This document shows, piece by piece, positions 1-64,000 of a stretch of DNA of 64,000 nucleotides. This DNA is from Pirellulaceae bacterium (GTDB lineage: Bacteria > Planctomycetota > Planctomycetia > Pirellulales > Pirellulaceae). A program made the translations under genes and the position numbers. Positions within the stretch are counted from its first letter, which is position 1. The number at the start of each line of letters is the position of its first letter. The notes beneath the pieces are model-generated. The model was not told the origin of the DNA, did no database searches, and saw only the letters and a program-made list of their open reading frames with translations. The stretch is from assembly GCA_026004775.1 (NCBI GenBank), contig BPJU01000001.1, positions 372,001-436,000 on the forward strand, in the 5' to 3' direction.

Positions 1-1
1 A

Positions 2-2753
<2,752 letters not shown>

Positions 2754-2764
<11 letters not shown>

Positions 2765-4235
2765 CCTTCGCATTCGATCAGCCAATACCGGCATTTCCCG
2801 GCGGGAATTCCTTTCTCGGGCGGGAGGCGGTTTTGGGGCGGCTGCACTGGCGGTGATATTGCTGGAGGATGAGGCCTGCGGCAAGCCTGTTGTGGAAGGG
2901 CTGCATCATCCGGCTCGAGCGCGGCGCGTGGTGCAGTTGTTCATGGCCGGCGGTGCCAGCCATGTCGACTTGTTCGATTACAAACCGGAGCTGGAACGCC
3001 ATCACGGCGAGCCTTCCGATTTCGGTGAACCGGTCGAGGCGTTCCAGAATGGTCTTGGACCATGGCTCAAATCGCCTTTTCCTTTCCACCGCTATGGCCA
3101 ATGTGGCAAATGGCTGAGCGAACCGGTAGCGGCGCTCGGATCGGTGGTGGATGAAATCGCATTCATCCACAACATGGTGGGAAAAACGGGCGTCCACAGT
3201 TCGGCCACCTATCTTCAGACTACCGGATTTGTGACTCCCGGATTCCCGGGCGCCGGATGCTGGGTAAGCTACGCCCTGGGATCGATGAATGAAAATCTGC
3301 CCGCGTTTGTGGTGCTGCCTGATCATCGCGGTTATGCCTCCAATGGCCCCAAGAACTGGGATGCCGCTTTTTTGCCGGCCCGCCACCAAGGCACCGCGTT
3401 GTTTCCGAATCGTGAGGAACCGATCGAAGATCTGTTACCGCCGGGTGGGAGTTTTGTGACGCCCGAAAGTGACGCGGCGGGGCGAGAGCTGCTGCGGTGG
3501 TGGAACGAACGCCACCGCCGGGATCGGCAGGCCGATTCCCGTCTGGAAGCGCGTATCCGCAGTTACGAATTGGCGGCCCGCATGCAATTGGCCGCGCCGG
3601 AAGCACTCGACATTTCCCGTGAACCTGACTACATCCGCCGCATGTACGGGGTGGATCGCCTGGGGGCAACGTTTCCCGACGAAATCAATCCTGAAGAAGA
3701 GGCGGCTTATTTCGGCTTGAAGTGTCTGGTCGCTCGGCGGCTGCTGGAACGCGGCGTGCGGTTCGTGCAGGTCTGGTCCGGAAACGATAACGGTTTCCCT
3801 CGCCGCAACTGGGACTCTCATGAAGACATCCAGCGCGACCACGGACCGCTGGCGTGGGGTATGGCCCGAGGAGCCGCCGCGTTGATTCTGGATCTGAAAC
3901 AACGCGGCCTGCTGGACGATACGCTTGTGATCTGGACCACCGAATTCGGCCGCATGCCGTCGTCGCAAGGCAGCAAGGGGCGAGACCACAATCCGTACTG
4001 CTTCACCACGTGGCTATGCGGCGGTGGCGTGCGGGGTGGAATCAGCTACGGCCCCAGTGACCAGTGGGGATTCAAACCGCTGGATCGAGATCATCCCACC
4101 GAGGTGCACGACATCCATGCGACCATGCTGCACCTGCTGGGCATCGACCACACGCGGCTTACCGTGCGGCACGGCGGCATCGACCGGCGATTGACGGACG
4201 TGCACGGCCGCGTTTTGCATGAGATACTTTCTTAG
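2754..4235 (+). CDS. DUF1501 family protein with Tat signal
   Basis: About 493 residues. I chose the ATG at 2754, overlapping the upstream PSD1 gene by 11 bases, because it leaves a compact Tat leader (ISRREFLSRAGGGFGAAALAV) near the N-terminus; an ATG at 2736 is also in frame. DUF1501 proteins belong to the alkaline phosphatase/sulfatase-like superfamily and are exported folded. Family motifs seen are FMAGGASHVDLFDYKPEL near the start, ERGVRFVQVWSGNDNG, WDSHEDIQRDHGPLAWGMARG, LVIWTTEFGRMP and GRDHNPYCFTTWLCGGGV. Chemistry is unproven for the family. The pairing with DUF1549/DUF1553 is a planctomycete hallmark and suggests a joint periplasmic role. Confidence 0.93.
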
Positions 4236-4443
4236 CCTCATCACAGCGACGGTCGCGGGCGATGCGCTTCGTGCGAGAAAATGGGTGCTCCTCGTTCCGC
4301 TGCGGTTGGAACTTTACAGCGCCGGCCGCTGCTCTCATTGGGCGTAGCGGACTGTATGATCGGAGTCGGTTCCAAAGCTTCGATGCGCCTACGGTAATCA
4401 CGCCACCAGGACCTACTGGCCCGCGCTCCGGCGGTTTTGCTCG

Positions 4444-4476
4444 CCGGGACGGCATCGCCGGCTAGTCCCGTCCCGG
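4444..4476. terminator. Inverted repeat between convergent genes, candidate terminator
   Basis: CCGGGACGG at 4444-4452 is exactly complementary to CCGTCCCGG at 4468-4476, giving a 9-bp stem with a 15-base loop. It lies between the ends of the DUF1501 gene (plus) and the ThiF-like gene (minus), where a two-way terminator would be expected. There is no long T tract on either side, so termination is inferred from position and stem strength. Confidence 0.45.
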
Positions 4477-4500
4477 TAATGAATACCTCGTAATTTCGGA

Positions 4501-5535
4501 TCAGTTTCCGATATACCGGGCGTGCAGACTGCGGGCTTCCGCCACATCGTCTGTGCCGGACACAATGGTCCGCCCGTCGCGGAAGACCGTCAGCGTGTGT
4601 TTTTCCAATTCGAGTTTCAACAAGAACCGATTGACACTTACTTTGCCGAAAGAACTCAACCTTTGAGCCAACTCTTCCAGCCGCACCGGCTCGGTGCCGG
4701 GAAACGACAACTGCACCGCGTTCCGCCCGCAAAGCACGGCGGTTTGCGTTCCGCTGCGTCCTTCCAGCCAGGGAAAATCCGCCCCGTGGCACGCACACTG
4801 TTCAAAGCCCGTAAACACTTCTTTAAGCGGGATGCGGCGAATCTGGTTGTCCCACACATCGATCACGATAAGATCGCGATTGATGCGCTCCCACTGCCCG
4901 AGCAGTATCTTGATCGCCTCCATCGCCTCCCAGGCGGCGATCACTTGGACAATCGGTCCGAGAATGCCGGCCGTGTCGCATGTTCCGGCAACCCCGGGCG
5001 GAGGTGGTTCGGGCATCAGACACCGCAAGCAGGCGGAATCTCCCGGCAGAATCGTCAGCGTCTGCCCTTCGGATCCCAGGCAGCCTCCATAGACCCAAGG
5101 GATCTTATAACGCAGCGACGCATCATTGATGAGAAACCTCGTTTCGAAATTGTCCGTACCGTCGACGATCACATGTACACCGTCGAGCAGTTGTTGGATA
5201 TTATTCGCATTCAGATCAGCCACCACCGGTTCGACCTCGACGTCGTGATTGATCTGGCGGAGTTTTTGTGCTGCACAGACAGCCTTTGGCAATCCCGACG
5301 CCACATCCTGCTCATCGTAAAGCACCTGCCGCTGGAGATTGTTCAGCTCCAGAAAATCCCGGTCCACAATTCTCACTTTTCCCACTCCGGCTCGAACCAG
5401 GATATTGGCGGCTACCGAGCCGAGGGCTCCACAGCCGACCACCAGCGCGCACGACTCAAGCAACCGCCGCTGGCCCTCTTGCCCGATGCCGGCAAATCGC
5501 ATCTGCCGCGAATACCGTTCCCAATTGATGTTCAT
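4501..5535 (-). CDS. HesA/MoeB/ThiF family adenylyltransferase
   Basis: About 344 residues from the ATG at 5535 (MNINWERYSRQMRF); GGTGAA lies just upstream. Upstream in-frame starts would add low-complexity sequence unlike the family. The E1-like fold is clear: an ATP-binding glycine motif VVGCGALGSVAANILVRAG (about residues 31-49), DRDFLELNNLQRQVLYDEQDV, VDGTDNFETRFLINDASL, a zinc pair CLRC with a later CAC, and the catalytic-cysteine segment GTCDTAGILGPIVQVIA. Such enzymes adenylate the C-terminal glycine of a ubiquitin-like sulfur carrier (ThiS or MoaD). The last ~90 residues are not rhodanese. Without a thiS or moaD neighbour I cannot say whether it serves thiamine, molybdopterin or another pathway. 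It is the last gene of a minus-strand run behind uvrA and an unknown gene. Confidence 0.88.
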   Translation of the reverse strand: MNINWERYSRQMRFAGIGQEGQRRLLESCALVVGCGALGSVAANILVRAGVGKVRIVDRDFLELNNLQRQVLYDEQDVASGLPKAVCAAQKLRQINHDVEVEPVVADLNANNIQQLLDGVHVIVDGTDNFETRFLINDASLRYKIPWVYGGCLGSEGQTLTILPGDSACLRCLMPEPPPPGVAGTCDTAGILGPIVQVIAAWEAMEAIKILLGQWERINRDLIVIDVWDNQIRRIPLKEVFTGFEQCACHGADFPWLEGRSGTQTAVLCGRNAVQLSFPGTEPVRLEELAQRLSSFGKVSVNRFLLKLELEKHTLTVFRDGRTIVSGTDDVAEARSLHARYIGN

Positions 5536-5590
5536 GTTTTTTTCACCGCGCATATCTCTTTCAAAAATCCTAATAGATATTCGAACTGCA

Positions 5591-6464
5591 CTACCACAGA
5601 AAGAAGCCCGCCCAGCGCCCCTCCCACGACTTCCGCCACTGTGCGGCATGACGTAGAGCTTGCTCGACGTCTGATAGAGGATTGTCACAGCGTCTGGCGA
5701 TGACGATCGGCCTGGAAGGCTCTCGTTCTGTCAACTGGGCGGCAACTTGTTCTTCTATTACTACAGCCGGTACATCGGCTTCCCGGTATTGGCCGGCATC
5801 TTGGTACCAACGAGCCCAGATGAGGTTGGGCGTGAGTTGGATCGGATCGCAGGTGGTTGGCCAAGAGTGGGCTACCAGCAACCACGCGGCGGGATGGCGG
5901 GCCCACCGCCGTGCCCGCCGCAATAATTCATCCCCTTCCTGATCCGTGTAGCACACCACCGGCACCCCGTGGCGGTCGGCCTCGAAGAGAAGATCTTCCT
6001 TGGGATCTTCTATCAGCGCCGCCACTTCCATGGAGCTCCACAATTGCCAGTCGATCGCATCGGGAGCAGTGTGCACGGCTACCAGGGGGATGGGGCGCGG
6101 GCCTTGGAGGATATGCTGTCCAGCCACGGACAAGCGGTGGCAACCCCACCACCGGCTGGTGCGGGCCACACATTGGCCGGACTGGTGCAACTCCGCAGTG
6201 ACGCGGTACCGATAGGGTTGGCCGGGCGACCAGAACGCCAGATCGGGAACCGAGGCTCGCGCCAAATAAGTGGGGCCAGATCCCAGATCGACAAAGCGTG
6301 TTTTGCCGGGCAGGGTACGCACCCCTTCGCAGAACGGGCCTTGAATCCAGCCGGCCAACTCCAGTGGGTGGTCTTGGGGAGTCCGGCGAGGCAATCGCAC
6401 GTAGACGTCGGTAACGACTTCCGTGGCTCGCCCGAAGAAGATCTCCAACTGTTCTGCCAGCCAT

Positions 6465-6475
<11 letters not shown>
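5591..6475 (-). CDS. Conserved protein of unknown function downstream of uvrA
   Basis: About 294 residues, starting at an ATG that overlaps the end of uvrA by 11 bases, which implies translational coupling. I do not recognise a named family. There is no signal peptide or membrane segment. The N-terminal part is beta-rich (VVTDVYVRLPRRTP, LPGKTRFVDLGSGPTYLA). The middle and C-terminal part alternates strands and helices (VPVVCYTDQEGDELLRRARR, PAAWLLVAHSWPTTCDPIQL), and the end is Trp-rich. The position between uvrA and a ThiF-like gene suggests an operon but not a function. Confidence 0.75.
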
Positions 6476-9395
<2,920 letters not shown>

Positions 9396-9654
9396 GACCA
9401 TCCAGGATTTCCTGCCCTCGCTCCCTGCCTGGCAACCGACATGCCGGCACCCGCGGCGGCCCCAACCGCCGCCGGCCAACAGCAGATAAACCGTTATTTT
9501 ATGGCAGTTTCGCGGTAGTGACTACCTGAGGTCGCTGGATCATACTGAAACGCTGAGCAATCGAGTGATGAGTGCGTCTGTTTGTATGTGCGATTTTGAG
9601 GAAGCGCCATGGAATCCCAAACATCCCCTGGCAAGTTCCTGAACAGAATCCCGG

Positions 9655-12237
9655 TTGGCTCCACGCCGCATCTGGACCGGCACTCTGGTGCTGACGCTTC
9701 TGTGTTGCGTATCTGTTGTTCGAGGACAGGTGCGGTTGGATGCCGATCCGTGGACGGCTTTGCCCGAGTCGGACTATCGGGCGAATGTGCCGACACCCGA
9801 AGAGTATTTTGGGAACGGTTTTCGCGCGGGGAAGCGGCCGCTTGCTTATCACGAACTGGTTTCGTATTTGGATGAACTGGCGCGCCGGTCACCGCGCGTC
9901 ACCCCGTTTTCCTATGCCACCAGTTACGGCGGGCGGGTGCTGCGGTGTTATATTTTTACCAGTCCAGCGAATCACCGCCGCCTGGAACGGATCCGGGAAG
10001 CACGCGCGGCTTGGTGCGACCCGAACAACTCCGTCGCTTCGCCCCCGGACCCACCACTGGCTGTTTACCTGGCGTTCAGCGTGCATGGCAATGAGGCCAG
10101 CGGTGCCAACGCGGCGCCGCTGGTGGCCTATTATTTGGCGGCCGCGCGGTCGCCCCGTGTCAGCCAGCTTCTGGATCGCTGTGTGGTGTTGCTTGACCCG
10201 TGCCTTAACCCCGATGGTTACGATCGATTCGTCCAGTGGGTGAACGCCGCTTCCGGTCGCCTCCCGTCGTCCGATCCATACGCGCGCGAGCATCGCGAGC
10301 CGTGGCCGACCGGCCGCACGAACTACTACTGGTTCGATCTGAACCGTGACTGGCTTCCCGCCCAGCACCCCGAAACCCGGGGCCGGCTCCGGCTACTGGC
10401 ACAGTGGAAGCCCAACGCCCTTTTCGATTTCCATGAAATGGGCACCCCTTCCACCTTCTTTCTGCAGCCCGGTGTACCCTCCCGTACCAATCCGCTCATC
10501 CCGCAAGAAAACGTTTTGTTGACGGAAAAGATAAGTTACGGCGTCAGCCGGCAACTGGACATGCACGGAGTGCTGCACTTTACACGCGAACAATTCGACG
10601 ACTTCTATCCAGGAAAGGGCTCTACCTATGTCGATTTCACGGGCGGCATAGGTATTCTCTTTGAGCAAGGCACGACGCGCGGGGCGGTGCGCCGCACGGA
10701 ACTGGGGGAAATGACCTTTGGTTACACCGTGCGGAACCAGGTAGCAGCGGCCGTCGGCGCCCTGGACTCAGTAATCCAGCACGAAACGGCTCTCGTCCAA
10801 TACCAGCGACAATTCTATTGCGAGGGGATGGCATCCGGCAAACGCTCACCGGCGCGGGCCTATATCGCTTCCGCCCCTGGAGATCCGGCGCGCGCCGCTG
10901 CCTTTGAAGAGCTACTCGAACTTCATGGAATAAACTATCAAAAACTTTCTAACACTGTGATAGTAAACGAACGCCAATTTTCTCTTGAAGACTCGATTCT
11001 AATACCAACTGAACAACCAAATTTCCGGCTGTTGCAAGCGATGCTGGAAGAAAGAACCGAGTTTGAGGATGACGTTTTCTATGACGTCTCTGCGTGGAAT
11101 CCTTTCCACGCGTTCGGACTTGAGGTGTATCCGTTGACTAACGAGGTGGTAACCGGTGAACCGAAATCGGTGGAGGACGCTGCTACGCCAGCGGTAGATC
11201 CAGGGGAACGGCACGATTGGGACGAAGTGCGGTATGTTGTCATTGACTGGCGCTCCTATTTTGGCCCGAAAGTACTGTGGAAACTGCTCGAGAACGGAGT
11301 GATCACCCTGGTCGCACGGAATTCGTTCAGCGTACAGCAGGGCGATTCCGTGCAGGTGTGGCCGCCGGGAACACTTATCCTGCCGTTACAACTAGTGGAT
11401 GGGAGTTTGGACAAGGTGCCGGAGGTGTTGGCGGAGGCTCGACAAGATCATGTAAAGTGGCAGGCACTGCGGTCGGCGCGGGTGGTGGAAGGTCCCGACT
11501 TTGGGAGCAGCCGGTACGTCGCGCTTCAAAAACCCCGCGTGGCTCTGCTGGCCGGAACCTCCATCGAAGCGTCGCCCGCCGGGGAGTTGTGGTACTTGCT
11601 GGATTACCGTATGGGTATCCCGGTGACCGTGGTGGATCCGGTCGACGCGGACTCCGTCCATTGGAGTGTCTATTCGGTGGTGGCGATGCCGCCGGGTGAT
11701 TATGGGCGACTGTCGCCGCAAGCGCGCGAGCGACTGAGCCGGTGGGTCGAGCAGGGTGGTACACTTGTCAGTATGGGCCGGGCAGCCCTGATTCTGCCTG
11801 GAGGAAGCTGGGCTGAAAATGAACTGTTTATCCCGCCGTCTGAAGCCGGGCCACCGGCAGGGGGCCAGCCGGCGGCTCGCCGCTTCGGTTCGGGTGACCG
11901 CATCCCGGGAACAATTCTCACGGTGAACGGGGTTGCCGATCATCCGTTGCTTTATGGACTGCGGTTGCCCATGAAGGTGATGCGCACCGATGAGTTGCTG
12001 CTTCGCGGCGGCGATCTGGCGGACACGCCGCTGGTCTACAGCGGTACTCCCTTGGTGAGCGGGTATCTACCGGAAGCCTACCAGCGGGCCCTGCCCAACA
12101 CGGCTGCCGCTCGCGTCGTGCGGCGGGGACGCGGGGTGATCGTGGTGCTGATGGATTCGGTCGCATTCCGCGGTTACTGGTACGGGACGGACCGGCTCTT
12201 TCTTAACGCGGTGTTTTTTGGTCAACTGATGCGTTAG
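9655..12237 (+). CDS. Secreted M14-family zinc carboxypeptidase-like protein
   Basis: 860 residues from a TTG at 9655 that gives a clean Sec signal peptide (MAPRRIWTGTLVLTLLCCVSVVRGQ). The M14 zinc site is visible: HGNE (H-x-x-E) near residue 143 and the third ligand in LFDFHEMG near residue 260, with LDPCLNPDGYDRF and DLNRDW between. The long C-terminal half (about 400-860) includes a glutamine-amidotransferase-like stretch (YSVVAMPPGDYGRLSPQARERLSRWVEQGGTLVSMG), a layout known in large bacterial M14 peptidases. The likely role is extracytoplasmic peptide trimming. It stands alone, with the zinc-binding lipoprotein-like gene 80 bases downstream. Confidence 0.9.
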   Translation: MAPRRIWTGTLVLTLLCCVSVVRGQVRLDADPWTALPESDYRANVPTPEEYFGNGFRAGKRPLAYHELVSYLDELARRSPRVTPFSYATSYGGRVLRCYIFTSPANHRRLERIREARAAWCDPNNSVASPPDPPLAVYLAFSVHGNEASGANAAPLVAYYLAAARSPRVSQLLDRCVVLLDPCLNPDGYDRFVQWVNAASGRLPSSDPYAREHREPWPTGRTNYYWFDLNRDWLPAQHPETRGRLRLLAQWKPNALFDFHEMGTPSTFFLQPGVPSRTNPLIPQENVLLTEKISYGVSRQLDMHGVLHFTREQFDDFYPGKGSTYVDFTGGIGILFEQGTTRGAVRRTELGEMTFGYTVRNQVAAAVGALDSVIQHETALVQYQRQFYCEGMASGKRSPARAYIASAPGDPARAAAFEELLELHGINYQKLSNTVIVNERQFSLEDSILIPTEQPNFRLLQAMLEERTEFEDDVFYDVSAWNPFHAFGLEVYPLTNEVVTGEPKSVEDAATPAVDPGERHDWDEVRYVVIDWRSYFGPKVLWKLLENGVITLVARNSFSVQQGDSVQVWPPGTLILPLQLVDGSLDKVPEVLAEARQDHVKWQALRSARVVEGPDFGSSRYVALQKPRVALLAGTSIEASPAGELWYLLDYRMGIPVTVVDPVDADSVHWSVYSVVAMPPGDYGRLSPQARERLSRWVEQGGTLVSMGRAALILPGGSWAENELFIPPSEAGPPAGGQPAARRFGSGDRIPGTILTVNGVADHPLLYGLRLPMKVMRTDELLLRGGDLADTPLVYSGTPLVSGYLPEAYQRALPNTAAARVVRRGRGVIVVLMDSVAFRGYWYGTDRLFLNAVFFGQLMR

Positions 12238-12317
12238 GGGAGGGAAGTGCCGGGTTCGTGCAGGAATGCCTTGCCCGGTCCAAGAGGGGCGACTCGGGGA
12301 CGTTATCAACCACGGCT

Positions 12318-13294
12318 ATGCGAGTACGACAGATAGGTTCTGCTTCGGCGTGGTGCGGCTCGATTCTCGGCCTTGCGGCAGCTTGACGCTTGTGGCCTGC
12401 CGCAACCCAACGGTAAACCAGCCGTCATCCGTGTCGGGAAAGCCGAAGGTGTATGTGGATTGTTATCCGTTGGAGTACTTTGTCCAACGAATTGCGGGCA
12501 ACCTTGTGGAAGTGAAGTTTCCAGCGCCGGCGGACGTGGATCCGGCATTCTGGCAGCCTACGGCTGACCAGGTGGCCGAGTACCAGGCGGCCGATTTGAT
12601 CCTCATCAACGGAGCAGGTTATGCGCGGTGGGTCGAATACGCTTCGCTGCCACCGTCACGAGTCGAAGTGACCTCAGCGGCGTTCCAGAGCGATTACCTG
12701 CGCCTGCCGGATGCGGTCGTACACAAACACGGCCCGCAGGGAGAACACGCCCACCAGGGGTGGGCCAGCCATACGTGGCTCGATCCGCGTCAGGCTCGCC
12801 AGCAGGCGGCCGCCGTGCGCGATGCGCTGAAGCGACTGCTACCGGATCGCCAGGCAGAGCTCCAGCAGAATTGGGAACTGCTGGACCGTGATCTCGCCCA
12901 ATGGCAGACGGCACTGGAACGCTACGCAACCCCGCCGAAACGAAAAATGTTCGCCTCCCATCCGGTTTACGACTATCTGGCTCGCTTCTGCGGCTGGGAA
13001 CTCAGGAGTTTCCACTGGGAACCGAACGAAATGCCGGATGAAGAAGAGTGGAATCGCTTTCAGGAAGTCGTTAAAGAACATCCCGCGCGCTGGATGCTGT
13101 GGGAAGATGAGCCGTTGCCGCGGATTGTCGATCAGCTCGCCCGGCACCAGGTACAGCCGATCGTTTTCTATGTGTGCGGCAACCGGCCCTCCTCCGGCGA
13201 TTTTCTCACGGTGATGCAGCAGAACGTCCAGCGGTTGTCGGTTCTGGCCGAAGAGTCGGTTTCGGGCCAACAGGTGCCGGTCGATAGTGAGTGA
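12318..13294 (+). CDS. Zinc/manganese ABC transporter substrate-binding protein (ZnuA/TroA-like), start region probably frameshifted
   Basis: The body (from about 12440) is a TroA-fold metal-binding protein: PLEYFVQRIAGNLVEVKFPAPADVDPAFW, DLILINGAGYARWVE, a short His-rich loop HKHGPQGEHAHQGWASHTWLDP, SHPVYDYLARFCGWEL, and a C-terminal lobe ending in VLAEESV. The reading frame runs back to 12266 but its N-terminus is poor. The ATG at 12318, in another frame, encodes MRVRQIGSASAWCGSILGLAAA before a stop, while the body frame continues LTLVAC just there. Joined, they form a textbook lipoprotein signal with lipobox LVAC, implying one base missing near 12380. If the frame is intact, starts at 12266 or a GTG near 12349 remain. 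No permease or ATPase gene adjoins it, so the partners must be elsewhere. Confidence 0.82.
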
Positions 13295-13439
13295 TCAGGA
13301 GTGCAAGTTGCTCACCGGCTTGCATTAGTAGTCGAATGCCGAACGGCCTTGCTGGCGGCAAGTGGAAGAGGTGACGTATAAACCCTACGCCATATCCCCC
13401 ACGTTAGGGGGGCGCGGTGCGTGTTTGCCTATTCCCCTG

Positions 13440-13835
13440 CCCCCCTCACCCTGCCCTCTCCCCCCGCAAGCGGGGGGAGAGGGAGTGGGCGAGTTTTGTC
13501 CCCACTGCAAGAGGGGGTGATAAGGAGTGGATAAGTTTTGTCCCCCATGCAAGCGGGGGTGATAGGGAGTGGGTAAGTTTTTCCACCGCAAGCGGGTGTG
13601 CTAGAGGGTGGATAAGTTTTTCCACCGCAAGAGGGGGGTGCAGGGAGTGGATAAGTTTTGTCCCCCCGCAAGCGGGATGAGAGGGAGTGGGTAATTTTTT
13701 ACCCCCCGCAAGCGAGAGGGAGTGGGTAAGTTTTTACCCACCACAAGAGGGGCTGATAGGGAGTGGGTAAGTTTTGTCCCCACCGCAAGCGGGGGTGATA
13801 GGGAGTGGGTAAGTTTTTTCCGCAAGCAGCAAGCA
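13440..13835. repeat. Tandem hairpin array, ten units of about 40 bp
   Basis: Ten copies of a GCAAG core (13466, 13507, 13549, 13588, 13627, 13668, 13708, ACAAG at 13743, 13785, 13822) are spaced 35-42 bases apart. Each core is flanked by C-rich then G-rich arms that can fold into a hairpin with a CAAG-type loop. The first unit is the strongest, with CTCTCCCCCC before and GGGGGGAGAG after the core. Between hairpins the linker GGGAGTGGGTAAGTTTT recurs with small changes. Long open frames through the array on both strands come from the repeat, not from coding. From 13295 to 13439 and from 13836 to 14097 I see no gene. Confidence 0.9.
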
Positions 13836-14097
13836 GGGCGACGAGCGCGTCGTTATTGACGCGCCACGAGCGGCCTGATAGGTCGCGTATTGTTTAGCCC
13901 AAGCCAACGGCCTGGGTGGGAGGAACCGTACGGCGGATTTCCTCGTGGTGCGCGTGGCCAGGTGGCGGAGTCATACATTTCCGTTCATTGTGTGACCGTG
14001 AACGGTTCCGTCCGGCAGGCGTACGTCGCCGTTTCGACTCGATTGGCACGGGGCGGATCTAATATTCCAGGCCCGGTCCATCCTGTCACCGGAATAG

Positions 14098-15930
14098 TTA
14101 CAGCCCTCGCAGTTTCGTTTCGAATTGAACGCGCTCTTCGCTCAACAATTCTACATCGACGATTTTCCAGTATCCGTCGCGCTGTGCCACCACAAAGTGC
14201 GCTGTGTACTGGTTGGTGCGGGCATGGACATGGCCCCAGTGTTCGACGGTACCTTCTACCTGCCAGGCGCAACGTCCGGCGAATGCCGGCGAACCGTCAC
14301 GCAGGTCGCCGGTCGCTTTTGCCACAGGCAGCCGCTGCCAATCCAGGATCGATACACGGCGGATCTTGGATTGCGCCCCTCCCTGTTCCTGCATCGCCAG
14401 GCTGCGGCGCACATCCAAATACAGTTTGCGTAGCAGTGGCCCATCCACGACCAATGCCAGCGCGTCGTGCACCGCCTCTTCGTCCTTCAGATCAAACGCT
14501 CGGTAGAGTCCCGCATGTAGTTTGCGAAAAATCTGAGCTGCCTCGGCATCCGACAGTTCAGGTGGTTTCCAGGTGGGTGCTGGGATCTGGATATGGCCGT
14601 AGGGAAACAGAAGTGCGGCCAACACCGCGCAACCGCCGGCACCGGCCAGTCGAACGCGCCGCGACGCCTTCAAAAGGTAGAGAACGCCGGCCACCACGGG
14701 CATCAGGAATAACAGGCACACGGTTACCAGCGGGATGTCCCAACGAGGTGGTATTATCTGAGGAGCCGGCACGCCGGAGAGCGTGAACGCCGGCGCCGGA
14801 CGCGGATTGTCCCATCGAAACGTCTGCTCGGAACCGTACCGCCCGAATACAAACTGAAGGGTTTCGTCGCCGGCATACACAAGCGACCGCACCTGGCTGA
14901 TGTAGCGATTGAAGCGGTCCCAAGTGATCTCGACGTGTCGCGGGGGCTGTTCCAACGGATAGACCAGGATGATACCCACCCGGGCGCTGGCGACCGAGAC
15001 GCGTTTCTTGGGAGCCTGCTGCGCAAAGTCGCGAAAATCGACTCCATAAAAATCCACCCGCTGCACCCGGCCCGGAATCCGGCGGCCGTCGACCACCACC
15101 GGATTTCCCGCAAGATAGTAGGCCGCGATCTGTTCGGCGGCCTCGGGCTGCTCTTCCACCTCCAGGAACGCCTCGTCCGCCCTGGGAATAAGTACGCTGG
15201 CTTCCAGAGTCGCCAGGGGCACCAGTATTTCGTGCCGTATCTCGTGATCTTCGATATAAATAAACGAATACACCGAACTGTAACTCGTAATACCCAACAG
15301 CTCCTCACGCTGCCGGGCAAACCACTGCTCCCATTCCTGTTCAGACGCATCCGGAGCCAAAGGAGGATTGTCCCACGAAAAGCGAATCGTCACGGGCACC
15401 CCCGGAAAGAGGGTAGCATAATAAGGAGTCTCGGAACCTTCCTGCTTGACACGCAGTTGCATCTCCGCCGGAATGCCCGTCGTCTCATCCACCAGTTTCT
15501 GCATGAACGTGATAAACTCAAGCGGATGGTCCAGATCGTATTCGAATCGAAACCCATACGAGTAGCTCATCAAGTCGTCAAGTGCTATGCCCTCCTTCGG
15601 CATGGTAAACGAATCCACACCGACAGGGCGCCCCTTCAGGAGTTCACCCGACGCATCACGCATCTGGAATCTTTCTAATAGAAAAGTTTCGTGCTTGTGG
15701 CGAGCAGTTTCTATCTGATCGGGCGATATGCGGTTTTGCGCATCGGGCTGCAAGTTGTGAAACAGATATAAGTCTTCTACGAAAACATCGATTCTAACAG
15801 ATATTTTCTGCCGTTGTACGTAGACGGTTGCTTCGGTGACAGAAACCGGATGCACCGCCTTGGCTGGCCGAGCGCCCGCAAGAGCCAACATGACGGCCAA
15901 GTAGATAATGGTTGGCCTCAACTTTTTCAT
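14098..15930 (-). CDS. Secreted/membrane planctomycete protein of unknown function
   Basis: About 610 residues from the ATG at 15930, giving signal peptide MKKLRPTIIYLAVMLALAGARPAKA; in-frame starts up to 15987 exist but add a hydrophilic prefix. After the signal is a long extracytoplasmic beta-rich part (VTEATVYVQRQKISVRIDVFVEDLYLF, VPVTIRFSWDN). Then come two hydrophobic helices (DIPLVTVCLLFLMPVVAGVLYLL and LAGAGGCAVLAALLFPYG, about residues 418-460) and a C-terminal domain of about 130 residues (LSDAEAAQIFRKLHAGLYRAFD... YWKIVDVELLSEERVQ) that looks like a SnoaL/NTF2-like fold. I know no function; the layout is typical of conserved planctomycete surface proteins. Confidence 0.82.
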   Translation of the reverse strand: MKKLRPTIIYLAVMLALAGARPAKAVHPVSVTEATVYVQRQKISVRIDVFVEDLYLFHNLQPDAQNRISPDQIETARHKHETFLLERFQMRDASGELLKGRPVGVDSFTMPKEGIALDDLMSYSYGFRFEYDLDHPLEFITFMQKLVDETTGIPAEMQLRVKQEGSETPYYATLFPGVPVTIRFSWDNPPLAPDASEQEWEQWFARQREELLGITSYSSVYSFIYIEDHEIRHEILVPLATLEASVLIPRADEAFLEVEEQPEAAEQIAAYYLAGNPVVVDGRRIPGRVQRVDFYGVDFRDFAQQAPKKRVSVASARVGIILVYPLEQPPRHVEITWDRFNRYISQVRSLVYAGDETLQFVFGRYGSEQTFRWDNPRPAPAFTLSGVPAPQIIPPRWDIPLVTVCLLFLMPVVAGVLYLLKASRRVRLAGAGGCAVLAALLFPYGHIQIPAPTWKPPELSDAEAAQIFRKLHAGLYRAFDLKDEEAVHDALALVVDGPLLRKLYLDVRRSLAMQEQGGAQSKIRRVSILDWQRLPVAKATGDLRDGSPAFAGRCAWQVEGTVEHWGHVHARTNQYTAHFVVAQRDGYWKIVDVELLSEERVQFETKLRGL

Positions 15931-16032
15931 GTTAGAAAACATTCTTGCATGTTTTGGCATGCTCATTGTGTCTTCTGGAGGTAACACGCGTGTCTGATGG
16001 ACGCTACACGTCGCGTTATGAAGCTCGGCAAG

Positions 16033-18241
16033 TTACCGGCGGACCATCCGTAAACCGCGGTCTAATGCCTGAGAGACAAAATCTTCCAGCGAACCGGCTG
16101 CAACCAGCGTCACGGCCCCTGGCGAGCCACTGGCACGGTAGCAGAGAGCTGTCAGGTCCGGGAGTTCGCGTTCCCCGCCCAGAATCAAGGGTACCGGAGC
16201 GCACGCGGCCAGCAACCCGGGCAGGTCGCCGTATTTCACGGCTCCCGGCCACAGATGCGGATGTCGAATATCGGTGATCGGCGCGAAACGGAAGCCGTTG
16301 GTCCACAATACCAGTCGATCCACGGCGCGCGCGGCTTGAACAGCGGCAGCCGCCGCCCACGCAGCGCCCGCCTCGACTCCCAACCAGCCATACCCAGCCG
16401 GTCGGGCCGGCAAGCTGGCGAGCGACGGCCACAGCGGTCATCACGTCGTGGACGCGCTGGGCGAAAAGCGGGTGGTTGTAGCCCAGTGTGTAGGCGGCGA
16501 TTTCACGCGGGTTGTCGACGCGCCGAGTCTGCTCGAACGGTTTGCCGTCCACGAAGTCCCCTGTATAGAGAACGTCCATTCCCAGCACGGCGAGATTTCG
16601 ATGCAAACAGGATTGCGCCACTTGCGACGGCGCGCCGGAGTCGGCCAGCAGCGTGCTCTTGCCGTCCGGATGCACCCAGACTACGACACCCGCTGCGGGC
16701 GCATTCGGTTTCAAGATCAAAGCCGGCAGTTGTTCGCTTGCCGGTAAATACCGTAACCGCCCAGATGTTTTCACTACGTCCGCCCCGACATTTTCAGCGT
16801 CAGTTTCCCATTTTACTTCGTCTGCGCCGGGAAATCGCCGTCCGATCATGATGTCGAAGGCACCGTGGAGCATACTCCGGAATGCAGGCCAATCGGCGGG
16901 TGAGCGCGGCAGAAGCTGCTGCCACTGCTCTTGCCACCGGGCGTCCCAGGCTCGCAGCATCGCCAGTTCGGCCTCTTCGTTCTGCGGAGGCTTCGGATGC
17001 TCCTCGTTCCACACCGACATTTCGCTTGCCGTGAGTGGAATAAAATCCTTCTCTTCTATGGGCGAGGGAAGGCCAAGTTGAAAATGTTTGTTGAAAAACT
17101 CATACATCATGGCTCGGCTGACGTAGTTATAATTGTGATCAAAATCGAAGTATTTTGCTTCGACACGGTCTTCCGCGCCCCACAGCCGATAGAGTTGTTT
17201 CAGTTCAGGAAGGCCTTTGGTTTCTATTTCACGAGTCCAGTCGTTGGCGGCGGTCATTCCCAGGGGTCGGGGAGCACATAACGCGGCCAGCTCGATGTTG
17301 CCTGTGTCGATCCGCAGGTAGCAGGCGTTTTCGCAGGTACAGCCGCCCTGCATGGCGGTGGAAACCATCACGGCAGGGAACACGGCGGTGGGCCGGTCGT
17401 CGACGGCAGCCAGCATGAACGTCTGCGTGCCGCCACCGCTTGCCCCGGTGACTCCCACTCGAGCAGCATCGACATCCGGTTGGCTGAGCAGCCAATCCAG
17501 GATGCGGATGGAATTGAAAGTTTGCAGCCCCAGGATGTTGATCAGGCGCAGTTCGGCTTGAGCGCTGAATATACCCCATCGGTCGACTTGGGACATTTCC
17601 GGACGCTGTTCTCGTAGACGATGAGCCACCTGTTCGGTGAAGGGAACGCTGTCGGCGTATCCGAGCATGTCGTAGTGGAAGACCAGGCATCCCATACGGG
17701 CCAGTTGCACGCAGCGGGCCTGAAGCGGGTAGCGGCCGCCGATGGGGAATCGCTCGGCTCCCGCAGCGATCTCCCGGGCGACTCCCTGTTCGCCGTGGTC
17801 AAAAAAGCGCCCGTTGGCCCAGTGTCCGTGGGGGCAGAGGACGACCGGGAGTTTTCCCGGCGCATGGCGGGGGCGGTAGAGGTTGCCGGTCACGTATAGA
17901 CCCGGTGCGCTTTGGAAGTAGACTTTGTCGACTGTGTAGTCATCGCGCTCGACTCGCCCATGCACGACGGCTTCGACCGCAGGTCGGGGCGGCATGGGCC
18001 AAAGGCCGCAAGCCACCAGCACCCGCCGCCGCACATAACGAGCACGCTCATGCCATTCGGATAGGCTCCGCGGCGGCTGGAACGGAAAGTAGCCATTCAG
18101 ATCGCGCAGTGGCCCCAGGCGGCTATCGTCCGGTGGACCGGCGGCTCGTAAGGGAACAGTCCCGCAGGCCGAGGCTGTAAAAAGTCCCACCGCCACGTGT
18201 TTAAGCCAAAGCCGCCGATCGATCGCGTCTGGCCTTTCCAT
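16033..18241 (-). CDS. Tat-exported alpha/beta-hydrolase (acetyl xylan esterase-like), two modules, frameshifted near 16400
   Basis: The start is the ATG at 18241, eight bases after AAGGAG. The leader contains RRLWLKHVAVGLFTASACG, Tat-like. The first hydrolase module (about 60-400) has VVLCPHGHW, GCLVFHYDMLGYADS and the nucleophile elbow GVTGASGGGTQT; a second, weaker module follows (ALILKPNAPAAGVVVWVHPDGKS). The frame that starts here runs to 16016 with nonsense at the end, whereas the +1 frame carries the expected C-terminus (YGWLGVEAGAAW, RLVLWTNGFRFAPITDIRHPHLWPG) and stops at 16033. Removing one C from the CCC run in GCCGGCCCGACC near 16400 joins them into a 735-residue protein. Sequencing error is likelier than decay because both parts look fully coding. 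The substrate is unknown; the family deacetylates plant or algal polysaccharides. Confidence 0.87.
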
Positions 18242-18492
18242 CGCTGTCTCCTTGTTGCCGTGTTGCGCTCGTTCGATGTTGTCCAATTCCACACCCGCCG
18301 TTTCCGCTTTGTGCCCGTTTGCCGTATTGAGTTCTCAGCCTGCGGGATTTTTGGGGCTTGTCCGGTTGGCCTTCTTGGGTTGTTAGATTGTTGGGGGGGT
18401 TGGGTGCATGCATCCAATTGTGTCACTGACAGTAGGCCGGTTGCAAGAGACGCTCGGGTCTGTGGCACCCCCGTCCCGGCCGCCATACGTAG

Positions 18493-18614
18493 CACGGCCG
18501 TCTCGGCCGTGAGGGTCACCAAAGATGCTTTTTAAAGCCGGTGCATAACGCGGGCTGCGCATCCCAGACGTCCTTGTGATGGAAAGTCTTCTCCTCACGG
18601 GCGAGACACCCGTG
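18493..18614. repeat. Two short inverted repeats in a 600-bp intergenic region
   Basis: CACGGCCG and CGGCCGTG at 18493-18511 form an 8-bp stem around TCT. CACGGG and CCCGTG at 18596-18614 form a 6-bp stem around CGAGACA. Sequences of this kind recur as dispersed palindromes in planctomycete genomes; that statement is from general knowledge. The whole gap from 18242 to 18838 holds no convincing gene. The two divergent flanking genes imply promoters somewhere in it. Confidence 0.6.
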
Positions 18615-18838
18615 CCATGCTGCCCAGCCCCAACTTCCTTCTGCTGGAAGATCGTCTCTCCACAGGCATGGCCTGGTGCAAAACGGTGAAAAGCAGCGTG
18701 TGGTTGCCGCCCTTACGGAGCGGCCATACAATTCAGGCACACTCAAAGCCGGCACTATTCCGATCGGAGCGCTGCCTGGGTAGACCCACAGGTAAGTTAA
18801 TTGTGGGAAAGGCAGTTGGCTAAGGAAAGGTCGCGTGG

Positions 18839-19555
18839 ATGAAAAAGTCGCGGGAGCCAATGACGGTGGGGCGGCTGGCGGCAGAGCGTCCGGCGGCCGC
18901 CGCAGTACTGGAACGACTGGGCTTCGATTACGTCTGGCAGGGTGACCAAGTCCTCGATGAAGCGTGCCAGGCAGCGGGAATGGACGTCAATGAGCTCCTG
19001 GAACTGGTTGCGGCGGAAGAGCATAGCCAACAACCAACGCCGGCAACCGGCGGGGCTAACTTGATGGAACGTTCGTTGACCGAGCTTTGCGACCACATCG
19101 AGCAGACGCACCACGAATACTTGAAAGTCCAACTGCCTCGGTTGGATACTTTGATTAACTGGGTAACGGAGCAAGCCGAGGAACGGTACGAGGTTTGGGA
19201 CAGTGTCCGGCGGATCTTTCGCAAGATGCGTGCGGAGCTGGAAGGGAATCTTTCCAGTCAAGAATGGGTGCTGTTCCCTGCGATTCGCCGGCTGGAGCAG
19301 CATGGAAAGCGGGCGGGATTCCCATTCGCGCGTTTTTCCGAGCCCATTGGAAAAGTCAAACAAGAACATCAGCGTGTGGGAGAGGCATTTCGCGAGCTAC
19401 GAAGGCTGACAGACCAATATGCGGTCCCAAGCGATGCGTCTCATTCCTATCGGGAACTGATGGAATCCCTGCAACAATGCGAAAAAAACTTGTATGAACA
19501 CTTTCACAAGGAACACAATATACTTTTCCGCAAGACGTTGAAGATCATGCGTTGA
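18839..19555 (+). CDS. RIC/YtfE-like hemerythrin-domain protein with degenerate metal site
   Basis: 238 residues. The N-terminal DUF542/ScdA-N domain (MTVGRLAAERPAAAAVLERLGFDYVWQGD) is followed by a hemerythrin-like four-helix domain. RIC proteins repair Fe-S clusters damaged by NO or peroxide using a carboxylate/His di-iron site. Aligned by eye to E. coli YtfE, the CC of DYCCGG is replaced by VW. Of the di-iron ligands, the His in THHEYLKVQLP, the His in KQEHQRVG, and the His and Glu in YEHFHKEHNILF are kept. The pair in the H-x3-E-E-x2-LFP helix reads N-LSS-Q-E-WVLFP, so both His and Glu are lost. Either the metal site is altered or the protein has a different role. It stands alone and converges with the next gene. 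Confidence 0.85.
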   Translation: MKKSREPMTVGRLAAERPAAAAVLERLGFDYVWQGDQVLDEACQAAGMDVNELLELVAAEEHSQQPTPATGGANLMERSLTELCDHIEQTHHEYLKVQLPRLDTLINWVTEQAEERYEVWDSVRRIFRKMRAELEGNLSSQEWVLFPAIRRLEQHGKRAGFPFARFSEPIGKVKQEHQRVGEAFRELRRLTDQYAVPSDASHSYRELMESLQQCEKNLYEHFHKEHNILFRKTLKIMR

Positions 19556-19585
19556 TAGCGGGTGACAAAGTTCGATTGTAACGGC

Positions 19586-22500
19586 TCAGTTGCGCTCGGC
19601 GGGTGTCCGTACCGCCTTGGAACCGGCGAGCGGCAGGCTGACCCAGTCGCTGTGGCCTTCGATTAAGATCAATCGGCAGTTTATAGGTGGCGCTGCCCAT
19701 TGCTGTTTGATGCCCGAGGGCCAGCGCACCGAGAGCTGGTCGACGACCTCCGCTTTCCCCAGCCCGAACACCAACTGTTTCTGGTTGCTTGCCATGTAGC
19801 CATCCCCGGCAGTGACTTGTGCTGTGCGCAGTCGACCTGCGGCGTGAACCTGGACAATCGCCCCAACGGCATCCCGGTCGCTTATGGTGCCTCGCAGTTC
19901 CACCACCAACACATTGGCTGCGACAGGCGATTCGTTGGTCAACAACGCAACCGGGTCGTTCATGTGCGAGATTACCACATCTTCCCGTCCGTCACCGTTC
20001 CAATCCAATCGTGCCATGCCTCGGCCCAGGAAAGTCCGCTGGAAAAAATCCCCCAAGCGCTGGGCCGGCACTTCAACGAACCGGCCGCCGCCCAAGTTGT
20101 GAAAATACTGCGCAGGCATCTTGAACGGTTGCCCCCACCGCGAACGGTCTTCGATGTGGCCATTGGTGACCAACAGATCCGGCCACCCATCCAAGTCGCT
20201 GTCCACGAATTGCGTGCCGAAACCGAGCATCTTGAGACTGGCGGTTCCCAGACCGCGCTGGAGAGCTTCGTCTTCAAAAACCGTCGCCTGTCCGTGGTTC
20301 ATGTAAAGCGCATTCATTTCGTCATAGAAATTCGTCACGAATAAGTCCAAATTTCCGTCTTGGTCCACGTCCCCGGCGGCTATTCCCATGCAAGCTTGAA
20401 ATTGGCCTAGTCGGTCGCAGGCAAGTCCCGTCAAAAAGGCGCGATTTTGGAATCGCGGCGAGGCACCTCTTTCTGCCTGGTTGACAAAGTAAAAGTTCGG
20501 TGTGCCGTCGTTGGCAACAAAAACACTCAGTTTGCCACTGTGATCAAAGTCCGCCACTAATATCCCCAAGCCCTTGCCTCCCGGGGCCATGATCCCAGCC
20601 TCGGCGGTGATGTCGTCAAAAAGCCCATTACCCTGATTCAACAGCAGGCGATCCTGAGCGGCAGGAAAAAGCGCTGGCGGGCAGGTTCGCGGGCGCCCGC
20701 CCTCGAAACAACGCCTTTCAAAGACATCGCCAGCCAAGTAATTCACCTCATACAGATCGGGCCATGAATCACCATTCACATCCGCTATGGCACAACTTGT
20801 GGTCCAGATTGTCCCGGTTATCTCCTCCCAAGCGAGCTGGAACGTCCCATCTCCGTTGTTGCGGTACAGGCGGTTCGGGCCCACCTTGGCTACCAACACG
20901 TCGGGGAAACCGTCATTGTTGAAATCGCCAACTGCGATCCCCTGACTAAATCCCACATCGTGCAGTCCGGATTCTTCTGTGATGTCACGGAAAGTTTTAC
21001 CACCTTGATTGCGAAACAAACGACTTCGATACTGGATCTGCCGCTCGTCCGGCGGCCAGGGACATGCTTGAGTCAAGAGCAGGTCGGGCCAGCCGTCGCC
21101 GTCGAAATCCAAAACTCCGGTGCCATTGCCTGTACTTTCGAGCAGCCTTACTTCCTCTACGGCCGGGTCATCGCCGTTGTAAGCTGTGAACAAGAGGCCA
21201 CTATCACCAGCGCGGTCGACGAACCGCACCGGCGGCAGTTCCGCCGGCAAGGGGAGGCGCTCCCTGCCATCCGACTGTTCAGATAAAGCGAACGGCAAGG
21301 GGTACGAGGACAAGTCAACCGACAGAGCCGGACAGGCCGTCGGGCTGGTGCGCGGTGTGGCTGCGGTCAATTGGCGGTCCAACTGGCGCCGTTTGTCGAC
21401 GGCCCAAACAGAGGTTGGACGAATCGACAAAAGGACGCGGCACCACTGCCGTGCCTCCCATAGCCTTCCGAGTTGTTCGCAGAGTTCTACAACTTGCCGA
21501 ATTGTCTGCTCGGTGTCGCTCCGCACCGCCAATTGATGGCGATGGTTGTAGATATGCTTGAGCCCCGCGGCCAATTGGAACAACTGTTCGGCCCTGGTCC
21601 GAAACGGCTCAGCCAATGACTGTTCGCCTTCGCCGGCCAGCAGGACAGAGAGCTGGTAGTGAATTTGTTCGTGATTCGGGTCACGCCGCGCTGCCTCCCA
21701 AAAACAGCGAATGGCTGCTCGAACCTGCCCGGAATTCTTGGCGGCAAGACCGCGTGCGTACCAGATCTGCGGATGCACATCGGCACCCGGTGGCAGCCGA
21801 CTCTCCCACTGCTGGTACTCGCTGCCAAAACCGTGCTGGGCGATGATCCATCCGAGCCAGGCATGAGCTTCCACAAGATTCCGGTCATAGGCGAGGATTT
21901 GTTCGAGCCACTGCCGTGCCTGTTCCAGTTGGAAGCGATGCAAAGCGTCCCTTGCCGCCGCCAATCGGGGCAAAGGATCGTCCGGGACAGCTTCCAGATA
22001 GCGCCGCGTTTCGGACGGCAAATTGTAATCCGGCCAAAGATCGCCCAACAGTATCAGCTCTTCGAGTGTTATGTCACCCTGTTTGAGCAGCTCAAACAGC
22101 AACGGTTCCGTTTCCCAGCGGCGGCCTTCTACGGTCAGAATGAACGCCAGCCGGTGAAGAGCCGGTAACTGATGCGGGTCGACCGACAGGGCCCGCCGGA
22201 ACAGTGTTTCAGCTTGCCGGACACCGCCGATCCGCCACGCCAAATCACCTGCGGTGGCAAGGAGGGGCGCAGAAGCGGCCGAGCTGACCTTGTCCAGTTG
22301 CTTCAAGTAACGAAGGGCACCGTCGCGGCGGCCGTCCCGGAGTGCCGCCTCGGCCGCAAGCAATAACGCGTCGGCCGCCGCTCCAGACCGACCATGCAGT
22401 TGGCGGGCAAGCTCTTCGGCGTCCGAGTAGCGGCCCTCCAAAAAAGCCCGCTTGGCGTTGTCCAGCAGTGCGAAAGACGCCGATGTTGATGGATTGTTCC

Positions 22501-22636
22501 CACCACGATCCTGCCAGGCAGCTTGCCGGAGGATGGTTACCCACAGGATGAGCATCACACCGGTGGCGGCCACCAGTGCGCTTCGCGAGATGACCGCGAT
22601 GTAGTGACGATTCATTTGCCGTTTCTGAAACGTCAT
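19586..22636 (-). CDS. TPR plus FG-GAP/VCBS repeat protein with ASPIC/UnbV C-terminus
   Basis: 1016 residues. An N-terminal signal anchor (YIAVISRSALVAATGVMLILWVTIL) is followed by about 400 residues of TPR-like helices (LFRRALSVDPHQLPALHRLAFIL, LVEAHAWLGWIIAQHG). Then come FG-GAP/VCBS propeller blades with calcium-loop-like signatures (GVLDFDGDGWPDLLLT, AVGDFNNDGFPDVLVAK, DVDQDGNLDLFVTNF, DSDLDGWPDLLVTNGH). An ASPIC/UnbV domain (VVELRGTISDRDAVGAIVQVHAAGRLRTAQV...LSVRWPSGIKQQW) ends the protein. Such CRTAC1-like proteins are abundant in planctomycetes and are probably exported adhesion or binding proteins. The start could also be the ATG at 22615; neither has a strong ribosome site. Confidence 0.93.
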   Translation of the reverse strand: MTFQKRQMNRHYIAVISRSALVAATGVMLILWVTILRQAAWQDRGGNNPSTSASFALLDNAKRAFLEGRYSDAEELARQLHGRSGAAADALLLAAEAALRDGRRDGALRYLKQLDKVSSAASAPLLATAGDLAWRIGGVRQAETLFRRALSVDPHQLPALHRLAFILTVEGRRWETEPLLFELLKQGDITLEELILLGDLWPDYNLPSETRRYLEAVPDDPLPRLAAARDALHRFQLEQARQWLEQILAYDRNLVEAHAWLGWIIAQHGFGSEYQQWESRLPPGADVHPQIWYARGLAAKNSGQVRAAIRCFWEAARRDPNHEQIHYQLSVLLAGEGEQSLAEPFRTRAEQLFQLAAGLKHIYNHRHQLAVRSDTEQTIRQVVELCEQLGRLWEARQWCRVLLSIRPTSVWAVDKRRQLDRQLTAATPRTSPTACPALSVDLSSYPLPFALSEQSDGRERLPLPAELPPVRFVDRAGDSGLLFTAYNGDDPAVEEVRLLESTGNGTGVLDFDGDGWPDLLLTQACPWPPDERQIQYRSRLFRNQGGKTFRDITEESGLHDVGFSQGIAVGDFNNDGFPDVLVAKVGPNRLYRNNGDGTFQLAWEEITGTIWTTSCAIADVNGDSWPDLYEVNYLAGDVFERRCFEGGRPRTCPPALFPAAQDRLLLNQGNGLFDDITAEAGIMAPGGKGLGILVADFDHSGKLSVFVANDGTPNFYFVNQAERGASPRFQNRAFLTGLACDRLGQFQACMGIAAGDVDQDGNLDLFVTNFYDEMNALYMNHGQATVFEDEALQRGLGTASLKMLGFGTQFVDSDLDGWPDLLVTNGHIEDRSRWGQPFKMPAQYFHNLGGGRFVEVPAQRLGDFFQRTFLGRGMARLDWNGDGREDVVISHMNDPVALLTNESPVAANVLVVELRGTISDRDAVGAIVQVHAAGRLRTAQVTAGDGYMASNQKQLVFGLGKAEVVDQLSVRWPSGIKQQWAAPPINCRLILIEGHSDWVSLPLAGSKAVRTPAERN

Positions 22637-23077
22637 GGTTTGACTTACTGCCTATCCGAAAACCGCCGTTGGTCCTTTTATCCACAGCGTGCGAATCGGT
22701 TTCCGGATAGGCTCTTAGGCCATAGCTTGCGAAACTTCATTGTCATCAAGATTATCCACGCGTTCTACGGCGGGGGGCGACCGAGCTCGCCGCAATGGCC
22801 TTTATGGTGTAGGTGGCTTTGCATACTGGGGGGCATTCGGGCGTCCTCTTGGGGGCGATTAGGTGGCTGTAACCCCTTCAGGAGCCAACTTTTACATAAC
22901 TTTTACACAGCCGTGACACAGTTGTGACACATGCTTTTCCGATACGCACTAGAATCCTCAGCAGTTGCGAACGAGCTGCGGGCTGGAACGAGGCCGCTTA
23001 GCGGAGCGAAACGGTGGTCGGCACGGGTTGGTGCGTCGGCCGCCGGCAGCCGCTTCGATATACGAAAGGAGCGGGGA
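22637..23077. promoter_or_regulatory. Intergenic region with repeated TTTTACA and GTGACACA words
   Basis: This 440-base gap separates the divergent TPR/FG-GAP and desaturase genes, so it must hold both promoters. At 22888-22931 ACTTTTACATA, ACTTTTACACA, CGTGACACAG and TGTGACACAT follow each other. The same words (ATGTGACACAGCTTTTACG) occur once more just inside the desaturase gene, at 23092-23110. They could be operator half-sites, but I know no regulator that fits. AGGAG at 23067-23071 is the desaturase ribosome site. Confidence 0.3.
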
Positions 23078-23978
23078 ATGGTGACGCAATATGTGACACA
23101 GCTTTTACGACAGCGTTTCCCGCACGGGATTGCGTGGGGAATCGTCACGTGGTTGTTGGTGATCCATGTTGGGGCACTGGCCGCACCCTGGACGTTTACC
23201 TGGTCGGGCCTAGGGCTTGCCTTAATTCTGCATTGGATCACGGGAGGAATCGGGATCTGTTTAGGCTATCATCGATTGTTGACGCATCGCAGTTTCCTCA
23301 CCTACCGTTGGGTTCGCTACTTGTTGGCGATCATTGGTGGTCTGGCGGGTGAGGGGACGGCGCTGGATTGGGTAGCCAATCATCGCAAACACCACGCGTT
23401 GAGCGACAAGGAAGGCGACCCGCATTCGCCCCACGACGGTCCGTGGTGGAGCCACATGCTGTGGCTGGCTCGGGCCAAAAGCTCCGGACGAATACGAGGC
23501 GCACTTGCGGCGGTGGGCTCCGGACCTGCTGAAAGACCGCCCGTTGCGGATCATATCGGCGTTGTTCTTGCCGCTCCACTTGCTGTTCGCATCGATGGTG
23601 TTCTTGGCCGGCTGGGCCGCCGGTGGGCTGGCTCTGGGCTTGTCGTGGCTGGTTTGGGGCATCTTCGTCCGGTTGGTACTGGTGCTGCACTCGACGTGGC
23701 TCGTCAATTCCGCCAGTCACATGTGGGGTTACCGCAATTACGAGACTGCCGACGACAGCCGCAACAACTGGTGGGTGGCGCTTGTTACGTATGGTGAGGG
23801 CTGGCACAACAACCACCATGCTTTCCCCAGCATGGCCAAGCACGGCCACCGCTGGTGGGAAATCGATTTGACGTACTGGACAATCCGTCTTATGAAGTGG
23901 TGCGGTTTGGCCTGGAAGGTGATCGATTACAAGACACGGGCCGAAAAACCGCGCCACGATCGACCCGCCGCTGCTTGA
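23078..23978 (+). CDS. Membrane acyl (delta-9-type) fatty acid desaturase, frameshifted near 23480
   Basis: The start is the ATG at 23078, preceded by AGGAG. The family's three His boxes are all present: GYHRLLTHRS, NHRKHHALSD and HNNHHAF. The first two are in the starting frame, the third in the +1 frame. Hydrophobic segments (GIVTWLLVIHVGALAA, LRIISALFLPLHLLFASMVFLAGWAAGG) are also split. Removing one A from the AAAA run in GGCCAAAAGCTCC (about 23477) restores ...LARAKAPDEYEAHLRRWAPDLL and one 299-residue protein ending at 23978. Family role: an oxygen-dependent di-iron enzyme placing a cis double bond in acyl-CoA or membrane lipid acyl chains, acting in the cytoplasmic membrane. Both halves are well conserved, so the frameshift is probably a sequence error. 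Confidence 0.9.
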
Positions 23979-24175
23979 CCGACTGGGCTGCGTTGCCAGG
24001 CTGATCGTGACACTCCTGCGTTGCAACGGTATAACAGCCCGAAAGGACGGGGAGGTTGCAGGGAGTGTCGCGGCGAGTCATGCGCTCAACGCACCCAAAA
24101 GTTCAGGCGACAAGGAGGCCACGCGGCGCTGGTGAGGAGGAGAGCCTGCCGCAAGGCCGGGGATGTCGGCCGGTA

Positions 24176-25834
24176 ATGATACGTCCGGCACGCACCGCTT
24201 GTGCCGTGTGGGGGTCGCTCATTGCCGGAGCCGTATGCTATTGGGCTGCCTTTCCCCCGCTTTCCCTGTATGGGCTTGCTTGGTTGGCTCCACTGCCTTG
24301 GCTGTGGTGGCTGTCGCAGCCCCACTTGCCCCGGCGGTTTTATTGGGCCACGTATGTGGCGGGGCTGGTTTTTTGGTTGCCCACGCTTCAAGGAATTCGG
24401 CTGCCGCACCCGCTGCTTTATGTCGGCTGGATCGCCTTGTCGGCCTACCTGTCGCTTTATTGGGTGCTATTCGCGTGGCTGTCACGCCGTTGCCTGGTGA
24501 GCGGTCGATGGCCTACCTGGGTTGCCCTGCCGCTGGTGTGGGCCGTATGCGAGTGGCTTCGCGGACAGGGGCCGCTGGGCTTCTCGGCAGCGCTGCTGGC
24601 ACACACGCAGCTTTCCGTATTGCCGCTTATTCAGGTCGCCGACCTGTGCGGGGGATACACGCTGAGTGCCCTGATGCTCGCCGTCGGTACGCTCCTGGTA
24701 AATGGCCTTCTCTATCCGGCACGCCGCATCGTCTACTCGCTGTCGGCGATCGCTCTATTGGTTGCCGCGTCGCTGTACGGTTGGATGCGTTTAGCGAGCA
24801 GTCCCAAGGGGCCTGTAATCCTGCGAGCCGCTCTGATCCAAGCCGACTACGATACGGTTTTTGAGTTCAACCCCGAACGCAACCTTCAGATGTTTACCGA
24901 CTATTTGAAGCTGGCTCAGCAGGCTGCCCACCGCGAACCCGACTTGGATCTCATTATTTGGCCGGAATCCACCTTTACGGAAAATAACCCCTACATGGTC
25001 GCGGACGAGGCCGTGGTTCCGCCGCCTCCCGATGGCCTGGGGGCTGAAAGCTGGCAGAAGCTGTGGAGCGAGCGCCGCCGGGCGTTTCTGGACAAGTGCC
25101 GCTACGTGGCCCGTTCTACACAACAAGCCGCGGACAACCATCCGGGAGTCTGGAACCTGGTGGGTACCGAAGTGATCGATTTTCGGCAACAGCCGCCCGC
25201 CACGTACAACTCGGTGTTGCTGCTGGATCGGCAAGGCAACGTTCGCGCTCGATACGACAAGATCCACCTGGTGATCTTTGGAGAGTATTTGCCGTTCGGG
25301 CGATGGTTCCCGTGGCTGTACCGGATTACGCCGTTAAGCAACGGAGTCACTCCGGGAAAAGAACCCGTGGCCATGACCGTTGGCGAGGCTCGGCTGGCTC
25401 CGAACATCTGTTTTGAGAGTACGGTACCCCACCTTGTAGGATGGCATGTACACTATTTGAGGAGAAGCGGGCAGGCGCCGGACGTGCTCGTCAATGTGAC
25501 GCACGACGGCTGGTTTTGGGGATCGAGCATACTGGATCTGCACTTGGCCTGTTCGGTGTTCCGGGCGGTGGAACAGCGCCGGCCGTTGCTCATGGCGGCC
25601 AATCCCGGGATCACGGCATGGGTCGATGGAAATGGCCGGGTGGTCGCGGCTCTGCCGCGACATGCGGTGCGCTACCTGAAGGCCGACGTGGTGCGCGATG
25701 GTCGTTTCGGGCTTTACAGCTACGTCGGAGACCTTCCCTGGTGGGGAGCCTTTCTGTTGGTCGTGGTCTGGGGAGCGGGCATCCGCCCTGGCAAGGAATG
25801 GCTTGTGTGGTCCAAGCATCAAGGCGGGGCCTGA
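24176..25834 (+). CDS. lnt: Apolipoprotein N-acyltransferase
   Basis: 552 residues from the ATG at 24176 (MIRPARTACAVWG); the frame is open upstream but the extra 40 residues are hydrophilic and unlike the family. Six or so hydrophobic helices fill the first ~230 residues (FPPLSLYGLAWLAPLPWLWWL and others). A nitrilase domain follows with the catalytic Glu in LIIWPESTFTEN, the Lys in YDKIHLVIFGEYLPFG and the Cys in APNICFESTVPHL. The enzyme moves an acyl chain from phospholipid to the N-terminal Cys of diacylglyceryl lipoproteins in the inner membrane. Its presence fits a diderm planctomycete. Confidence 0.95.
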   Translation: MIRPARTACAVWGSLIAGAVCYWAAFPPLSLYGLAWLAPLPWLWWLSQPHLPRRFYWATYVAGLVFWLPTLQGIRLPHPLLYVGWIALSAYLSLYWVLFAWLSRRCLVSGRWPTWVALPLVWAVCEWLRGQGPLGFSAALLAHTQLSVLPLIQVADLCGGYTLSALMLAVGTLLVNGLLYPARRIVYSLSAIALLVAASLYGWMRLASSPKGPVILRAALIQADYDTVFEFNPERNLQMFTDYLKLAQQAAHREPDLDLIIWPESTFTENNPYMVADEAVVPPPPDGLGAESWQKLWSERRRAFLDKCRYVARSTQQAADNHPGVWNLVGTEVIDFRQQPPATYNSVLLLDRQGNVRARYDKIHLVIFGEYLPFGRWFPWLYRITPLSNGVTPGKEPVAMTVGEARLAPNICFESTVPHLVGWHVHYLRRSGQAPDVLVNVTHDGWFWGSSILDLHLACSVFRAVEQRRPLLMAANPGITAWVDGNGRVVAALPRHAVRYLKADVVRDGRFGLYSYVGDLPWWGAFLLVVVWGAGIRPGKEWLVWSKHQGGA

Positions 25835-26052
25835 AGTTCCGGATATATCAGAAGCACGGCCTATAGGGAGCCCGGACGAGTCGATCAGCCTGCCTGTCTT
25901 GTGCATCTTGCCAACTTCGTTGACATCGGCTTTAGGTGTCAATTATACTAAAGCAGCTTTTGCTGGTTCGTTTACGAATAGCAGGGTGCGCCGGCCAGCC
26001 GCCTGGCGCATGGTAATCAAGGTGGGGCCACTGCGAGCAAGGGTGACGGGCC

Positions 26053-26880
26053 GTGCGGTTACTTGGTAACTTCCTGGTAGTTTTGACGCTGGTGCTCAGT
26101 CTGCTCTTTGCGTCGTTGTCGATTGTGGTATTTGCGACGCATAAGAACTGGCGCGATGAAGCCAAACGACTCAAAGACGAAGTCACCAAACTGGAAAGTG
26201 CGAACAAGCGGTTCCGTGAGGAGATCGAGCAGGCGAAGACGACGCTGGCTCAGGAGCAATTGGCTCGGAAGATGGCGATCGCTTCTTTAGAAACGCAACT
26301 GGTGGCGGCTCGCGATCAATACGCCCAGGCCCAGGCCGAAGCGACTCGACTGGCCGCCGAGGTCGGCACGCTGGTTGAAAAAGGCAAGAACGATTCGGCG
26401 GTGATGGCAGCCGTGACGGCCGAAGTCACCCAACTGCGCTCGCAACTGGTAAACGACCGGGCGGATCGGGATCAGCAGTTTGCCAACGTCGTGAAACTTA
26501 CCGACGACTTGCATTCGCTCCAGGGAGTACGCGACAACTTGTTGAACCGCAACACACAACTTGCCGAACAAAATGCGCGGATGAAGAAGGTGCTGGAAGC
26601 GAATGATCTGTCGGAGTTCGCGGACGTGGCGTCCGTACCTCCGAAACTTGATGGAATCGTGATGGCCGTCGGTACGGACAACCTGGTGGAGATCTCGTTA
26701 GGAAGTGACGACGGTTTGAAAGTGGGACACACGCTGGACGTATATCGTGGAACGACCTATCTGGGCCGCATCGAGGTGGTGCGGACTTTGCCCAGCCGGT
26801 CGGTAGCGAAGATTCTTCCCGAATACCGCAAAGGCCAAATCAGGACGCAGGACCGTGTCGCAACCCGATTCGTTAACTAG
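26053..26880 (+). CDS. Membrane-anchored coiled-coil protein with FlgT_C-like domain
   Basis: 275 residues from a GTG at 26053. One N-terminal membrane helix (LGNFLVVLTLVLSLLFASLSIVVFA) is followed by about 170 residues of coiled coil (RLKDEVTKLESANKRFREEIEQA to NTQLAEQNARMKKVLEAN). A small beta domain ends it (DGIVMAVGTDNLVEISLGSDDGLKVGHTLDVYRG...LGRIEVVRTLPSRSVAKI), which resembles the C-terminal domain of flagellar protein FlgT. The function is unknown; no flagellar gene is nearby. The next small membrane gene starts inside its last codons, so the two are translationally coupled. Confidence 0.82.
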   Translation: MRLLGNFLVVLTLVLSLLFASLSIVVFATHKNWRDEAKRLKDEVTKLESANKRFREEIEQAKTTLAQEQLARKMAIASLETQLVAARDQYAQAQAEATRLAAEVGTLVEKGKNDSAVMAAVTAEVTQLRSQLVNDRADRDQQFANVVKLTDDLHSLQGVRDNLLNRNTQLAEQNARMKKVLEANDLSEFADVASVPPKLDGIVMAVGTDNLVEISLGSDDGLKVGHTLDVYRGTTYLGRIEVVRTLPSRSVAKILPEYRKGQIRTQDRVATRFVN

Positions 26881-27037
26881 TGCTACTCGGCGTAGTCCGT
26901 CGCCCCAGAAGGCTCCGTACGACATCTATACGGTGATGTTGTTCATCGCCTTTCTGGCACTGGCGATCGGCTGTCTGTTGCTGTATCTGGAGCTGCGCTC
27001 GTACGGACCGTTCCCCTATTGGCGGCCGGTCAGTTAG
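26855..27037 (+). CDS. Small single-pass membrane protein
   Basis: 60 residues from a GTG at 26855, overlapping the upstream gene by 26 bases. A hydrophilic N-terminus is followed by one membrane helix (YTVMLFIAFLALAIGCLLLYLEL) and a short tail. The overlap, and the retention of a clean hydrophobic helix in a frame different from the upstream gene, argue that it is real. It may partner with the coiled-coil protein; that is an inference from coupling. Confidence 0.6.
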   Translation: MSQPDSLTSATRRSPSPQKAPYDIYTVMLFIAFLALAIGCLLLYLELRSYGPFPYWRPVS

Positions 27038-27059
27038 CTTTCTGCAACTTGGCCGACGG

Positions 27060-28490
27060 TTACCGGTTGTCCGGCCGCTGGTTTGGTTGTGACCGGCTTT
27101 GGATGCCGATGACCTCGGGGCCTTCCGTGCCGGGAGCAATCCGCAAGCGCACCGGCCAGCCGGGCTGGAGCTGTCGAAGGTCGGCACGTTGGCCGTCCAG
27201 CATGATCCGCGCATTTTGAGCAACCGGCAGCGACCGCGGACCTCGAGGCGTTAGGACCTCGATCCTCCCCTGTTGCAAATCCACCTTTGTCAGGCGGCCG
27301 GCCAATCCCGCACCCGGCGCACCAGGGGCACCACGTGGCGGCGGCTGATTGGAAGCGGCTGGCGGGGATTCGGTTCGCCGGTTGCGCACGGAGCCACCAT
27401 CCCGGTCCGAGCGGCGATAGACCAGGTATTCCTGGTGAACCGGCTTGCACCAACCCTCTTCATCATTACATGCAAAGTAGTCGACCACTACTCGAAGTGC
27501 CCCATCGCTCCAATCCGCCACTTCCACCAGCAACTCGCGCGGGTCGATGTCCGAGGGCACACTGACCTGAGGGCCCTGCCACTGACCGGGAGTCACGCTC
27601 ATCCCTTCCGGTCCGCTAATCCGTACCCGGATCGGTTCGGCCAGATTGTTCCAATGCACGTGATACAGCGGGTCGCAGTGGAAGCCCAAATAGAGTTTTC
27701 CGTTGCCCCCGTTGAGCAGTGACGGCTCGGCTTCGGCACGCAATTTGACGTAATACGGTTCGCGCGACTCCTGAGGCTCGATCACCAGCGGCACCATGCG
27801 AGCCGGCACGGTGATGCGGGGCACGACACCACGCGGAGCGATAGCCGGCGGCGCGAGTTGCGGAAGGTTCAAGTCTTCCGGTCGCGTCGGGTTCTCGACC
27901 GGCCCGACCAGTTCTTCCAAATCCGCCCGCAACTCGTTCGGCCGGCTCCACTGCCGCTTGCGAACGATGATCCCATCCGGATCGACCACAAATTCCGAAT
28001 TGGGGGCGTCACCAAGAGCGTGTTTCAGAGGATTGTCGATTCCGTCGCAAAGCCAAGGAATCTGCGAGCCCAGCTTCCGTTCGGCCTCTTTGACGTGCAT
28101 CAACCGCTCTTGCAACGTGTAGGGCGTCACATAGCCGTTCGTTTCCGGATGGGCTAATGCCTTGTAGACGTAATAGAACCGCACGCCTCGAGGAGCATAG
28201 TCGCGATACACAGCCTCCAAACTGGAGACATTACGCAAGAAAGGCGGTCACGTCAGACAGCCGAAGACCAACACCGTGTAATGGCCGCGTAACCGGCTTA
28301 GAGAGAACGGCCGCCCTTCGGCGTCGTAAATCGTGATGTCCGGCAGCGGCTCGCCGACAGCCGGAGACCGCCGGTCGAACTCCCCGCCACGAGGTGCTGG
28401 CGCGTTGCTTCCTGGTCGCATCTGGGCCAGCGCCGGCAAACTGCTGGAATACAAGAGGGAAAGGCATATCACCAATGCCACAAGCCGCAT
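27060..28490 (-). CDS. Probable selenoprotein: deiodinase-like redoxin fused to a DsbD-like domain
   Basis: One 476-residue frame from the ATG at 28490, interrupted only by TGA at 28248-28250 (residue 81). Signal peptide: MRLVALVICLSLLYSSSLPALA. The redoxin domain (about 45-200) reads HYTVLVFGCLT-U-PPFLRN, then VRFYYVYKALAHPETNGY and NSEFVVDPDGIIVRKRQW. G-x-x-T-U-P-P-F followed by an EAHP-like motif is the active-site layout of iodothyronine deiodinases and related redoxins, where U or C is the catalytic residue. The frame is identical before and after the TGA, and a SECIS-like hairpin follows, so selenocysteine insertion is favoured over a broken gene. A DsbD-N-like domain (about 230-370) holds the C-x6-C pair CNDEEGWC. 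A final segment (LTKVDLQQGRIEVLTPRG) looks DUF5666-like. Export suggests periplasmic thiol/selenol redox chemistry; the substrate is unknown. Confidence 0.85.
28213..28229 (-). promoter_or_regulatory. Candidate bacterial SECIS hairpin
   Basis: On the coding strand GTCTCCA (28229-28223) pairs with TGGAGGC (28219-28213) in a 7-bp stem with one G-T wobble, around loop GTT. The loop begins 25 nt after the UGA. Known bacterial SECIS rules ask for a small stem whose apical loop lies about 16-37 nt after UGA and has a G in its first two positions; all are met. It lies within the coding sequence, as bacterial SECIS elements do. Confidence 0.65.
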
Positions 28491-28707
28491 CGCAAATGCT
28501 CCTTTCAGAACTCTATTACGCCTTCGTGTGGCGGCACCGCACCCATTTTGCCTCGTGCGCCGCTGCCGTGCCAGTCCGCAATCACACGATGGTGATAAAC
28601 CACTCCTTTACCCACCAGGCTGCATGGGTCTTGCGGTTCGATTGCTAAAACTACTAACCCCTTCCACACTGCCAAGTGTCGTCGCTGGTCGCCAATTCGG
28701 TGAAAAC

Positions 28708-30057
28708 TTACCATCCCGGTCGTGACGGCTCATCAAGACGCCGATTGGCTGGCGGAGCTTCGACGAACTGTGCCTCGGCCGCCGACCACCGGAGTTCCCC
28801 GGGACAAAAAAGTGCGATGTTGCCCAGCAGGCAAAAGCGACTGAGCCGCCCGCCGTACCGGAAGTCACTCCACGGCTCTTCCTGGCCGCGGCAGGCACTC
28901 AAAAAGTTTTGCATGTGCGATGCCCCGCTCGATTCGTGGCGGAGGGCTGTAAACTCCGCGGCTAAGCTGGCTGGAACAAAACGCGGCATCTGGCCCAATT
29001 CCGGAATAAACATTTTGCCTCTTTCGGCCACAACGAGGACACCGTGAGGTGGCAGCCGAGATGTCCCCGTAACGTCCGGCGGGGGCTGGCGACCACCGTC
29101 ATACCAAGTGATCGGCAGCTCCGGTGCGCCGGGCCGGGGAACGTAGAAGGTAACCGTGCTGGAAGCAGGAAACGTCTCCGCGTGGTGGCCGGAAACGTCG
29201 GCGACGATACGAGTCGGCTCGGCCAAATCCAATCCCGTCATTACCGGATCCAGCAAGTGGATCGCCATATCGCCTAAAGTGCCGGTGCCGAAATCCCACC
29301 AGGCCCGCCAGCGCATGGGGTGATAAGCCGGGTGGTACGGGCGCTTTGGGGCCGGCCCCAGCCAAAGATCCCACTCCAAATAATCCGGTACAGGCGGCTG
29401 TTCCCTGGGGCGATCTATACCTTGCGGCCAATTGGGACGCGCAGTCCATGCGTGGATGGCGTGGACGGTCCCCAGCAGCCCTCGCTTCAGGATCGATGCC
29501 GCCATCCGGTAGCCCGGCGCGGCGTGGTGTTGGTTGCCCATTTGGGTGACCACGGATCGCCGGGCTGCTTCCGTTTCTAATATGCGAATCTGCTGAATCG
29601 TCCTTGCCAGCGGGCGTTCGCAATAAACGTGCAGGTTTTTCTCCAGTGCGCGCAAGGCGGCCGAGGCGTGCATGTGGTCCGGCCCACTGATAATGACCGC
29701 ATCGAGCGATTCGCGATCAAGCATCTCGCGAAAATCCCGGTAACACCGGGCATGGGGCCGAAAGTGCCGAGCCTGTTCCAGGTAGCGAGCATCCACGTCA
29801 CATAGGGCCACCGTCTCGCGTATCGGCACGTCGGCCAGGTTGTCGTTGCCTCGATTGCCTACACCGATGGCTCCGATGCGCAGCTCCTCCAGAGCACTGG
29901 CAGAAGTCCGTGAAGGGCACGCCACGTGCCAGCCGGCACCGACGGCGGCCAGCGCGCCGACCAGCCAATGCCGGCGGTTCCACAAGCGGCTTGGCTCGCG
30001 GAGGCACCGCTTCCTTGGTTCGCGATCGGCTTTGTGCATTCTCGATGAACGTGTCAT
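28708..30057 (-). CDS. Gfo/Idh/MocA family oxidoreductase with Tat-like leader
   Basis: 449 residues; the ATG at 30036 is an alternative start. The leader contains NRRHWLVGALAAVGAGW. The Rossmann fold is seen in ELRIGAIGVGNRGNDNLADV and ETVALCDVDARYLEQA, with the family segment AVIISGPDHMHASAALRALEKNLHVYCERPLA. The usual catalytic-site Lys of the EKP motif is Arg here (ERP). The C-terminal dimerisation domain has WRAWWDFGTGTLGDMAIHLLDPV. These NAD(P)-dependent enzymes oxidise or reduce sugars and cyclitols; planctomycetes carry dozens, mostly uncharacterised and exported by Tat. The Lys-to-Arg change makes the usual chemistry doubtful. The gap from 28491 to 28707 holds no gene. Confidence 0.9.
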   Translation of the reverse strand: MTRSSRMHKADREPRKRCLREPSRLWNRRHWLVGALAAVGAGWHVACPSRTSASALEELRIGAIGVGNRGNDNLADVPIRETVALCDVDARYLEQARHFRPHARCYRDFREMLDRESLDAVIISGPDHMHASAALRALEKNLHVYCERPLARTIQQIRILETEAARRSVVTQMGNQHHAAPGYRMAASILKRGLLGTVHAIHAWTARPNWPQGIDRPREQPPVPDYLEWDLWLGPAPKRPYHPAYHPMRWRAWWDFGTGTLGDMAIHLLDPVMTGLDLAEPTRIVADVSGHHAETFPASSTVTFYVPRPGAPELPITWYDGGRQPPPDVTGTSRLPPHGVLVVAERGKMFIPELGQMPRFVPASLAAEFTALRHESSGASHMQNFLSACRGQEEPWSDFRYGGRLSRFCLLGNIALFCPGELRWSAAEAQFVEAPPANRRLDEPSRPGW

Positions 30058-30211
30058 TCTTGTTCCAAAACACTTGCCGGATATGCCCCGGGGTCGCCTG
30101 CCCTACCCGAACTTTATCACAGGTTGTTAGACTAGTCGATTGCAATAGGCGATCGGGTAGCAAAAGAGTGGGTATTGCTTGCGAATTACATGAACGAGCG
30201 GGGAGTGAGCC

Positions 30212-30953
30212 TTGGACGATTCTGGAGGAAATGCTGACTTGGAGCAGACGCTGGCGCGATTTGGTATCGGTTTGGACTCGCAGCAAATAGCGCAATTAGA
30301 CCGTTTTCGGCAAATCGTGTGGGATTGGAACGAAAAGATCAACTTGACGCGCCACACGACCATGGAATTGTTCGTGACGCGCGATGTGCTGGACTCTCAG
30401 CAACTTGCCCAGCTCTTGCCGGCCGGTTGCCGCGTGCTCGATTTCGGATCGGGTTATGGCGTTCCGGGCATAGTGGTGCAGATTCTGCGGCCCGATGTGC
30501 GCGTGGAGCTGAGTGAATGCATTGGCAAAAAGGCCAGGGTTCTTCAGGAAATCTGTGAGAAATTGGGTTTGAACTGTCCGGTGTATGCCGAACGAACCGA
30601 ACAAGTACTGGAGCGTACCGAGCGGCCGTATGAGGCGATCATAGCGCGGGCCGTGGGACCACTTTGGAAAATGCTGAGGGCACTTCGTCCCTATTGGACC
30701 AAGTTCCACCACCTCTATGTGGTCAAAGGGCCGCAGTGGCGCTCGGAGCGCGGGGAGGCTCGCCACCGAGGCATGATGCACGGGTTGAATCTGCGGCGCG
30801 CGGCCGTTTATGCTAACCCGCTGGAAAAGTGGCAAAGTGTGATACTGCATATTTGGCCGGATGAAGAATTCGTGGCCGGATTGCGCCAGCAGCAAGCGGC
30901 ACCGGCGGGACGGCCACGCCCGCCGCGAACGAAAAAGACCCAAGCAAGGATAA
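30212..30953 (+). CDS. rsmG: 16S rRNA m7G527 methyltransferase, C-terminal frameshift
   Basis: Start TTG at 30212 with GGGGAG a few bases upstream. Family features: QLDRFRQIVWDWNEKINLTR, the SAM-binding VLDFGSGYGVPGIVVQILRPD, LSECIGKKARVLQEICEKLGL and AIIARAVGPLWKML. RsmG methylates G527 of 16S rRNA in the cytoplasm. The frame as read runs on to 31270, deep into the next gene, with non-family sequence. Dropping one A from the AAAAA run at 30932-30936 gives a basic tail KRPKQG and a stop at 30951-30953, six bases before the ATG of the next gene and a normal 246-residue length. I therefore end the gene at 30953. Confidence 0.88.
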
Positions 30954-30959
30954 CGTACC

Positions 30960-31794
30960 ATGGGAGCCTGGAAATTCGCGGGCTGTGCAGATGGACGTGG
31001 CTTTCGCTGACCCGCAAGCCAATCGCGACCGCATGGAGCGGTGGATCAAGGAAGCTGCCGGAGCAGGAGCGGCACTGGTGGTTTTCCCCGAATGCGCACT
31101 GTGCGGCTATTGCTTTGAAAGTTTGCAGGAAGCCTGGCAATGGGCCGAACCGATCCCGGGGCCGTCGACGGAAAAAATCGTCGAGCTGTGCCGCCGAATC
31201 GGCATCCATGTGGCCTTCGGCATGCTGGAGCGCACGGAGTCTCAACTGTTCAATGCATGTGCGCTGGTAGGGCCTGACGGAGTAGTAGGAGTCTATCGCA
31301 AAATCCATTTGCCCTACCTGGGAGTCGACCGGTTTGCCACGCCGGGCGATCGGCCGTTTGGCGTTTTTCGGGTCGGGCCGGCTCGAGTCGGCATGCACAT
31401 CTGCTACGACGGCTCGTTTCCCGAGTCGGCTCGAGTAATGGCGCTGGCCGGCGCCGAAGTCGTATTGTTGCCCACGAACTGGCCTCCCGGCGCCGAAAAC
31501 ACGGCCAAGTACCTGCCCAATGCCCGCGCCTTGGAGAACCACGTCTATTTTGCCGCCGTTAACCGTGTCGGTGAGGAACGTGGCTTCCGGTTTATCGGAC
31601 GCAGCCGCATCGTCGATCCCACAGGCGAAACGCTCGCCGAGGCGGGAGATTCAGAAGAGAAGCTGCTGGTGGCCGAAGCCAATTTAGAATTCGCTCGAAC
31701 CAAGCGCATTGTTCGAGTTCCCGGAAAACATATCATCGATCGCTTCGCCGACCGGCGGCCCGAAATGTATCGTCCGATAGTCGAGTCGAATTAG
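30960..31794 (+). CDS. Carbon-nitrogen hydrolase (nitrilase superfamily), frameshift near start
   Basis: The ATG at 30960 has AAGGAT eight bases upstream and encodes MGAWKFA; the body begins in the +1 frame as VQMDVAFADPQANRDR. Removing one G of GGG at 30980-30982 yields MGAWKFAAVQMDVAFADP, a normal nitrilase N-terminus, and a 277-residue protein. Read literally, the only in-frame start is the GTG at 30985, which cuts off the first beta strand. Catalytic triad: Glu in LVVFPECALCGY, Lys in YRKIHLPYLG, Cys in GMHICYDGSFPE. The superfamily hydrolyses amides or carbamoyl compounds; the substrate is undetermined. It forms a tight pair with rsmG. Confidence 0.9.
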
Positions 31795-31839
31795 AAGAAC
31801 TAACAATCGTATAGAAGAGTTTGCCTCCAGGGAGAGTAG

Positions 31840-31870
31840 TGGGAGTGAGATTTCTCCCAGACTATTTTTC
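31840..31870 (+). terminator. Rho-independent terminator after the nitrilase gene
   Basis: TGGGAG (31840-31845) pairs with CTCCCA (31854-31859) around an 8-base loop, and ACTATTTTTC follows. It lies 46 bases after the nitrilase stop, between convergent genes. Confidence 0.65.
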
Positions 31871-31914
31871 GGCTTCCTCCAAAAAGCGGTCCAAAGTGCG
31901 AATCGCAGCAGCTA

Positions 31915-32403
31915 TCAGCCGTGTGACTCGGATGACTTCCCATCCGGGAACCACTCCCAAACCTGGTAATGGTCGCCGCGCATGCCGAGCTGCCGGTACA
32001 CTTTTTGGGCGACCGTATTGCGAGTATCCACATAAAGTCGAATGCCTACATATGGGGGACGGCTGGCAACCTGTTCTTGCACGTATCGATAGAGCGTTCG
32101 GAACACACCCCGGCGACGCCATTCCGGTACGACATACACTGATTGAATCCAGATCACGCATCCGTTGCGCCAGTCGCTCCACTCGTAAGTCAACAGCAGG
32201 CTGCCAATCAATCTGGATGGATCGGCGGCATGAGCCACCAGGTATTGGCCCTTGCTGGAGTCTTCGAAAACCGCTGAGACACCTCGATGCACCGTGTTGC
32301 GGTCCAGCACCAGCGACTCGGATTCCCAGGCCAGAGCAATCTGGAATTCCACCAGCGCCGGTATGTCGTCGGGGTGAGCCTGTCTTACCAGGTATGAGGT
32401 CAT
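31915..32403 (-). CDS. GNAT family N-acetyltransferase
   Basis: 162 residues. The fold is clear: N-terminal VRQAHPDDIPALVEFQIALAWE, central strand IWIQSVYVVPEWRRRGVFRTLYRYV with the acetyl-CoA loop RRRGV, and VGIRLYVDTRNTVAQKVYRQLGM near the end. It transfers an acetyl group from acetyl-CoA to an amine; the substrate is unknown. It is cytosolic, with no signal. It converges with the nitrilase gene and is not obviously in an operon. Confidence 0.9.
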   Translation of the reverse strand: MTSYLVRQAHPDDIPALVEFQIALAWESESLVLDRNTVHRGVSAVFEDSSKGQYLVAHAADPSRLIGSLLLTYEWSDWRNGCVIWIQSVYVVPEWRRRGVFRTLYRYVQEQVASRPPYVGIRLYVDTRNTVAQKVYRQLGMRGDHYQVWEWFPDGKSSESHG

Positions 32404-32523
32404 GTTAGGTCTGCCGTAGCGGTCTGTGTTTCAGTTCGTGCTGCTGCATTGGATGTTCCTCTGGCGGTGGCTATACCGAGGGAGGCTGACGCAACGGCGA
32501 AAACCCGGCACCAGCTTACTCGG

Positions 32524-33244
32524 TTAGAAACGCCAGCGTTTTCCGAGTGCTTTGGCTTGATATTGGCGCAGTTCGGCGATACCTCGCCGTGCCAGATTCA
32601 ACAGCACCCGCAGCTCCTCTTCGCTGAACGTAGCCTCCTCGCCGGTCCCTTGGATTTCGACGAAACGCCCCGATCCGGTCATCACGACGTTCATATCGAC
32701 GTCGGCAGCGGCGTCCTGTTCGTAATCCAGGTCCAGGACGGGCCGCCCATCCAGAGAGCCCGACGCTCACGGCGGCCACACTGTCTCGCAGCGGATAGCG
32801 AGACGGATCGGGGAGTTGGTCGAGTATGGAGTCGATGGCGTCGACCAGAGCAATAAATCCTCCGGTGATGGCGGCCGTGCGCGTTCCACCGTCGGCTTCG
32901 AGCACGTCACAGTCGACGGTGATCAGCCGTTCGCCGAGCGCTTCCAGATCGGCCACCGCGCGCAGGCTTCGACCGATCAACCGCTGGATTTCGGTGGTGC
33001 GCCCGTCGATTTTGCCGCCGCGTTCACGGGGCTTGCGCGGCTGAGTGCTTCCGGGCAGCATATTGTATTCGGCCGTGATCCAGCCCTTTCCCTGCCCTTG
33101 CAGCCACGGCGGAACCGTAACATCAATGCTCGCCGTGCAGAGCACCGTAGTATTTCCGGCCCGATACAGCACGCTGCCCGGACAGGTTCGCGTATACCGG
33201 CGCTGGATCTTGACGGGCCGTAGCTCATTGGCGCGCCGCCCCAT
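32524..33244 (-). CDS. rph: Ribonuclease PH, frameshifted near 32755
   Basis: The ATG at 33244 ([18 protein letters not shown]) lies five bases after GGGAGG; an in-frame GTG at 33250 sits inside that site and is rejected. Motifs: [67 protein letters not shown]. After VAAVSVG the starting frame becomes nonsense and ends at 32516. The other frame gives [20 protein letters not shown] and [20 protein letters not shown], and stops at 32524. Removing one G from GGG in GTCGGGCTC restores a 239-residue protein, exactly the family length. RNase PH trims tRNA 3' ends phosphorolytically. It lies downstream of the arginine genes, after a 286-base gap. Confidence 0.93.
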
Positions 33245-33530
33245 AGTCACCTCCCCTGGTAACCAGTGTCGCCATTCTGGCAGCCCGAGCCGCGCACGAT
33301 CCGCGGAACCGGCTTGGACGCCAGACGACCCGCCGGCACCGTTACTACTATTATCGACTGAAATCCGACTGGGTCGTGCCCCGCATTGTACTAAAAAATT
33401 TTGGGAATGACCGAACCGGCTTTGCGCCGCTTTGCTGCCGCGGCCGCCCGAGTTCCGCCGCCAGCCCCGGGGTGAAGAAGTAGTCTGGTACCGCGGGGCG
33501 AAATGGATACCCTCTGGAGTCGGTGCACGG

Positions 33531-34481
33531 TTACTCGCGGTTTTCCAGCAGCCACACCAACAAGCCTTTCTGCAAGTGGAGGCGGTTGGCTGCCTGATGT
33601 ACGACGACGCTCGCCGGGCCGTCGATGACTTCGTCGGTCACCTCCTCGCCTCGGTGAGCCGGCAAGCAGTGCATGAACCGGGCCTGTGGGCCGGCTTCTT
33701 GCATGAGTTGTCGGTTTACCTGGTAAGCGGCAAAGGCGGCTCGCCGTTGCTGGGCCTGGTCCTCCTGTCCCATGCTGGTCCACACATCGGTGTAGACGAT
33801 CTGGGCGCCGCGGACGGCGGCGTGGGGGTCGTCGGTCTGCGCACAGCGCGCTTCGGGATATGTCCGCCGCAAGCTTTCCAGGAAGCGAGCGGAAAACTGA
33901 TAAGCGGGCGGCCCGGCCAAAACGAATTCCACTCCGAACGCGGCACAACCTACGGCAAGACTTCGCGCCACGTTATTACCGTCGCCTACGAAGACGAGTT
34001 TCACACCCTCGAACGTGCCGAACAGCTCCCGAATCGTGAACAGGTCGGCCAGCGCTTGACAGGGATGTGCCAGGTTCGAAAGTCCGTTGATCACAGGTAC
34101 CGAACAGTGCTGGGCCAGTTCGACGAGTCGCCGGTGCGACCGGGTGCGGAAGACGATGGCATCGACGTATTGGCTGAGCACTTGGGCGAAGTCCGCCACC
34201 GCCTCGCGTTCGCCCCACCCGACTTCCTTTCCCAGAAACAAGCTGCTGCCACCCAATTGGGCCATCGCTGTTTCGAAAGAGACGCGGGTGCGCAGCGACG
34301 GCTTTTCGAATAACAGCGCCAACACGCGTCCGGCCAACAGCGGGTCGCGGTGACCTTCTTTCCACCGGGCTTTCAACTCGCCGGCCCGATCGACGATCGC
34401 CTTCAATCGCTCGCGGGGCTGTTCCAACAATGACAGAAAATGCAGGCTGGCCATGCTGGTATCCCGTGCCACTTGCGGCAT
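33531..34481 (-). CDS. argF: Ornithine carbamoyltransferase
   Basis: 316 residues from the ATG at 34481 ([15 protein letters not shown]), two bases after the argD stop; the ATG at 34454 is the alternative. The frame is open far upstream but that part is argD out of phase. Carbamoyl-phosphate binding [27 protein letters not shown], and the ornithine-site motif [12 protein letters not shown] are all intact. It makes citrulline from ornithine and carbamoyl phosphate in arginine synthesis. Third gene of argB-argD-argF. Confidence 0.96.
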
Positions 34482-34483
34482 AC

Positions 34484-35692
34484 TCACGAATTGTCTCTCA
34501 ATTCTTCCAATACCGAAATCAATACGTCGCACCCTTCGTGAGCCAGTTCTTCGGAGAGGTTGAGCGCGGGCAGCAACCGCAACACGGTTTGTTGGGTGCA
34601 ATTGATGAGAACGCCTTTTTCCAGGCATTGGGCGACGGCCGGACTTCCGTCGATCGTCAGCTCCAGGCCGATCATGCCGCCGAAGATACGCACTTCTTTG
34701 ACGATATCCAGAGTACCGGCGAGTGGTTCCAGTCGCTGGCGAAAGACCGTTTCCAACCGTTGTACGTGTTCCAACAGTCGCTCGGCTTCGATCGTTTCCA
34801 GGAAGGCAATGCCGGCGCGAGCCGCTATCGGATTGCCGCCGAAGGTCGATGCATGCATGCCGGGTTTCAGGTACGAAGCGATTTCCGGGCGAGCCAGCAA
34901 GGCGCCGCCGGCCAAACCGCCGCACAACCCCTTGGCCAACGTCATCACATCCGGTACGACATCGAATTTCTGGTAGGCAAACCAGTGTCCCGTTCTGCCA
35001 CAACCGGTTTGAACTTCATCGAAGATCAACAGCAGTTGGTGTTCGTCGGCCAACTGCCGCAAACCGCGCAGGAATTCAGGCCGTGCCGGGCGGACGCCGC
35101 CTTCACCCTGAATGGGTTCCAGCAGAATAGCACAGGTTTCGTTGTCGATCCGGCTGCGAACGGCCTCCAGATCATTGAACGGGGCATAGACGAACCCGGC
35201 CACGAGTGGGCCCAAGCCGTGGTGGTATTTCGGCTGGGCGGTGGCGCTGAGGGCTCCCAGGGTACGACCGTGGAAGCCTCCTTCGAACGTAATGATTTTA
35301 TAGCGCTGCGGTGAACCATAGAGGCGTGCCAATTTGATTGCCGCCTCGTTCGCCTCAGCGCCGGAATTACAGAAAAACGCCTGTCCTCCAAAACTCCGCT
35401 CCGACAACATCTGGGCCCACCGCCCCTGGACGTCCATGTGCCAGGTGTTCGGCACGTGGATGAGGGTGGCAAGTTGCTCTTGCACAGCCGCCACCACACG
35501 CGGCGGGCAGTGTCCCAGCAAGTTGCATCCCCATCCGGGAAAGAGATCCAGGTAGCGGCGCCCTTCGCTATCCCAGACGAATGAACCTTCACCGCGGACA
35601 AGGTTGATCGGATAACGCACGTAGTTCGGGATTACGTAGCGCTGGAAAAGAGAAACTGTTTCGCTCGATGAAAGACCGGTCACCGTTTCCAC
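34484..35692 (-). CDS. argD: Acetylornithine aminotransferase
   Basis: 402 residues from the GTG at 35692, which has AGGGAGGAG seven bases upstream; the frame extends to 35728 without a better start. Class-III PLP aminotransferase motifs: NSGAEANEAAIKLARLYG, TFEGGFHGRT, EPIQGEGGVRP, FDEVQTGCGRTG and the PLP lysine in DVMTLAKGLCGG. It converts N-acetylglutamate semialdehyde to N-acetylornithine and may also act on succinyldiaminopimelate. It is followed two bases later by argF and preceded 77 bases earlier by argB. Confidence 0.96.
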   Translation of the reverse strand: METVTGLSSSETVSLFQRYVIPNYVRYPINLVRGEGSFVWDSEGRRYLDLFPGWGCNLLGHCPPRVVAAVQEQLATLIHVPNTWHMDVQGRWAQMLSERSFGGQAFFCNSGAEANEAAIKLARLYGSPQRYKIITFEGGFHGRTLGALSATAQPKYHHGLGPLVAGFVYAPFNDLEAVRSRIDNETCAILLEPIQGEGGVRPARPEFLRGLRQLADEHQLLLIFDEVQTGCGRTGHWFAYQKFDVVPDVMTLAKGLCGGLAGGALLARPEIASYLKPGMHASTFGGNPIAARAGIAFLETIEAERLLEHVQRLETVFRQRLEPLAGTLDIVKEVRIFGGMIGLELTIDGSPAVAQCLEKGVLINCTQQTVLRLLPALNLSEELAHEGCDVLISVLEELRDNS

Positions 35693-35769
35693 GAATGGCT
35701 CCTCCCTGCAACTGATCACCAATACCAAGCGGACTACGGGCTATACCGGCCGCGGACAGTCCGCGGCCG

Positions 35770-36669
35770 TCAATGGGGTGTTTCTACCATCGAGTCGGGC
35801 ACGATTTGCGTGCCTATTCCTTGGGTGGTATAGATTTCCAGCAACAACGAATGGCGCAACCGCCCGTCGATAATATGCACCTTGCGGACACCTTTTTGGA
35901 TGGTTTCCAGACAGGCCTCCAGTTTCGGAATCATGCCGGCGTCCACTAGACCGTCCTCGATCAGTTGCTTGGCCTGGGTGGCCGTCAAGGTATTAATGAG
36001 CGACGCCGGATCATGTTTATTGCGGCGCACACCGTTGACGTCGCTCAGAAACACCAGTTTTTCGGCTTGAAGGGCGACGGCCACAGCCATGGCGGCGGTA
36101 TCGGCATTGACGTTGAGCTTTTGGCCTTGCGCGTCCAGACACATCGACGGGATTACCGGAACCTGATCGGCGTAACAAAAATTCTCGATCACTTGCTGTT
36201 CGACACTCGTTACCTTCCCTACGTAGCCGAGGTCGACGGCCTGCCCGTCGGCGCCGGTAAGTTCCAGTCGCTCGCCGAACAACACGGGAGTTGTGCGGAA
36301 ATTCAGAGGCACGGCGCGGCCGCCCAACTCTTCGATCTGGCGGACGATACTCTCGGTGGTCTCTTCCGCCAGGACTTTTTCGACGATGGCCAGGGTAGCC
36401 AGGTCGGTGTAGCGGCGGCCTTGGACGAAGCGCGGTTGGATTCCGGCCTGGTCCATGGCTCGACTGATGGCCGCGCCCGCCCCGTGCACTACCACAGGAC
36501 GCATGCCGACAGTCGACATGAACACGATATCCAGCAACACGTGGCGCAAAGCGTCCGCGTCCTCCATGACACTTCCCCCGAGCTTGACCACGGTGGTCGT
36601 GTCGCGGAAGCGGCGAATCCACGCCAGCGCTTCTACCAGGATGTCGGCTTTGGCGATCGCGTCGTCCAA
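35770..36669 (-). CDS. argB: Acetylglutamate kinase
   Basis: 299 residues from a TTG at 36669 with AGGGAG ten bases upstream; no in-frame ATG precedes it. Amino-acid-kinase motifs: [62 protein letters not shown] and [24 protein letters not shown]. It phosphorylates N-acetylglutamate. It heads argB-argD-argF; argC and argJ are not in the window. No ARG box or attenuator is recognisable upstream. Confidence 0.96.
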
Positions 36670-37021
36670 TGCGGCTTTACTCCCTTCTTGAACTACGAAA
36701 GAAACCTCTATGTTACGCAGATGAGTCGCTGGTAGTCAATCAGGAGGAACAGGCGCAGCAATTGCGGTTTTCTCGTGGTACCGATCCCCGTGCGTCTGCT
36801 CGGGTAACCGCGGCACAAGCCTGCGCGATCCTCGGCCGGTGGCGCGAGTCGTTCGCCGAGACGTGCTGCCGTCGGTTCTACCTTCGGCGTCTGCCCGTCT
36901 ATTTGCCCGGCGACGGCCGCGCTCAAACAGATATCCGAGCTCTCAAGGCGATTGCGGCTTACGTTTTCGGGATGATACCCTTCACGGTGGGTGAACGGCG
37001 CCTCTGCGGTCAGCCTGCCAG
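36670..37021. other. Intergenic region between argB and the response regulator gene
   Basis: About 350 bases. A plus-strand frame crosses it but overlaps both flanking genes antisense and has no ribosome site or family resemblance. It must hold the argB promoter, but I cannot point to one. No RNA gene seen. Confidence 0.4.
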
Positions 37022-37777
37022 CTATTCGGCTTCTTGCGGTGCGGCGGAATCACCTGCGCACTGGAACAGATATCCCGCATCGCGGACCGTAACAAAATAA
37101 CGGGGATTGGCAGGGTCAGGCTCGAAAATCTTGCGCAACCTCATAACAAACTGGTCCACCGCCCGAGTAGTAATATTTGGGGAAGCATTCCAAACATTTT
37201 CGAGCAACTCGGCTCGGGAAATGACCCTTCCGGCGTTGCGCACGAAATATTCAAGTAGTTTCATTTCCAGGGTAGTCAGGCGAGCTGGTTGGCCTCGTAC
37301 GGTTACCCGATGTGTCTGAAAATTGACCACATTGTCATCGAAAGTGAACTCTTTGAGCTGTTGGTGCTGGTCGCCGCGGGCCGCTTTCAATCGCTGCGAA
37401 AGTTGAGTCAGATTCCGGACGCGACTCAACAGCTCTTCCAGGTCAAACGGCTTGGTCAGATATTGATTGGCCCCCACGTCAAAGCCGCGGATGCGGTCTT
37501 CGGTAAGCGTGCGGGCTGTCAGGATCAAAACCGGGATGTCGCGTCCAGACTCGCGCAGTTTCTGGCACACCGCATACCCGCTCAACCGCGGCAGCATCAG
37601 GTCCAGAATCACCAGGTCGATCGACTCGTCCCGCTCCAGTGTTTCGAGGGCGCTATTACCGTCCCCGACGAGCGTCACACGGTAACCCTCGCGCTCCAGG
37701 TTAAACTTGATTCCGACGGCCAGATGGGCCTCGTCCTCGACGACTAAAATGTGCGGCTTAGCTGCTTTGGCTCCCAT
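37022..37777 (-). CDS. OmpR/PhoB-type response regulator
   Basis: 251 residues. Receiver domain (about 8-125) with acidic pocket VVEDEAHL, phosphoacceptor Asp in IDLVILDLMLPRLSG, Thr in VLILTART and Lys in YLTKPFDLEEL. C-terminal winged helix (about 150-240): LTTLEMKLLEYFVRNAGRVISRAELLENVW and RAVDQFVMRLRKIFEPDP. It is a DNA-binding regulator, three bases downstream of its kinase gene on the same strand, so a cognate pair. The target genes are unknown; the linked acetamidase-like gene is a candidate. Confidence 0.95.
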   Translation of the reverse strand: MGAKAAKPHILVVEDEAHLAVGIKFNLEREGYRVTLVGDGNSALETLERDESIDLVILDLMLPRLSGYAVCQKLRESGRDIPVLILTARTLTEDRIRGFDVGANQYLTKPFDLEELLSRVRNLTQLSQRLKAARGDQHQQLKEFTFDDNVVNFQTHRVTVRGQPARLTTLEMKLLEYFVRNAGRVISRAELLENVWNASPNITTRAVDQFVMRLRKIFEPDPANPRYFVTVRDAGYLFQCAGDSAAPQEAE

Positions 37778-37780
37778 ACG

Positions 37781-38749
37781 TCACCTCGACGCATCGGAGT
37801 GTTGCACGGCGCTTTGCGTGCGGCTCTCTACAACCATCGTAGCTGGCAAAACCACTTCGAACATCGTCCCTTGCCGCCAGCCCATCGGGTCGCGAATCCG
37901 CACCGTGGCTCGCCAGCGCTGTGCTATGGTCCGGACCAGGTAAAGCCCCAATCCGGTTCCCGGTCGATCGCGAACCAGTTCGTCTCCCACTCGAACAAAC
38001 CGCCCGAATACATGGCGGCGCAGTGCTGCCGGAATCCCTCTTCCATTGTCTTCCACTTGGATCACCACGCGGTTTCGCGTGTCGCGGTATAAACGGATCG
38101 CGACCTGAGGAGGATCGCCGGCGTACTTGACGGCATTATCAATGATGTTGCGGAACAATATCACCGCTTCGTCGGAGACGGCTTGAATCGAACAAGGTTG
38201 CAGCTCCAGCCGAACCGTGCCGGGTGCTACATGATACTGTTCCGCTACGTCCTCAGCCAGCGTCCCCAACAGCTCATTCAAGTCCACCACTTCGGTGCGG
38301 CTGACCTGTTCATATCGTTCCAACCTGGCGGCCGCCAACAGATGGTTTATCAATTGATCCAGCCGCTGCACGTCCTCCATCATGTACTGGTGAAAAGCGG
38401 AACGCTCCTCATCGGAGACGGTTTGCCGGGTGAGTGTCTGAAGATAAAGTTTCAGGGAGGCGATGGGAGATTTCAGTTCGTGTGTTACGGCGTCGATAAA
38501 ATTCGTCTGCCGCTGGTTCAAATTGATGGTGCGTACCGTGAGCGTCAGGTACATCACGACGCCGACGAGCACCGTTACCAGAAATGAGGTTCCCAGCGCC
38601 AGCATCGTCCAGAACATGGCCGGGTGCTGCCAGCCTCCCAGGGCTGAGCTGATGGTGAGCATGATCCAGCCGATCGTGAGCAGCACCAGCAGCACGATCA
38701 GGACGACGCCCAGGGTGATGGGGAATTTGAGCGACCACCGTTCAAACAT
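37781..38749 (-). CDS. Sensor histidine kinase with two membrane helices and almost no extracytoplasmic loop
   Basis: 322 residues. Two membrane helices (ITLGVVLIVLLVLLTIGWIMLTI, MFWTMLALGTSFLVTVLVGVVMYL) are separated by only about ten residues, the layout of intramembrane-sensing kinases. Dimerisation/phosphoacceptor box FIDAVTHELKSPIASLKLYLQ; ATPase N box RNIIDNAVKYA, G1 VEDNGRGIP, G2 GTGLGLYLV. The gene start overlaps the acetamidase-like gene's end by eight bases, and the stop is three bases before the regulator gene, so all three are one transcript. Confidence 0.95.
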   Translation of the reverse strand: MFERWSLKFPITLGVVLIVLLVLLTIGWIMLTISSALGGWQHPAMFWTMLALGTSFLVTVLVGVVMYLTLTVRTINLNQRQTNFIDAVTHELKSPIASLKLYLQTLTRQTVSDEERSAFHQYMMEDVQRLDQLINHLLAAARLERYEQVSRTEVVDLNELLGTLAEDVAEQYHVAPGTVRLELQPCSIQAVSDEAVILFRNIIDNAVKYAGDPPQVAIRLYRDTRNRVVIQVEDNGRGIPAALRRHVFGRFVRVGDELVRDRPGTGLGLYLVRTIAQRWRATVRIRDPMGWRQGTMFEVVLPATMVVESRTQSAVQHSDASR

Positions 38750-39635
38750 CGCCGGCCTCCACGTACCGCCGCTCGACTTTGACCGCCACGGTACCGAACG
38801 CGTAATAGCCGATCGACGATTCCGCTACATGAGTCAACAAGTCGTAGGCCCGCCACCGATTCCAACCGAAATCCTCTTCTAACCAGAGTATCAGATGGGC
38901 GGCTGCCACGGCAAACGAGCGTTCCATGGGACAACCACTGGCGACGGTCATCAGCCATTGCTCCGTTTCAATCCGGGGCCAGGCAATACTTCGCCCTTTA
39001 CGCAGCTCGATGCGCAAGCGCGTGCGTGCCGGCATCTCCAAGCCACTGGCCGATAATTCCCCATGCCCCATCGCCGCATGAGCATCACCGACATACAACA
39101 GCGCTCCGGGTACCCACACGGGTAACCAGACCGTCGCTCCCGGTGCTATCTCACGTATGTCCAGGTTCCCGCCATGGGGTCCCGCCGGTACCGTAGTAGG
39201 CGTACCCCATGCCGGTGCCGTCCCGATACAGCCCAACATGGGCCGATACGGAATGCGTATCTGGTCACTCCAGTACACCCATCCGTCGCGAATGGGGCAG
39301 ACGTGAGTGCCGTGCGGGCATTCGTCCCCGAGCCACTGGCACAACTGTTGTGGGTCTGACGTGCGCGTGGCACACTGCCCGATAAGAGGCTCGATCGACT
39401 CGATGTGCACCAATAAGGTATCGCCCGGTTCGGCACCGCGGATGTAGACCGGACCGGTAAGCGGGTTGCTGAACGGCACACGTGTCTTGTCGCGCCGATC
39501 CGAGTTGGTTCGGATCTGGCCTGAAAAAGCATCCTCGGTGTCCATCAGCACCGATTCGCCCGGTTCAAGCTCCGCGCGGGGTGGTTCGTGCCGGGAAAAC
39601 TCGTAAATCAACTTGCCTATCGGGACATGTTGCAT
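38742..39635 (-). CDS. Acetamidase/formamidase family protein
   Basis: 297 residues. FmdA/AmdA-type motifs: FSNPLTGPVYIRGAEPGDTLLVHIESI, MLGCIGTAPAWG, GPHGGNLDIREIAPGATVWLPVWVPGALLYVGDAHAAMGHGEL and a C-terminal AYDLLTHVAESSIGY. The family hydrolyses short amides to ammonia and the acid; the true substrate is unproven here. It is cytosolic. It is first in a three-gene transcript with the histidine kinase and response regulator. Confidence 0.9.
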   Translation of the reverse strand: MQHVPIGKLIYEFSRHEPPRAELEPGESVLMDTEDAFSGQIRTNSDRRDKTRVPFSNPLTGPVYIRGAEPGDTLLVHIESIEPLIGQCATRTSDPQQLCQWLGDECPHGTHVCPIRDGWVYWSDQIRIPYRPMLGCIGTAPAWGTPTTVPAGPHGGNLDIREIAPGATVWLPVWVPGALLYVGDAHAAMGHGELSASGLEMPARTRLRIELRKGRSIAWPRIETEQWLMTVASGCPMERSFAVAAAHLILWLEEDFGWNRWRAYDLLTHVAESSIGYYAFGTVAVKVERRYVEAGDV

Positions 39636-39904
39636 GGGGCGTCTCCCTTGTGCACCGTCGCGGATAGCGGTAACCGCATGAACGAAAAACCGGCCACCCC
39701 GAACGCGGTTCGTCCCTCCGTGCCGCTATACTGTGGGGTGACGGTCACCTGCCGCGTGTAGCACCTTCGCCTCTGGTACGTTTGCCGGGTATTTCTCGCG
39801 TAGGGTCGAATCGACCGGTGCTCCGGTCTTCGCAAACCGTTCCCATGACCGGCTGGCCGCAGACACGGCAGCCACCACGGTACAAGGTAGCGGAGTTCTC
39901 GGGA

Positions 39905-41472
39905 ATGGCACAACCGCTAGATGAGGCGTGGCGGCACTGGCATTGGTTGCTGGCGGCCCAACCGCCGCTGGAACTTGCCACGGTACCCGCGCTGATCGAT
40001 GTAACAGAATACGACCATTGCCAAGTAGGGCTATTGGCTGCACTTGGTCATTGCTTGCCTGTCCAGGTGGCTCCCGCGTGGAGCGGTGTGCGACTGTTGG
40101 CGTATCGCTTGCCACCGGAATCGCAAACCGTGGGACTTGTACCGTGCGGACTGGGATTCACTTGGCAACCGATCCGGCAGGCTGCCTATCGGATTGGCGT
40201 CGTCAGTTCGCACTTGGGCCGCCGGTTGGACCTGCACCGTTACTGGTTTGTGGCTCTGCGCTCGGCACTCAGCTTACCCGTTCCGGGGGCTTTTTATCTC
40301 GTGGGCGCACGAGCCCCAACCGCACGATGGGCCGCGCGCTGGGCCCAGCTCACCGGCCAACCGGTCGGATGTGTCCGGCTGGAGTTCGATTTGTCACCTG
40401 GTAGCGGGCATACCATTCCGGAAAAGCTTGTTCGCTGCCTCGGTCGACCGAGTCTTGCCGAAGCACGGCCCATCCTGTTTGCAGCAGAGCAACGGGTGCG
40501 AGAAGAGCTGTCCGGTGTTCCGAGCAAGGTCGCGTTTTCCGTACTGCTCACGGCGTGGCTGACGATCTATTTGTTTGTTTGCTTGCTGACCTGATTCAGG
40601 TACTTTTCTTGCGGCGCGGCGGACGTCTGGAACAGGTTTTACGGTTGACGAGTGGCTGCCGGTCAGGCGCGTCGCGTATTTGGCTGGCGGCTGACGCGGT
40701 CGCGCCGTGTGGGGAGTTCGATCGGCTGCTAAGTGACACCTCGGCCGCGTGCCGGCTAGTCCCGCGGCCTCCACAGCCCTGCACGTGGCACATTTCGAAA
40801 CGCGCGAGCGAACGCTCTCCGAGCGGCTGGCAGGAGTTCGTCCGTGAGCCCTATCTGGTGCACTGGACTCGCCCGCGCATCGGTCCCTGGCCCGACCAGT
40901 CCGAAGATCAGTTCCTGGACGAATTCTTGTGGTTGAAGCCGGGCACGGCTCGCGAGGCCTTCGACGTTCTGGCGCGGATCGTTCGTGAAAGGTGCCTGCG
41001 AGCAAGCGGTTCGATCATTCGAGGAGCGCCGCCCGTGGTCTGTTTTTCGGAAATTCCACTGGAACAGCTCAGCAGCCGAACCGTCTTCCGGACTCACCGG
41101 CAACGGTGGGATTGTCTTCCTTATGGGATGGCGATACACCGGCGGTGGCTGGAAGAGCGTGGTGCCCGACCGGTGCGGTACGGTGACCAGCGGCAAGGGC
41201 TGCACTTGTCACCCGAAGAACGTGCTTTCTTCCAGCCGGCCACGGACCGAACGGGACGTGTGGACTGGACGCAAGAACGGGAATGGCGGTTGGTTGGCGA
41301 TTGCTCACTGGAGGAGTTACCGCGTGAGTCGGGATTGGTTTTCGTTGCGACGCCGACCGAGGCACGGGCGATGTCGTACTTCAGCCGCTGGCCGGTGATC
41401 GCCGTGGGCCAATCGGCAGACGGCTCGGCCATTGGTAGGCCTTCGACTACCCCACTCGAGCTTCACCGGTGA
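39905..41472 (+). CDS. Protein of unknown function, probably one gene split by a frameshift near 40570
   Basis: Two overlapping frames (to 40594, then from 40555 to 41472) look like halves of one protein of about 522 residues; adding one base near GGCGTGGCTGAC joins ...KVAFSVLLTA to VADDLFVCLLADLIQVLFLRRGG smoothly. I use the ATG at 39905; 39782 is also possible. The first half has no recognised domain (LPVPGAFYLVGARAPTARWAARWA). The second has HWTRPRIGPWPDQSEDQFLDEF, then PPVVCFSEIPLEQLSSRT and WTQEREWRLVG. The CFSE...EREWR spacing recalls DUF2971-type proteins, but I would not assign it. No signal peptide or membrane segment stands out. Confidence 0.65.
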
Positions 41473-41516
41473 GCGAATTCGAGATTGTGACGCAACCAGG
41501 GCGATGGGGGCGGGTT

Positions 41517-42683
41517 TTACGCGGCAGCCTGTTGCTGGCCACGCGCGAAGCGCCCGATCTGCTCGACGATGTAATCTTGCTGGCTCTCGGTCAGCTCCGG
41601 ATAGACCGGTAAGCTGAGCACTTCCGACGCCAGCATTTCGCACACCGGCAGGTCGCCCGGCTGGTAGCCCAGGCTTCGGAAACAGGGCTGAAGATGCAGC
41701 GGGATCGGGTAATATATCTCGGTTCCTATGCCCCGCTGCGCCAGCCATTGGCGCAACGAGTCTCTTTGACCGGCAGGTACCCGGATCGTGTATTGGTTCC
41801 AGACATGAGTACCGTGCGGATCGTCCGGCGGCAGGTGCAGCCAGTCGGTCAACCCGGCTTCGGCGAAACGCTGTGTGTAGTAGGCAGCATGCTGCTTGCG
41901 CGCCCGCGTCCAGCCGTCCAAACGGGCAAGTTTTACCAGAAGAATTGCGGCCTGAATCGTGTCCAATCGGCTGTTGATCCCCACGTGCCGGTGAACGTAG
42001 CGAGGGTTCATGCCGTGATTGGCCAAGATGCGGATTTTTGCGGCGAGTGAGCGGTCGCTGGTGGTGATCATGCCACCGTCTCCACAACCGCCGAGATTTT
42101 TCGTCGGGTAGAAGCTAAAGCAGCCGAACGTGCCCCAGGCCCCCGCATGGCGGCCTTGGTAGTCCGCGCCGATGGCTTGAGCCGCATCTTCCACGAGACT
42201 GATGCCGTGCTGGGACGCCAATGCAACCAACTCGGGCATCCGGGCGCACCGGCCGAATAGATGCACGGGAATGATGGCCCGCGTCTTGGCGGAGATTGCC
42301 TCGGCCACTCGGTCAGGGTCCAGCGTGAATGACTCGGCATCGACGTCGACAAACACCGGCTTGGCACCCAGCCTCCAAGCGGCACTGGCGGTGGCAAAGA
42401 AGGTGAAGGCCGGGACGATTACTTCGTCACCCGGCCCGATGTCCAGCGCCATGAGGCTAAGAAGCAGGGCATCACTACCGGAAGCGCATGCAATAGCTTG
42501 CTCGACACCACAGAGGCGAGCGACGGCAGCTTCCAGTTGTTCAACCTGCGGCCCAAACAAATACCGCCCGCTTTGAACTACCTCCCGCACCGCCGCCTCC
42601 AGTTCCGCGGCAAGAGAAGTATTCGACACCTGTACATCGACAAGTGGCACCGTTGGATGTGGTGGCCCGCCATGGCCGCTCAT
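41517..42683 (-). CDS. DegT/DnrJ/EryC1/StrS family sugar aminotransferase
   Basis: 388 residues from the ATG at 42683, which follows GGAGGAA closely; the frame to 42749 adds no family sequence. Motifs: VPLVDVQVSNTSLAAELEAAV, ACASGSDALLLSLMALDIGPGDEVIVPAFTFFATA, LVEDAAQAIGADYQGR and the PLP lysine in FSFYPTKNLGGCGDGG. The family transfers an amino group to keto-sugars for O-antigen, glycan or secondary metabolite synthesis. No other sugar-nucleotide gene lies next to it. The end converges with the previous gene, leaving 44 bases. Confidence 0.93.
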   Translation of the reverse strand: MSGHGGPPHPTVPLVDVQVSNTSLAAELEAAVREVVQSGRYLFGPQVEQLEAAVARLCGVEQAIACASGSDALLLSLMALDIGPGDEVIVPAFTFFATASAAWRLGAKPVFVDVDAESFTLDPDRVAEAISAKTRAIIPVHLFGRCARMPELVALASQHGISLVEDAAQAIGADYQGRHAGAWGTFGCFSFYPTKNLGGCGDGGMITTSDRSLAAKIRILANHGMNPRYVHRHVGINSRLDTIQAAILLVKLARLDGWTRARKQHAAYYTQRFAEAGLTDWLHLPPDDPHGTHVWNQYTIRVPAGQRDSLRQWLAQRGIGTEIYYPIPLHLQPCFRSLGYQPGDLPVCEMLASEVLSLPVYPELTESQQDYIVEQIGRFARGQQQAAA

Positions 42684-42865
42684 GGTTCTTCCTCCTTGCC
42701 CAACCGTGTGCACAAGATAGGACGACCGAAGCCAGTTTGTCAATTGCAATCAACAAGTGAGTTCCAACCGCTGAGCTATAGATTCGCGGTGAAACGGCCG
42801 TATTGACAGCTATCGTTCGATATGCCGCAAACAGACGAGTCGGGGCTCACTTTGGCTTCCTGTAA

Positions 42866-43513
42866 ATAGGTGACACGTTCGCGTTCCAGGATGAGGTGAC
42901 GCCGGCAATCGATGCCGCCTTCGCCGCGGGGTTGGAGATAACTGCTCTGCACAACCACTTCTTCTACGACAAGCCGAAGGTGTACTTCATGCATATTGGA
43001 GGGATGGGGCAGCCGGAGGAACTGGCTAAAGCTGTCAAGTCGGTGTGGGATGCGATCAAGAAGGTACGCGCTGAAAATCCCAAGCCGGCGGTCGGGTTTG
43101 CTGGCGAGGTACCGAAGGAAGGAAAAATCGATCAGGCCGTGATCGAAAAGGTCTTGGGCTATCAGGCGCAGACGCAAGACGGCGTGGTGAAGGTCACGAT
43201 CGGCTGGCAGGGGACGATGCACGGCGTCCATGTTGGTGGTTCAATAGGACTGGCTACCTGGGCGGCATTCAGCGGGTCGGACGAATGGGCGGCTGTAGAC
43301 GGCGACTTCATCATGACCGCCGCCGAAGTCCAGCCCGTCCTCCGGGCATTGCGAGCCGCGGATATCCACATCGTCGCCTTGCACAACCACATGATTGGCG
43401 AGCAACCGGCTTTCTACTTCGTGCACTTCTGGGGGAAGGGGCCGGTCGAGCAATTGGCCAGGGGAATCAGGGCGGCTCTTGATGCGCAGAGGCAACCCGG
43501 CAGCGCCCGCTGA
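42866..43513 (+). pseudogene. DUF1259 (LppY/LpqO-type) gene lacking its 5' part
   Basis: The frame reads GDTFAFQDEVTPAIDAAF, ITALHNHFFYDKPKVYFMHIGG and then a complete second half (GSDEWAAVDGDFIMTAAEVQPVLRALRAADIHIVALHNHMIGE). DUF1259 proteins contain two related halves and are about 280-300 residues with a signal peptide. Here a stop at 42863-42865 directly precedes the conserved part, so roughly the first 80-100 residues are absent. GTG at 42896 could start a short protein, without a good ribosome site. I see no upstream continuation in another frame, so truncation is likelier than a simple frameshift. Confidence 0.7.
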
Positions 43514-43747
43514 GGTTTGTACCCGACTCGGCGGGCACCCGATTAGCCGCCAAGAACTTCGGTTCACCACCGCTGGCCATAGCTGGCGATACCCGGAAAC
43601 TCACATAACCGCTATTGCGAGCACAGCGTGGGACCCCCACTTGGGACCCCCACTATTGTGCGCCAGCCGGAGTTGGTCGTTCGTTAGAGGCGGCTATATA
43701 ATTCGATCAATGGGACATCATTCTCGCCCGATTCGAGGAACTCGCTG

Positions 43748-44758
43748 ATGGGATTTACTGACGCTGATCTTCGGGAACTGCTCAATCGCCTTCAAAGCGA
43801 TCCGGCGGTGCGGCAGGAGTTTCGCAACCTGCTCCGCGATCCGCTGCTCGAACGACTCACAACCGAGATCACGAGTCTGGCTGAGGCCCAGCGGCGTACC
43901 GAAGAACGCTTGGGTGCCCTGACCGAGCGCGTTGATCAGCTGGCCGAGGCCCAACGTCGTACCGACGAGCGTCTGGCGGAGTTCGAGCGACGTACTGAAG
44001 AGCGATTTGCCGCGCTAACAGAACGCATCGAACAGTTGACTGAGGCACAGCGGCGGACCGAAGAGCGCCTGGCGGCGTTAACGGAACGCGTTGACCAGTT
44101 GGCCGAAGCACAGCGGCAAACCGAAGAGCGCCTGGCAGAGCTTGAGCGGCGTACTGAAGAGCGATTTGCCGCGCTAACAGAACGCATCGACCAGTTGGCT
44201 GAGGCACAGCGGCAGACCGAAGAGCGCCTGGCAGCCTTAACGGAACGCGTTGACCAGTTGGCCGAAGCGCAACGGCGTACCGAAGAGTGTTTGGCGGCGC
44301 TGGCCAAGCGCACGGCGGACTTGGTGGGCGAGTCCCTGGAGCGGCGCTATCGTGAACGAGCTCCGGCGTACTTCGGGAGCGTGCTTCGCAGGTCCCGGGT
44401 CCTCGACAACCTCACCCTGGAAGAGGCATTGGAGAATCACCTTTCGTCTGAGGAGATCTGCGATGTTTTTCGCACCGACGTCGTCCTTTCAGGAAAGCCG
44501 CGGAGCCGGCCCGAAGTAGAAGAGGTGTGGCTTGCCGTGGAAGTTTCTTCGGTGATCGACGTTAAGGATGTCCGGCGTGTCGTGCAGCGCAGCCGACTGC
44601 TCGCTCGCAGCGGCCGCCCTGTGGTTCCCGTTGTGGCTGGCAACGATATTACCGCGGGTGCCACCAAGCTGGCGCGGGCTGAGAAAGTGGCGATCGTCCG
44701 TGACGGGAGGGTCAGCAACTGGGACAATGCACTGGCGGCAGCGCTAGCCTCCGCCTGA
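43748..44758 (+). CDS. Repetitive coiled-coil protein with C-terminal nuclease-like (PD-(D/E)XK) domain
   Basis: 336 residues. Residues about 35-200 are a heptad-rich coiled coil built of near-identical units (LAEAQRRTEERL, LTERVDQ, ERRTEERFAALTERI). The last ~130 residues are globular: SLERRYRERAPAYFGSVLRR, EEICDVFRTDVVLSG, VEEVWLAVEVSSVIDVKDVRRVVQRS, RPVVPVVAGNDITAGATKLARAEKVAIVRDG. The D...x-V-E-V-S pattern resembles the DUF3782-type PD-(D/E)XK-like domains of cyanobacteria and Chloroflexi. Nuclease activity is not shown for the family. The copy number of the coil repeat is probably variable. Confidence 0.8.
   Translation: MGFTDADLRELLNRLQSDPAVRQEFRNLLRDPLLERLTTEITSLAEAQRRTEERLGALTERVDQLAEAQRRTDERLAEFERRTEERFAALTERIEQLTEAQRRTEERLAALTERVDQLAEAQRQTEERLAELERRTEERFAALTERIDQLAEAQRQTEERLAALTERVDQLAEAQRRTEECLAALAKRTADLVGESLERRYRERAPAYFGSVLRRSRVLDNLTLEEALENHLSSEEICDVFRTDVVLSGKPRSRPEVEEVWLAVEVSSVIDVKDVRRVVQRSRLLARSGRPVVPVVAGNDITAGATKLARAEKVAIVRDGRVSNWDNALAAALASA
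43991..44308 (+). repeat. 159-bp in-frame direct duplication in the coiled coil
   Basis: CGTACTGAAGAGCGATTTGC occurs at 43991 and again at 44150, and the following ~150 bases match closely, giving two tandem copies of a 53-residue unit. Shorter 63-base (21-residue) units are nested inside. Confidence 0.85.
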
Positions 44759-45475
44759 AGCAAAGTCGTTCTTCGGTCGTTACGAGGGAACCGAATCCAC
44801 AGTTCGTTGTGTTTCGGCCGTTTTGCTGGGCGAAAACGCTTCGGTGCTGCAGGGGGTATCTTTTCCAGAGCGGCGGCGTTGCCAGGTAATCGGATCGTAG
44901 GGCAATCACTATCCCGTGGGGTGCCGGGCCCTGCTGAACGAGGGTGCCCTGGCCGAGCCTCGAAAACGTGCGCGGCCATTGAATCACTTTCCCGAACAGC
45001 CCGCCGGGGGAATTGGTGTTCCGCAGCGAGGCTCCTTGAGACCGGACTGGCTCGGCAACCGAAGGTTCAGACCGCGGCGCTCGTGCCACCACGGACGGTG
45101 TTTGACGTCCCAACGTCGGATACCGAGGTGGCAACGTGCTTGGCGAGAATCGTCGAATAGATTTCGAAGCCGGTCAGCAAAAAAGGAGGCGGCACCGCGC
45201 ACATGTAGCGTTCGAAAACGTGGTAGAGCGGTCACGGCGAGAAGCCGCATGCTCTCCACACAATGGCTTGCTACAGAAACGGCGTCGGCGCCGACCTCCA
45301 CCATAAGCATAGCGTTATCTTGGGGCGTAATGCAACTGGCCGCCGCACGCGAGCGTCAATGCCGGAAGACCGCCCGCTCCCATCCGTTGAGGTTACATCC
45401 TAACCTAATGAGGTTGCGTTCGCCGCTTCTCCACGCTGGCGAATGCTCATCGGGTTCGAAACACTGGTTGCCACC
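44759..45475. other. Gap without a convincing gene
   Basis: Several frames of 100-265 codons are open on both strands, but none shows family motifs, a ribosome site or normal composition. A minus-strand frame at 44984-45310 (MLMVEVGADAVSVASH) looks slightly protein-like at its start and may be a remnant. No RNA gene or repeat seen. Confidence 0.4.
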
Positions 45476-45970
45476 ATGCGCCTGTTGTCCATCTGTCCGC
45501 GGATTCGTAAGAAGTCCGGACGGCTGGTTGCCAGCACAGCCTGGATTCTACGCCTGTTGCTGTTGGGAACTACTTACCGAAAGGTCGTTGTCGATCCCAA
45601 CACACGAACGATCTCGATTTATTCGCGCTACTTATGGTTGGTGCGTCGGCGGCGGGTTATTTCGTTCGGAGAAATACAAGCAGTCACGTACGGTTACGAA
45701 GACCTGGCGATAGCCTCGCTGTTTTCCTATGCGCATGACAGCATTGATTGTTTCAGTGTTGGATTACGACTGAAAGACGGTATGGAAATCGGCCTTTTTA
45801 ACTTTGTTGGAGAGGGGACCTTCAGCAACAACGGCCCCTTCCCGGATTGGCTCTATTGGCCCGAGTTCGCCTTGGACATGTCGGGTAGCCAGGAGAACGA
45901 ATCGCGCGTGTTTGTGGACCTTTTATCGAAGATGATCGGAGTGTCTGTCGTGCCGCCTCGTCTATATTGA
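45476..45970 (+). CDS. Hypothetical protein
   Basis: 164 residues from the ATG at 45476 (MRLLSICPRIRKK); a frame start at 45443 is also open. It has one moderately hydrophobic stretch (ASTAWILRLLLLGTTYRK), then a beta-rich domain (VVVDPNTRTISIYSRYLWLVRRRRVISFGEIQAVTYGYED, FSVGLRLKDGMEIGLFNFVGEG). This resembles the PH-like bacterial domains that follow a membrane helix, but the match is loose. I cannot assign a function. Confidence 0.65.
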   Translation: MRLLSICPRIRKKSGRLVASTAWILRLLLLGTTYRKVVVDPNTRTISIYSRYLWLVRRRRVISFGEIQAVTYGYEDLAIASLFSYAHDSIDCFSVGLRLKDGMEIGLFNFVGEGTFSNNGPFPDWLYWPEFALDMSGSQENESRVFVDLLSKMIGVSVVPPRLY

Positions 45971-46124
45971 TGAAGAGTAGGTTCGCCGGCAGGTGCCCTG
46001 GGCACGGTAACCAGGCACGGTGACCAACGAAGGAAGTCGAGCAGGTGAGGGGCGCAGTCAGCCCGAAACGTTTCGGACGTGTCCCGCGGTGCGGCAAGCG
46101 TCACTCATTCCAGGAGGAGATGGC

Positions 46125-47606
46125 ATGATGTGTATCGGGAGCGAGGTTCCGGATATCCGAATCCGAGCTGTGCTCGATGATTGGCCGGCGCCGAACGGAC
46201 AATATGTGCTCTACTGGATGACGGCTTTTCGCCGCGGTCATGATAATTTCAGTCTCCAACGGGCAGTCGACTGGGCTCGTGAACTGAACAAGCCGCTGGT
46301 TATTCTGGAGGCACTTCGATGTGACTATCGTTGGGCCAGTGATCGCCTACATCGTTGGATAATCGAAGGCATGAAAGACAATGCAGAACACTTTTCAAAG
46401 AAACCCGTGACTTATTACCCGTATGTCGAGCAGGAGTGCGGCGCGGCAAAGGGGCTTTTTGAGGCATTGGCTTCGAGGGCGTCGGTTGTGGTAAGCGACG
46501 ACTTTCCCTGTTTTTTCCTGCCACGGATGATCGCCGCCGCCGAGAAAAAGATTCGAGTGCGTTTTGAATTGGTAGATTCCAATGGACTGTTGCCGCTTCG
46601 TGCGGCCGATCGGGTGTTTGTGCGAGCTTTCGACTTTCGGCGGTTTTTGCAGACCAATTTATTAAGGCACTTGAGCCAGACGCCGAAACGCGATCCCCTA
46701 CGCGGCGTGCGCCTGCCGCGGCTGGAGTCACTACCTGATACGATCGCGAAGCGATGGCCGGCCAGTGTGCCGGAAGAGTTGCTCAAGGATGCAAAGTCGC
46801 TGGCTCGACTACCGATCGACCATTCGGTACGAACGGTGGCGGCAACAGGCGGCTCGCGCGCCGCTGACAAGCAGCTGAGTTGCTTCTTGCAAGAAAAACT
46901 TAAGTTGTATGCGACGTACCGTAACCATCCGGACATGGATGTAACGAGCCGGTTATCACCGTATTTGCATTTTGGGCACGTTTCGGCGCATCGCATTTTT
47001 GAGGAAGTAATACGATGGTGCGGTTGGACGCCCGATCAGATTTCAAGCAAGGCTGACTGGCGGGCACCCGGATGGTGGGGCATGGACAAAAACGCAGAAT
47101 CATTTTTGGATGAACTTATTACGTGGCGGGAACTCGGATTCAACATGTGCTGGCAACGTGAGGATTATGACCGATATGAGTCGCTTCCGGCTTGGGCTCT
47201 AAAGACGCTCGAGGAACACGCTGGCGATCCTCGCCCATACGTTTACTCATTGGAAGAGCTGGAGAAAGCTCAAACACATGATCCGCTGTGGAATGCCGCT
47301 CAGCGGCAGCTCCTTTCGGAAGGGACGATTCATAATTATTTGCGGATGCTGTGGGGCAAGAAAATATTGGAATGGTCAACATCCGCGCGTGACGCGCTGG
47401 ACGTGATGATCGAATTGAACAACAAATACGCCATTGACGGTCGCGATCCAAATTCGTACAGCGGTATATTCTGGGTATTAGGTCGGTACGATCGGCCGTG
47501 GGGACCGGAGCGCCCGATCTTTGGGAAAATCAGGTACATGAGCAGCGAAAACACGATGAGAAAAGTACAAGTGCGCCGGTATCTGGCGCGGTATGGACCG
47601 GATTAG
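46125..47606 (+). CDS. Class II CPD photolyase
   Basis: 493 residues from the ATG at 46125, preceded by AGGAGGAG. The N-terminal Rossmann part (YVLYWMTAFRRGHDNFSLQRAVDWARELNKPLVILEAL) and the C-terminal FAD domain carry class II signatures: LSPYLHFGHVSAHRIFEEV, FLDELITWRELGFNMCW, HDPLWNAAQRQLLSEGTIHNYLRMLWGKKILEW, ELNNKYAIDGRDPNSYSGIFWVLGRYDRPWG and FGKIRYMSSENTMRK. It splits cyclobutane pyrimidine dimers with blue light and FADH-. Its length is family-typical. It stands alone and suggests the organism, or its recent ancestor, sees light. Confidence 0.94.
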   Translation: MMCIGSEVPDIRIRAVLDDWPAPNGQYVLYWMTAFRRGHDNFSLQRAVDWARELNKPLVILEALRCDYRWASDRLHRWIIEGMKDNAEHFSKKPVTYYPYVEQECGAAKGLFEALASRASVVVSDDFPCFFLPRMIAAAEKKIRVRFELVDSNGLLPLRAADRVFVRAFDFRRFLQTNLLRHLSQTPKRDPLRGVRLPRLESLPDTIAKRWPASVPEELLKDAKSLARLPIDHSVRTVAATGGSRAADKQLSCFLQEKLKLYATYRNHPDMDVTSRLSPYLHFGHVSAHRIFEEVIRWCGWTPDQISSKADWRAPGWWGMDKNAESFLDELITWRELGFNMCWQREDYDRYESLPAWALKTLEEHAGDPRPYVYSLEELEKAQTHDPLWNAAQRQLLSEGTIHNYLRMLWGKKILEWSTSARDALDVMIELNNKYAIDGRDPNSYSGIFWVLGRYDRPWGPERPIFGKIRYMSSENTMRKVQVRRYLARYGPD

Positions 47607-48208
47607 TGGATGGTCGTCGTGAAGTTTGTTATTGCGGGCGCGGGCTTATCCCGTTTCGTTGCCAGAGCGCGCGGAAAAAACCATCTTAGCAAGCGATCTT
47701 GTTTGGGAGTGATTTCTTTTTATTTATTAGTGCTAGGTGGCGTGATGAATTGCTTTAAAATGGTAGTAGACAAGTTAGGGCACGGACTGGACATAAAGGA
47801 GCGGCTTCTGCAGTGGTAGATTCGAGTAACTGCCGCATATGGGTTCTTGCAAGCAATATGGGATGCGCTGTGGGAATGTCGGCGAAACAAGACACGCAGG
47901 CATAGGGATATGAGGGATATGTGGTTGTGTGAGTGTGGTGGGAAACTGCAACAGAAGTATCGACACAGCCTGACGGTGACGGGTTCGGGTGTTGGTGGTA
48001 GAGCGGTGGGGAGTCGGCTTTGGGGCATCAGTATGGGGGCGAACACTCACTTTAATACTTGTGGCTGAGGACTCGGGCCAGTGGTACGGTATAGAGGCGT
48101 TTGTATGGTTCCATGCTTGCGATGGCAAGGGAGTCGTGCCGTTGGTGCTTGACTAGTCCCGCTTGCCAAGTTAAAATCCGACGCAATCGTCAGGAGGAGA
48201 GTCGGATC
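47607..48208. other. Gap of about 600 bases without a convincing gene
   Basis: Composition is lower in GC than elsewhere near 47690-47770. Short open frames on both strands lack motifs; a plus-strand piece (LWECRRNKTRRHRDMRDMWLCECGGKLQ) is odd but unsupported. AGGAGGAG just before 48209 belongs to the next gene. Confidence 0.4.
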
Positions 48209-49612
48209 ATGCGTTGGCTAGGGAAAGCTGCGGGCGCAGGCATTGGCGCTCTAATCGGTGGTTTTGCGGGTGCGGCCGTCGGTGCCGTGATCGGGCACGG
48301 GGTCGATTATGTGGCGGCGGCCCGGGCACGCCGCAAGCCTCCAGCGATGTTCATAGCCGCGTTTCTCAGTCGATTTGTCGCCGAAACGGGCCATTTCGGC
48401 CCTGATGAGTGCCATTTGATCGCGAAACTCTGCTTCGATACCCGCCAGTCGGGCAACTTGTCGCTTCAGGATATCCACGGCAGTTTGAGGGAATGGGCTG
48501 CCGAAGAGGCGATGTTTGAACACGCCCTTCAAAAGGCACGCACCGATCCCGCTTTCCGGTATGCACTTCTTACATTCGGTTGGCAGGTGGCAAGTTGCGA
48601 CAACCACGTCGATGAATTGGAGGCGGCCTGGTTGGTCCGAGCGGGAGAAGCCATGGGGGCCTCGGAGGAAGATCTGCGCATTTCGAGAATACCGTATTTT
48701 CGCGATCCGGAGGAGGACGACGCTGACCTGGCTCTCGCTCGCAAAACTCTAGGAGTCAGCGAGACAGCAACAAATGCCGAAATTCATCGAAGGTTTAGAA
48801 AACTCACTCGAAAGTACCGTGCCAAGCGGCGCGGGGCGGAGGGCCAGGTATCGAAAGAACGTGCGGAGGCGCGATTAACTGATATTGAGGCCGCCTATTA
48901 TTTACTGCAAACATCTTGGGAGCAGAGGTACTGGGGCCTTGCGACAGATCATAAAAAACTTTTTGTTCCGGCGGCCGGTGAATCAGTTAGGTGCTTTCTG
49001 TGTGGAAAGGCGTGGCAATTGCCAGATGAGCAGCAGTTCGGAAACGCCCGGTGCCGGAAATGCCATGCGCTTTTGTTGTTTGAGAAAGAACTTGCTTGGA
49101 ACATTTTTGCTTCAATGGAAAAACTAGGACTATTGGATTGTAAATACACGGAGGAAGATCGAGTATCGTTAGAGAATATCAGGGAAGCGCTCGGGGATTT
49201 CAACGATAGACGGTTGCATCTTGCGCCCAGTATTCCTCCGGTCAAATTGAATAACGCAGTTCGTGCGTTCGGGTGCGGCGTATTACCATCAAGTGTTCTG
49301 CTGCTGTACGACAACAGCCTCTGGGGCAGCGCGCGATGTGGTCTTATGTTAACAACCAGTTCGGTTTGCTTCCGTAATGTCAGAGAAGATCCTGTGCGGA
49401 TCCCGTACGGGGAGATCGAGACGGTTTTACATGTGGATCGGAAAGGGTTTTTCCTAGGTCCGGTAGTAGTTGTAAACGGGCACAGGATCGATTTAGATTT
49501 GGCTGTTGACGCATCAGGTGCTGCCAGAATTTTGGCGGAGACGATCCAGCGCTTCTCCGGCCGGAAATGCGGGCTTGATGCGTCGCTTGCTGCTACGTGT
49601 GCGGGAAAGTAG
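48209..49612 (+). CDS. TerB-like plus degenerate J-domain protein with zinc ribbon (DjlA-like)
   Basis: 467 residues from the ATG at 48209, with AGGAGGAG upstream. Glycine-rich hydrophobic N-terminus (GKAAGAGIGALIGGFAGAAVGAVIGHGVDY), as in DjlA. TerB-like helical domain about 47-162 (FIAAFLSRFVAETGHFGPDE, LTFGWQVASCDNHVDELEAAWL). J-like domain about 171-234 (LARKTLGVSETATNAEIHRRFRKLTRKYRAKRRG...ARLTDIEAAYYLL). A zinc ribbon follows (CFLCGKAW...CRKCH), then a PH-like tail (LMLTTSSVCFRNVREDPVRIPYGEIETV). In true J domains HPD follows KY; here it is RAK, so DnaK stimulation is unlikely. It is probably a membrane-associated scaffold; function unknown. Confidence 0.83.
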   Translation: MRWLGKAAGAGIGALIGGFAGAAVGAVIGHGVDYVAAARARRKPPAMFIAAFLSRFVAETGHFGPDECHLIAKLCFDTRQSGNLSLQDIHGSLREWAAEEAMFEHALQKARTDPAFRYALLTFGWQVASCDNHVDELEAAWLVRAGEAMGASEEDLRISRIPYFRDPEEDDADLALARKTLGVSETATNAEIHRRFRKLTRKYRAKRRGAEGQVSKERAEARLTDIEAAYYLLQTSWEQRYWGLATDHKKLFVPAAGESVRCFLCGKAWQLPDEQQFGNARCRKCHALLLFEKELAWNIFASMEKLGLLDCKYTEEDRVSLENIREALGDFNDRRLHLAPSIPPVKLNNAVRAFGCGVLPSSVLLLYDNSLWGSARCGLMLTTSSVCFRNVREDPVRIPYGEIETVLHVDRKGFFLGPVVVVNGHRIDLDLAVDASGAARILAETIQRFSGRKCGLDASLAATCAGK

Positions 49613-50388
49613 TCGTTTCTTCAGTTCCCACCTGTGCCGCGGCAATGACCCGATAGGTCGCACGTCACTCCGGATGAAACTTGCTTATTGTGCTTATTAA
49701 CCTACCGGCGCCCGGCAACTGAAACATTACGAAGAGTCAGTTGCTTTGGATGATCTTTTTACCTTGAGCTACTATGCGACGACCGATCGTGGGGAGATAC
49801 TCCGCGAGCCGGATGTGAATGGCTGGGTGAAGGGATCGCATATTGTTATTCTGCACCGAAACATGATCTTGGATCCGATGTTTGGCACTGCTACACCAGC
49901 TCTGGATCATGTGTGCAATGAGCGTCATACCAAACGGATATTCTGGATGGTCCCAAAGAGCCATGTGCGAGAATTATGAAGAGCGGTTAAAAGGCCTGCA
50001 GCGGATCTGGCGAAGCGCCTGGCAGCCGTAGGGGGAACGGGCCAAGTGGTTTGGGCGTTCAGAATGGGCTGGTGGTGTCAGCCGGCCGGTAAATACTTGC
50101 CGCAGGGTGCAGTTCGTTCTAAACGTCACGGGTGGGTGTGGCAGAGCCAAGAGGGGCGGTGTAGCGCGTCTTCGGCGAAGTTGGTGAGCGCGGGATGAGC
50201 CATCGGCCGAAGCTGGACTCCATGCTCGTTCTGAAATACTCTGGAAAGAGTGATACAGCGTGAGCGGGTCGGATACTGTGTATCAGGCTGTCTTGGGCGC
50301 CATGCACGTGGCGGGCGACTTCGTGAGTAGAATCTCGCGGAGGGGCGGACGAGGCGCCTATTCAGCGAACTGTGCGAGGAGGTGCGTC
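49613..50388. other. Gap with only a doubtful short frame
   Basis: A 77-codon frame from a TTG at 49746 to 49979 (FTLSYYATTDRGEILREPDVNGWVKGSHIVILH) has no ribosome site and no family I know; it could be a small gene or a remnant. The rest shows no motif. GAGGAGG at 50376-50382 belongs to the next gene. Confidence 0.35.
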
Positions 50389-50856
50389 GTGGCCGGGGAA
50401 GCAACGAACCGTGGTGCACACACGTCCCAGGCACGTTTGCTGGTGCCGGGTATCATCGCCCTGGTGCTATTGGCGGGATTGGCGGTCGGTATCCACTTTC
50501 TGCCCATCCCCTACTTTGCCAGCGTACAGGTGCTGATATTCATACTACTTGTAGTACTCATATCGGCCAAACTGTGCCGATGTTTGAAACTTGCAAGCGG
50601 TTCCGACTATTACTCGCGAATTTGGAACATCGCGGTGTGGTTTGCGATGGCTGTTTTCATCGTGGTGGCCGATCTGTGGCATCTGCTAAGGGCCGAGCAA
50701 AGCGATTGTATCACGCTGGGGACGAATGTGGCGCTCTACTTGACGCTGCTTTTTATGGCGGAGTCAATCGAGCAGCAACTGGTGGACCGGCGAGTGGCAG
50801 CAGCGGCGGCCGTGCCGGGTTCACCGGAGCCGGCGGGCAGCTCAACTGAACCGTAG
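50389..50856 (+). CDS. Small multi-pass membrane protein of unknown function
   Basis: 155 residues from the GTG at 50389, six bases after GAGGAGG; the frame is open to 50260 but the extra part is unlike a membrane protein start. Four hydrophobic helices: ARLLVPGIIALVLLAGLAVGIHFL, SVQVLIFILLVVLISAKL, IWNIAVWFAMAVFIVVADLW and LGTNVALYLTLLFMAESI. An Ala/Pro-rich tail follows. I do not recognise a family. It converges with the ARPP-1 gene after 28 bases. Confidence 0.68.
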   Translation: MAGEATNRGAHTSQARLLVPGIIALVLLAGLAVGIHFLPIPYFASVQVLIFILLVVLISAKLCRCLKLASGSDYYSRIWNIAVWFAMAVFIVVADLWHLLRAEQSDCITLGTNVALYLTLLFMAESIEQQLVDRRVAAAAAVPGSPEPAGSSTEP

Positions 50857-50884
50857 GTTGGGCCTGGCGGGGTGGGCGGGTTCG

Positions 50885-51802
50885 CTACGAGCTCGGACCC
50901 AGCACCGACAGGTGGACGAGCGCGTCGTTGTAGACCAAAGCCGTACCAAGGTCGCCTCGTTCCACCTCCACTCGGTACTCCTGCCCTATGCCCACCGTGT
51001 CGACCGGCTCCCACGGCCACTGCGTCAACTGTTGCCAGTAATCGAGGACCGATTCTGCCGTGGCCGGTTGTCCGGCGTCTTGGATTGTGGCGGCGTCCAG
51101 GGTTAGCCCGGCGATCAGTTGTGGCCAGATCACACCACAGCTTTCCGCGGCGTCGAAAAGATCGAGCGACAAGATTTTGTTCCCCAGATACACGGCCAAG
51201 CCGCAAGCGTCGGGGATGTACTTCAACCGCTGCCGGAACTCCGCAATCGTTTCAGCAAGTTGATCATAAACGTCATGAAGGTCACCCGTGACGCTTCGAG
51301 TGTAATGGCGGTCGTGCAAGTCGTGAATGGCGTCCCACACCGCTCCTTGATCACAAGAGTGGCCATGGCGTGCCTTCAAAGAACGTGTCACAGATGCCTT
51401 AAGGACACGGAGTAAACCTTTGTTCAAATGACGATCCGACGTCCTGAAGTGCCGGGATATGTAATGCCACCGGCCCGCTTCGACACAGGCGACGGGAATC
51501 GTGGTAGTGGACTTTGCTTTGAGCAATACGGTGGTGTTGAGTGTGCGATTCTGTTTTGCGCCGACCAGCGTTTGACCTTCCAACAAAAGCACAGGATCCT
51601 CGCTGTCGTTCTTGACCCGCAACCGGGGTACGCTTCCGCCTTCACCCAGCTCTTCAACGGTCACCTGATGTTTACTCAAAGCCTGTTCCAGCAATTGATA
51701 CGACACTTTGGGTCTGCTTTCGAGAAACAGCGGAAAAACGGTCAATGCTCCCGCCGTGATCCCGTCACCGATCCGCAACTGGGGAAAAGGAATTCCAGCC
51801 AT
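50885..51802 (-). CDS. ARPP-1 family domain protein
   Basis: 305 residues from the ATG at 51802; an in-frame start at 51811 is possible. The pattern matches the ARPP-1 family (ADP-ribosylglycohydrolase/rhodanese-phosphatase-associated domain): AGALTVFPLFLES, PRLRVKNDSEDPVLLLEGQTLVGAKQNRTLNTTVLLKAKSTTTIPVACVEAGRW, and near the C-terminus CGLAVYLGNKILSLDLFDAAESC. The role is undetermined; the family is thought to act in ADP-ribose-linked processes because of its gene neighbours elsewhere. There is no such partner here. Confidence 0.8.
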   Translation of the reverse strand: MAGIPFPQLRIGDGITAGALTVFPLFLESRPKVSYQLLEQALSKHQVTVEELGEGGSVPRLRVKNDSEDPVLLLEGQTLVGAKQNRTLNTTVLLKAKSTTTIPVACVEAGRWHYISRHFRTSDRHLNKGLLRVLKASVTRSLKARHGHSCDQGAVWDAIHDLHDRHYTRSVTGDLHDVYDQLAETIAEFRQRLKYIPDACGLAVYLGNKILSLDLFDAAESCGVIWPQLIAGLTLDAATIQDAGQPATAESVLDYWQQLTQWPWEPVDTVGIGQEYRVEVERGDLGTALVYNDALVHLSVLGPSS

Positions 51803-52038
51803 CGACACCACCCCCCAAATTGAGTCACCCTGACGCGTTGGTACCGCTCGAGAATCCCTCGAGCATCGCTCACATTGATTTATACGGGCGTGGGCTCAGT
51901 TATATGACAAACCCAAGAGGCAATTCTTGCATTCGCTGGTGGCCAACCGTGCTGCGGAACGGTTAGACAACGCCGGCGGGACCGAAGATCGTAATATGTT
52001 TGTTGCTGTGGTGTTGTGTCGAGTCCGCACGGGAGCAG

Positions 52039-54237
52039 CTATTGGTGCCATGCTCCGACAAAAGGCTCGTAGAAGCTGCGCCACTCGCGCAAGTACCAGA
52101 CCGGTGCCGAAGGGTGTCCTTCTTGTCCCAGACCATCTACAGCGACGATGTAATAGCGGCGGGTTACGTCACCAGCTTGCTCATCGATAAAGGTCGTTGC
52201 TTGCACCGGCTTCTCGGTAAGCCTGCGTATTGGTGCACTGTCGAATCGCCCGTCCATTCGATAAATGCGGTAGCCGACAATGGAGCTTTCGGGATTGGGA
52301 GCCCATTTCAGGTGACACTTGCCATTCTCTTCTCGGCTGAATACCCATTGCGGGGCCGAAGGGATGGTGAAGACTGCCGGTGAAGGGCCGCCTGCCACCC
52401 CCAGCCGATTGACGGCGCGCACGCGATAAGCGTAAACGGCATAGGGGTACGCTGTTCCGGCGCGATCCAGGTTTTCCTCGTGCCAGCGGATTTCTTCGAC
52501 CGGCTCACCTTCGATTTGAGCCGGGGTGTTCAGGTCGATGGTGCGGTCGATGAAACTCGTCTGCGGTACGGGCGCGGAGCTGACGGGCACGAACGTCCCG
52601 ACTCGCCGGATAGCGCCTACGCTGGGAAGTTGCAGTGGTGGGGTGCGTTTTTTCAGGCGCAGCAACTGGTCGTCGCTCCACACTTCGACGACCGCTCGTT
52701 CCACAACGTACCCGACGACGTCATCGGCCGGGTGGGGCGGCTGCCAGGTGACGGCCACTTGTTGTGGATCGACGACCGACACCACCAATTCCGTTATCAG
52801 GTTCGGTTGCGTGCGGAGCAGATGACTTTCAGCTCGAGTAGCTCCTTGCATATCCATTGCGACGATACGGTAGAAGTAAATTCGCCCGCGCTGGACCGTT
52901 GTATCTTCGTATTGCGTCTGGGAAGCGGGTACTGATGCAAGCTCCACCATCTGCGCTTGCCACGGTTTGTCGGCCTGGCCACGCAGGATCCGATAACGCT
53001 GTATGTGGGCGGAGGCCGGTTCCCAGGAAAGCAATACTGTGTTTTCGGTGGTCGTAAGTTGCGCGGCAACATGTGCCTCAGCATCAGCCGGAACCCGCGG
53101 CGGGTCGGCAAGGCGCAACGTCCAGATCTGCTGCTCGGCCGGGCCGGTAGGCGGATGCGTGCGGTTCTCCAGGAGAACGACGTTCAACGAGGAAGCATAC
53201 ATCAGTTGTCGGGCTCGATTGCCGGAGAAGTCCGGCTCGGGCTTCGCATCGAGGCGGCTCCAATTGTTGTCGGTTACCGAATAGACCCACGTTTCCAACC
53301 GGCCGGCGGAATCTTCGTCGGCCGCAGGGACTTTAACAATGGCGACTACTTTACCGGAGACCGCGTCATAGGTGAGAACGGCATCATTGCGGTCTGTGGG
53401 AGGCATGACGGCCGGTTGCGCGTCGCGCCACCGGTTGGTGCGCAAGTCATAGAGCCAGGTGTGCGGGTCGTTAGTGAATTGTGCGCCAAATAATACAAAT
53501 ACCCGATGGCGTTGGTCGTAGGCCATATTCCCGCCGCTGCGGAACGCCGGTTGCTCAGGCGGATGCATGGCAGTCCAAGTATTGCTACGAGGATCATACA
53601 CCTGGGTGCCTTCAGAACTACCTTCACCGCCGAACATCACCACCACCTGGTGATGGGTGTCCCAGGCGGCGCAACGCAACGGTCGTGGATGAGCGGTGGG
53701 ATAGGGCCGCAGGTTTTTCCAGGTGTTACTTTCAAGTTCGTACCGCCAGACGGAGGCATCGTTGAGCCACACTTCGCGGTGCCATTGCCAGCCATGGCTG
53801 GCGCTGAAGGCTGGGAACCTCAGATACCAGCCGCGTATCGGATCATATAGATTTTGCTGCCCACAACAGATTCCGGGTGGCGACGTATTCGGTTCATGCA
53901 ATTTCCAATGCGCGGTTACGGGGTTGAACGTCCAGATCTCCGAACCTTGCTCGCCCCCGCCGCCCTGATTATGGCCGCCGTAGCGAATCATCAGTTGGTG
54001 CTTTGTATCCCACACACACGCACCCTCGTAGCCCAATCGAGGCGATGGTGGGGCGCCGGGTAAGGGACTGCGCTTTATCCAACTGTTCAGCGGGTGCGCT
54101 CCGGGTGCATAGTTATACAGCGGTTCTTGTCCGCCGAGCCCAGACGCCCAGAAGCTTCCGATGGCGATCGCCACGACTACCGGCAGCCAACCAGCTTGCC
54201 TCAAGGATGAGGACTCTCTATGGCTTGAGCAGTACAT
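52039..54237 (-). CDS. Secreted Kelch-like propeller plus fibronectin type III protein
   Basis: 732 residues from the ATG at 54237, seven bases after AAGGAG. Signal peptide region: LRQAGWLPVVVAIAIGSFWASGLGGQ. About residues 40-360 hold Kelch-type blades (CVWDTKHQLMIRYGGHNQGGG, CAAWDTHHQVVVMFGGEGSSEGTQVYDPRSNTW, MAYDQRHRVFVLFGAQFTND, LTYDAVSGKVVAIVKV). Three fibronectin III-like modules follow (VLLSWEPASAHIQRYRILRG, VAVTWQPPHPADDVVGYVVERA, CHLKWAPNPESSIVGYRIYRMDG). Probably a surface binding protein; the ligand is unknown. It is divergent from the next gene. Confidence 0.87.
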   Translation of the reverse strand: MYCSSHRESSSLRQAGWLPVVVAIAIGSFWASGLGGQEPLYNYAPGAHPLNSWIKRSPLPGAPPSPRLGYEGACVWDTKHQLMIRYGGHNQGGGGEQGSEIWTFNPVTAHWKLHEPNTSPPGICCGQQNLYDPIRGWYLRFPAFSASHGWQWHREVWLNDASVWRYELESNTWKNLRPYPTAHPRPLRCAAWDTHHQVVVMFGGEGSSEGTQVYDPRSNTWTAMHPPEQPAFRSGGNMAYDQRHRVFVLFGAQFTNDPHTWLYDLRTNRWRDAQPAVMPPTDRNDAVLTYDAVSGKVVAIVKVPAADEDSAGRLETWVYSVTDNNWSRLDAKPEPDFSGNRARQLMYASSLNVVLLENRTHPPTGPAEQQIWTLRLADPPRVPADAEAHVAAQLTTTENTVLLSWEPASAHIQRYRILRGQADKPWQAQMVELASVPASQTQYEDTTVQRGRIYFYRIVAMDMQGATRAESHLLRTQPNLITELVVSVVDPQQVAVTWQPPHPADDVVGYVVERAVVEVWSDDQLLRLKKRTPPLQLPSVGAIRRVGTFVPVSSAPVPQTSFIDRTIDLNTPAQIEGEPVEEIRWHEENLDRAGTAYPYAVYAYRVRAVNRLGVAGGPSPAVFTIPSAPQWVFSREENGKCHLKWAPNPESSIVGYRIYRMDGRFDSAPIRRLTEKPVQATTFIDEQAGDVTRRYYIVAVDGLGQEGHPSAPVWYLREWRSFYEPFVGAWHQ

Positions 54238-54580
54238 GCTGTAGCTCCTTGGCTTTTTCCGGCCGTTTCGACGGCAAAGGCGGGGCAACACCCCGGCGAC
54301 GCGCGTCGGGGAGGTGGTACTTGACCCCCGTTTGTCGGGACCGCGCGGGCCGCGAAACTGCGGCTATCGGCCCTGACATATGACCAGTATAAGCGGCTGC
54401 CGGGGCTGAAGAAAAACCACGAAGCGCTATCACACCGTTGTACGGGCTTTCTCGAACGAATATAGATTTGCAATTGGAGATCACCGTTGGCGGTAACGTC
54501 CGGGGGCACGGAAAGGTGGGAGCCGTCGGTTAATCACCGGGTCGTGGTGCGTGAACCAGGATGCGGAATGGAGAGGTAAC

Positions 54581-56638
54581 ATGAGGGTGTGCATCAGTGA
54601 GCCGCTGGCGATTCTGCAAATGGTGTTGCTCTGCGCAACCACTTTTGGGCAAAGCGGGCGGATGTTGCCGTGGCCCGAGGCAGATCCGGCCGCTGTGGGC
54701 CTGGATGTCCATCAGCTTAAGGCGGCATGCGAATATGGAGCATCGGCGGACGGTTCGGGACTGGTCATCTACCGCGGTCATGTTGTAGCCAAGTGGGGAG
54801 ATCTGGTGCGGCGTTATGATCTTAAATCGACCACCAAGTCGATCGGTGTGACGGCTCTGGGCCTGGCCATTGCCGACGGTCTGGTAAGTCTCGATGATTC
54901 GGCGTGCCGATACCATCCGGAGTTTGGGGTGCCGCCGGAAAGCAACCGGTTGACCGGGTGGCTGGAACGCATCACGTTGCGTCAATTGGCTACGCACACA
55001 TCCGGTTTTCCGAAGCCGGGAGGCTATGGGGCACTTCAGTTCGAACCTGGTACGAAATGGCTGTACAGCGACGCTGGTCCGAATTGGTTGGCCGAGTGTT
55101 TGACGATGGTGTATCGTCGCGACATGCGTGAGGTGATGTTCGAGCGTGTCTTTTCGCGAATAGGGATCACGCCGGACGACCTGACATGGCGTGAAAACGC
55201 GTATCGTCCCCGGACGATTGCGGGCATTGCGCGGCGGGAATTCGGCTCAGGGATCCATGCCAACGTCGTGGCCATGGCGAGAATTGGGTATTTGTACTTG
55301 AAGCGCGGCAAATGGGACGGTGAGCAGATTCTGCCGGAGAAGTTCGTAGAGTGGGTAGGAGAGAGCCAGGAGTCGCTGCGGGGGCTGCCCGAAGCGGTGG
55401 CGGACTACGGGAACGCGTCGGAGCACTATGGTCTTTTGTGGTGGAATAACGCCGATAGAACATTGGCGGACGTACCTTCGGACGCCTACTGGTCCTGGGG
55501 CTTGTATGACAGTTTGATAGTGGTGGTACCGAGTCTGGATTTGGTGGCGGTGCGGGCGGGCAGCTCATGGCCGCGGCCCCAACCGGAACACTATGCCGTT
55601 TTGCGCCCTTTCCTGGAACCGCTGTGTCGAGCGGTGGGCGCCCGACGCCCCGAAGAGCTACGCGGTGACGCTCGCGGGCCGTACCCATATAGCCGGGTTT
55701 TTGCAGGTATCCAGTGGGCTCCGCCAGAGACTATCCGGCGATGGGCTTCGGGCAGCGATAACTGGCCCATCACCGCTGCCAGTGATCAGCTGCTGTTTAC
55801 TGCCTACGGTGACGGCCGCGGCTTCCCTCCCTTTGCCCCAAAGAAGCTCAGCCTCGGTTTGGCCATGGTCATGGGGCGCCCTCCGGAATTGGTGGGCCGG
55901 AACGTTCCGTGTCCGACCCTGAAACGCCTGGGTGATGGAGCATCCGGTCCTAAGGCAAGCGGCATGTTGATGGTCGACAATGTACTTTACTTGCTAGTGA
56001 GGAACGTCGGTAATGCCCAGTTGGTCTGGTCGGACGACCAAGGGAAAACGTGGCATTGGGTGCCTTGGAGGTTCACGGTGAGTTTCGGCTGCCCGACTTT
56101 TCTGAACTTCGGCCCGAACTACAGCCGGGCTCGTGATCAATATGCCTACATCTTCTCACCGGATGGTAACTCTGCCTATCAACCGTCTGACCGATTCGTG
56201 CTGGCTCGAGCTCCGGTCAAACGTATGCTGGAACAAGATGCATACGAGTATTTCGTCGGGGTCGGGGCGGAGGGAGAGCCGCTCTGGTCGAAGAACATCC
56301 AGGATCGAGGGGCGGTCTTCACGCATCGAAAGCGCTGTTACCGATCGGGAATCAGCTATCATGCACCGTCCGGCCGGTATCTATGGTACCAGGTCCTGCC
56401 CGAAAGCGCTCATCCCCACGGTCCGCGCTTTGCTGGCGGTATGGGGGTGTTCGAAGCACCGGAACCGTGGGGACCATGGTACACGGTGTATTTCACTGAG
56501 AACTGGGATGTGGGACCGGGCGAGTCGGGCTGTTTTCCCACGCCGTGGATGGACGAGAATGGAGAAGAGCTCTACCTGCTTTTTTCCGGCAACGACTGCT
56601 TTTCCATTCGCCGGGGACGGCTTGTCACCGTCCGTTAG
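54581..56638 (+). CDS. Secreted serine hydrolase (beta-lactamase/DD-peptidase fold) fused to a propeller-like domain
   Basis: 685 residues from the ATG at 54581, which follows GGAGAGG; the frame to 54551 lacks a site. Short signal peptide (LAILQMVLLCATTFG). The N-terminal half is class C beta-lactamase-like: nucleophile motif S-T-T-K in KSTTKSIGVTALGLAI, second motif Y-S-D-A in WLYSDAGPNWLAECL, and LRQLATHTSGF. The C-terminal ~300 residues (GSDNWPITAASDQLLFTAYGDGRGF, LYLLVRNVGNAQLVWSDDQGKTW, GVFEAPEPWGPW) look like a DUF4185 or sialidase-type propeller. Such fusions suggest hydrolysis of an extracellular ester or amide on a bound glycan; inference only. Confidence 0.87.
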   Translation: MRVCISEPLAILQMVLLCATTFGQSGRMLPWPEADPAAVGLDVHQLKAACEYGASADGSGLVIYRGHVVAKWGDLVRRYDLKSTTKSIGVTALGLAIADGLVSLDDSACRYHPEFGVPPESNRLTGWLERITLRQLATHTSGFPKPGGYGALQFEPGTKWLYSDAGPNWLAECLTMVYRRDMREVMFERVFSRIGITPDDLTWRENAYRPRTIAGIARREFGSGIHANVVAMARIGYLYLKRGKWDGEQILPEKFVEWVGESQESLRGLPEAVADYGNASEHYGLLWWNNADRTLADVPSDAYWSWGLYDSLIVVVPSLDLVAVRAGSSWPRPQPEHYAVLRPFLEPLCRAVGARRPEELRGDARGPYPYSRVFAGIQWAPPETIRRWASGSDNWPITAASDQLLFTAYGDGRGFPPFAPKKLSLGLAMVMGRPPELVGRNVPCPTLKRLGDGASGPKASGMLMVDNVLYLLVRNVGNAQLVWSDDQGKTWHWVPWRFTVSFGCPTFLNFGPNYSRARDQYAYIFSPDGNSAYQPSDRFVLARAPVKRMLEQDAYEYFVGVGAEGEPLWSKNIQDRGAVFTHRKRCYRSGISYHAPSGRYLWYQVLPESAHPHGPRFAGGMGVFEAPEPWGPWYTVYFTENWDVGPGESGCFPTPWMDENGEELYLLFSGNDCFSIRRGRLVTVR

Positions 56639-56853
56639 ATCTCGGATATATCCACTCGAGGACGATCCCAAGACCGCAACAGTTCATCGGCAATGGCCAA
56701 CCAACGTTCCGCACAGTCCAACAGGGTTTCGGACTCTGGTTGATCTGGATTCGAGGCCAGGAACGTGGCCTGGCAATGCATGCAGCGCACTTCCCGGCCC
56801 AACCACTCGACGCGCACGCGTGTTGGCCGCCCACACGTCGGACAAGTTCGCAT
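56635..56853 (-). CDS. Small zinc-ribbon protein
   Basis: 72 residues from the ATG at 56853 (MRTCPTCGRPTRVRVEW); the frame is open to 56961 but the extra part is not protein-like. Two CxxC pairs (CPTC and CMHC) form a ribbon such as those in planctomycete MJ0042-type proteins, followed by an acidic helix (ETLLDCAERWLAIADELLRSW). Its stop overlaps the end of the convergent upstream gene by four bases. Function unknown. Confidence 0.7.
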   Translation of the reverse strand: MRTCPTCGRPTRVRVEWLGREVRCMHCQATFLASNPDQPESETLLDCAERWLAIADELLRSWDRPRVDISEI

Positions 56854-57110
56854 GAAGAACGTAGCCCCACGATCCACTATGGCGACTCCCTTACCGTTGC
56901 GCCAAAGACAAGGCCGACTCCGATTACCCACGATGCTACCGGGTTGCCCGACGGATTGCAAGCCGTTTTTGGCCTGAACGTCACTTAGTTGACAAAGTTA
57001 GTCAGTAATGGCGTTTGCGTCTGGCGTGGTTCGGGAAGGTTGCCAGGTTTTGCAGGGCGGGATGAGCCGGGGTGTGGGGAGGGGAGATTGTGTCAGGCCG
57101 AGGCGAAGGG

Positions 57111-58400
57111 CTAGGTGAACAGTTTATCGAGGTCCTCAAAAAAACGCGGGTAGGTCTTGTTGACGCAGCTGGGGTTTTCGATTTCCACACCGGGTTGGCG
57201 AAGCCCCACAAGCGCGAAGCTCATGGCCATGCGGTGGTCCTGGTAGGTCTGGATGCGAGCGGGGTGGAGGGGACGCGGGTGGATGGTGATGCTGTCGGTC
57301 GTGGTTTCGACTGCAGCGCCAAGTCGCTGGAGTTCTCGGGCCAAGTCCGCGACGCGATCGGTTTCCTTGTGGCGGATGTGTGCCACGTTGCGAATGCGGG
57401 TAGGGCCTTCGGCGAAGAGGGCCACGGCGGCGAGGGTCATGACTGTATCACTGATGGCGTTCATGTCGACGTCAATTCCCCGCAACGTGCCGCCTTCGAC
57501 GGTAATACTATGGTCGGTGGCGGTGATGCGGCATCCCATCTGTTCCAGGCATCGGCAGAAGGCGACATCACCCTGTAGCGACCGGAAGCTGAGTCCTTCG
57601 ACGCACACGCGGCCGCCGGTGATAGCCGCGGCGGCCCAAAAATAGCTTGCCGCGGAGGCGTCGGGTTCGATCATGAAGCGTGAGGGGTGGTAGCGTTGCG
57701 GAGCAGGAACGTGGTAACCGCAGCCGCCCTTCGGATCAGGTAGCGTCTGGACCCGGACGCCGAACGCTTCCATGACGCGGATGGTCATGTCGATATAGGG
57801 ACGAGAGACCACCGGGCCGGCGACCTGGATCTGAACATCGCTGCGAGCCAAGGGGGCGGCCAGCAGCAGGCCGCTCAAGAACTGGCTAGATTGGTCTGCT
57901 CGAACCTGAACGGTGCCACCGTGCCATCCTCGGCTCTTGATCACGACTGGGGGCAATCGCGGGTCGAATTGACCTTTGGCTTCGGTACCCAGAGCGTGCA
58001 GGGCGTCGAGCAAGTCGCCGATGGGCCGTTGTCGCATGCGAGGGACGCCATCCAGCAGGTACTCACCACCAAGGGCGGCAAGGACTGCGGCCAGGAACCG
58101 CATGGTCGTGCCGCTGTTGGCCACGAACAGTTGGGCTTGTCGCACTTCGGGGGCACCGCCGCATCCATCGATCCGCAGCAGGTCGGCTGCTTCCCAGCAG
58201 ATGCGCACTCCCAGGCGTCGCAACGACTCGATCATCACCTGGGTATCTTCGCTGTCGAGTGCACCGGGCAGTTCGGTTGGTCCATCAGCCAGCGCGCCGC
58301 AGACCAGAGCCCGATTCGTGAGGCTCTTTGAGCCGGGCGGGCGTATTCTGCCTTTGGCAGGACCACGTGGCGTAATTACCTTTATCGAAGTGTTGCTCAT
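57111..58400 (-). CDS. aroA: 3-phosphoshikimate 1-carboxyvinyltransferase (EPSP synthase)
   Basis: 429 residues. Motifs: PPGSKSLTNRALVCGALADG (shikimate-3-phosphate and PEP site), VANSGTTMRFLAAVLAALGG, RMRQRPIGDLLDALHALG, SSQFLSGLLLAAPLA, the catalytic Asp in IEPDASAASYFWAAAAI, RHKETDRVADLARELQRLG and TYQDHRMAMSFALVGL. It joins PEP to shikimate-3-phosphate in aromatic amino acid synthesis, in the cytoplasm. It has no operon partner here; the NRPS fragment lies 112 bases upstream on the same strand. Confidence 0.97.
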   Translation of the reverse strand: MSNTSIKVITPRGPAKGRIRPPGSKSLTNRALVCGALADGPTELPGALDSEDTQVMIESLRRLGVRICWEAADLLRIDGCGGAPEVRQAQLFVANSGTTMRFLAAVLAALGGEYLLDGVPRMRQRPIGDLLDALHALGTEAKGQFDPRLPPVVIKSRGWHGGTVQVRADQSSQFLSGLLLAAPLARSDVQIQVAGPVVSRPYIDMTIRVMEAFGVRVQTLPDPKGGCGYHVPAPQRYHPSRFMIEPDASAASYFWAAAAITGGRVCVEGLSFRSLQGDVAFCRCLEQMGCRITATDHSITVEGGTLRGIDVDMNAISDTVMTLAAVALFAEGPTRIRNVAHIRHKETDRVADLARELQRLGAAVETTTDSITIHPRPLHPARIQTYQDHRMAMSFALVGLRQPGVEIENPSCVNKTYPRFFEDLDKLFT

Positions 58401-58512
58401 TTGTGGTGATCATTTTGGGTGATTTGTTGGGTGCCGAGGACGGATGGCGTGTCCTTCAGGCAGTCCAGTTCGTGCGAAAGCTCTCGCCCACTTTCGAGCA
58501 GCCCGCACGAAC

Positions 58513-59529
58513 CTAGCTTTCCGTTGGGAGCCTATCCAAGACCCGTTGTAAGTGTCCGGCCAGTTCGTCGACAAAAGGTTCATGGACCAGGCTGAGGTGG
58601 TCGCCGCCGGTGGGGATCACTTCAACTTCCGTTGCCAATCGTTTCCACTCCTCGGCCGGGTCGTGTCGCGATTCAATGTACTTTTCTCGAGCGCGGAACA
58701 GCACCACTTTGCCGCGGTAGGGGCGGGGGTGGTATTGATACAAGGCGCGCATATTGGCTACCACTACTCGATAGATGTTCCTGGCCGTTTGCTGATCGGC
58801 CTGTGGGGGAATCAACTGAGCACGCGCGGTTTTTTCGCGAAAAAACGCGATCTGTTCATCCTCCGGCGCTGCCAACCGCGACCACATGTCCTGCGAATCT
58901 TGCTTGAAGAATGTGAGCATCACGGCGAACGCATAAAGATGGCCGGCGTCGAACATCGCCAGCAGCGACACGTCGTCTCCCTGTTCTTGCAGCTGAACGG
59001 CCATTTCGTAGGCGATGATCCCGCCCAATGACCAGCCTGCCAACAGGTATGGCCCGCGGGGGCGAACCCGGCGCATGGCCTGCACATATTCACCGGCCAT
59101 CTGTTCGATTCTTTCCGAGGGTTCATCGCGGCCATCGATTCCCCGCGACTGCAGTCCGTAGATGGGACGTGTCTTCTGAAGCCGCTGAACCAGCCTCATA
59201 TAGCACAAGACGCTGCCGCCTAAAGGGTGAACCAAAAACAGCGGTGGAGCAGTTCCCGTGGGGGATAGTGGAACGACGGGGTTCCAGTCCGTTTGGGCGA
59301 GCCCGCCTCGGAGCACGTTCGCCAACTGTTCGATGGTGGGCGCCTGCATGATTCCCGCCGGTGGTAGTGTGAGACCTGTTTCGTGGGCAATCCGGGCCAG
59401 CAACGTCATGGCGCTCAGAGAATCCCCGCCGACATCGAAAAAGTTATCGGTGATGCTGATCGGCCGCCGGTCAAGTACGTCTTCCCAGATTCGCTGTAAT
59501 TGCCATTCTAGCGCGTCGCGAGGTTCCAT
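58513..59529 (-). CDS. Stand-alone peptidyl carrier plus thioesterase didomain, likely NRPS C-terminal piece
   Basis: 338 residues from the ATG at 59529 (MEPRDALEWQLQRIWEDVL); the frame continues to 59628 as sequence resembling an NRPS linker. Carrier domain about 3-75 with phosphopantetheine Ser in NFFDVGGDSLSAMTLLARI. Type I thioesterase about 95-330: LFLVHPLGGSVLCYMRLVQRL, nucleophile elbow LLAGWSLGGIIAYEMAVQL, FDAGHLYAF and the His in GGDHLSLVHEPFV. In NRPS assembly lines this pair releases the product. No condensation or adenylation domain is present upstream, so it is either a free-standing PCP-TE or what remains of a deleted NRPS. Confidence 0.85.
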   Translation of the reverse strand: MEPRDALEWQLQRIWEDVLDRRPISITDNFFDVGGDSLSAMTLLARIAHETGLTLPPAGIMQAPTIEQLANVLRGGLAQTDWNPVVPLSPTGTAPPLFLVHPLGGSVLCYMRLVQRLQKTRPIYGLQSRGIDGRDEPSERIEQMAGEYVQAMRRVRPRGPYLLAGWSLGGIIAYEMAVQLQEQGDDVSLLAMFDAGHLYAFAVMLTFFKQDSQDMWSRLAAPEDEQIAFFREKTARAQLIPPQADQQTARNIYRVVVANMRALYQYHPRPYRGKVVLFRAREKYIESRHDPAEEWKRLATEVEVIPTGGDHLSLVHEPFVDELAGHLQRVLDRLPTES

Positions 59530-60081
59530 GGGGCCGTTGGTTCTCGTTTGGGAAAAAGGCAATCTCCATGCACAACCACTGGACCGACCACATGCCGAAC
59601 TTGCCGTCAACAAATCGCAGTGGCTCACCGCAATTCTGAGGCTATACGTTGAGACGCCTTAGATCAAGGTGATACCCGGCCGGAAATACCAACCCTCCCC
59701 GAGGAATCGGTGCCTTTTGGGAATGGCTACTGTTGACGCTGGCGGCTCGGTCATTGGAAGCCACTAACATGGTGTTCCGGCCGACGAATAGCTGACTCCG
59801 TGGGCTCCGGCATTAACGTCCCGAGTCCATCTCGTGCGTCGCGGCCATGTGAGCCGAATTTGTGGCCCCCGGGTATGTGCCCGCTCGCAAGCGTTGCTGT
59901 CGAGCGCGGTGGGGAGTGTTCTCGTACGCGCCGTCGTTCGGCCCAATTGTTTGACAACAAGAGGCGTGCCTGATGGCGGACGACCAAGGTATGGTATGAA
60001 TTAGGCGACCGGCGGATGAGCGGCAGCGATGCAGGAACGGCGAAAATGACCAAAGCCCGATACAGGAATTGGGCCCCGTGA
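59530..60081. other. Gap between NRPS piece and group II intron remnant
   Basis: No gene is supported. Short frames on both strands are Arg/His-rich and look like non-coding GC-rich DNA. The region may include the intron's 3' flank. Confidence 0.4.
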
Positions 60082-60708
60082 TCATTCGAAAATAGGGGTA
60101 GGGAAGGCCCATTGGTTTGGGCCTCTCTTCCCTCCGAACCGTACGTGCGGGTCTCCCGCATACGACTCTGCGGTGCGGGGGTGCCTCCGAGAGGGTTGCC
60201 ACAGCTCGCGATGGGCTGTCATCAGGTCAAACAACTCATGCGCGCCAAAGAAGGCATCCGGCCAGCGGTGATGATGCCGTCCTCTGCCTCGTCCCTTGCC
60301 TTTCCTACGCCTGCGTAGTATTGATCGAAGTCGCATACGTACCCACTGATCTATTTCCGGAAAAATCGTCTTCGTGCTGTGTTTGTGGTACTCACACCAG
60401 CCACGTAGCGTCCGGTTCACGTCGGCTAGGATCTCCGTTAAAGGCCGTCCGTCCGTGCGGCGCGTCTTCGGGCGAATCGTGCCGTAGAACTTCCTGAGAC
60501 TCTTCTGCTGCGCAACATCAGATGGTCTAGTGCGTCCAGATAGATGTTCGATAGCAATAGGCTGATGATCGCTCCTTGGGGGGCCCTCTTCCGGGGTGCA
60601 CGTCGGTACGCCTTCCATCACCCCCCGCTCCCGAAACATCTTGATCAGCCCCAGGATTCGCCCGTCGCTGATCTTCCGGCCTACCCGAGCCAAAAATTTT
60701 TCATCAGG
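60082..60708 (-). pseudogene. Group II intron reverse transcriptase/maturase remnant
   Basis: Starting near PDEKFLARVGRKISDGRILGLIKMF, the frame is homologous to the RT palm of LtrA-type proteins up to CTPEEG. Shifting past a C6 run (60578-60583) continues PQGAIISLLLSNIYLDALDH. The YADD catalytic block and about 130 further residues are missing. Sequence resumes at RPLTEILADVNRTLRGWCEYHKHSTKT and MRLRSILRRRRKGKGRGRGRHHHRWPDAFF, the maturase/GIIM domain, in the original frame. The N-terminal RT part is also absent. It cannot encode an active enzyme. Open frame further upstream to 61038 is repeat-derived. Confidence 0.85.
60136..60168 (-). ncRNA. Group II intron domain V
   Basis: On the minus strand GAGTCGTATGCGGGAGACCC leads into GCACGTACGGTTC. 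GAGTCGT pairs with ACGGTTC, then GCGG with the following C-rich arm around a GAGA tetraloop: the size, bulge and tetraloop of domain V. The usual AGC triad reads AGT. It lies at the 3' end of the maturase remnant, as expected, followed by CCTACCCCTATT-type 3' intron sequence. Folding and catalysis are untested. Confidence 0.7.
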
Positions 60709-60776
60709 CGTCCCCGTCCTCCACCACGCCGCAGATCGCGCAAGGGTCCGCCCCCCTCCTTCCGATGCCATCACCC

Positions 60777-60935
60777 GGGGACAGACCCCGGCAGTTTCGC
60801 GGCTCCCAGCGGGGTCAGGTTCCCCAGGTTTTTGCCCGCGGCCTCTGGCCGGTTCTGCACCTTTGGAGCGACGGCGTCGCCCTTCCGGCTGGTCGGCCCA
60901 CGCGGGTTGGCAGCCCCAGCCTCGTTTGTTGATCG
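60777..60935. repeat. Diverged direct repeat, copy 1 (GGGACAGACCCC element)
   Basis: Contains GGGGACAGACCCCG, then CAGTTTCGCGGCTCCC, GGGGTCAGGTTCC and TTTTTGCCCGCGG, and later CCCACGCGGGTTGG and CCCCAGCCTCG. The same words in the same order and spacing occur at 61200-61350. GGGGTCTGTCCCC-type palindromes recur in planctomycete DNA by general knowledge. Confidence 0.8.
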
Positions 60936-61199
60936 GCTTTCGATGAGGACCCAAACTCGCGCGACCGGTGGTGTGGCGTGCGAAGCGAGGCTGGCGAGGT
61001 GAGGCTGGCACTTCTGGTGGTGTTGGGTGACGGCCCAACCTGCTGGGCCGGATGGCGTGGGCCGACGAGCCAGGCTGGCACGCATGATGGTACGAGGCGA
61101 CGAGCCAGGCTGCCGGCCCAACGGCGTTGACCGAGCAGGCCCCGCCTCCGGCTGTCCGTGGGCGAAATTGGGGGACAGACCCCTCATATTTCCAATCGC

Positions 61200-61350
61200 G
61201 CGGGGACAGACCCCGCCAGTTTCGCGGCTCCCCACGGGGTCAGGTTCCTTAGCTTTTTGCCCGCGGTTCGCCGCCTGCCCCCCTCCATTGGAGAATCGCC
61301 GTTGCACTTTTGGTGCAGCCAACCCGCGCGGCTCGGCTTCCCCAGCCTCG
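61200..61350. repeat. Diverged direct repeat, copy 2, with a partial third at 61170
   Basis: Matches copy 1 (60777-60935) across GGGGACAGACCCCGCCAGTT, TTCGCGGCTCCCCACGGGGT and CAGGTTCCTTAGCTTTTTGC, and ends with CCCCAGCCTCGC. A third start (GGGGACAGACCCCTCATATT) lies at 61170. The surrounding 61039-61576 has no gene. Confidence 0.75.
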
Positions 61351-61576
61351 CTTCTTCATCGGATGCGGCCAGAATTCGGCCCACAAAATCCCAGGAAAGA
61401 GCTTCTCAACACACCAAAGACAAGACCCTGCCCCTCACCGGGTACCCGGCTTTCAAAAATAAGATGCCCCGACAAAAGATTCGGACCGTCTTAACAGCCT
61501 CAAGCTCCCATCGAGCAACCCATGCAAAGATGCCGCCCCACGAAGCTCGGGCTGCTTCGAGAGCCCAGCGACTTGC

Positions 61577-63344
61577 CTAACTTGTGTCCGGCGGCGGCCT
61601 CGCATCGGCCTCCGCCGAGCTTCCTTCAGCTTGCGCCCTCAACATCGCCCGCCGCCGAGCCACCCACTCGCGCAAGCCCAATAGCTCCTGAGCCCCACGC
61701 ACCAGGTCCACCCGCCACAACTCGCCAGCCTCCACAATCCGGCTGATCGTCAACTTCACTCGAGCCAACGCCCCTCGTAGCTCCGCCATCCGCTCCTCAC
61801 TCACCCCCAACAGCTCAGCCACCTCGTCGGCCAACTCCTCCGGTGTCTGCCGAGCCGCCAACAACCGATCGGCCCACCTCGCTCGATCTTCCTCCGCCAA
61901 CAAGCCCGGCACCCGACCCACACGCGCACACTCGGTAAGCCACTCGATCAGCTTCTGCCGAGCCCTTTGAAGCTGTCTGCTCGTCCATGGCCCGCATCCG
62001 GAACTCCCGCTGGCCCTGCCTCCACTCGTCATACCGCTTCTTGTCAAACACCACGTCCTGGTCCTCTGGCTTGATCTGCCGCCATGCACACCAGGTCGCC
62101 CCCACCAACCGCACAAGCTCAGCCCACTCCACTTCGTCGATCGGCCCAATCCCAAGAGCATGCTGCCAAGAGAGGCCCTCGCCCATCTCACCGCTGTACC
62201 TGCGGCAGTCCACCGGACCCAGCTTGATGGGCGGCACCGGAAATTTTCGTCGTTCATCACGCTCGGCTTCCTGCCTACCAGCCGCGCCACGGGAAGTCTT
62301 CCTTTTATTCCGAGAACCTCGCAACTCCGCTCGCGCTTGCCCACCTCCCGAACGAGATGGCACTTGCCCACCTGGCGAAGCAGCCACCGTTTCTTCAGTA
62401 GGTGCATTCGACGCCGCCGCTTCGTCAAACGATGTTTCCGAGTTACCCGGCACCTGGCCACCTGCCGCCGGAGCCTCTGTTTGTTCAACAGCCGAAGGTT
62501 CAGCGGTTGTCTCGTCGGACAAGTCGGCCTCTTCGGTTAGCTCGCCATCATCGATATCCCCATCCACTACCCGCTGCATGCCCTCTCTGAGCAATCGAAA
62601 AGCTCTGCCCAACGAGGCACGCACCTCTTCGCTTAACTGAGGCGTATCGGCCAGCGTTTCCTCGGTGACCTCCACACCGCACACCTGGATCGCATAGACC
62701 AGCCGGCACCACCCAGAACCATGGTGCGGCTGCTCCAAGACCGGCACCATCCGCACCGCCACCGGGTGTGCGTCGATCAGCATGTTCATGGTCACCGAAT
62801 CCGCCGGGTTCTTCTCCGGAGTGCCAGAAAACCGCTCGGACCAAAAGCACCCCCGCACACCGTCTTCACGGTTAAAGTGAAAAGCCGAAGTCTGTTTGAT
62901 AAGCTTCATGAAAAGCGACACGGACGAGAGCCTCTCCCGCATTTCTTTCTGGAACTTTTGGTCTTCCAGCAGCACCGCTGGAGGATTTCTCTTCCACCGG
63001 CATTCAATACCGTTCTCTTTGCAATACTCTCTGACCAGTTTGCGAAGTCCCTTCCAGGCTCGCTGGAGCACTTCCTCGTTCGACCAGCTTTTTACCCAAT
63101 CGGGTCGTAGCTGCAAGCTGATCAGAATCGCCTCGGGCAGTATCGTGCAGGAATAGACTACCAGGCCGAAGACGCTGGCGTAGTGCACCACCTTTTCGAA
63201 CAAGAAGAGTGGCCGGTCGATGCGCTCGTCTACTCGTGATGGGTCTCGCCGGATAAGCCCCTCTTGGCGCACGCAGGTCGAGCCGCACACCAGGCGGATC
63301 AGTTCGCCGTTGGAAAAGACGTCGCAGCGTCGTGGCCGAGCCAT
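61577..63344 (-). CDS. RAYT-like (IS200/REP-tyrosine transposase family) protein without HUH motif, frameshifted near 61970
   Basis: The ATG at 63344 (MARPRRCDVFSNGELIRL) lies eight bases after AAGGAGG. The N-terminus resembles the large planctomycete REP-associated transposase family (CVRQEGLIRRDPSRVDERIDRPLFLFEKVVHYASVFGLVVYSCTILPEA, then LRPDWVKSWSNEEVLQRAWK). Where active members read AVMSNHxHLVL (the HUH metal site), this reads TILPEAILISL, so both His are absent. A long acidic, Ala/Thr-rich linker (about 280-380) precedes a C-terminal part. The starting frame ends at 61815 in low-complexity sequence. Removing one G from GGG near 61968 gives ARQKLIEWLTECARVGRVPG and so on to 61577, a 588-residue protein. 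It is probably a domesticated or decayed transposase relative. Confidence 0.7.
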
Positions 63345-63733
63345 CCGTGGTTCCTCCTTGAATGGCGCGAGATTCCTTGTGCCTTTGTCTGCGGCTACTC
63401 GATGCGTGCCCGCAATCGAGCGCCGCCATTCTGAGCAGCCTAGCAAATATTCAGAAAAATACAAACTATGTGGCCTTATTTGGTGTGCCATACGGGTGGC
63501 ACACCATGGCCAATTTTCTAAAAAATCCGAGGGACTACCCAGCTAACTGACCCACAGCGAGCCGCCTTGAGTTGGGCCCTTTTTATGAAACGGCAGGAAA
63601 AGATGGGTTTTCCAACTGTACAACGTAGACTATTATTCTCGTAGCGCCGTTATGTACCTGCTTGGGGGTGAGGGAATGTCGAGCTACTGAGTCAGTGGCG
63701 GCTTGCGGCTTTTTTCGGACGGCTGGAGGTCCC
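63345..63733. other. Intergenic region upstream of tRNA-Glu
   Basis: No gene seen. AAGGAGG just above 63344 serves the minus-strand RAYT-like gene. The rest is AT-richer than neighbouring genes around 63430-63650, as expected for divergent promoters. Confidence 0.4.
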
Positions 63734-63763
63734 CTTGACGATGCAGCTCGTTAGCCGCTATAC
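63734..63763 (+). promoter_or_regulatory. Sigma-70-type promoter for tRNA-Glu
   Basis: TTGACG at 63734-63739 and TATACA at 63758-63763 are separated by 18 bases, close to consensus, and the tRNA begins 33 bases after the -10 box. Confidence 0.55.
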
Positions 63764-63796
63764 AGCCGGGCAGTGTGCCGCGGAGCAAGTGCACGA

Positions 63797-63869
63797 GGCC
63801 CCGTCGTCTAGAGGCCTAGGACACCGGCCTTTCACGCCGGAAACACGGGTTCGATTCCCGTCGGGGTCA
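63797..63869 (+). tRNA. tRNA-Glu (anticodon TTC)
   Basis: 73 bases. Acceptor stem GGCCCCG pairs with CGGGGTC (one G-T). The D arm contains the Glu-typical TCGTCTAGAGGCC. Anticodon stem CCGGC/GCCGG encloses CTTTCAC with anticodon TTC. T arm ACGGG-TTCGATT-CCCGT; discriminator A. CCA is not encoded. The sequence is very close to E. coli tRNA-Glu in the D and anticodon arms. Confidence 0.96.
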
Positions 63870-64000
63870 CTTCTGTGTCACGCAACCGGTACTTCTGCGC
63901 GAACTCCCCTACATCGCCGAAACCCACATCGGCTTGCAATAAGTGTGCAACTCTGAAATTGGACGTATCGTTGCTCTATCGCTGCATTACTGCCGGTAAT

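Follow-up and report, generated by a model that had tools for sequence, protein, structure and literature searches.

A probable selenoprotein with a deiodinase-like redoxin domain encoded by a Pirellulaceae bacterium

The gene and its in-frame TGA

We analysed a stretch of 64,000 nucleotides from a Pirellulaceae bacterium (referred to here as the window), the relevant features of which are collected in Table 1. On its minus strand, the frame from 28490 to 27060 reads ATG...GCLT-TGA-PPFLRNVSSLEAVYRDYAP...TAA, and the only stops in this frame are codon 81 (TGA, 28250-28248) and codon 477 (TAA). The peptide around the TGA would be GCLT-U-PPFLRNVSSLE. An AGGAG is present just 5' of the ATG at 28490 (GAAAGGAGCATTTGCG-ATG) and is a plausible ribosome-binding site. 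The N-terminus of the translated protein is hydrophobic and, judged by eye, probably signal-peptide-like, and a hydrophobic N-terminal stretch was also seen in the translations of many relatives. We consider that the gene almost certainly encodes one selenoprotein in which the TGA is read as selenocysteine (Sec), and the evidence for this reading, drawn from sequence comparisons, is given below.

The standard list of open reading frames divides the gene into an 80-residue frame (28490-28248) and a 392-residue frame (28238-27060) that starts at TTG, which is exactly the split that an earlier note on this DNA had expected of automated gene callers. An ordinary list of this kind halves the gene and leaves out the catalytic residue, so that members of the family are readily misannotated.

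The neighbouring frame at 26053-26880 is convergent with the selenoprotein gene, and this orientation argues against an operon of the two. Relatives of the neighbour also flank the selenoprotein gene in five other loci, namely L021, L057, L025, L064 and L026. Since the gene is identical in L021 and L057, and likewise in L025 and L064, these loci amount to ~3 independent places. Elsewhere in the window (60092-60170, minus strand), a group II intron match scored 41 bits, just above the Rfam cut-off of 40.

Table 1. Features at the selenoprotein locus, in window coordinates
Feature	Coordinates	Strand	Remarks
Selenoprotein gene (almost certain)	27060..28490	-	ATG to TAA, 476 residues, Sec = residue 81
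TGA, predicted to be read as selenocysteine	28248..28250	-	residue 81 in C78-L-T-U81-P-P-F
Probable signal peptide	28422..28490	-	residues 1-23, by eye
bSECIS upper hairpin	28212..28230	-	offsets 20-38 from the U of UGA; CC...GG closes 5-nt loop AGUUU
Redoxin/deiodinase-like thioredoxin-fold domain	27891..28373	-	residues 40-200
DsbD-alpha-like beta-sandwich domain	27387..27875	-	residues 206-368
C341-x6-C348 pair	27447..27470	-	invariant in 91/91 family rows; aligned with C-x5-C of E. coli DsbD-alpha
Variable C-terminal beta domain	27096..27308	-	residues 395-465
Convergent neighbour, coiled-coil-like	26053-26880	+	no Pfam family over cut-off

Homologues, selenocysteine machinery and the SECIS hairpin

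Matches to the selenoprotein at E <= 1e-10 were found in 85 of 199 genomes of the same bacterial family, and 57 of the 199 carried the Sec form. We examined 98 loci, comprising a subset of the matches from this search and a further 28 loci from titled genome contigs, some of which were identical to those of the 199-genome search. The codon at the site, in 102 frames of these loci, was TGA in 79, TGT in 17, TGC in 5 and GCC in 1. Removal of identical DNA left 94 sequences, from which a distant paralogue (the third frame of L105) and both fragments of L076 were set aside, leaving 70 of the Sec type and 21 with Cys. TGA stands at the site in every one of the 70 distinct Sec-type sequences, among them the one from the window, and the 21 others, which are more distant relatives, have TGT or TGC. 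The comparison of homologues at codon 81 that the earlier note had proposed thus returned TGA or Cys codons, except in the frame-broken contig L076. This contig, from a metagenome-assembled genome (MAG) titled Verrucomicrobiales, has TGC at the site and a frame break just past it, and may be either a Cys form or a product of misassembly.

The earlier note had also held that a random stop would be unlikely to fall on this one codon. Using the local base composition and treating bases as independent, we obtained p ~6e-6 for 395 open codons past a chance stop, and the sharing of TGA by 70 distinct Sec-type sequences, together with TGT or TGC in 21 relatives, bears out that its position is not due to chance. 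C78, position 81 (Sec or Cys), H114, C341 and C348 never varied among the 91 aligned distinct proteins. On a quick tree of these 91 rows, a single change divided the Sec and Cys forms (SH-aLRT 99), though the root of this tree is not known and the program warned of long branches.

TGC and TGT are one base away from TGA and Cys homologues exist, and the codon could therefore reflect a nonsense mutation or a sequencing error in what is otherwise a normal redoxin of the Cys type, that is, a pseudogene or a misread TGC/TGT. However, independent TGA-bearing homologues occur in other genomes, the frame past the TGA is open and its residues are conserved, Sec machinery is present in the genome, and the bases of the SECIS hairpin covary (see below). 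The TGA-bearing homologues rule out a pseudogene or error for practical purposes, and we give this reading a negligible probability.

In a phylum-wide sample, only 2 of 294 genomes gave a match at E <= 1e-30, namely the source genome and one genome of another family, which suggests that the gene is concentrated in the family of the source organism. Proteins identical to that of the window were encoded by L021 (genome G060) and L057 (titled Pirellulaceae). Relatives were also seen in MAGs titled Acidobacteria/Acidobacteriota (5), Kiritimatiellia, Phycisphaerales and Verrucomicrobia/Verrucomicrobiales (2) (L051, L052, L053, L058, L074, L060, L071, L073 and L076), and these reflect either transfer between lineages or misbinned contigs. 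At L105 (G057:C146:12538-16155), two tandem copies of the Sec gene are followed by a distantly related frame with TGA at GSFT-U-GNYR, making it probable that three selenoprotein genes lie in a row. Twelve distant matches were retrieved in all, of which 10 could be aligned at the site, five with TGA and five with Cys. L117, L118, L119, L120 and L122 are distant deiodinase-like paralogues from the same bacterial family with an active-site TGA (GGYTUPPF twice, AGYTUPPI, GSCTUPPF and GSYTUPPF). A search of the source genome with PF00837 found no deiodinase paralogue, but as the same search was also blank in every control genome, this result does not demonstrate absence.

We looked for selA, selB, selC and selD in the source genome (6.14 Mb in 30 contigs, 99.9% complete), as the earlier note had suggested, and all four were present. 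The tRNA-Sec (selC) was detected at C5:161603 with 72.6 bits against a gathering score of 47 and was assigned the anticodon TCA by ARAGORN, SelB (C5:196130) and SelD (C2:496883) were over their cut-offs, and SelA (C5:198114) scored 571 bits against a cut-off of 268. SelD forms the C-terminal part of a 750-residue ORF (L013 283-2535, C2:496883) whose N-terminal region appeared, by eye, similar to pyridine-nucleotide oxidoreductases, and this ORF is probably an oxidoreductase-SelD fusion.

Among the 199 genomes of the family, SelA was over cut-off in 50 of the 57 Sec-form genomes, in none of the 20 Cys-only genomes and in 52 of the 122 with neither form (Fisher p = 6e-13 for Sec against Cys-only genomes, uncorrected for ancestry). 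The genomes were classed by hand, and some from the count of internal stops alone, including G090 (Cys) and others for which no locus was retrieved, as well as G004 and G094, which gave split matches. G054 carries both forms and was counted as Sec, and eight genomes with distant matches only were placed under 'neither'. SelA was scored by its cut-off alone because SelA-like matches below the cut-off were so common (193 of 199 genomes at E <= 0.001). Seven Sec genomes had no SelA over cut-off, and in these tRNA-Sec was found in five and SelB in three; G101 (91% complete) and G168 (69% complete) have the Sec form, yet no SelA, SelB or tRNA-Sec at the thresholds used. None of the 20 Cys-only genomes had SelB (E <= 1e-80) or tRNA-Sec (E <= 1e-9).

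An in-frame TGA by itself leaves the inserted residue unspecified, and a residue other than Sec could be introduced by Trp suppression or by a reassigned code. Against this, the site is occupied in the 21 non-Sec homologues by Cys and never by Trp, tRNA-Sec and SelA, SelB and SelD are present, a SECIS element is found at standard spacing, and the Sec form tracks SelA. We therefore attach only a very slight probability to readthrough of this kind, and reassignment of UGA is unlikely in view of the Cys at this position in homologues and of the Sec machinery in the genome.

The codons past the UGA encode a hairpin, which the earlier note had not described. In all 70 Sec genes they contain CC-[A/G]G[U/G]NU-GG, with the loop beginning 24 nt after the UGA, and the loop pattern closed by CC/GG was present in 70/70 Sec genes and 0/21 Cys genes. 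When the same peptides were recoded synonymously in 1000 trials, the loop pattern arose on average in 1.9 of the 70, and never in more than 8. Stem pairs were formed in 423 of 490 cases, as against a mean of 299 and a maximum of 323 on recoding, and the window itself forms 6 of the 7 pairs of the family template. We ranked all 741 pairs of third codon positions around the site by their excess of Watson-Crick pairing, and the two stem pairs (6,12) and (7,11) came out on top; since all such pairs share one tree, this ranking largely controls for ancestry. The third bases of the Val and Glu codons pair in 70/70 genes (C-G 58, T-A 11, T-G 1), and those of codons 6 and 12 covary (C-G 28, T-A 16, G-C 6). 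Two of the seven stem positions frequently lacked a pair, (24,34) in 45/70 and (20,38) in 17/70. The single-sequence fold of the SECIS region of the window was unremarkable when compared with shuffles (z -0.91). The published bSECIS model, as given in the legend to Fig 2 of PMC13188914, has an early G in the loop, a stem of 4-16 bp, a spacing of 16-37 nt and an MFE <= -7.5 kcal/mol. The family agrees with the loop pattern (70/70) and the spacing (24 nt) of this model, and the MFE limit of -7.5 kcal/mol was reached by only 38 of the 70 isolated short hairpins.

The machinery, the TGA and Cys homologues and the SECIS were thus all found, and the earlier proposal of a probable selenoprotein, with an in-frame UGA in a redoxin active site, is strengthened to the point where insertion of Sec at UGA 28250-28248 appears very nearly certain from these comparisons.

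Domain structure and proposed mechanism

The N-terminal domain was over cut-off with two Pfam models, AhpC-TSA (36.7 bits, cut-off 26) and Redoxin (31.1 bits, cut-off 26.6). It did not reach the cut-offs of the deiodinase models, scoring 20.1 bits against 27 with Pfam T4_deiodinase (PF00837) and 56.3 bits against 250 with NCBIfam deiodinase (NF038285). The NCBIfam model deiodinase_rel matched all 27 members of alignment A1 (best E 5.7e-21), and a profile search of the PDB placed DIO3 (4tr3) first (E 3.4e-7), before ResA. The AlphaFold model had a mean pLDDT of 82.7, with residues 114-119 below 50. With this model, the best VIA-align match was mouse DIO2 (9h48; Z 18.4, rmsd 2.7, 156 residues aligned), followed by mouse DIO3 (4tr3; Z 17.4), the latter tied with the next rows, which are thiol-disulfide oxidoreductases at Z 16.6. 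Ranking by Foldseek E-value placed DipZ and ResA on top, and no deiodinase was among the best 50 Foldseek matches listed. Peroxiredoxins were among the structural matches of both programs. The segments TUPPF (TCPPF in solved mutants) and Y-x4-HP are common to the selenoprotein and DIO2/DIO3. The predicted structure is that of a redoxin domain with a thioredoxin fold, for which one of the structural rankings puts mouse deiodinases 2 and 3 nearest. The profile search and one of the two structural rankings bear out 'deiodinase-like', the term of the earlier note, for this domain, which falls short of the Pfam and NCBIfam deiodinase cut-offs. For that last reason, the term should not be taken to mean thyroid-type deiodination, which is not supported for this protein.

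The second domain (residues 206-368) was modelled confidently as a beta-sandwich (pLDDT 90.9). DsbD_N (PF11412) scored 13.2 bits in the window protein and did not reach the Pfam cut-off of 25, and matched 21 of the 27 A1 members at E <= 0.1 (best 2.7e-5). An hhalign comparison with E. coli DsbD-alpha gave E 5.9e-4 at a probability of only 29%, and paired C341 and C348 with the C-x5-C of that protein. By fold, DsbD-alpha and the ScsB N-domain (Z 6.5-7.1) were tied with adaptin and other unrelated Ig-like domains, the best match having Z 8.6. Foldseek found no match to the domain at E 0.001 or better, and a PDB sequence search with it found only chance-level glutaminyl cyclotransferase matches (E ~0.25). 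The resemblance of the C-terminal domain to DsbD-alpha is therefore weak. The tail that follows is instead DUF5666-, CusF- or EF-hand-like in a few relatives. Several relatives (L051-L054, L066, L075 and others) have, by eye, EF-hand-like stretches preceding or following the core, and Pfam detected such stretches in 3 of the 27 A1 members. In L070 (3142-5259, from a MAG titled Fuerstiella), the redoxin frame continues into a PQQ_2 beta-propeller.

We looked for conserved neighbours in 58 sources, made up of 16 kb of the window and L020-L076; several of these are the same region twice, and the short flanks of 1.5-3 kb make this a weak test. Apart from the gene and frames overlapping it, the largest clusters of neighbours covered 7 loci, 6 loci and 6 sources. 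The 7-locus cluster consisted of DUF1549 PSCyt proteins in the three that were annotated, and the 6-locus cluster had one annotated member, a PQQ_2 propeller. The 6-source cluster includes the convergent frame of the window at 26053-26880. DUF1549 (PSCyt2) proteins with DUF1553 or planctomycete cytochrome C domains were seen near the gene in L059, L061 and L034. No conserved neighbour pointing to a substrate was found in these 58 sources and flanks, in which few neighbours were annotated.

The best overall explanation, in which we have considerable confidence, is that of a SECIS-directed Sec protein that would act as an exported CxxU oxidoreductase with a second domain relaying electrons. SelB and tRNA-Sec would read the UGA as Sec under the direction of the hairpin with its loop 24 nt downstream, and the protein would probably be exported. 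The first domain would have a thioredoxin fold of the deiodinase/ResA type and C78-x-x-U81 as its active site, where the selenolate of U81 may attack an oxidised substrate such as a disulfide, sulfenate or peroxide, and Cys78 could then resolve U81 through a selenenylsulfide. DsbD-alpha is an electron donor to periplasmic thioredoxin-fold proteins, and the DsbD-alpha-like domain with C341 and C348 might serve as an electron partner within the same chain, regenerating the CxxU site or handing the electrons on. Of the parts of this scheme, an exported thiol/selenol oxidoreductase is likely, and the intramolecular relay is a tentative assignment with somewhat less than an even chance of being correct.

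The protein could alternatively be a true selenium peroxidase of the AhpC/GPx type, reduced by a separate thioredoxin-like protein, with a second domain that is only structural or binds substrate. AhpC-TSA and Redoxin are the Pfam models over cut-off and peroxiredoxins are among the structural matches, but a Cys pair that is invariant in 91/91 proteins and aligned with the redox pair of DsbD-alpha exceeds what a structural module would need; we judge a peroxidase unlikely, while giving it some weight. A bacterial reductive dehalogenase or deiodinase, in which Sec would act outside the cytoplasm on aromatic compounds carrying iodine or bromine, would be in keeping with DIO2 and DIO3 as the best VIA-align and PDB sequence matches and with the TUPPF and Y-x4-HP segments. 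The deiodinase scores below cut-off do not favour it, no halogen-related neighbour was seen among the few that were annotated, and a redox role was suggested for bacterial relatives by the authors of a 2005 study (PMC1088965). We consider dehalogenation to be quite improbable. A similarly long shot is a self-contained exported selenoenzyme, in which a CxxU domain of deiodinase fold would carry out reductive chemistry on an extracytoplasmic substrate, possibly the dehalogenation of iodo- or bromo-organic compounds, and be recharged by its own DsbD-alpha-like domain; if true, this would be a bacterial counterpart of the animal deiodinases with the electron donor in the same chain.

Comparison with known systems

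Deiodinase-like selenoproteins of bacteria, along with homologues that have Cys, were reported from the Sargasso Sea set in 2005, with a redox role suggested (PMC1088965), and were counted again in the GOS set in 2008 (PMC2398784); the use of Sec in planctomycetes has also been published (PMC4807772). The present protein is like these PF00837-type selenoproteins in its deiodinase-type redoxin, catalytic Sec, Cys homologues and bacterial SECIS. A 2026 review lists deiodinase-like selenoproteins with the motif UxxC (PMC13188914), whereas here the motif is CxxU-PPF and a DsbD-alpha-like domain is present; this contrast is with the listed motif, and the 2005 and 2008 sets may contain relatives of this same gene. 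That review also lists Prx-like and Redoxin families of selenoproteins (PF00578, PF08534; PMC13188914), which correspond to the Pfam models over cut-off here, but their motifs are given as TxxU, UxxC or UxxU. In a literature search on deiodinase-like selenoproteins, planctomycetes and DsbD fusions, we did not find the CxxU and DsbD-like architecture described; this search covered articles outside their supplements, and table S9 of PMC4807772, with selenoprotein candidates of two planctomycetes, could hold an example.

The protein shares its fold (Z 18.4 and 17.4), T-U-P-P-F and Y-x4-HP with the animal iodothyronine deiodinases DIO2 (9h48) and DIO3 (4tr3), but has its Cys at -3 rather than -2, carries extra C-terminal domains, misses the family cut-offs and is probably exported. 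With DsbD-alpha (PF11412), it has in common a beta-sandwich with an aligned Cys pair, C-x6-C here as against C-x5-C, whereas the domain is fused here behind a selenoredoxin, its sequence match is weak and its fold match is tied with other Ig-like domains. ResA-type thiol oxidoreductases share the redoxin fold (PDB matches at Z ~16, among the best by Foldseek), but the present protein differs from them in its Sec-containing CxxU site and its fusion to a DsbD-like domain. The C-terminal domains of M. tuberculosis DipZ (2hyx, 5cyy) were the best Foldseek match of the whole model, over >300 alignment columns, but at an rmsd of ~12 the domain arrangement is not common to the two proteins.

Beyond the earlier note, the analysis adds the SECIS hairpin downstream of the UGA, the CxxU motif with Cys at -3 and the C-terminal DsbD-alpha-like domain with its two invariant Cys. 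The family offers a natural comparison of Sec and Cys forms, with one change on the quick 91-member tree and selA over cut-off in 0/20 Cys-only genomes. Selenoproteins of the deiodinase-like type have been on record in bacteria since 2005, and what is new here is the CxxU motif together with the DsbD-like fusion, which adds a domain architecture to the bacterial relatives of deiodinases.
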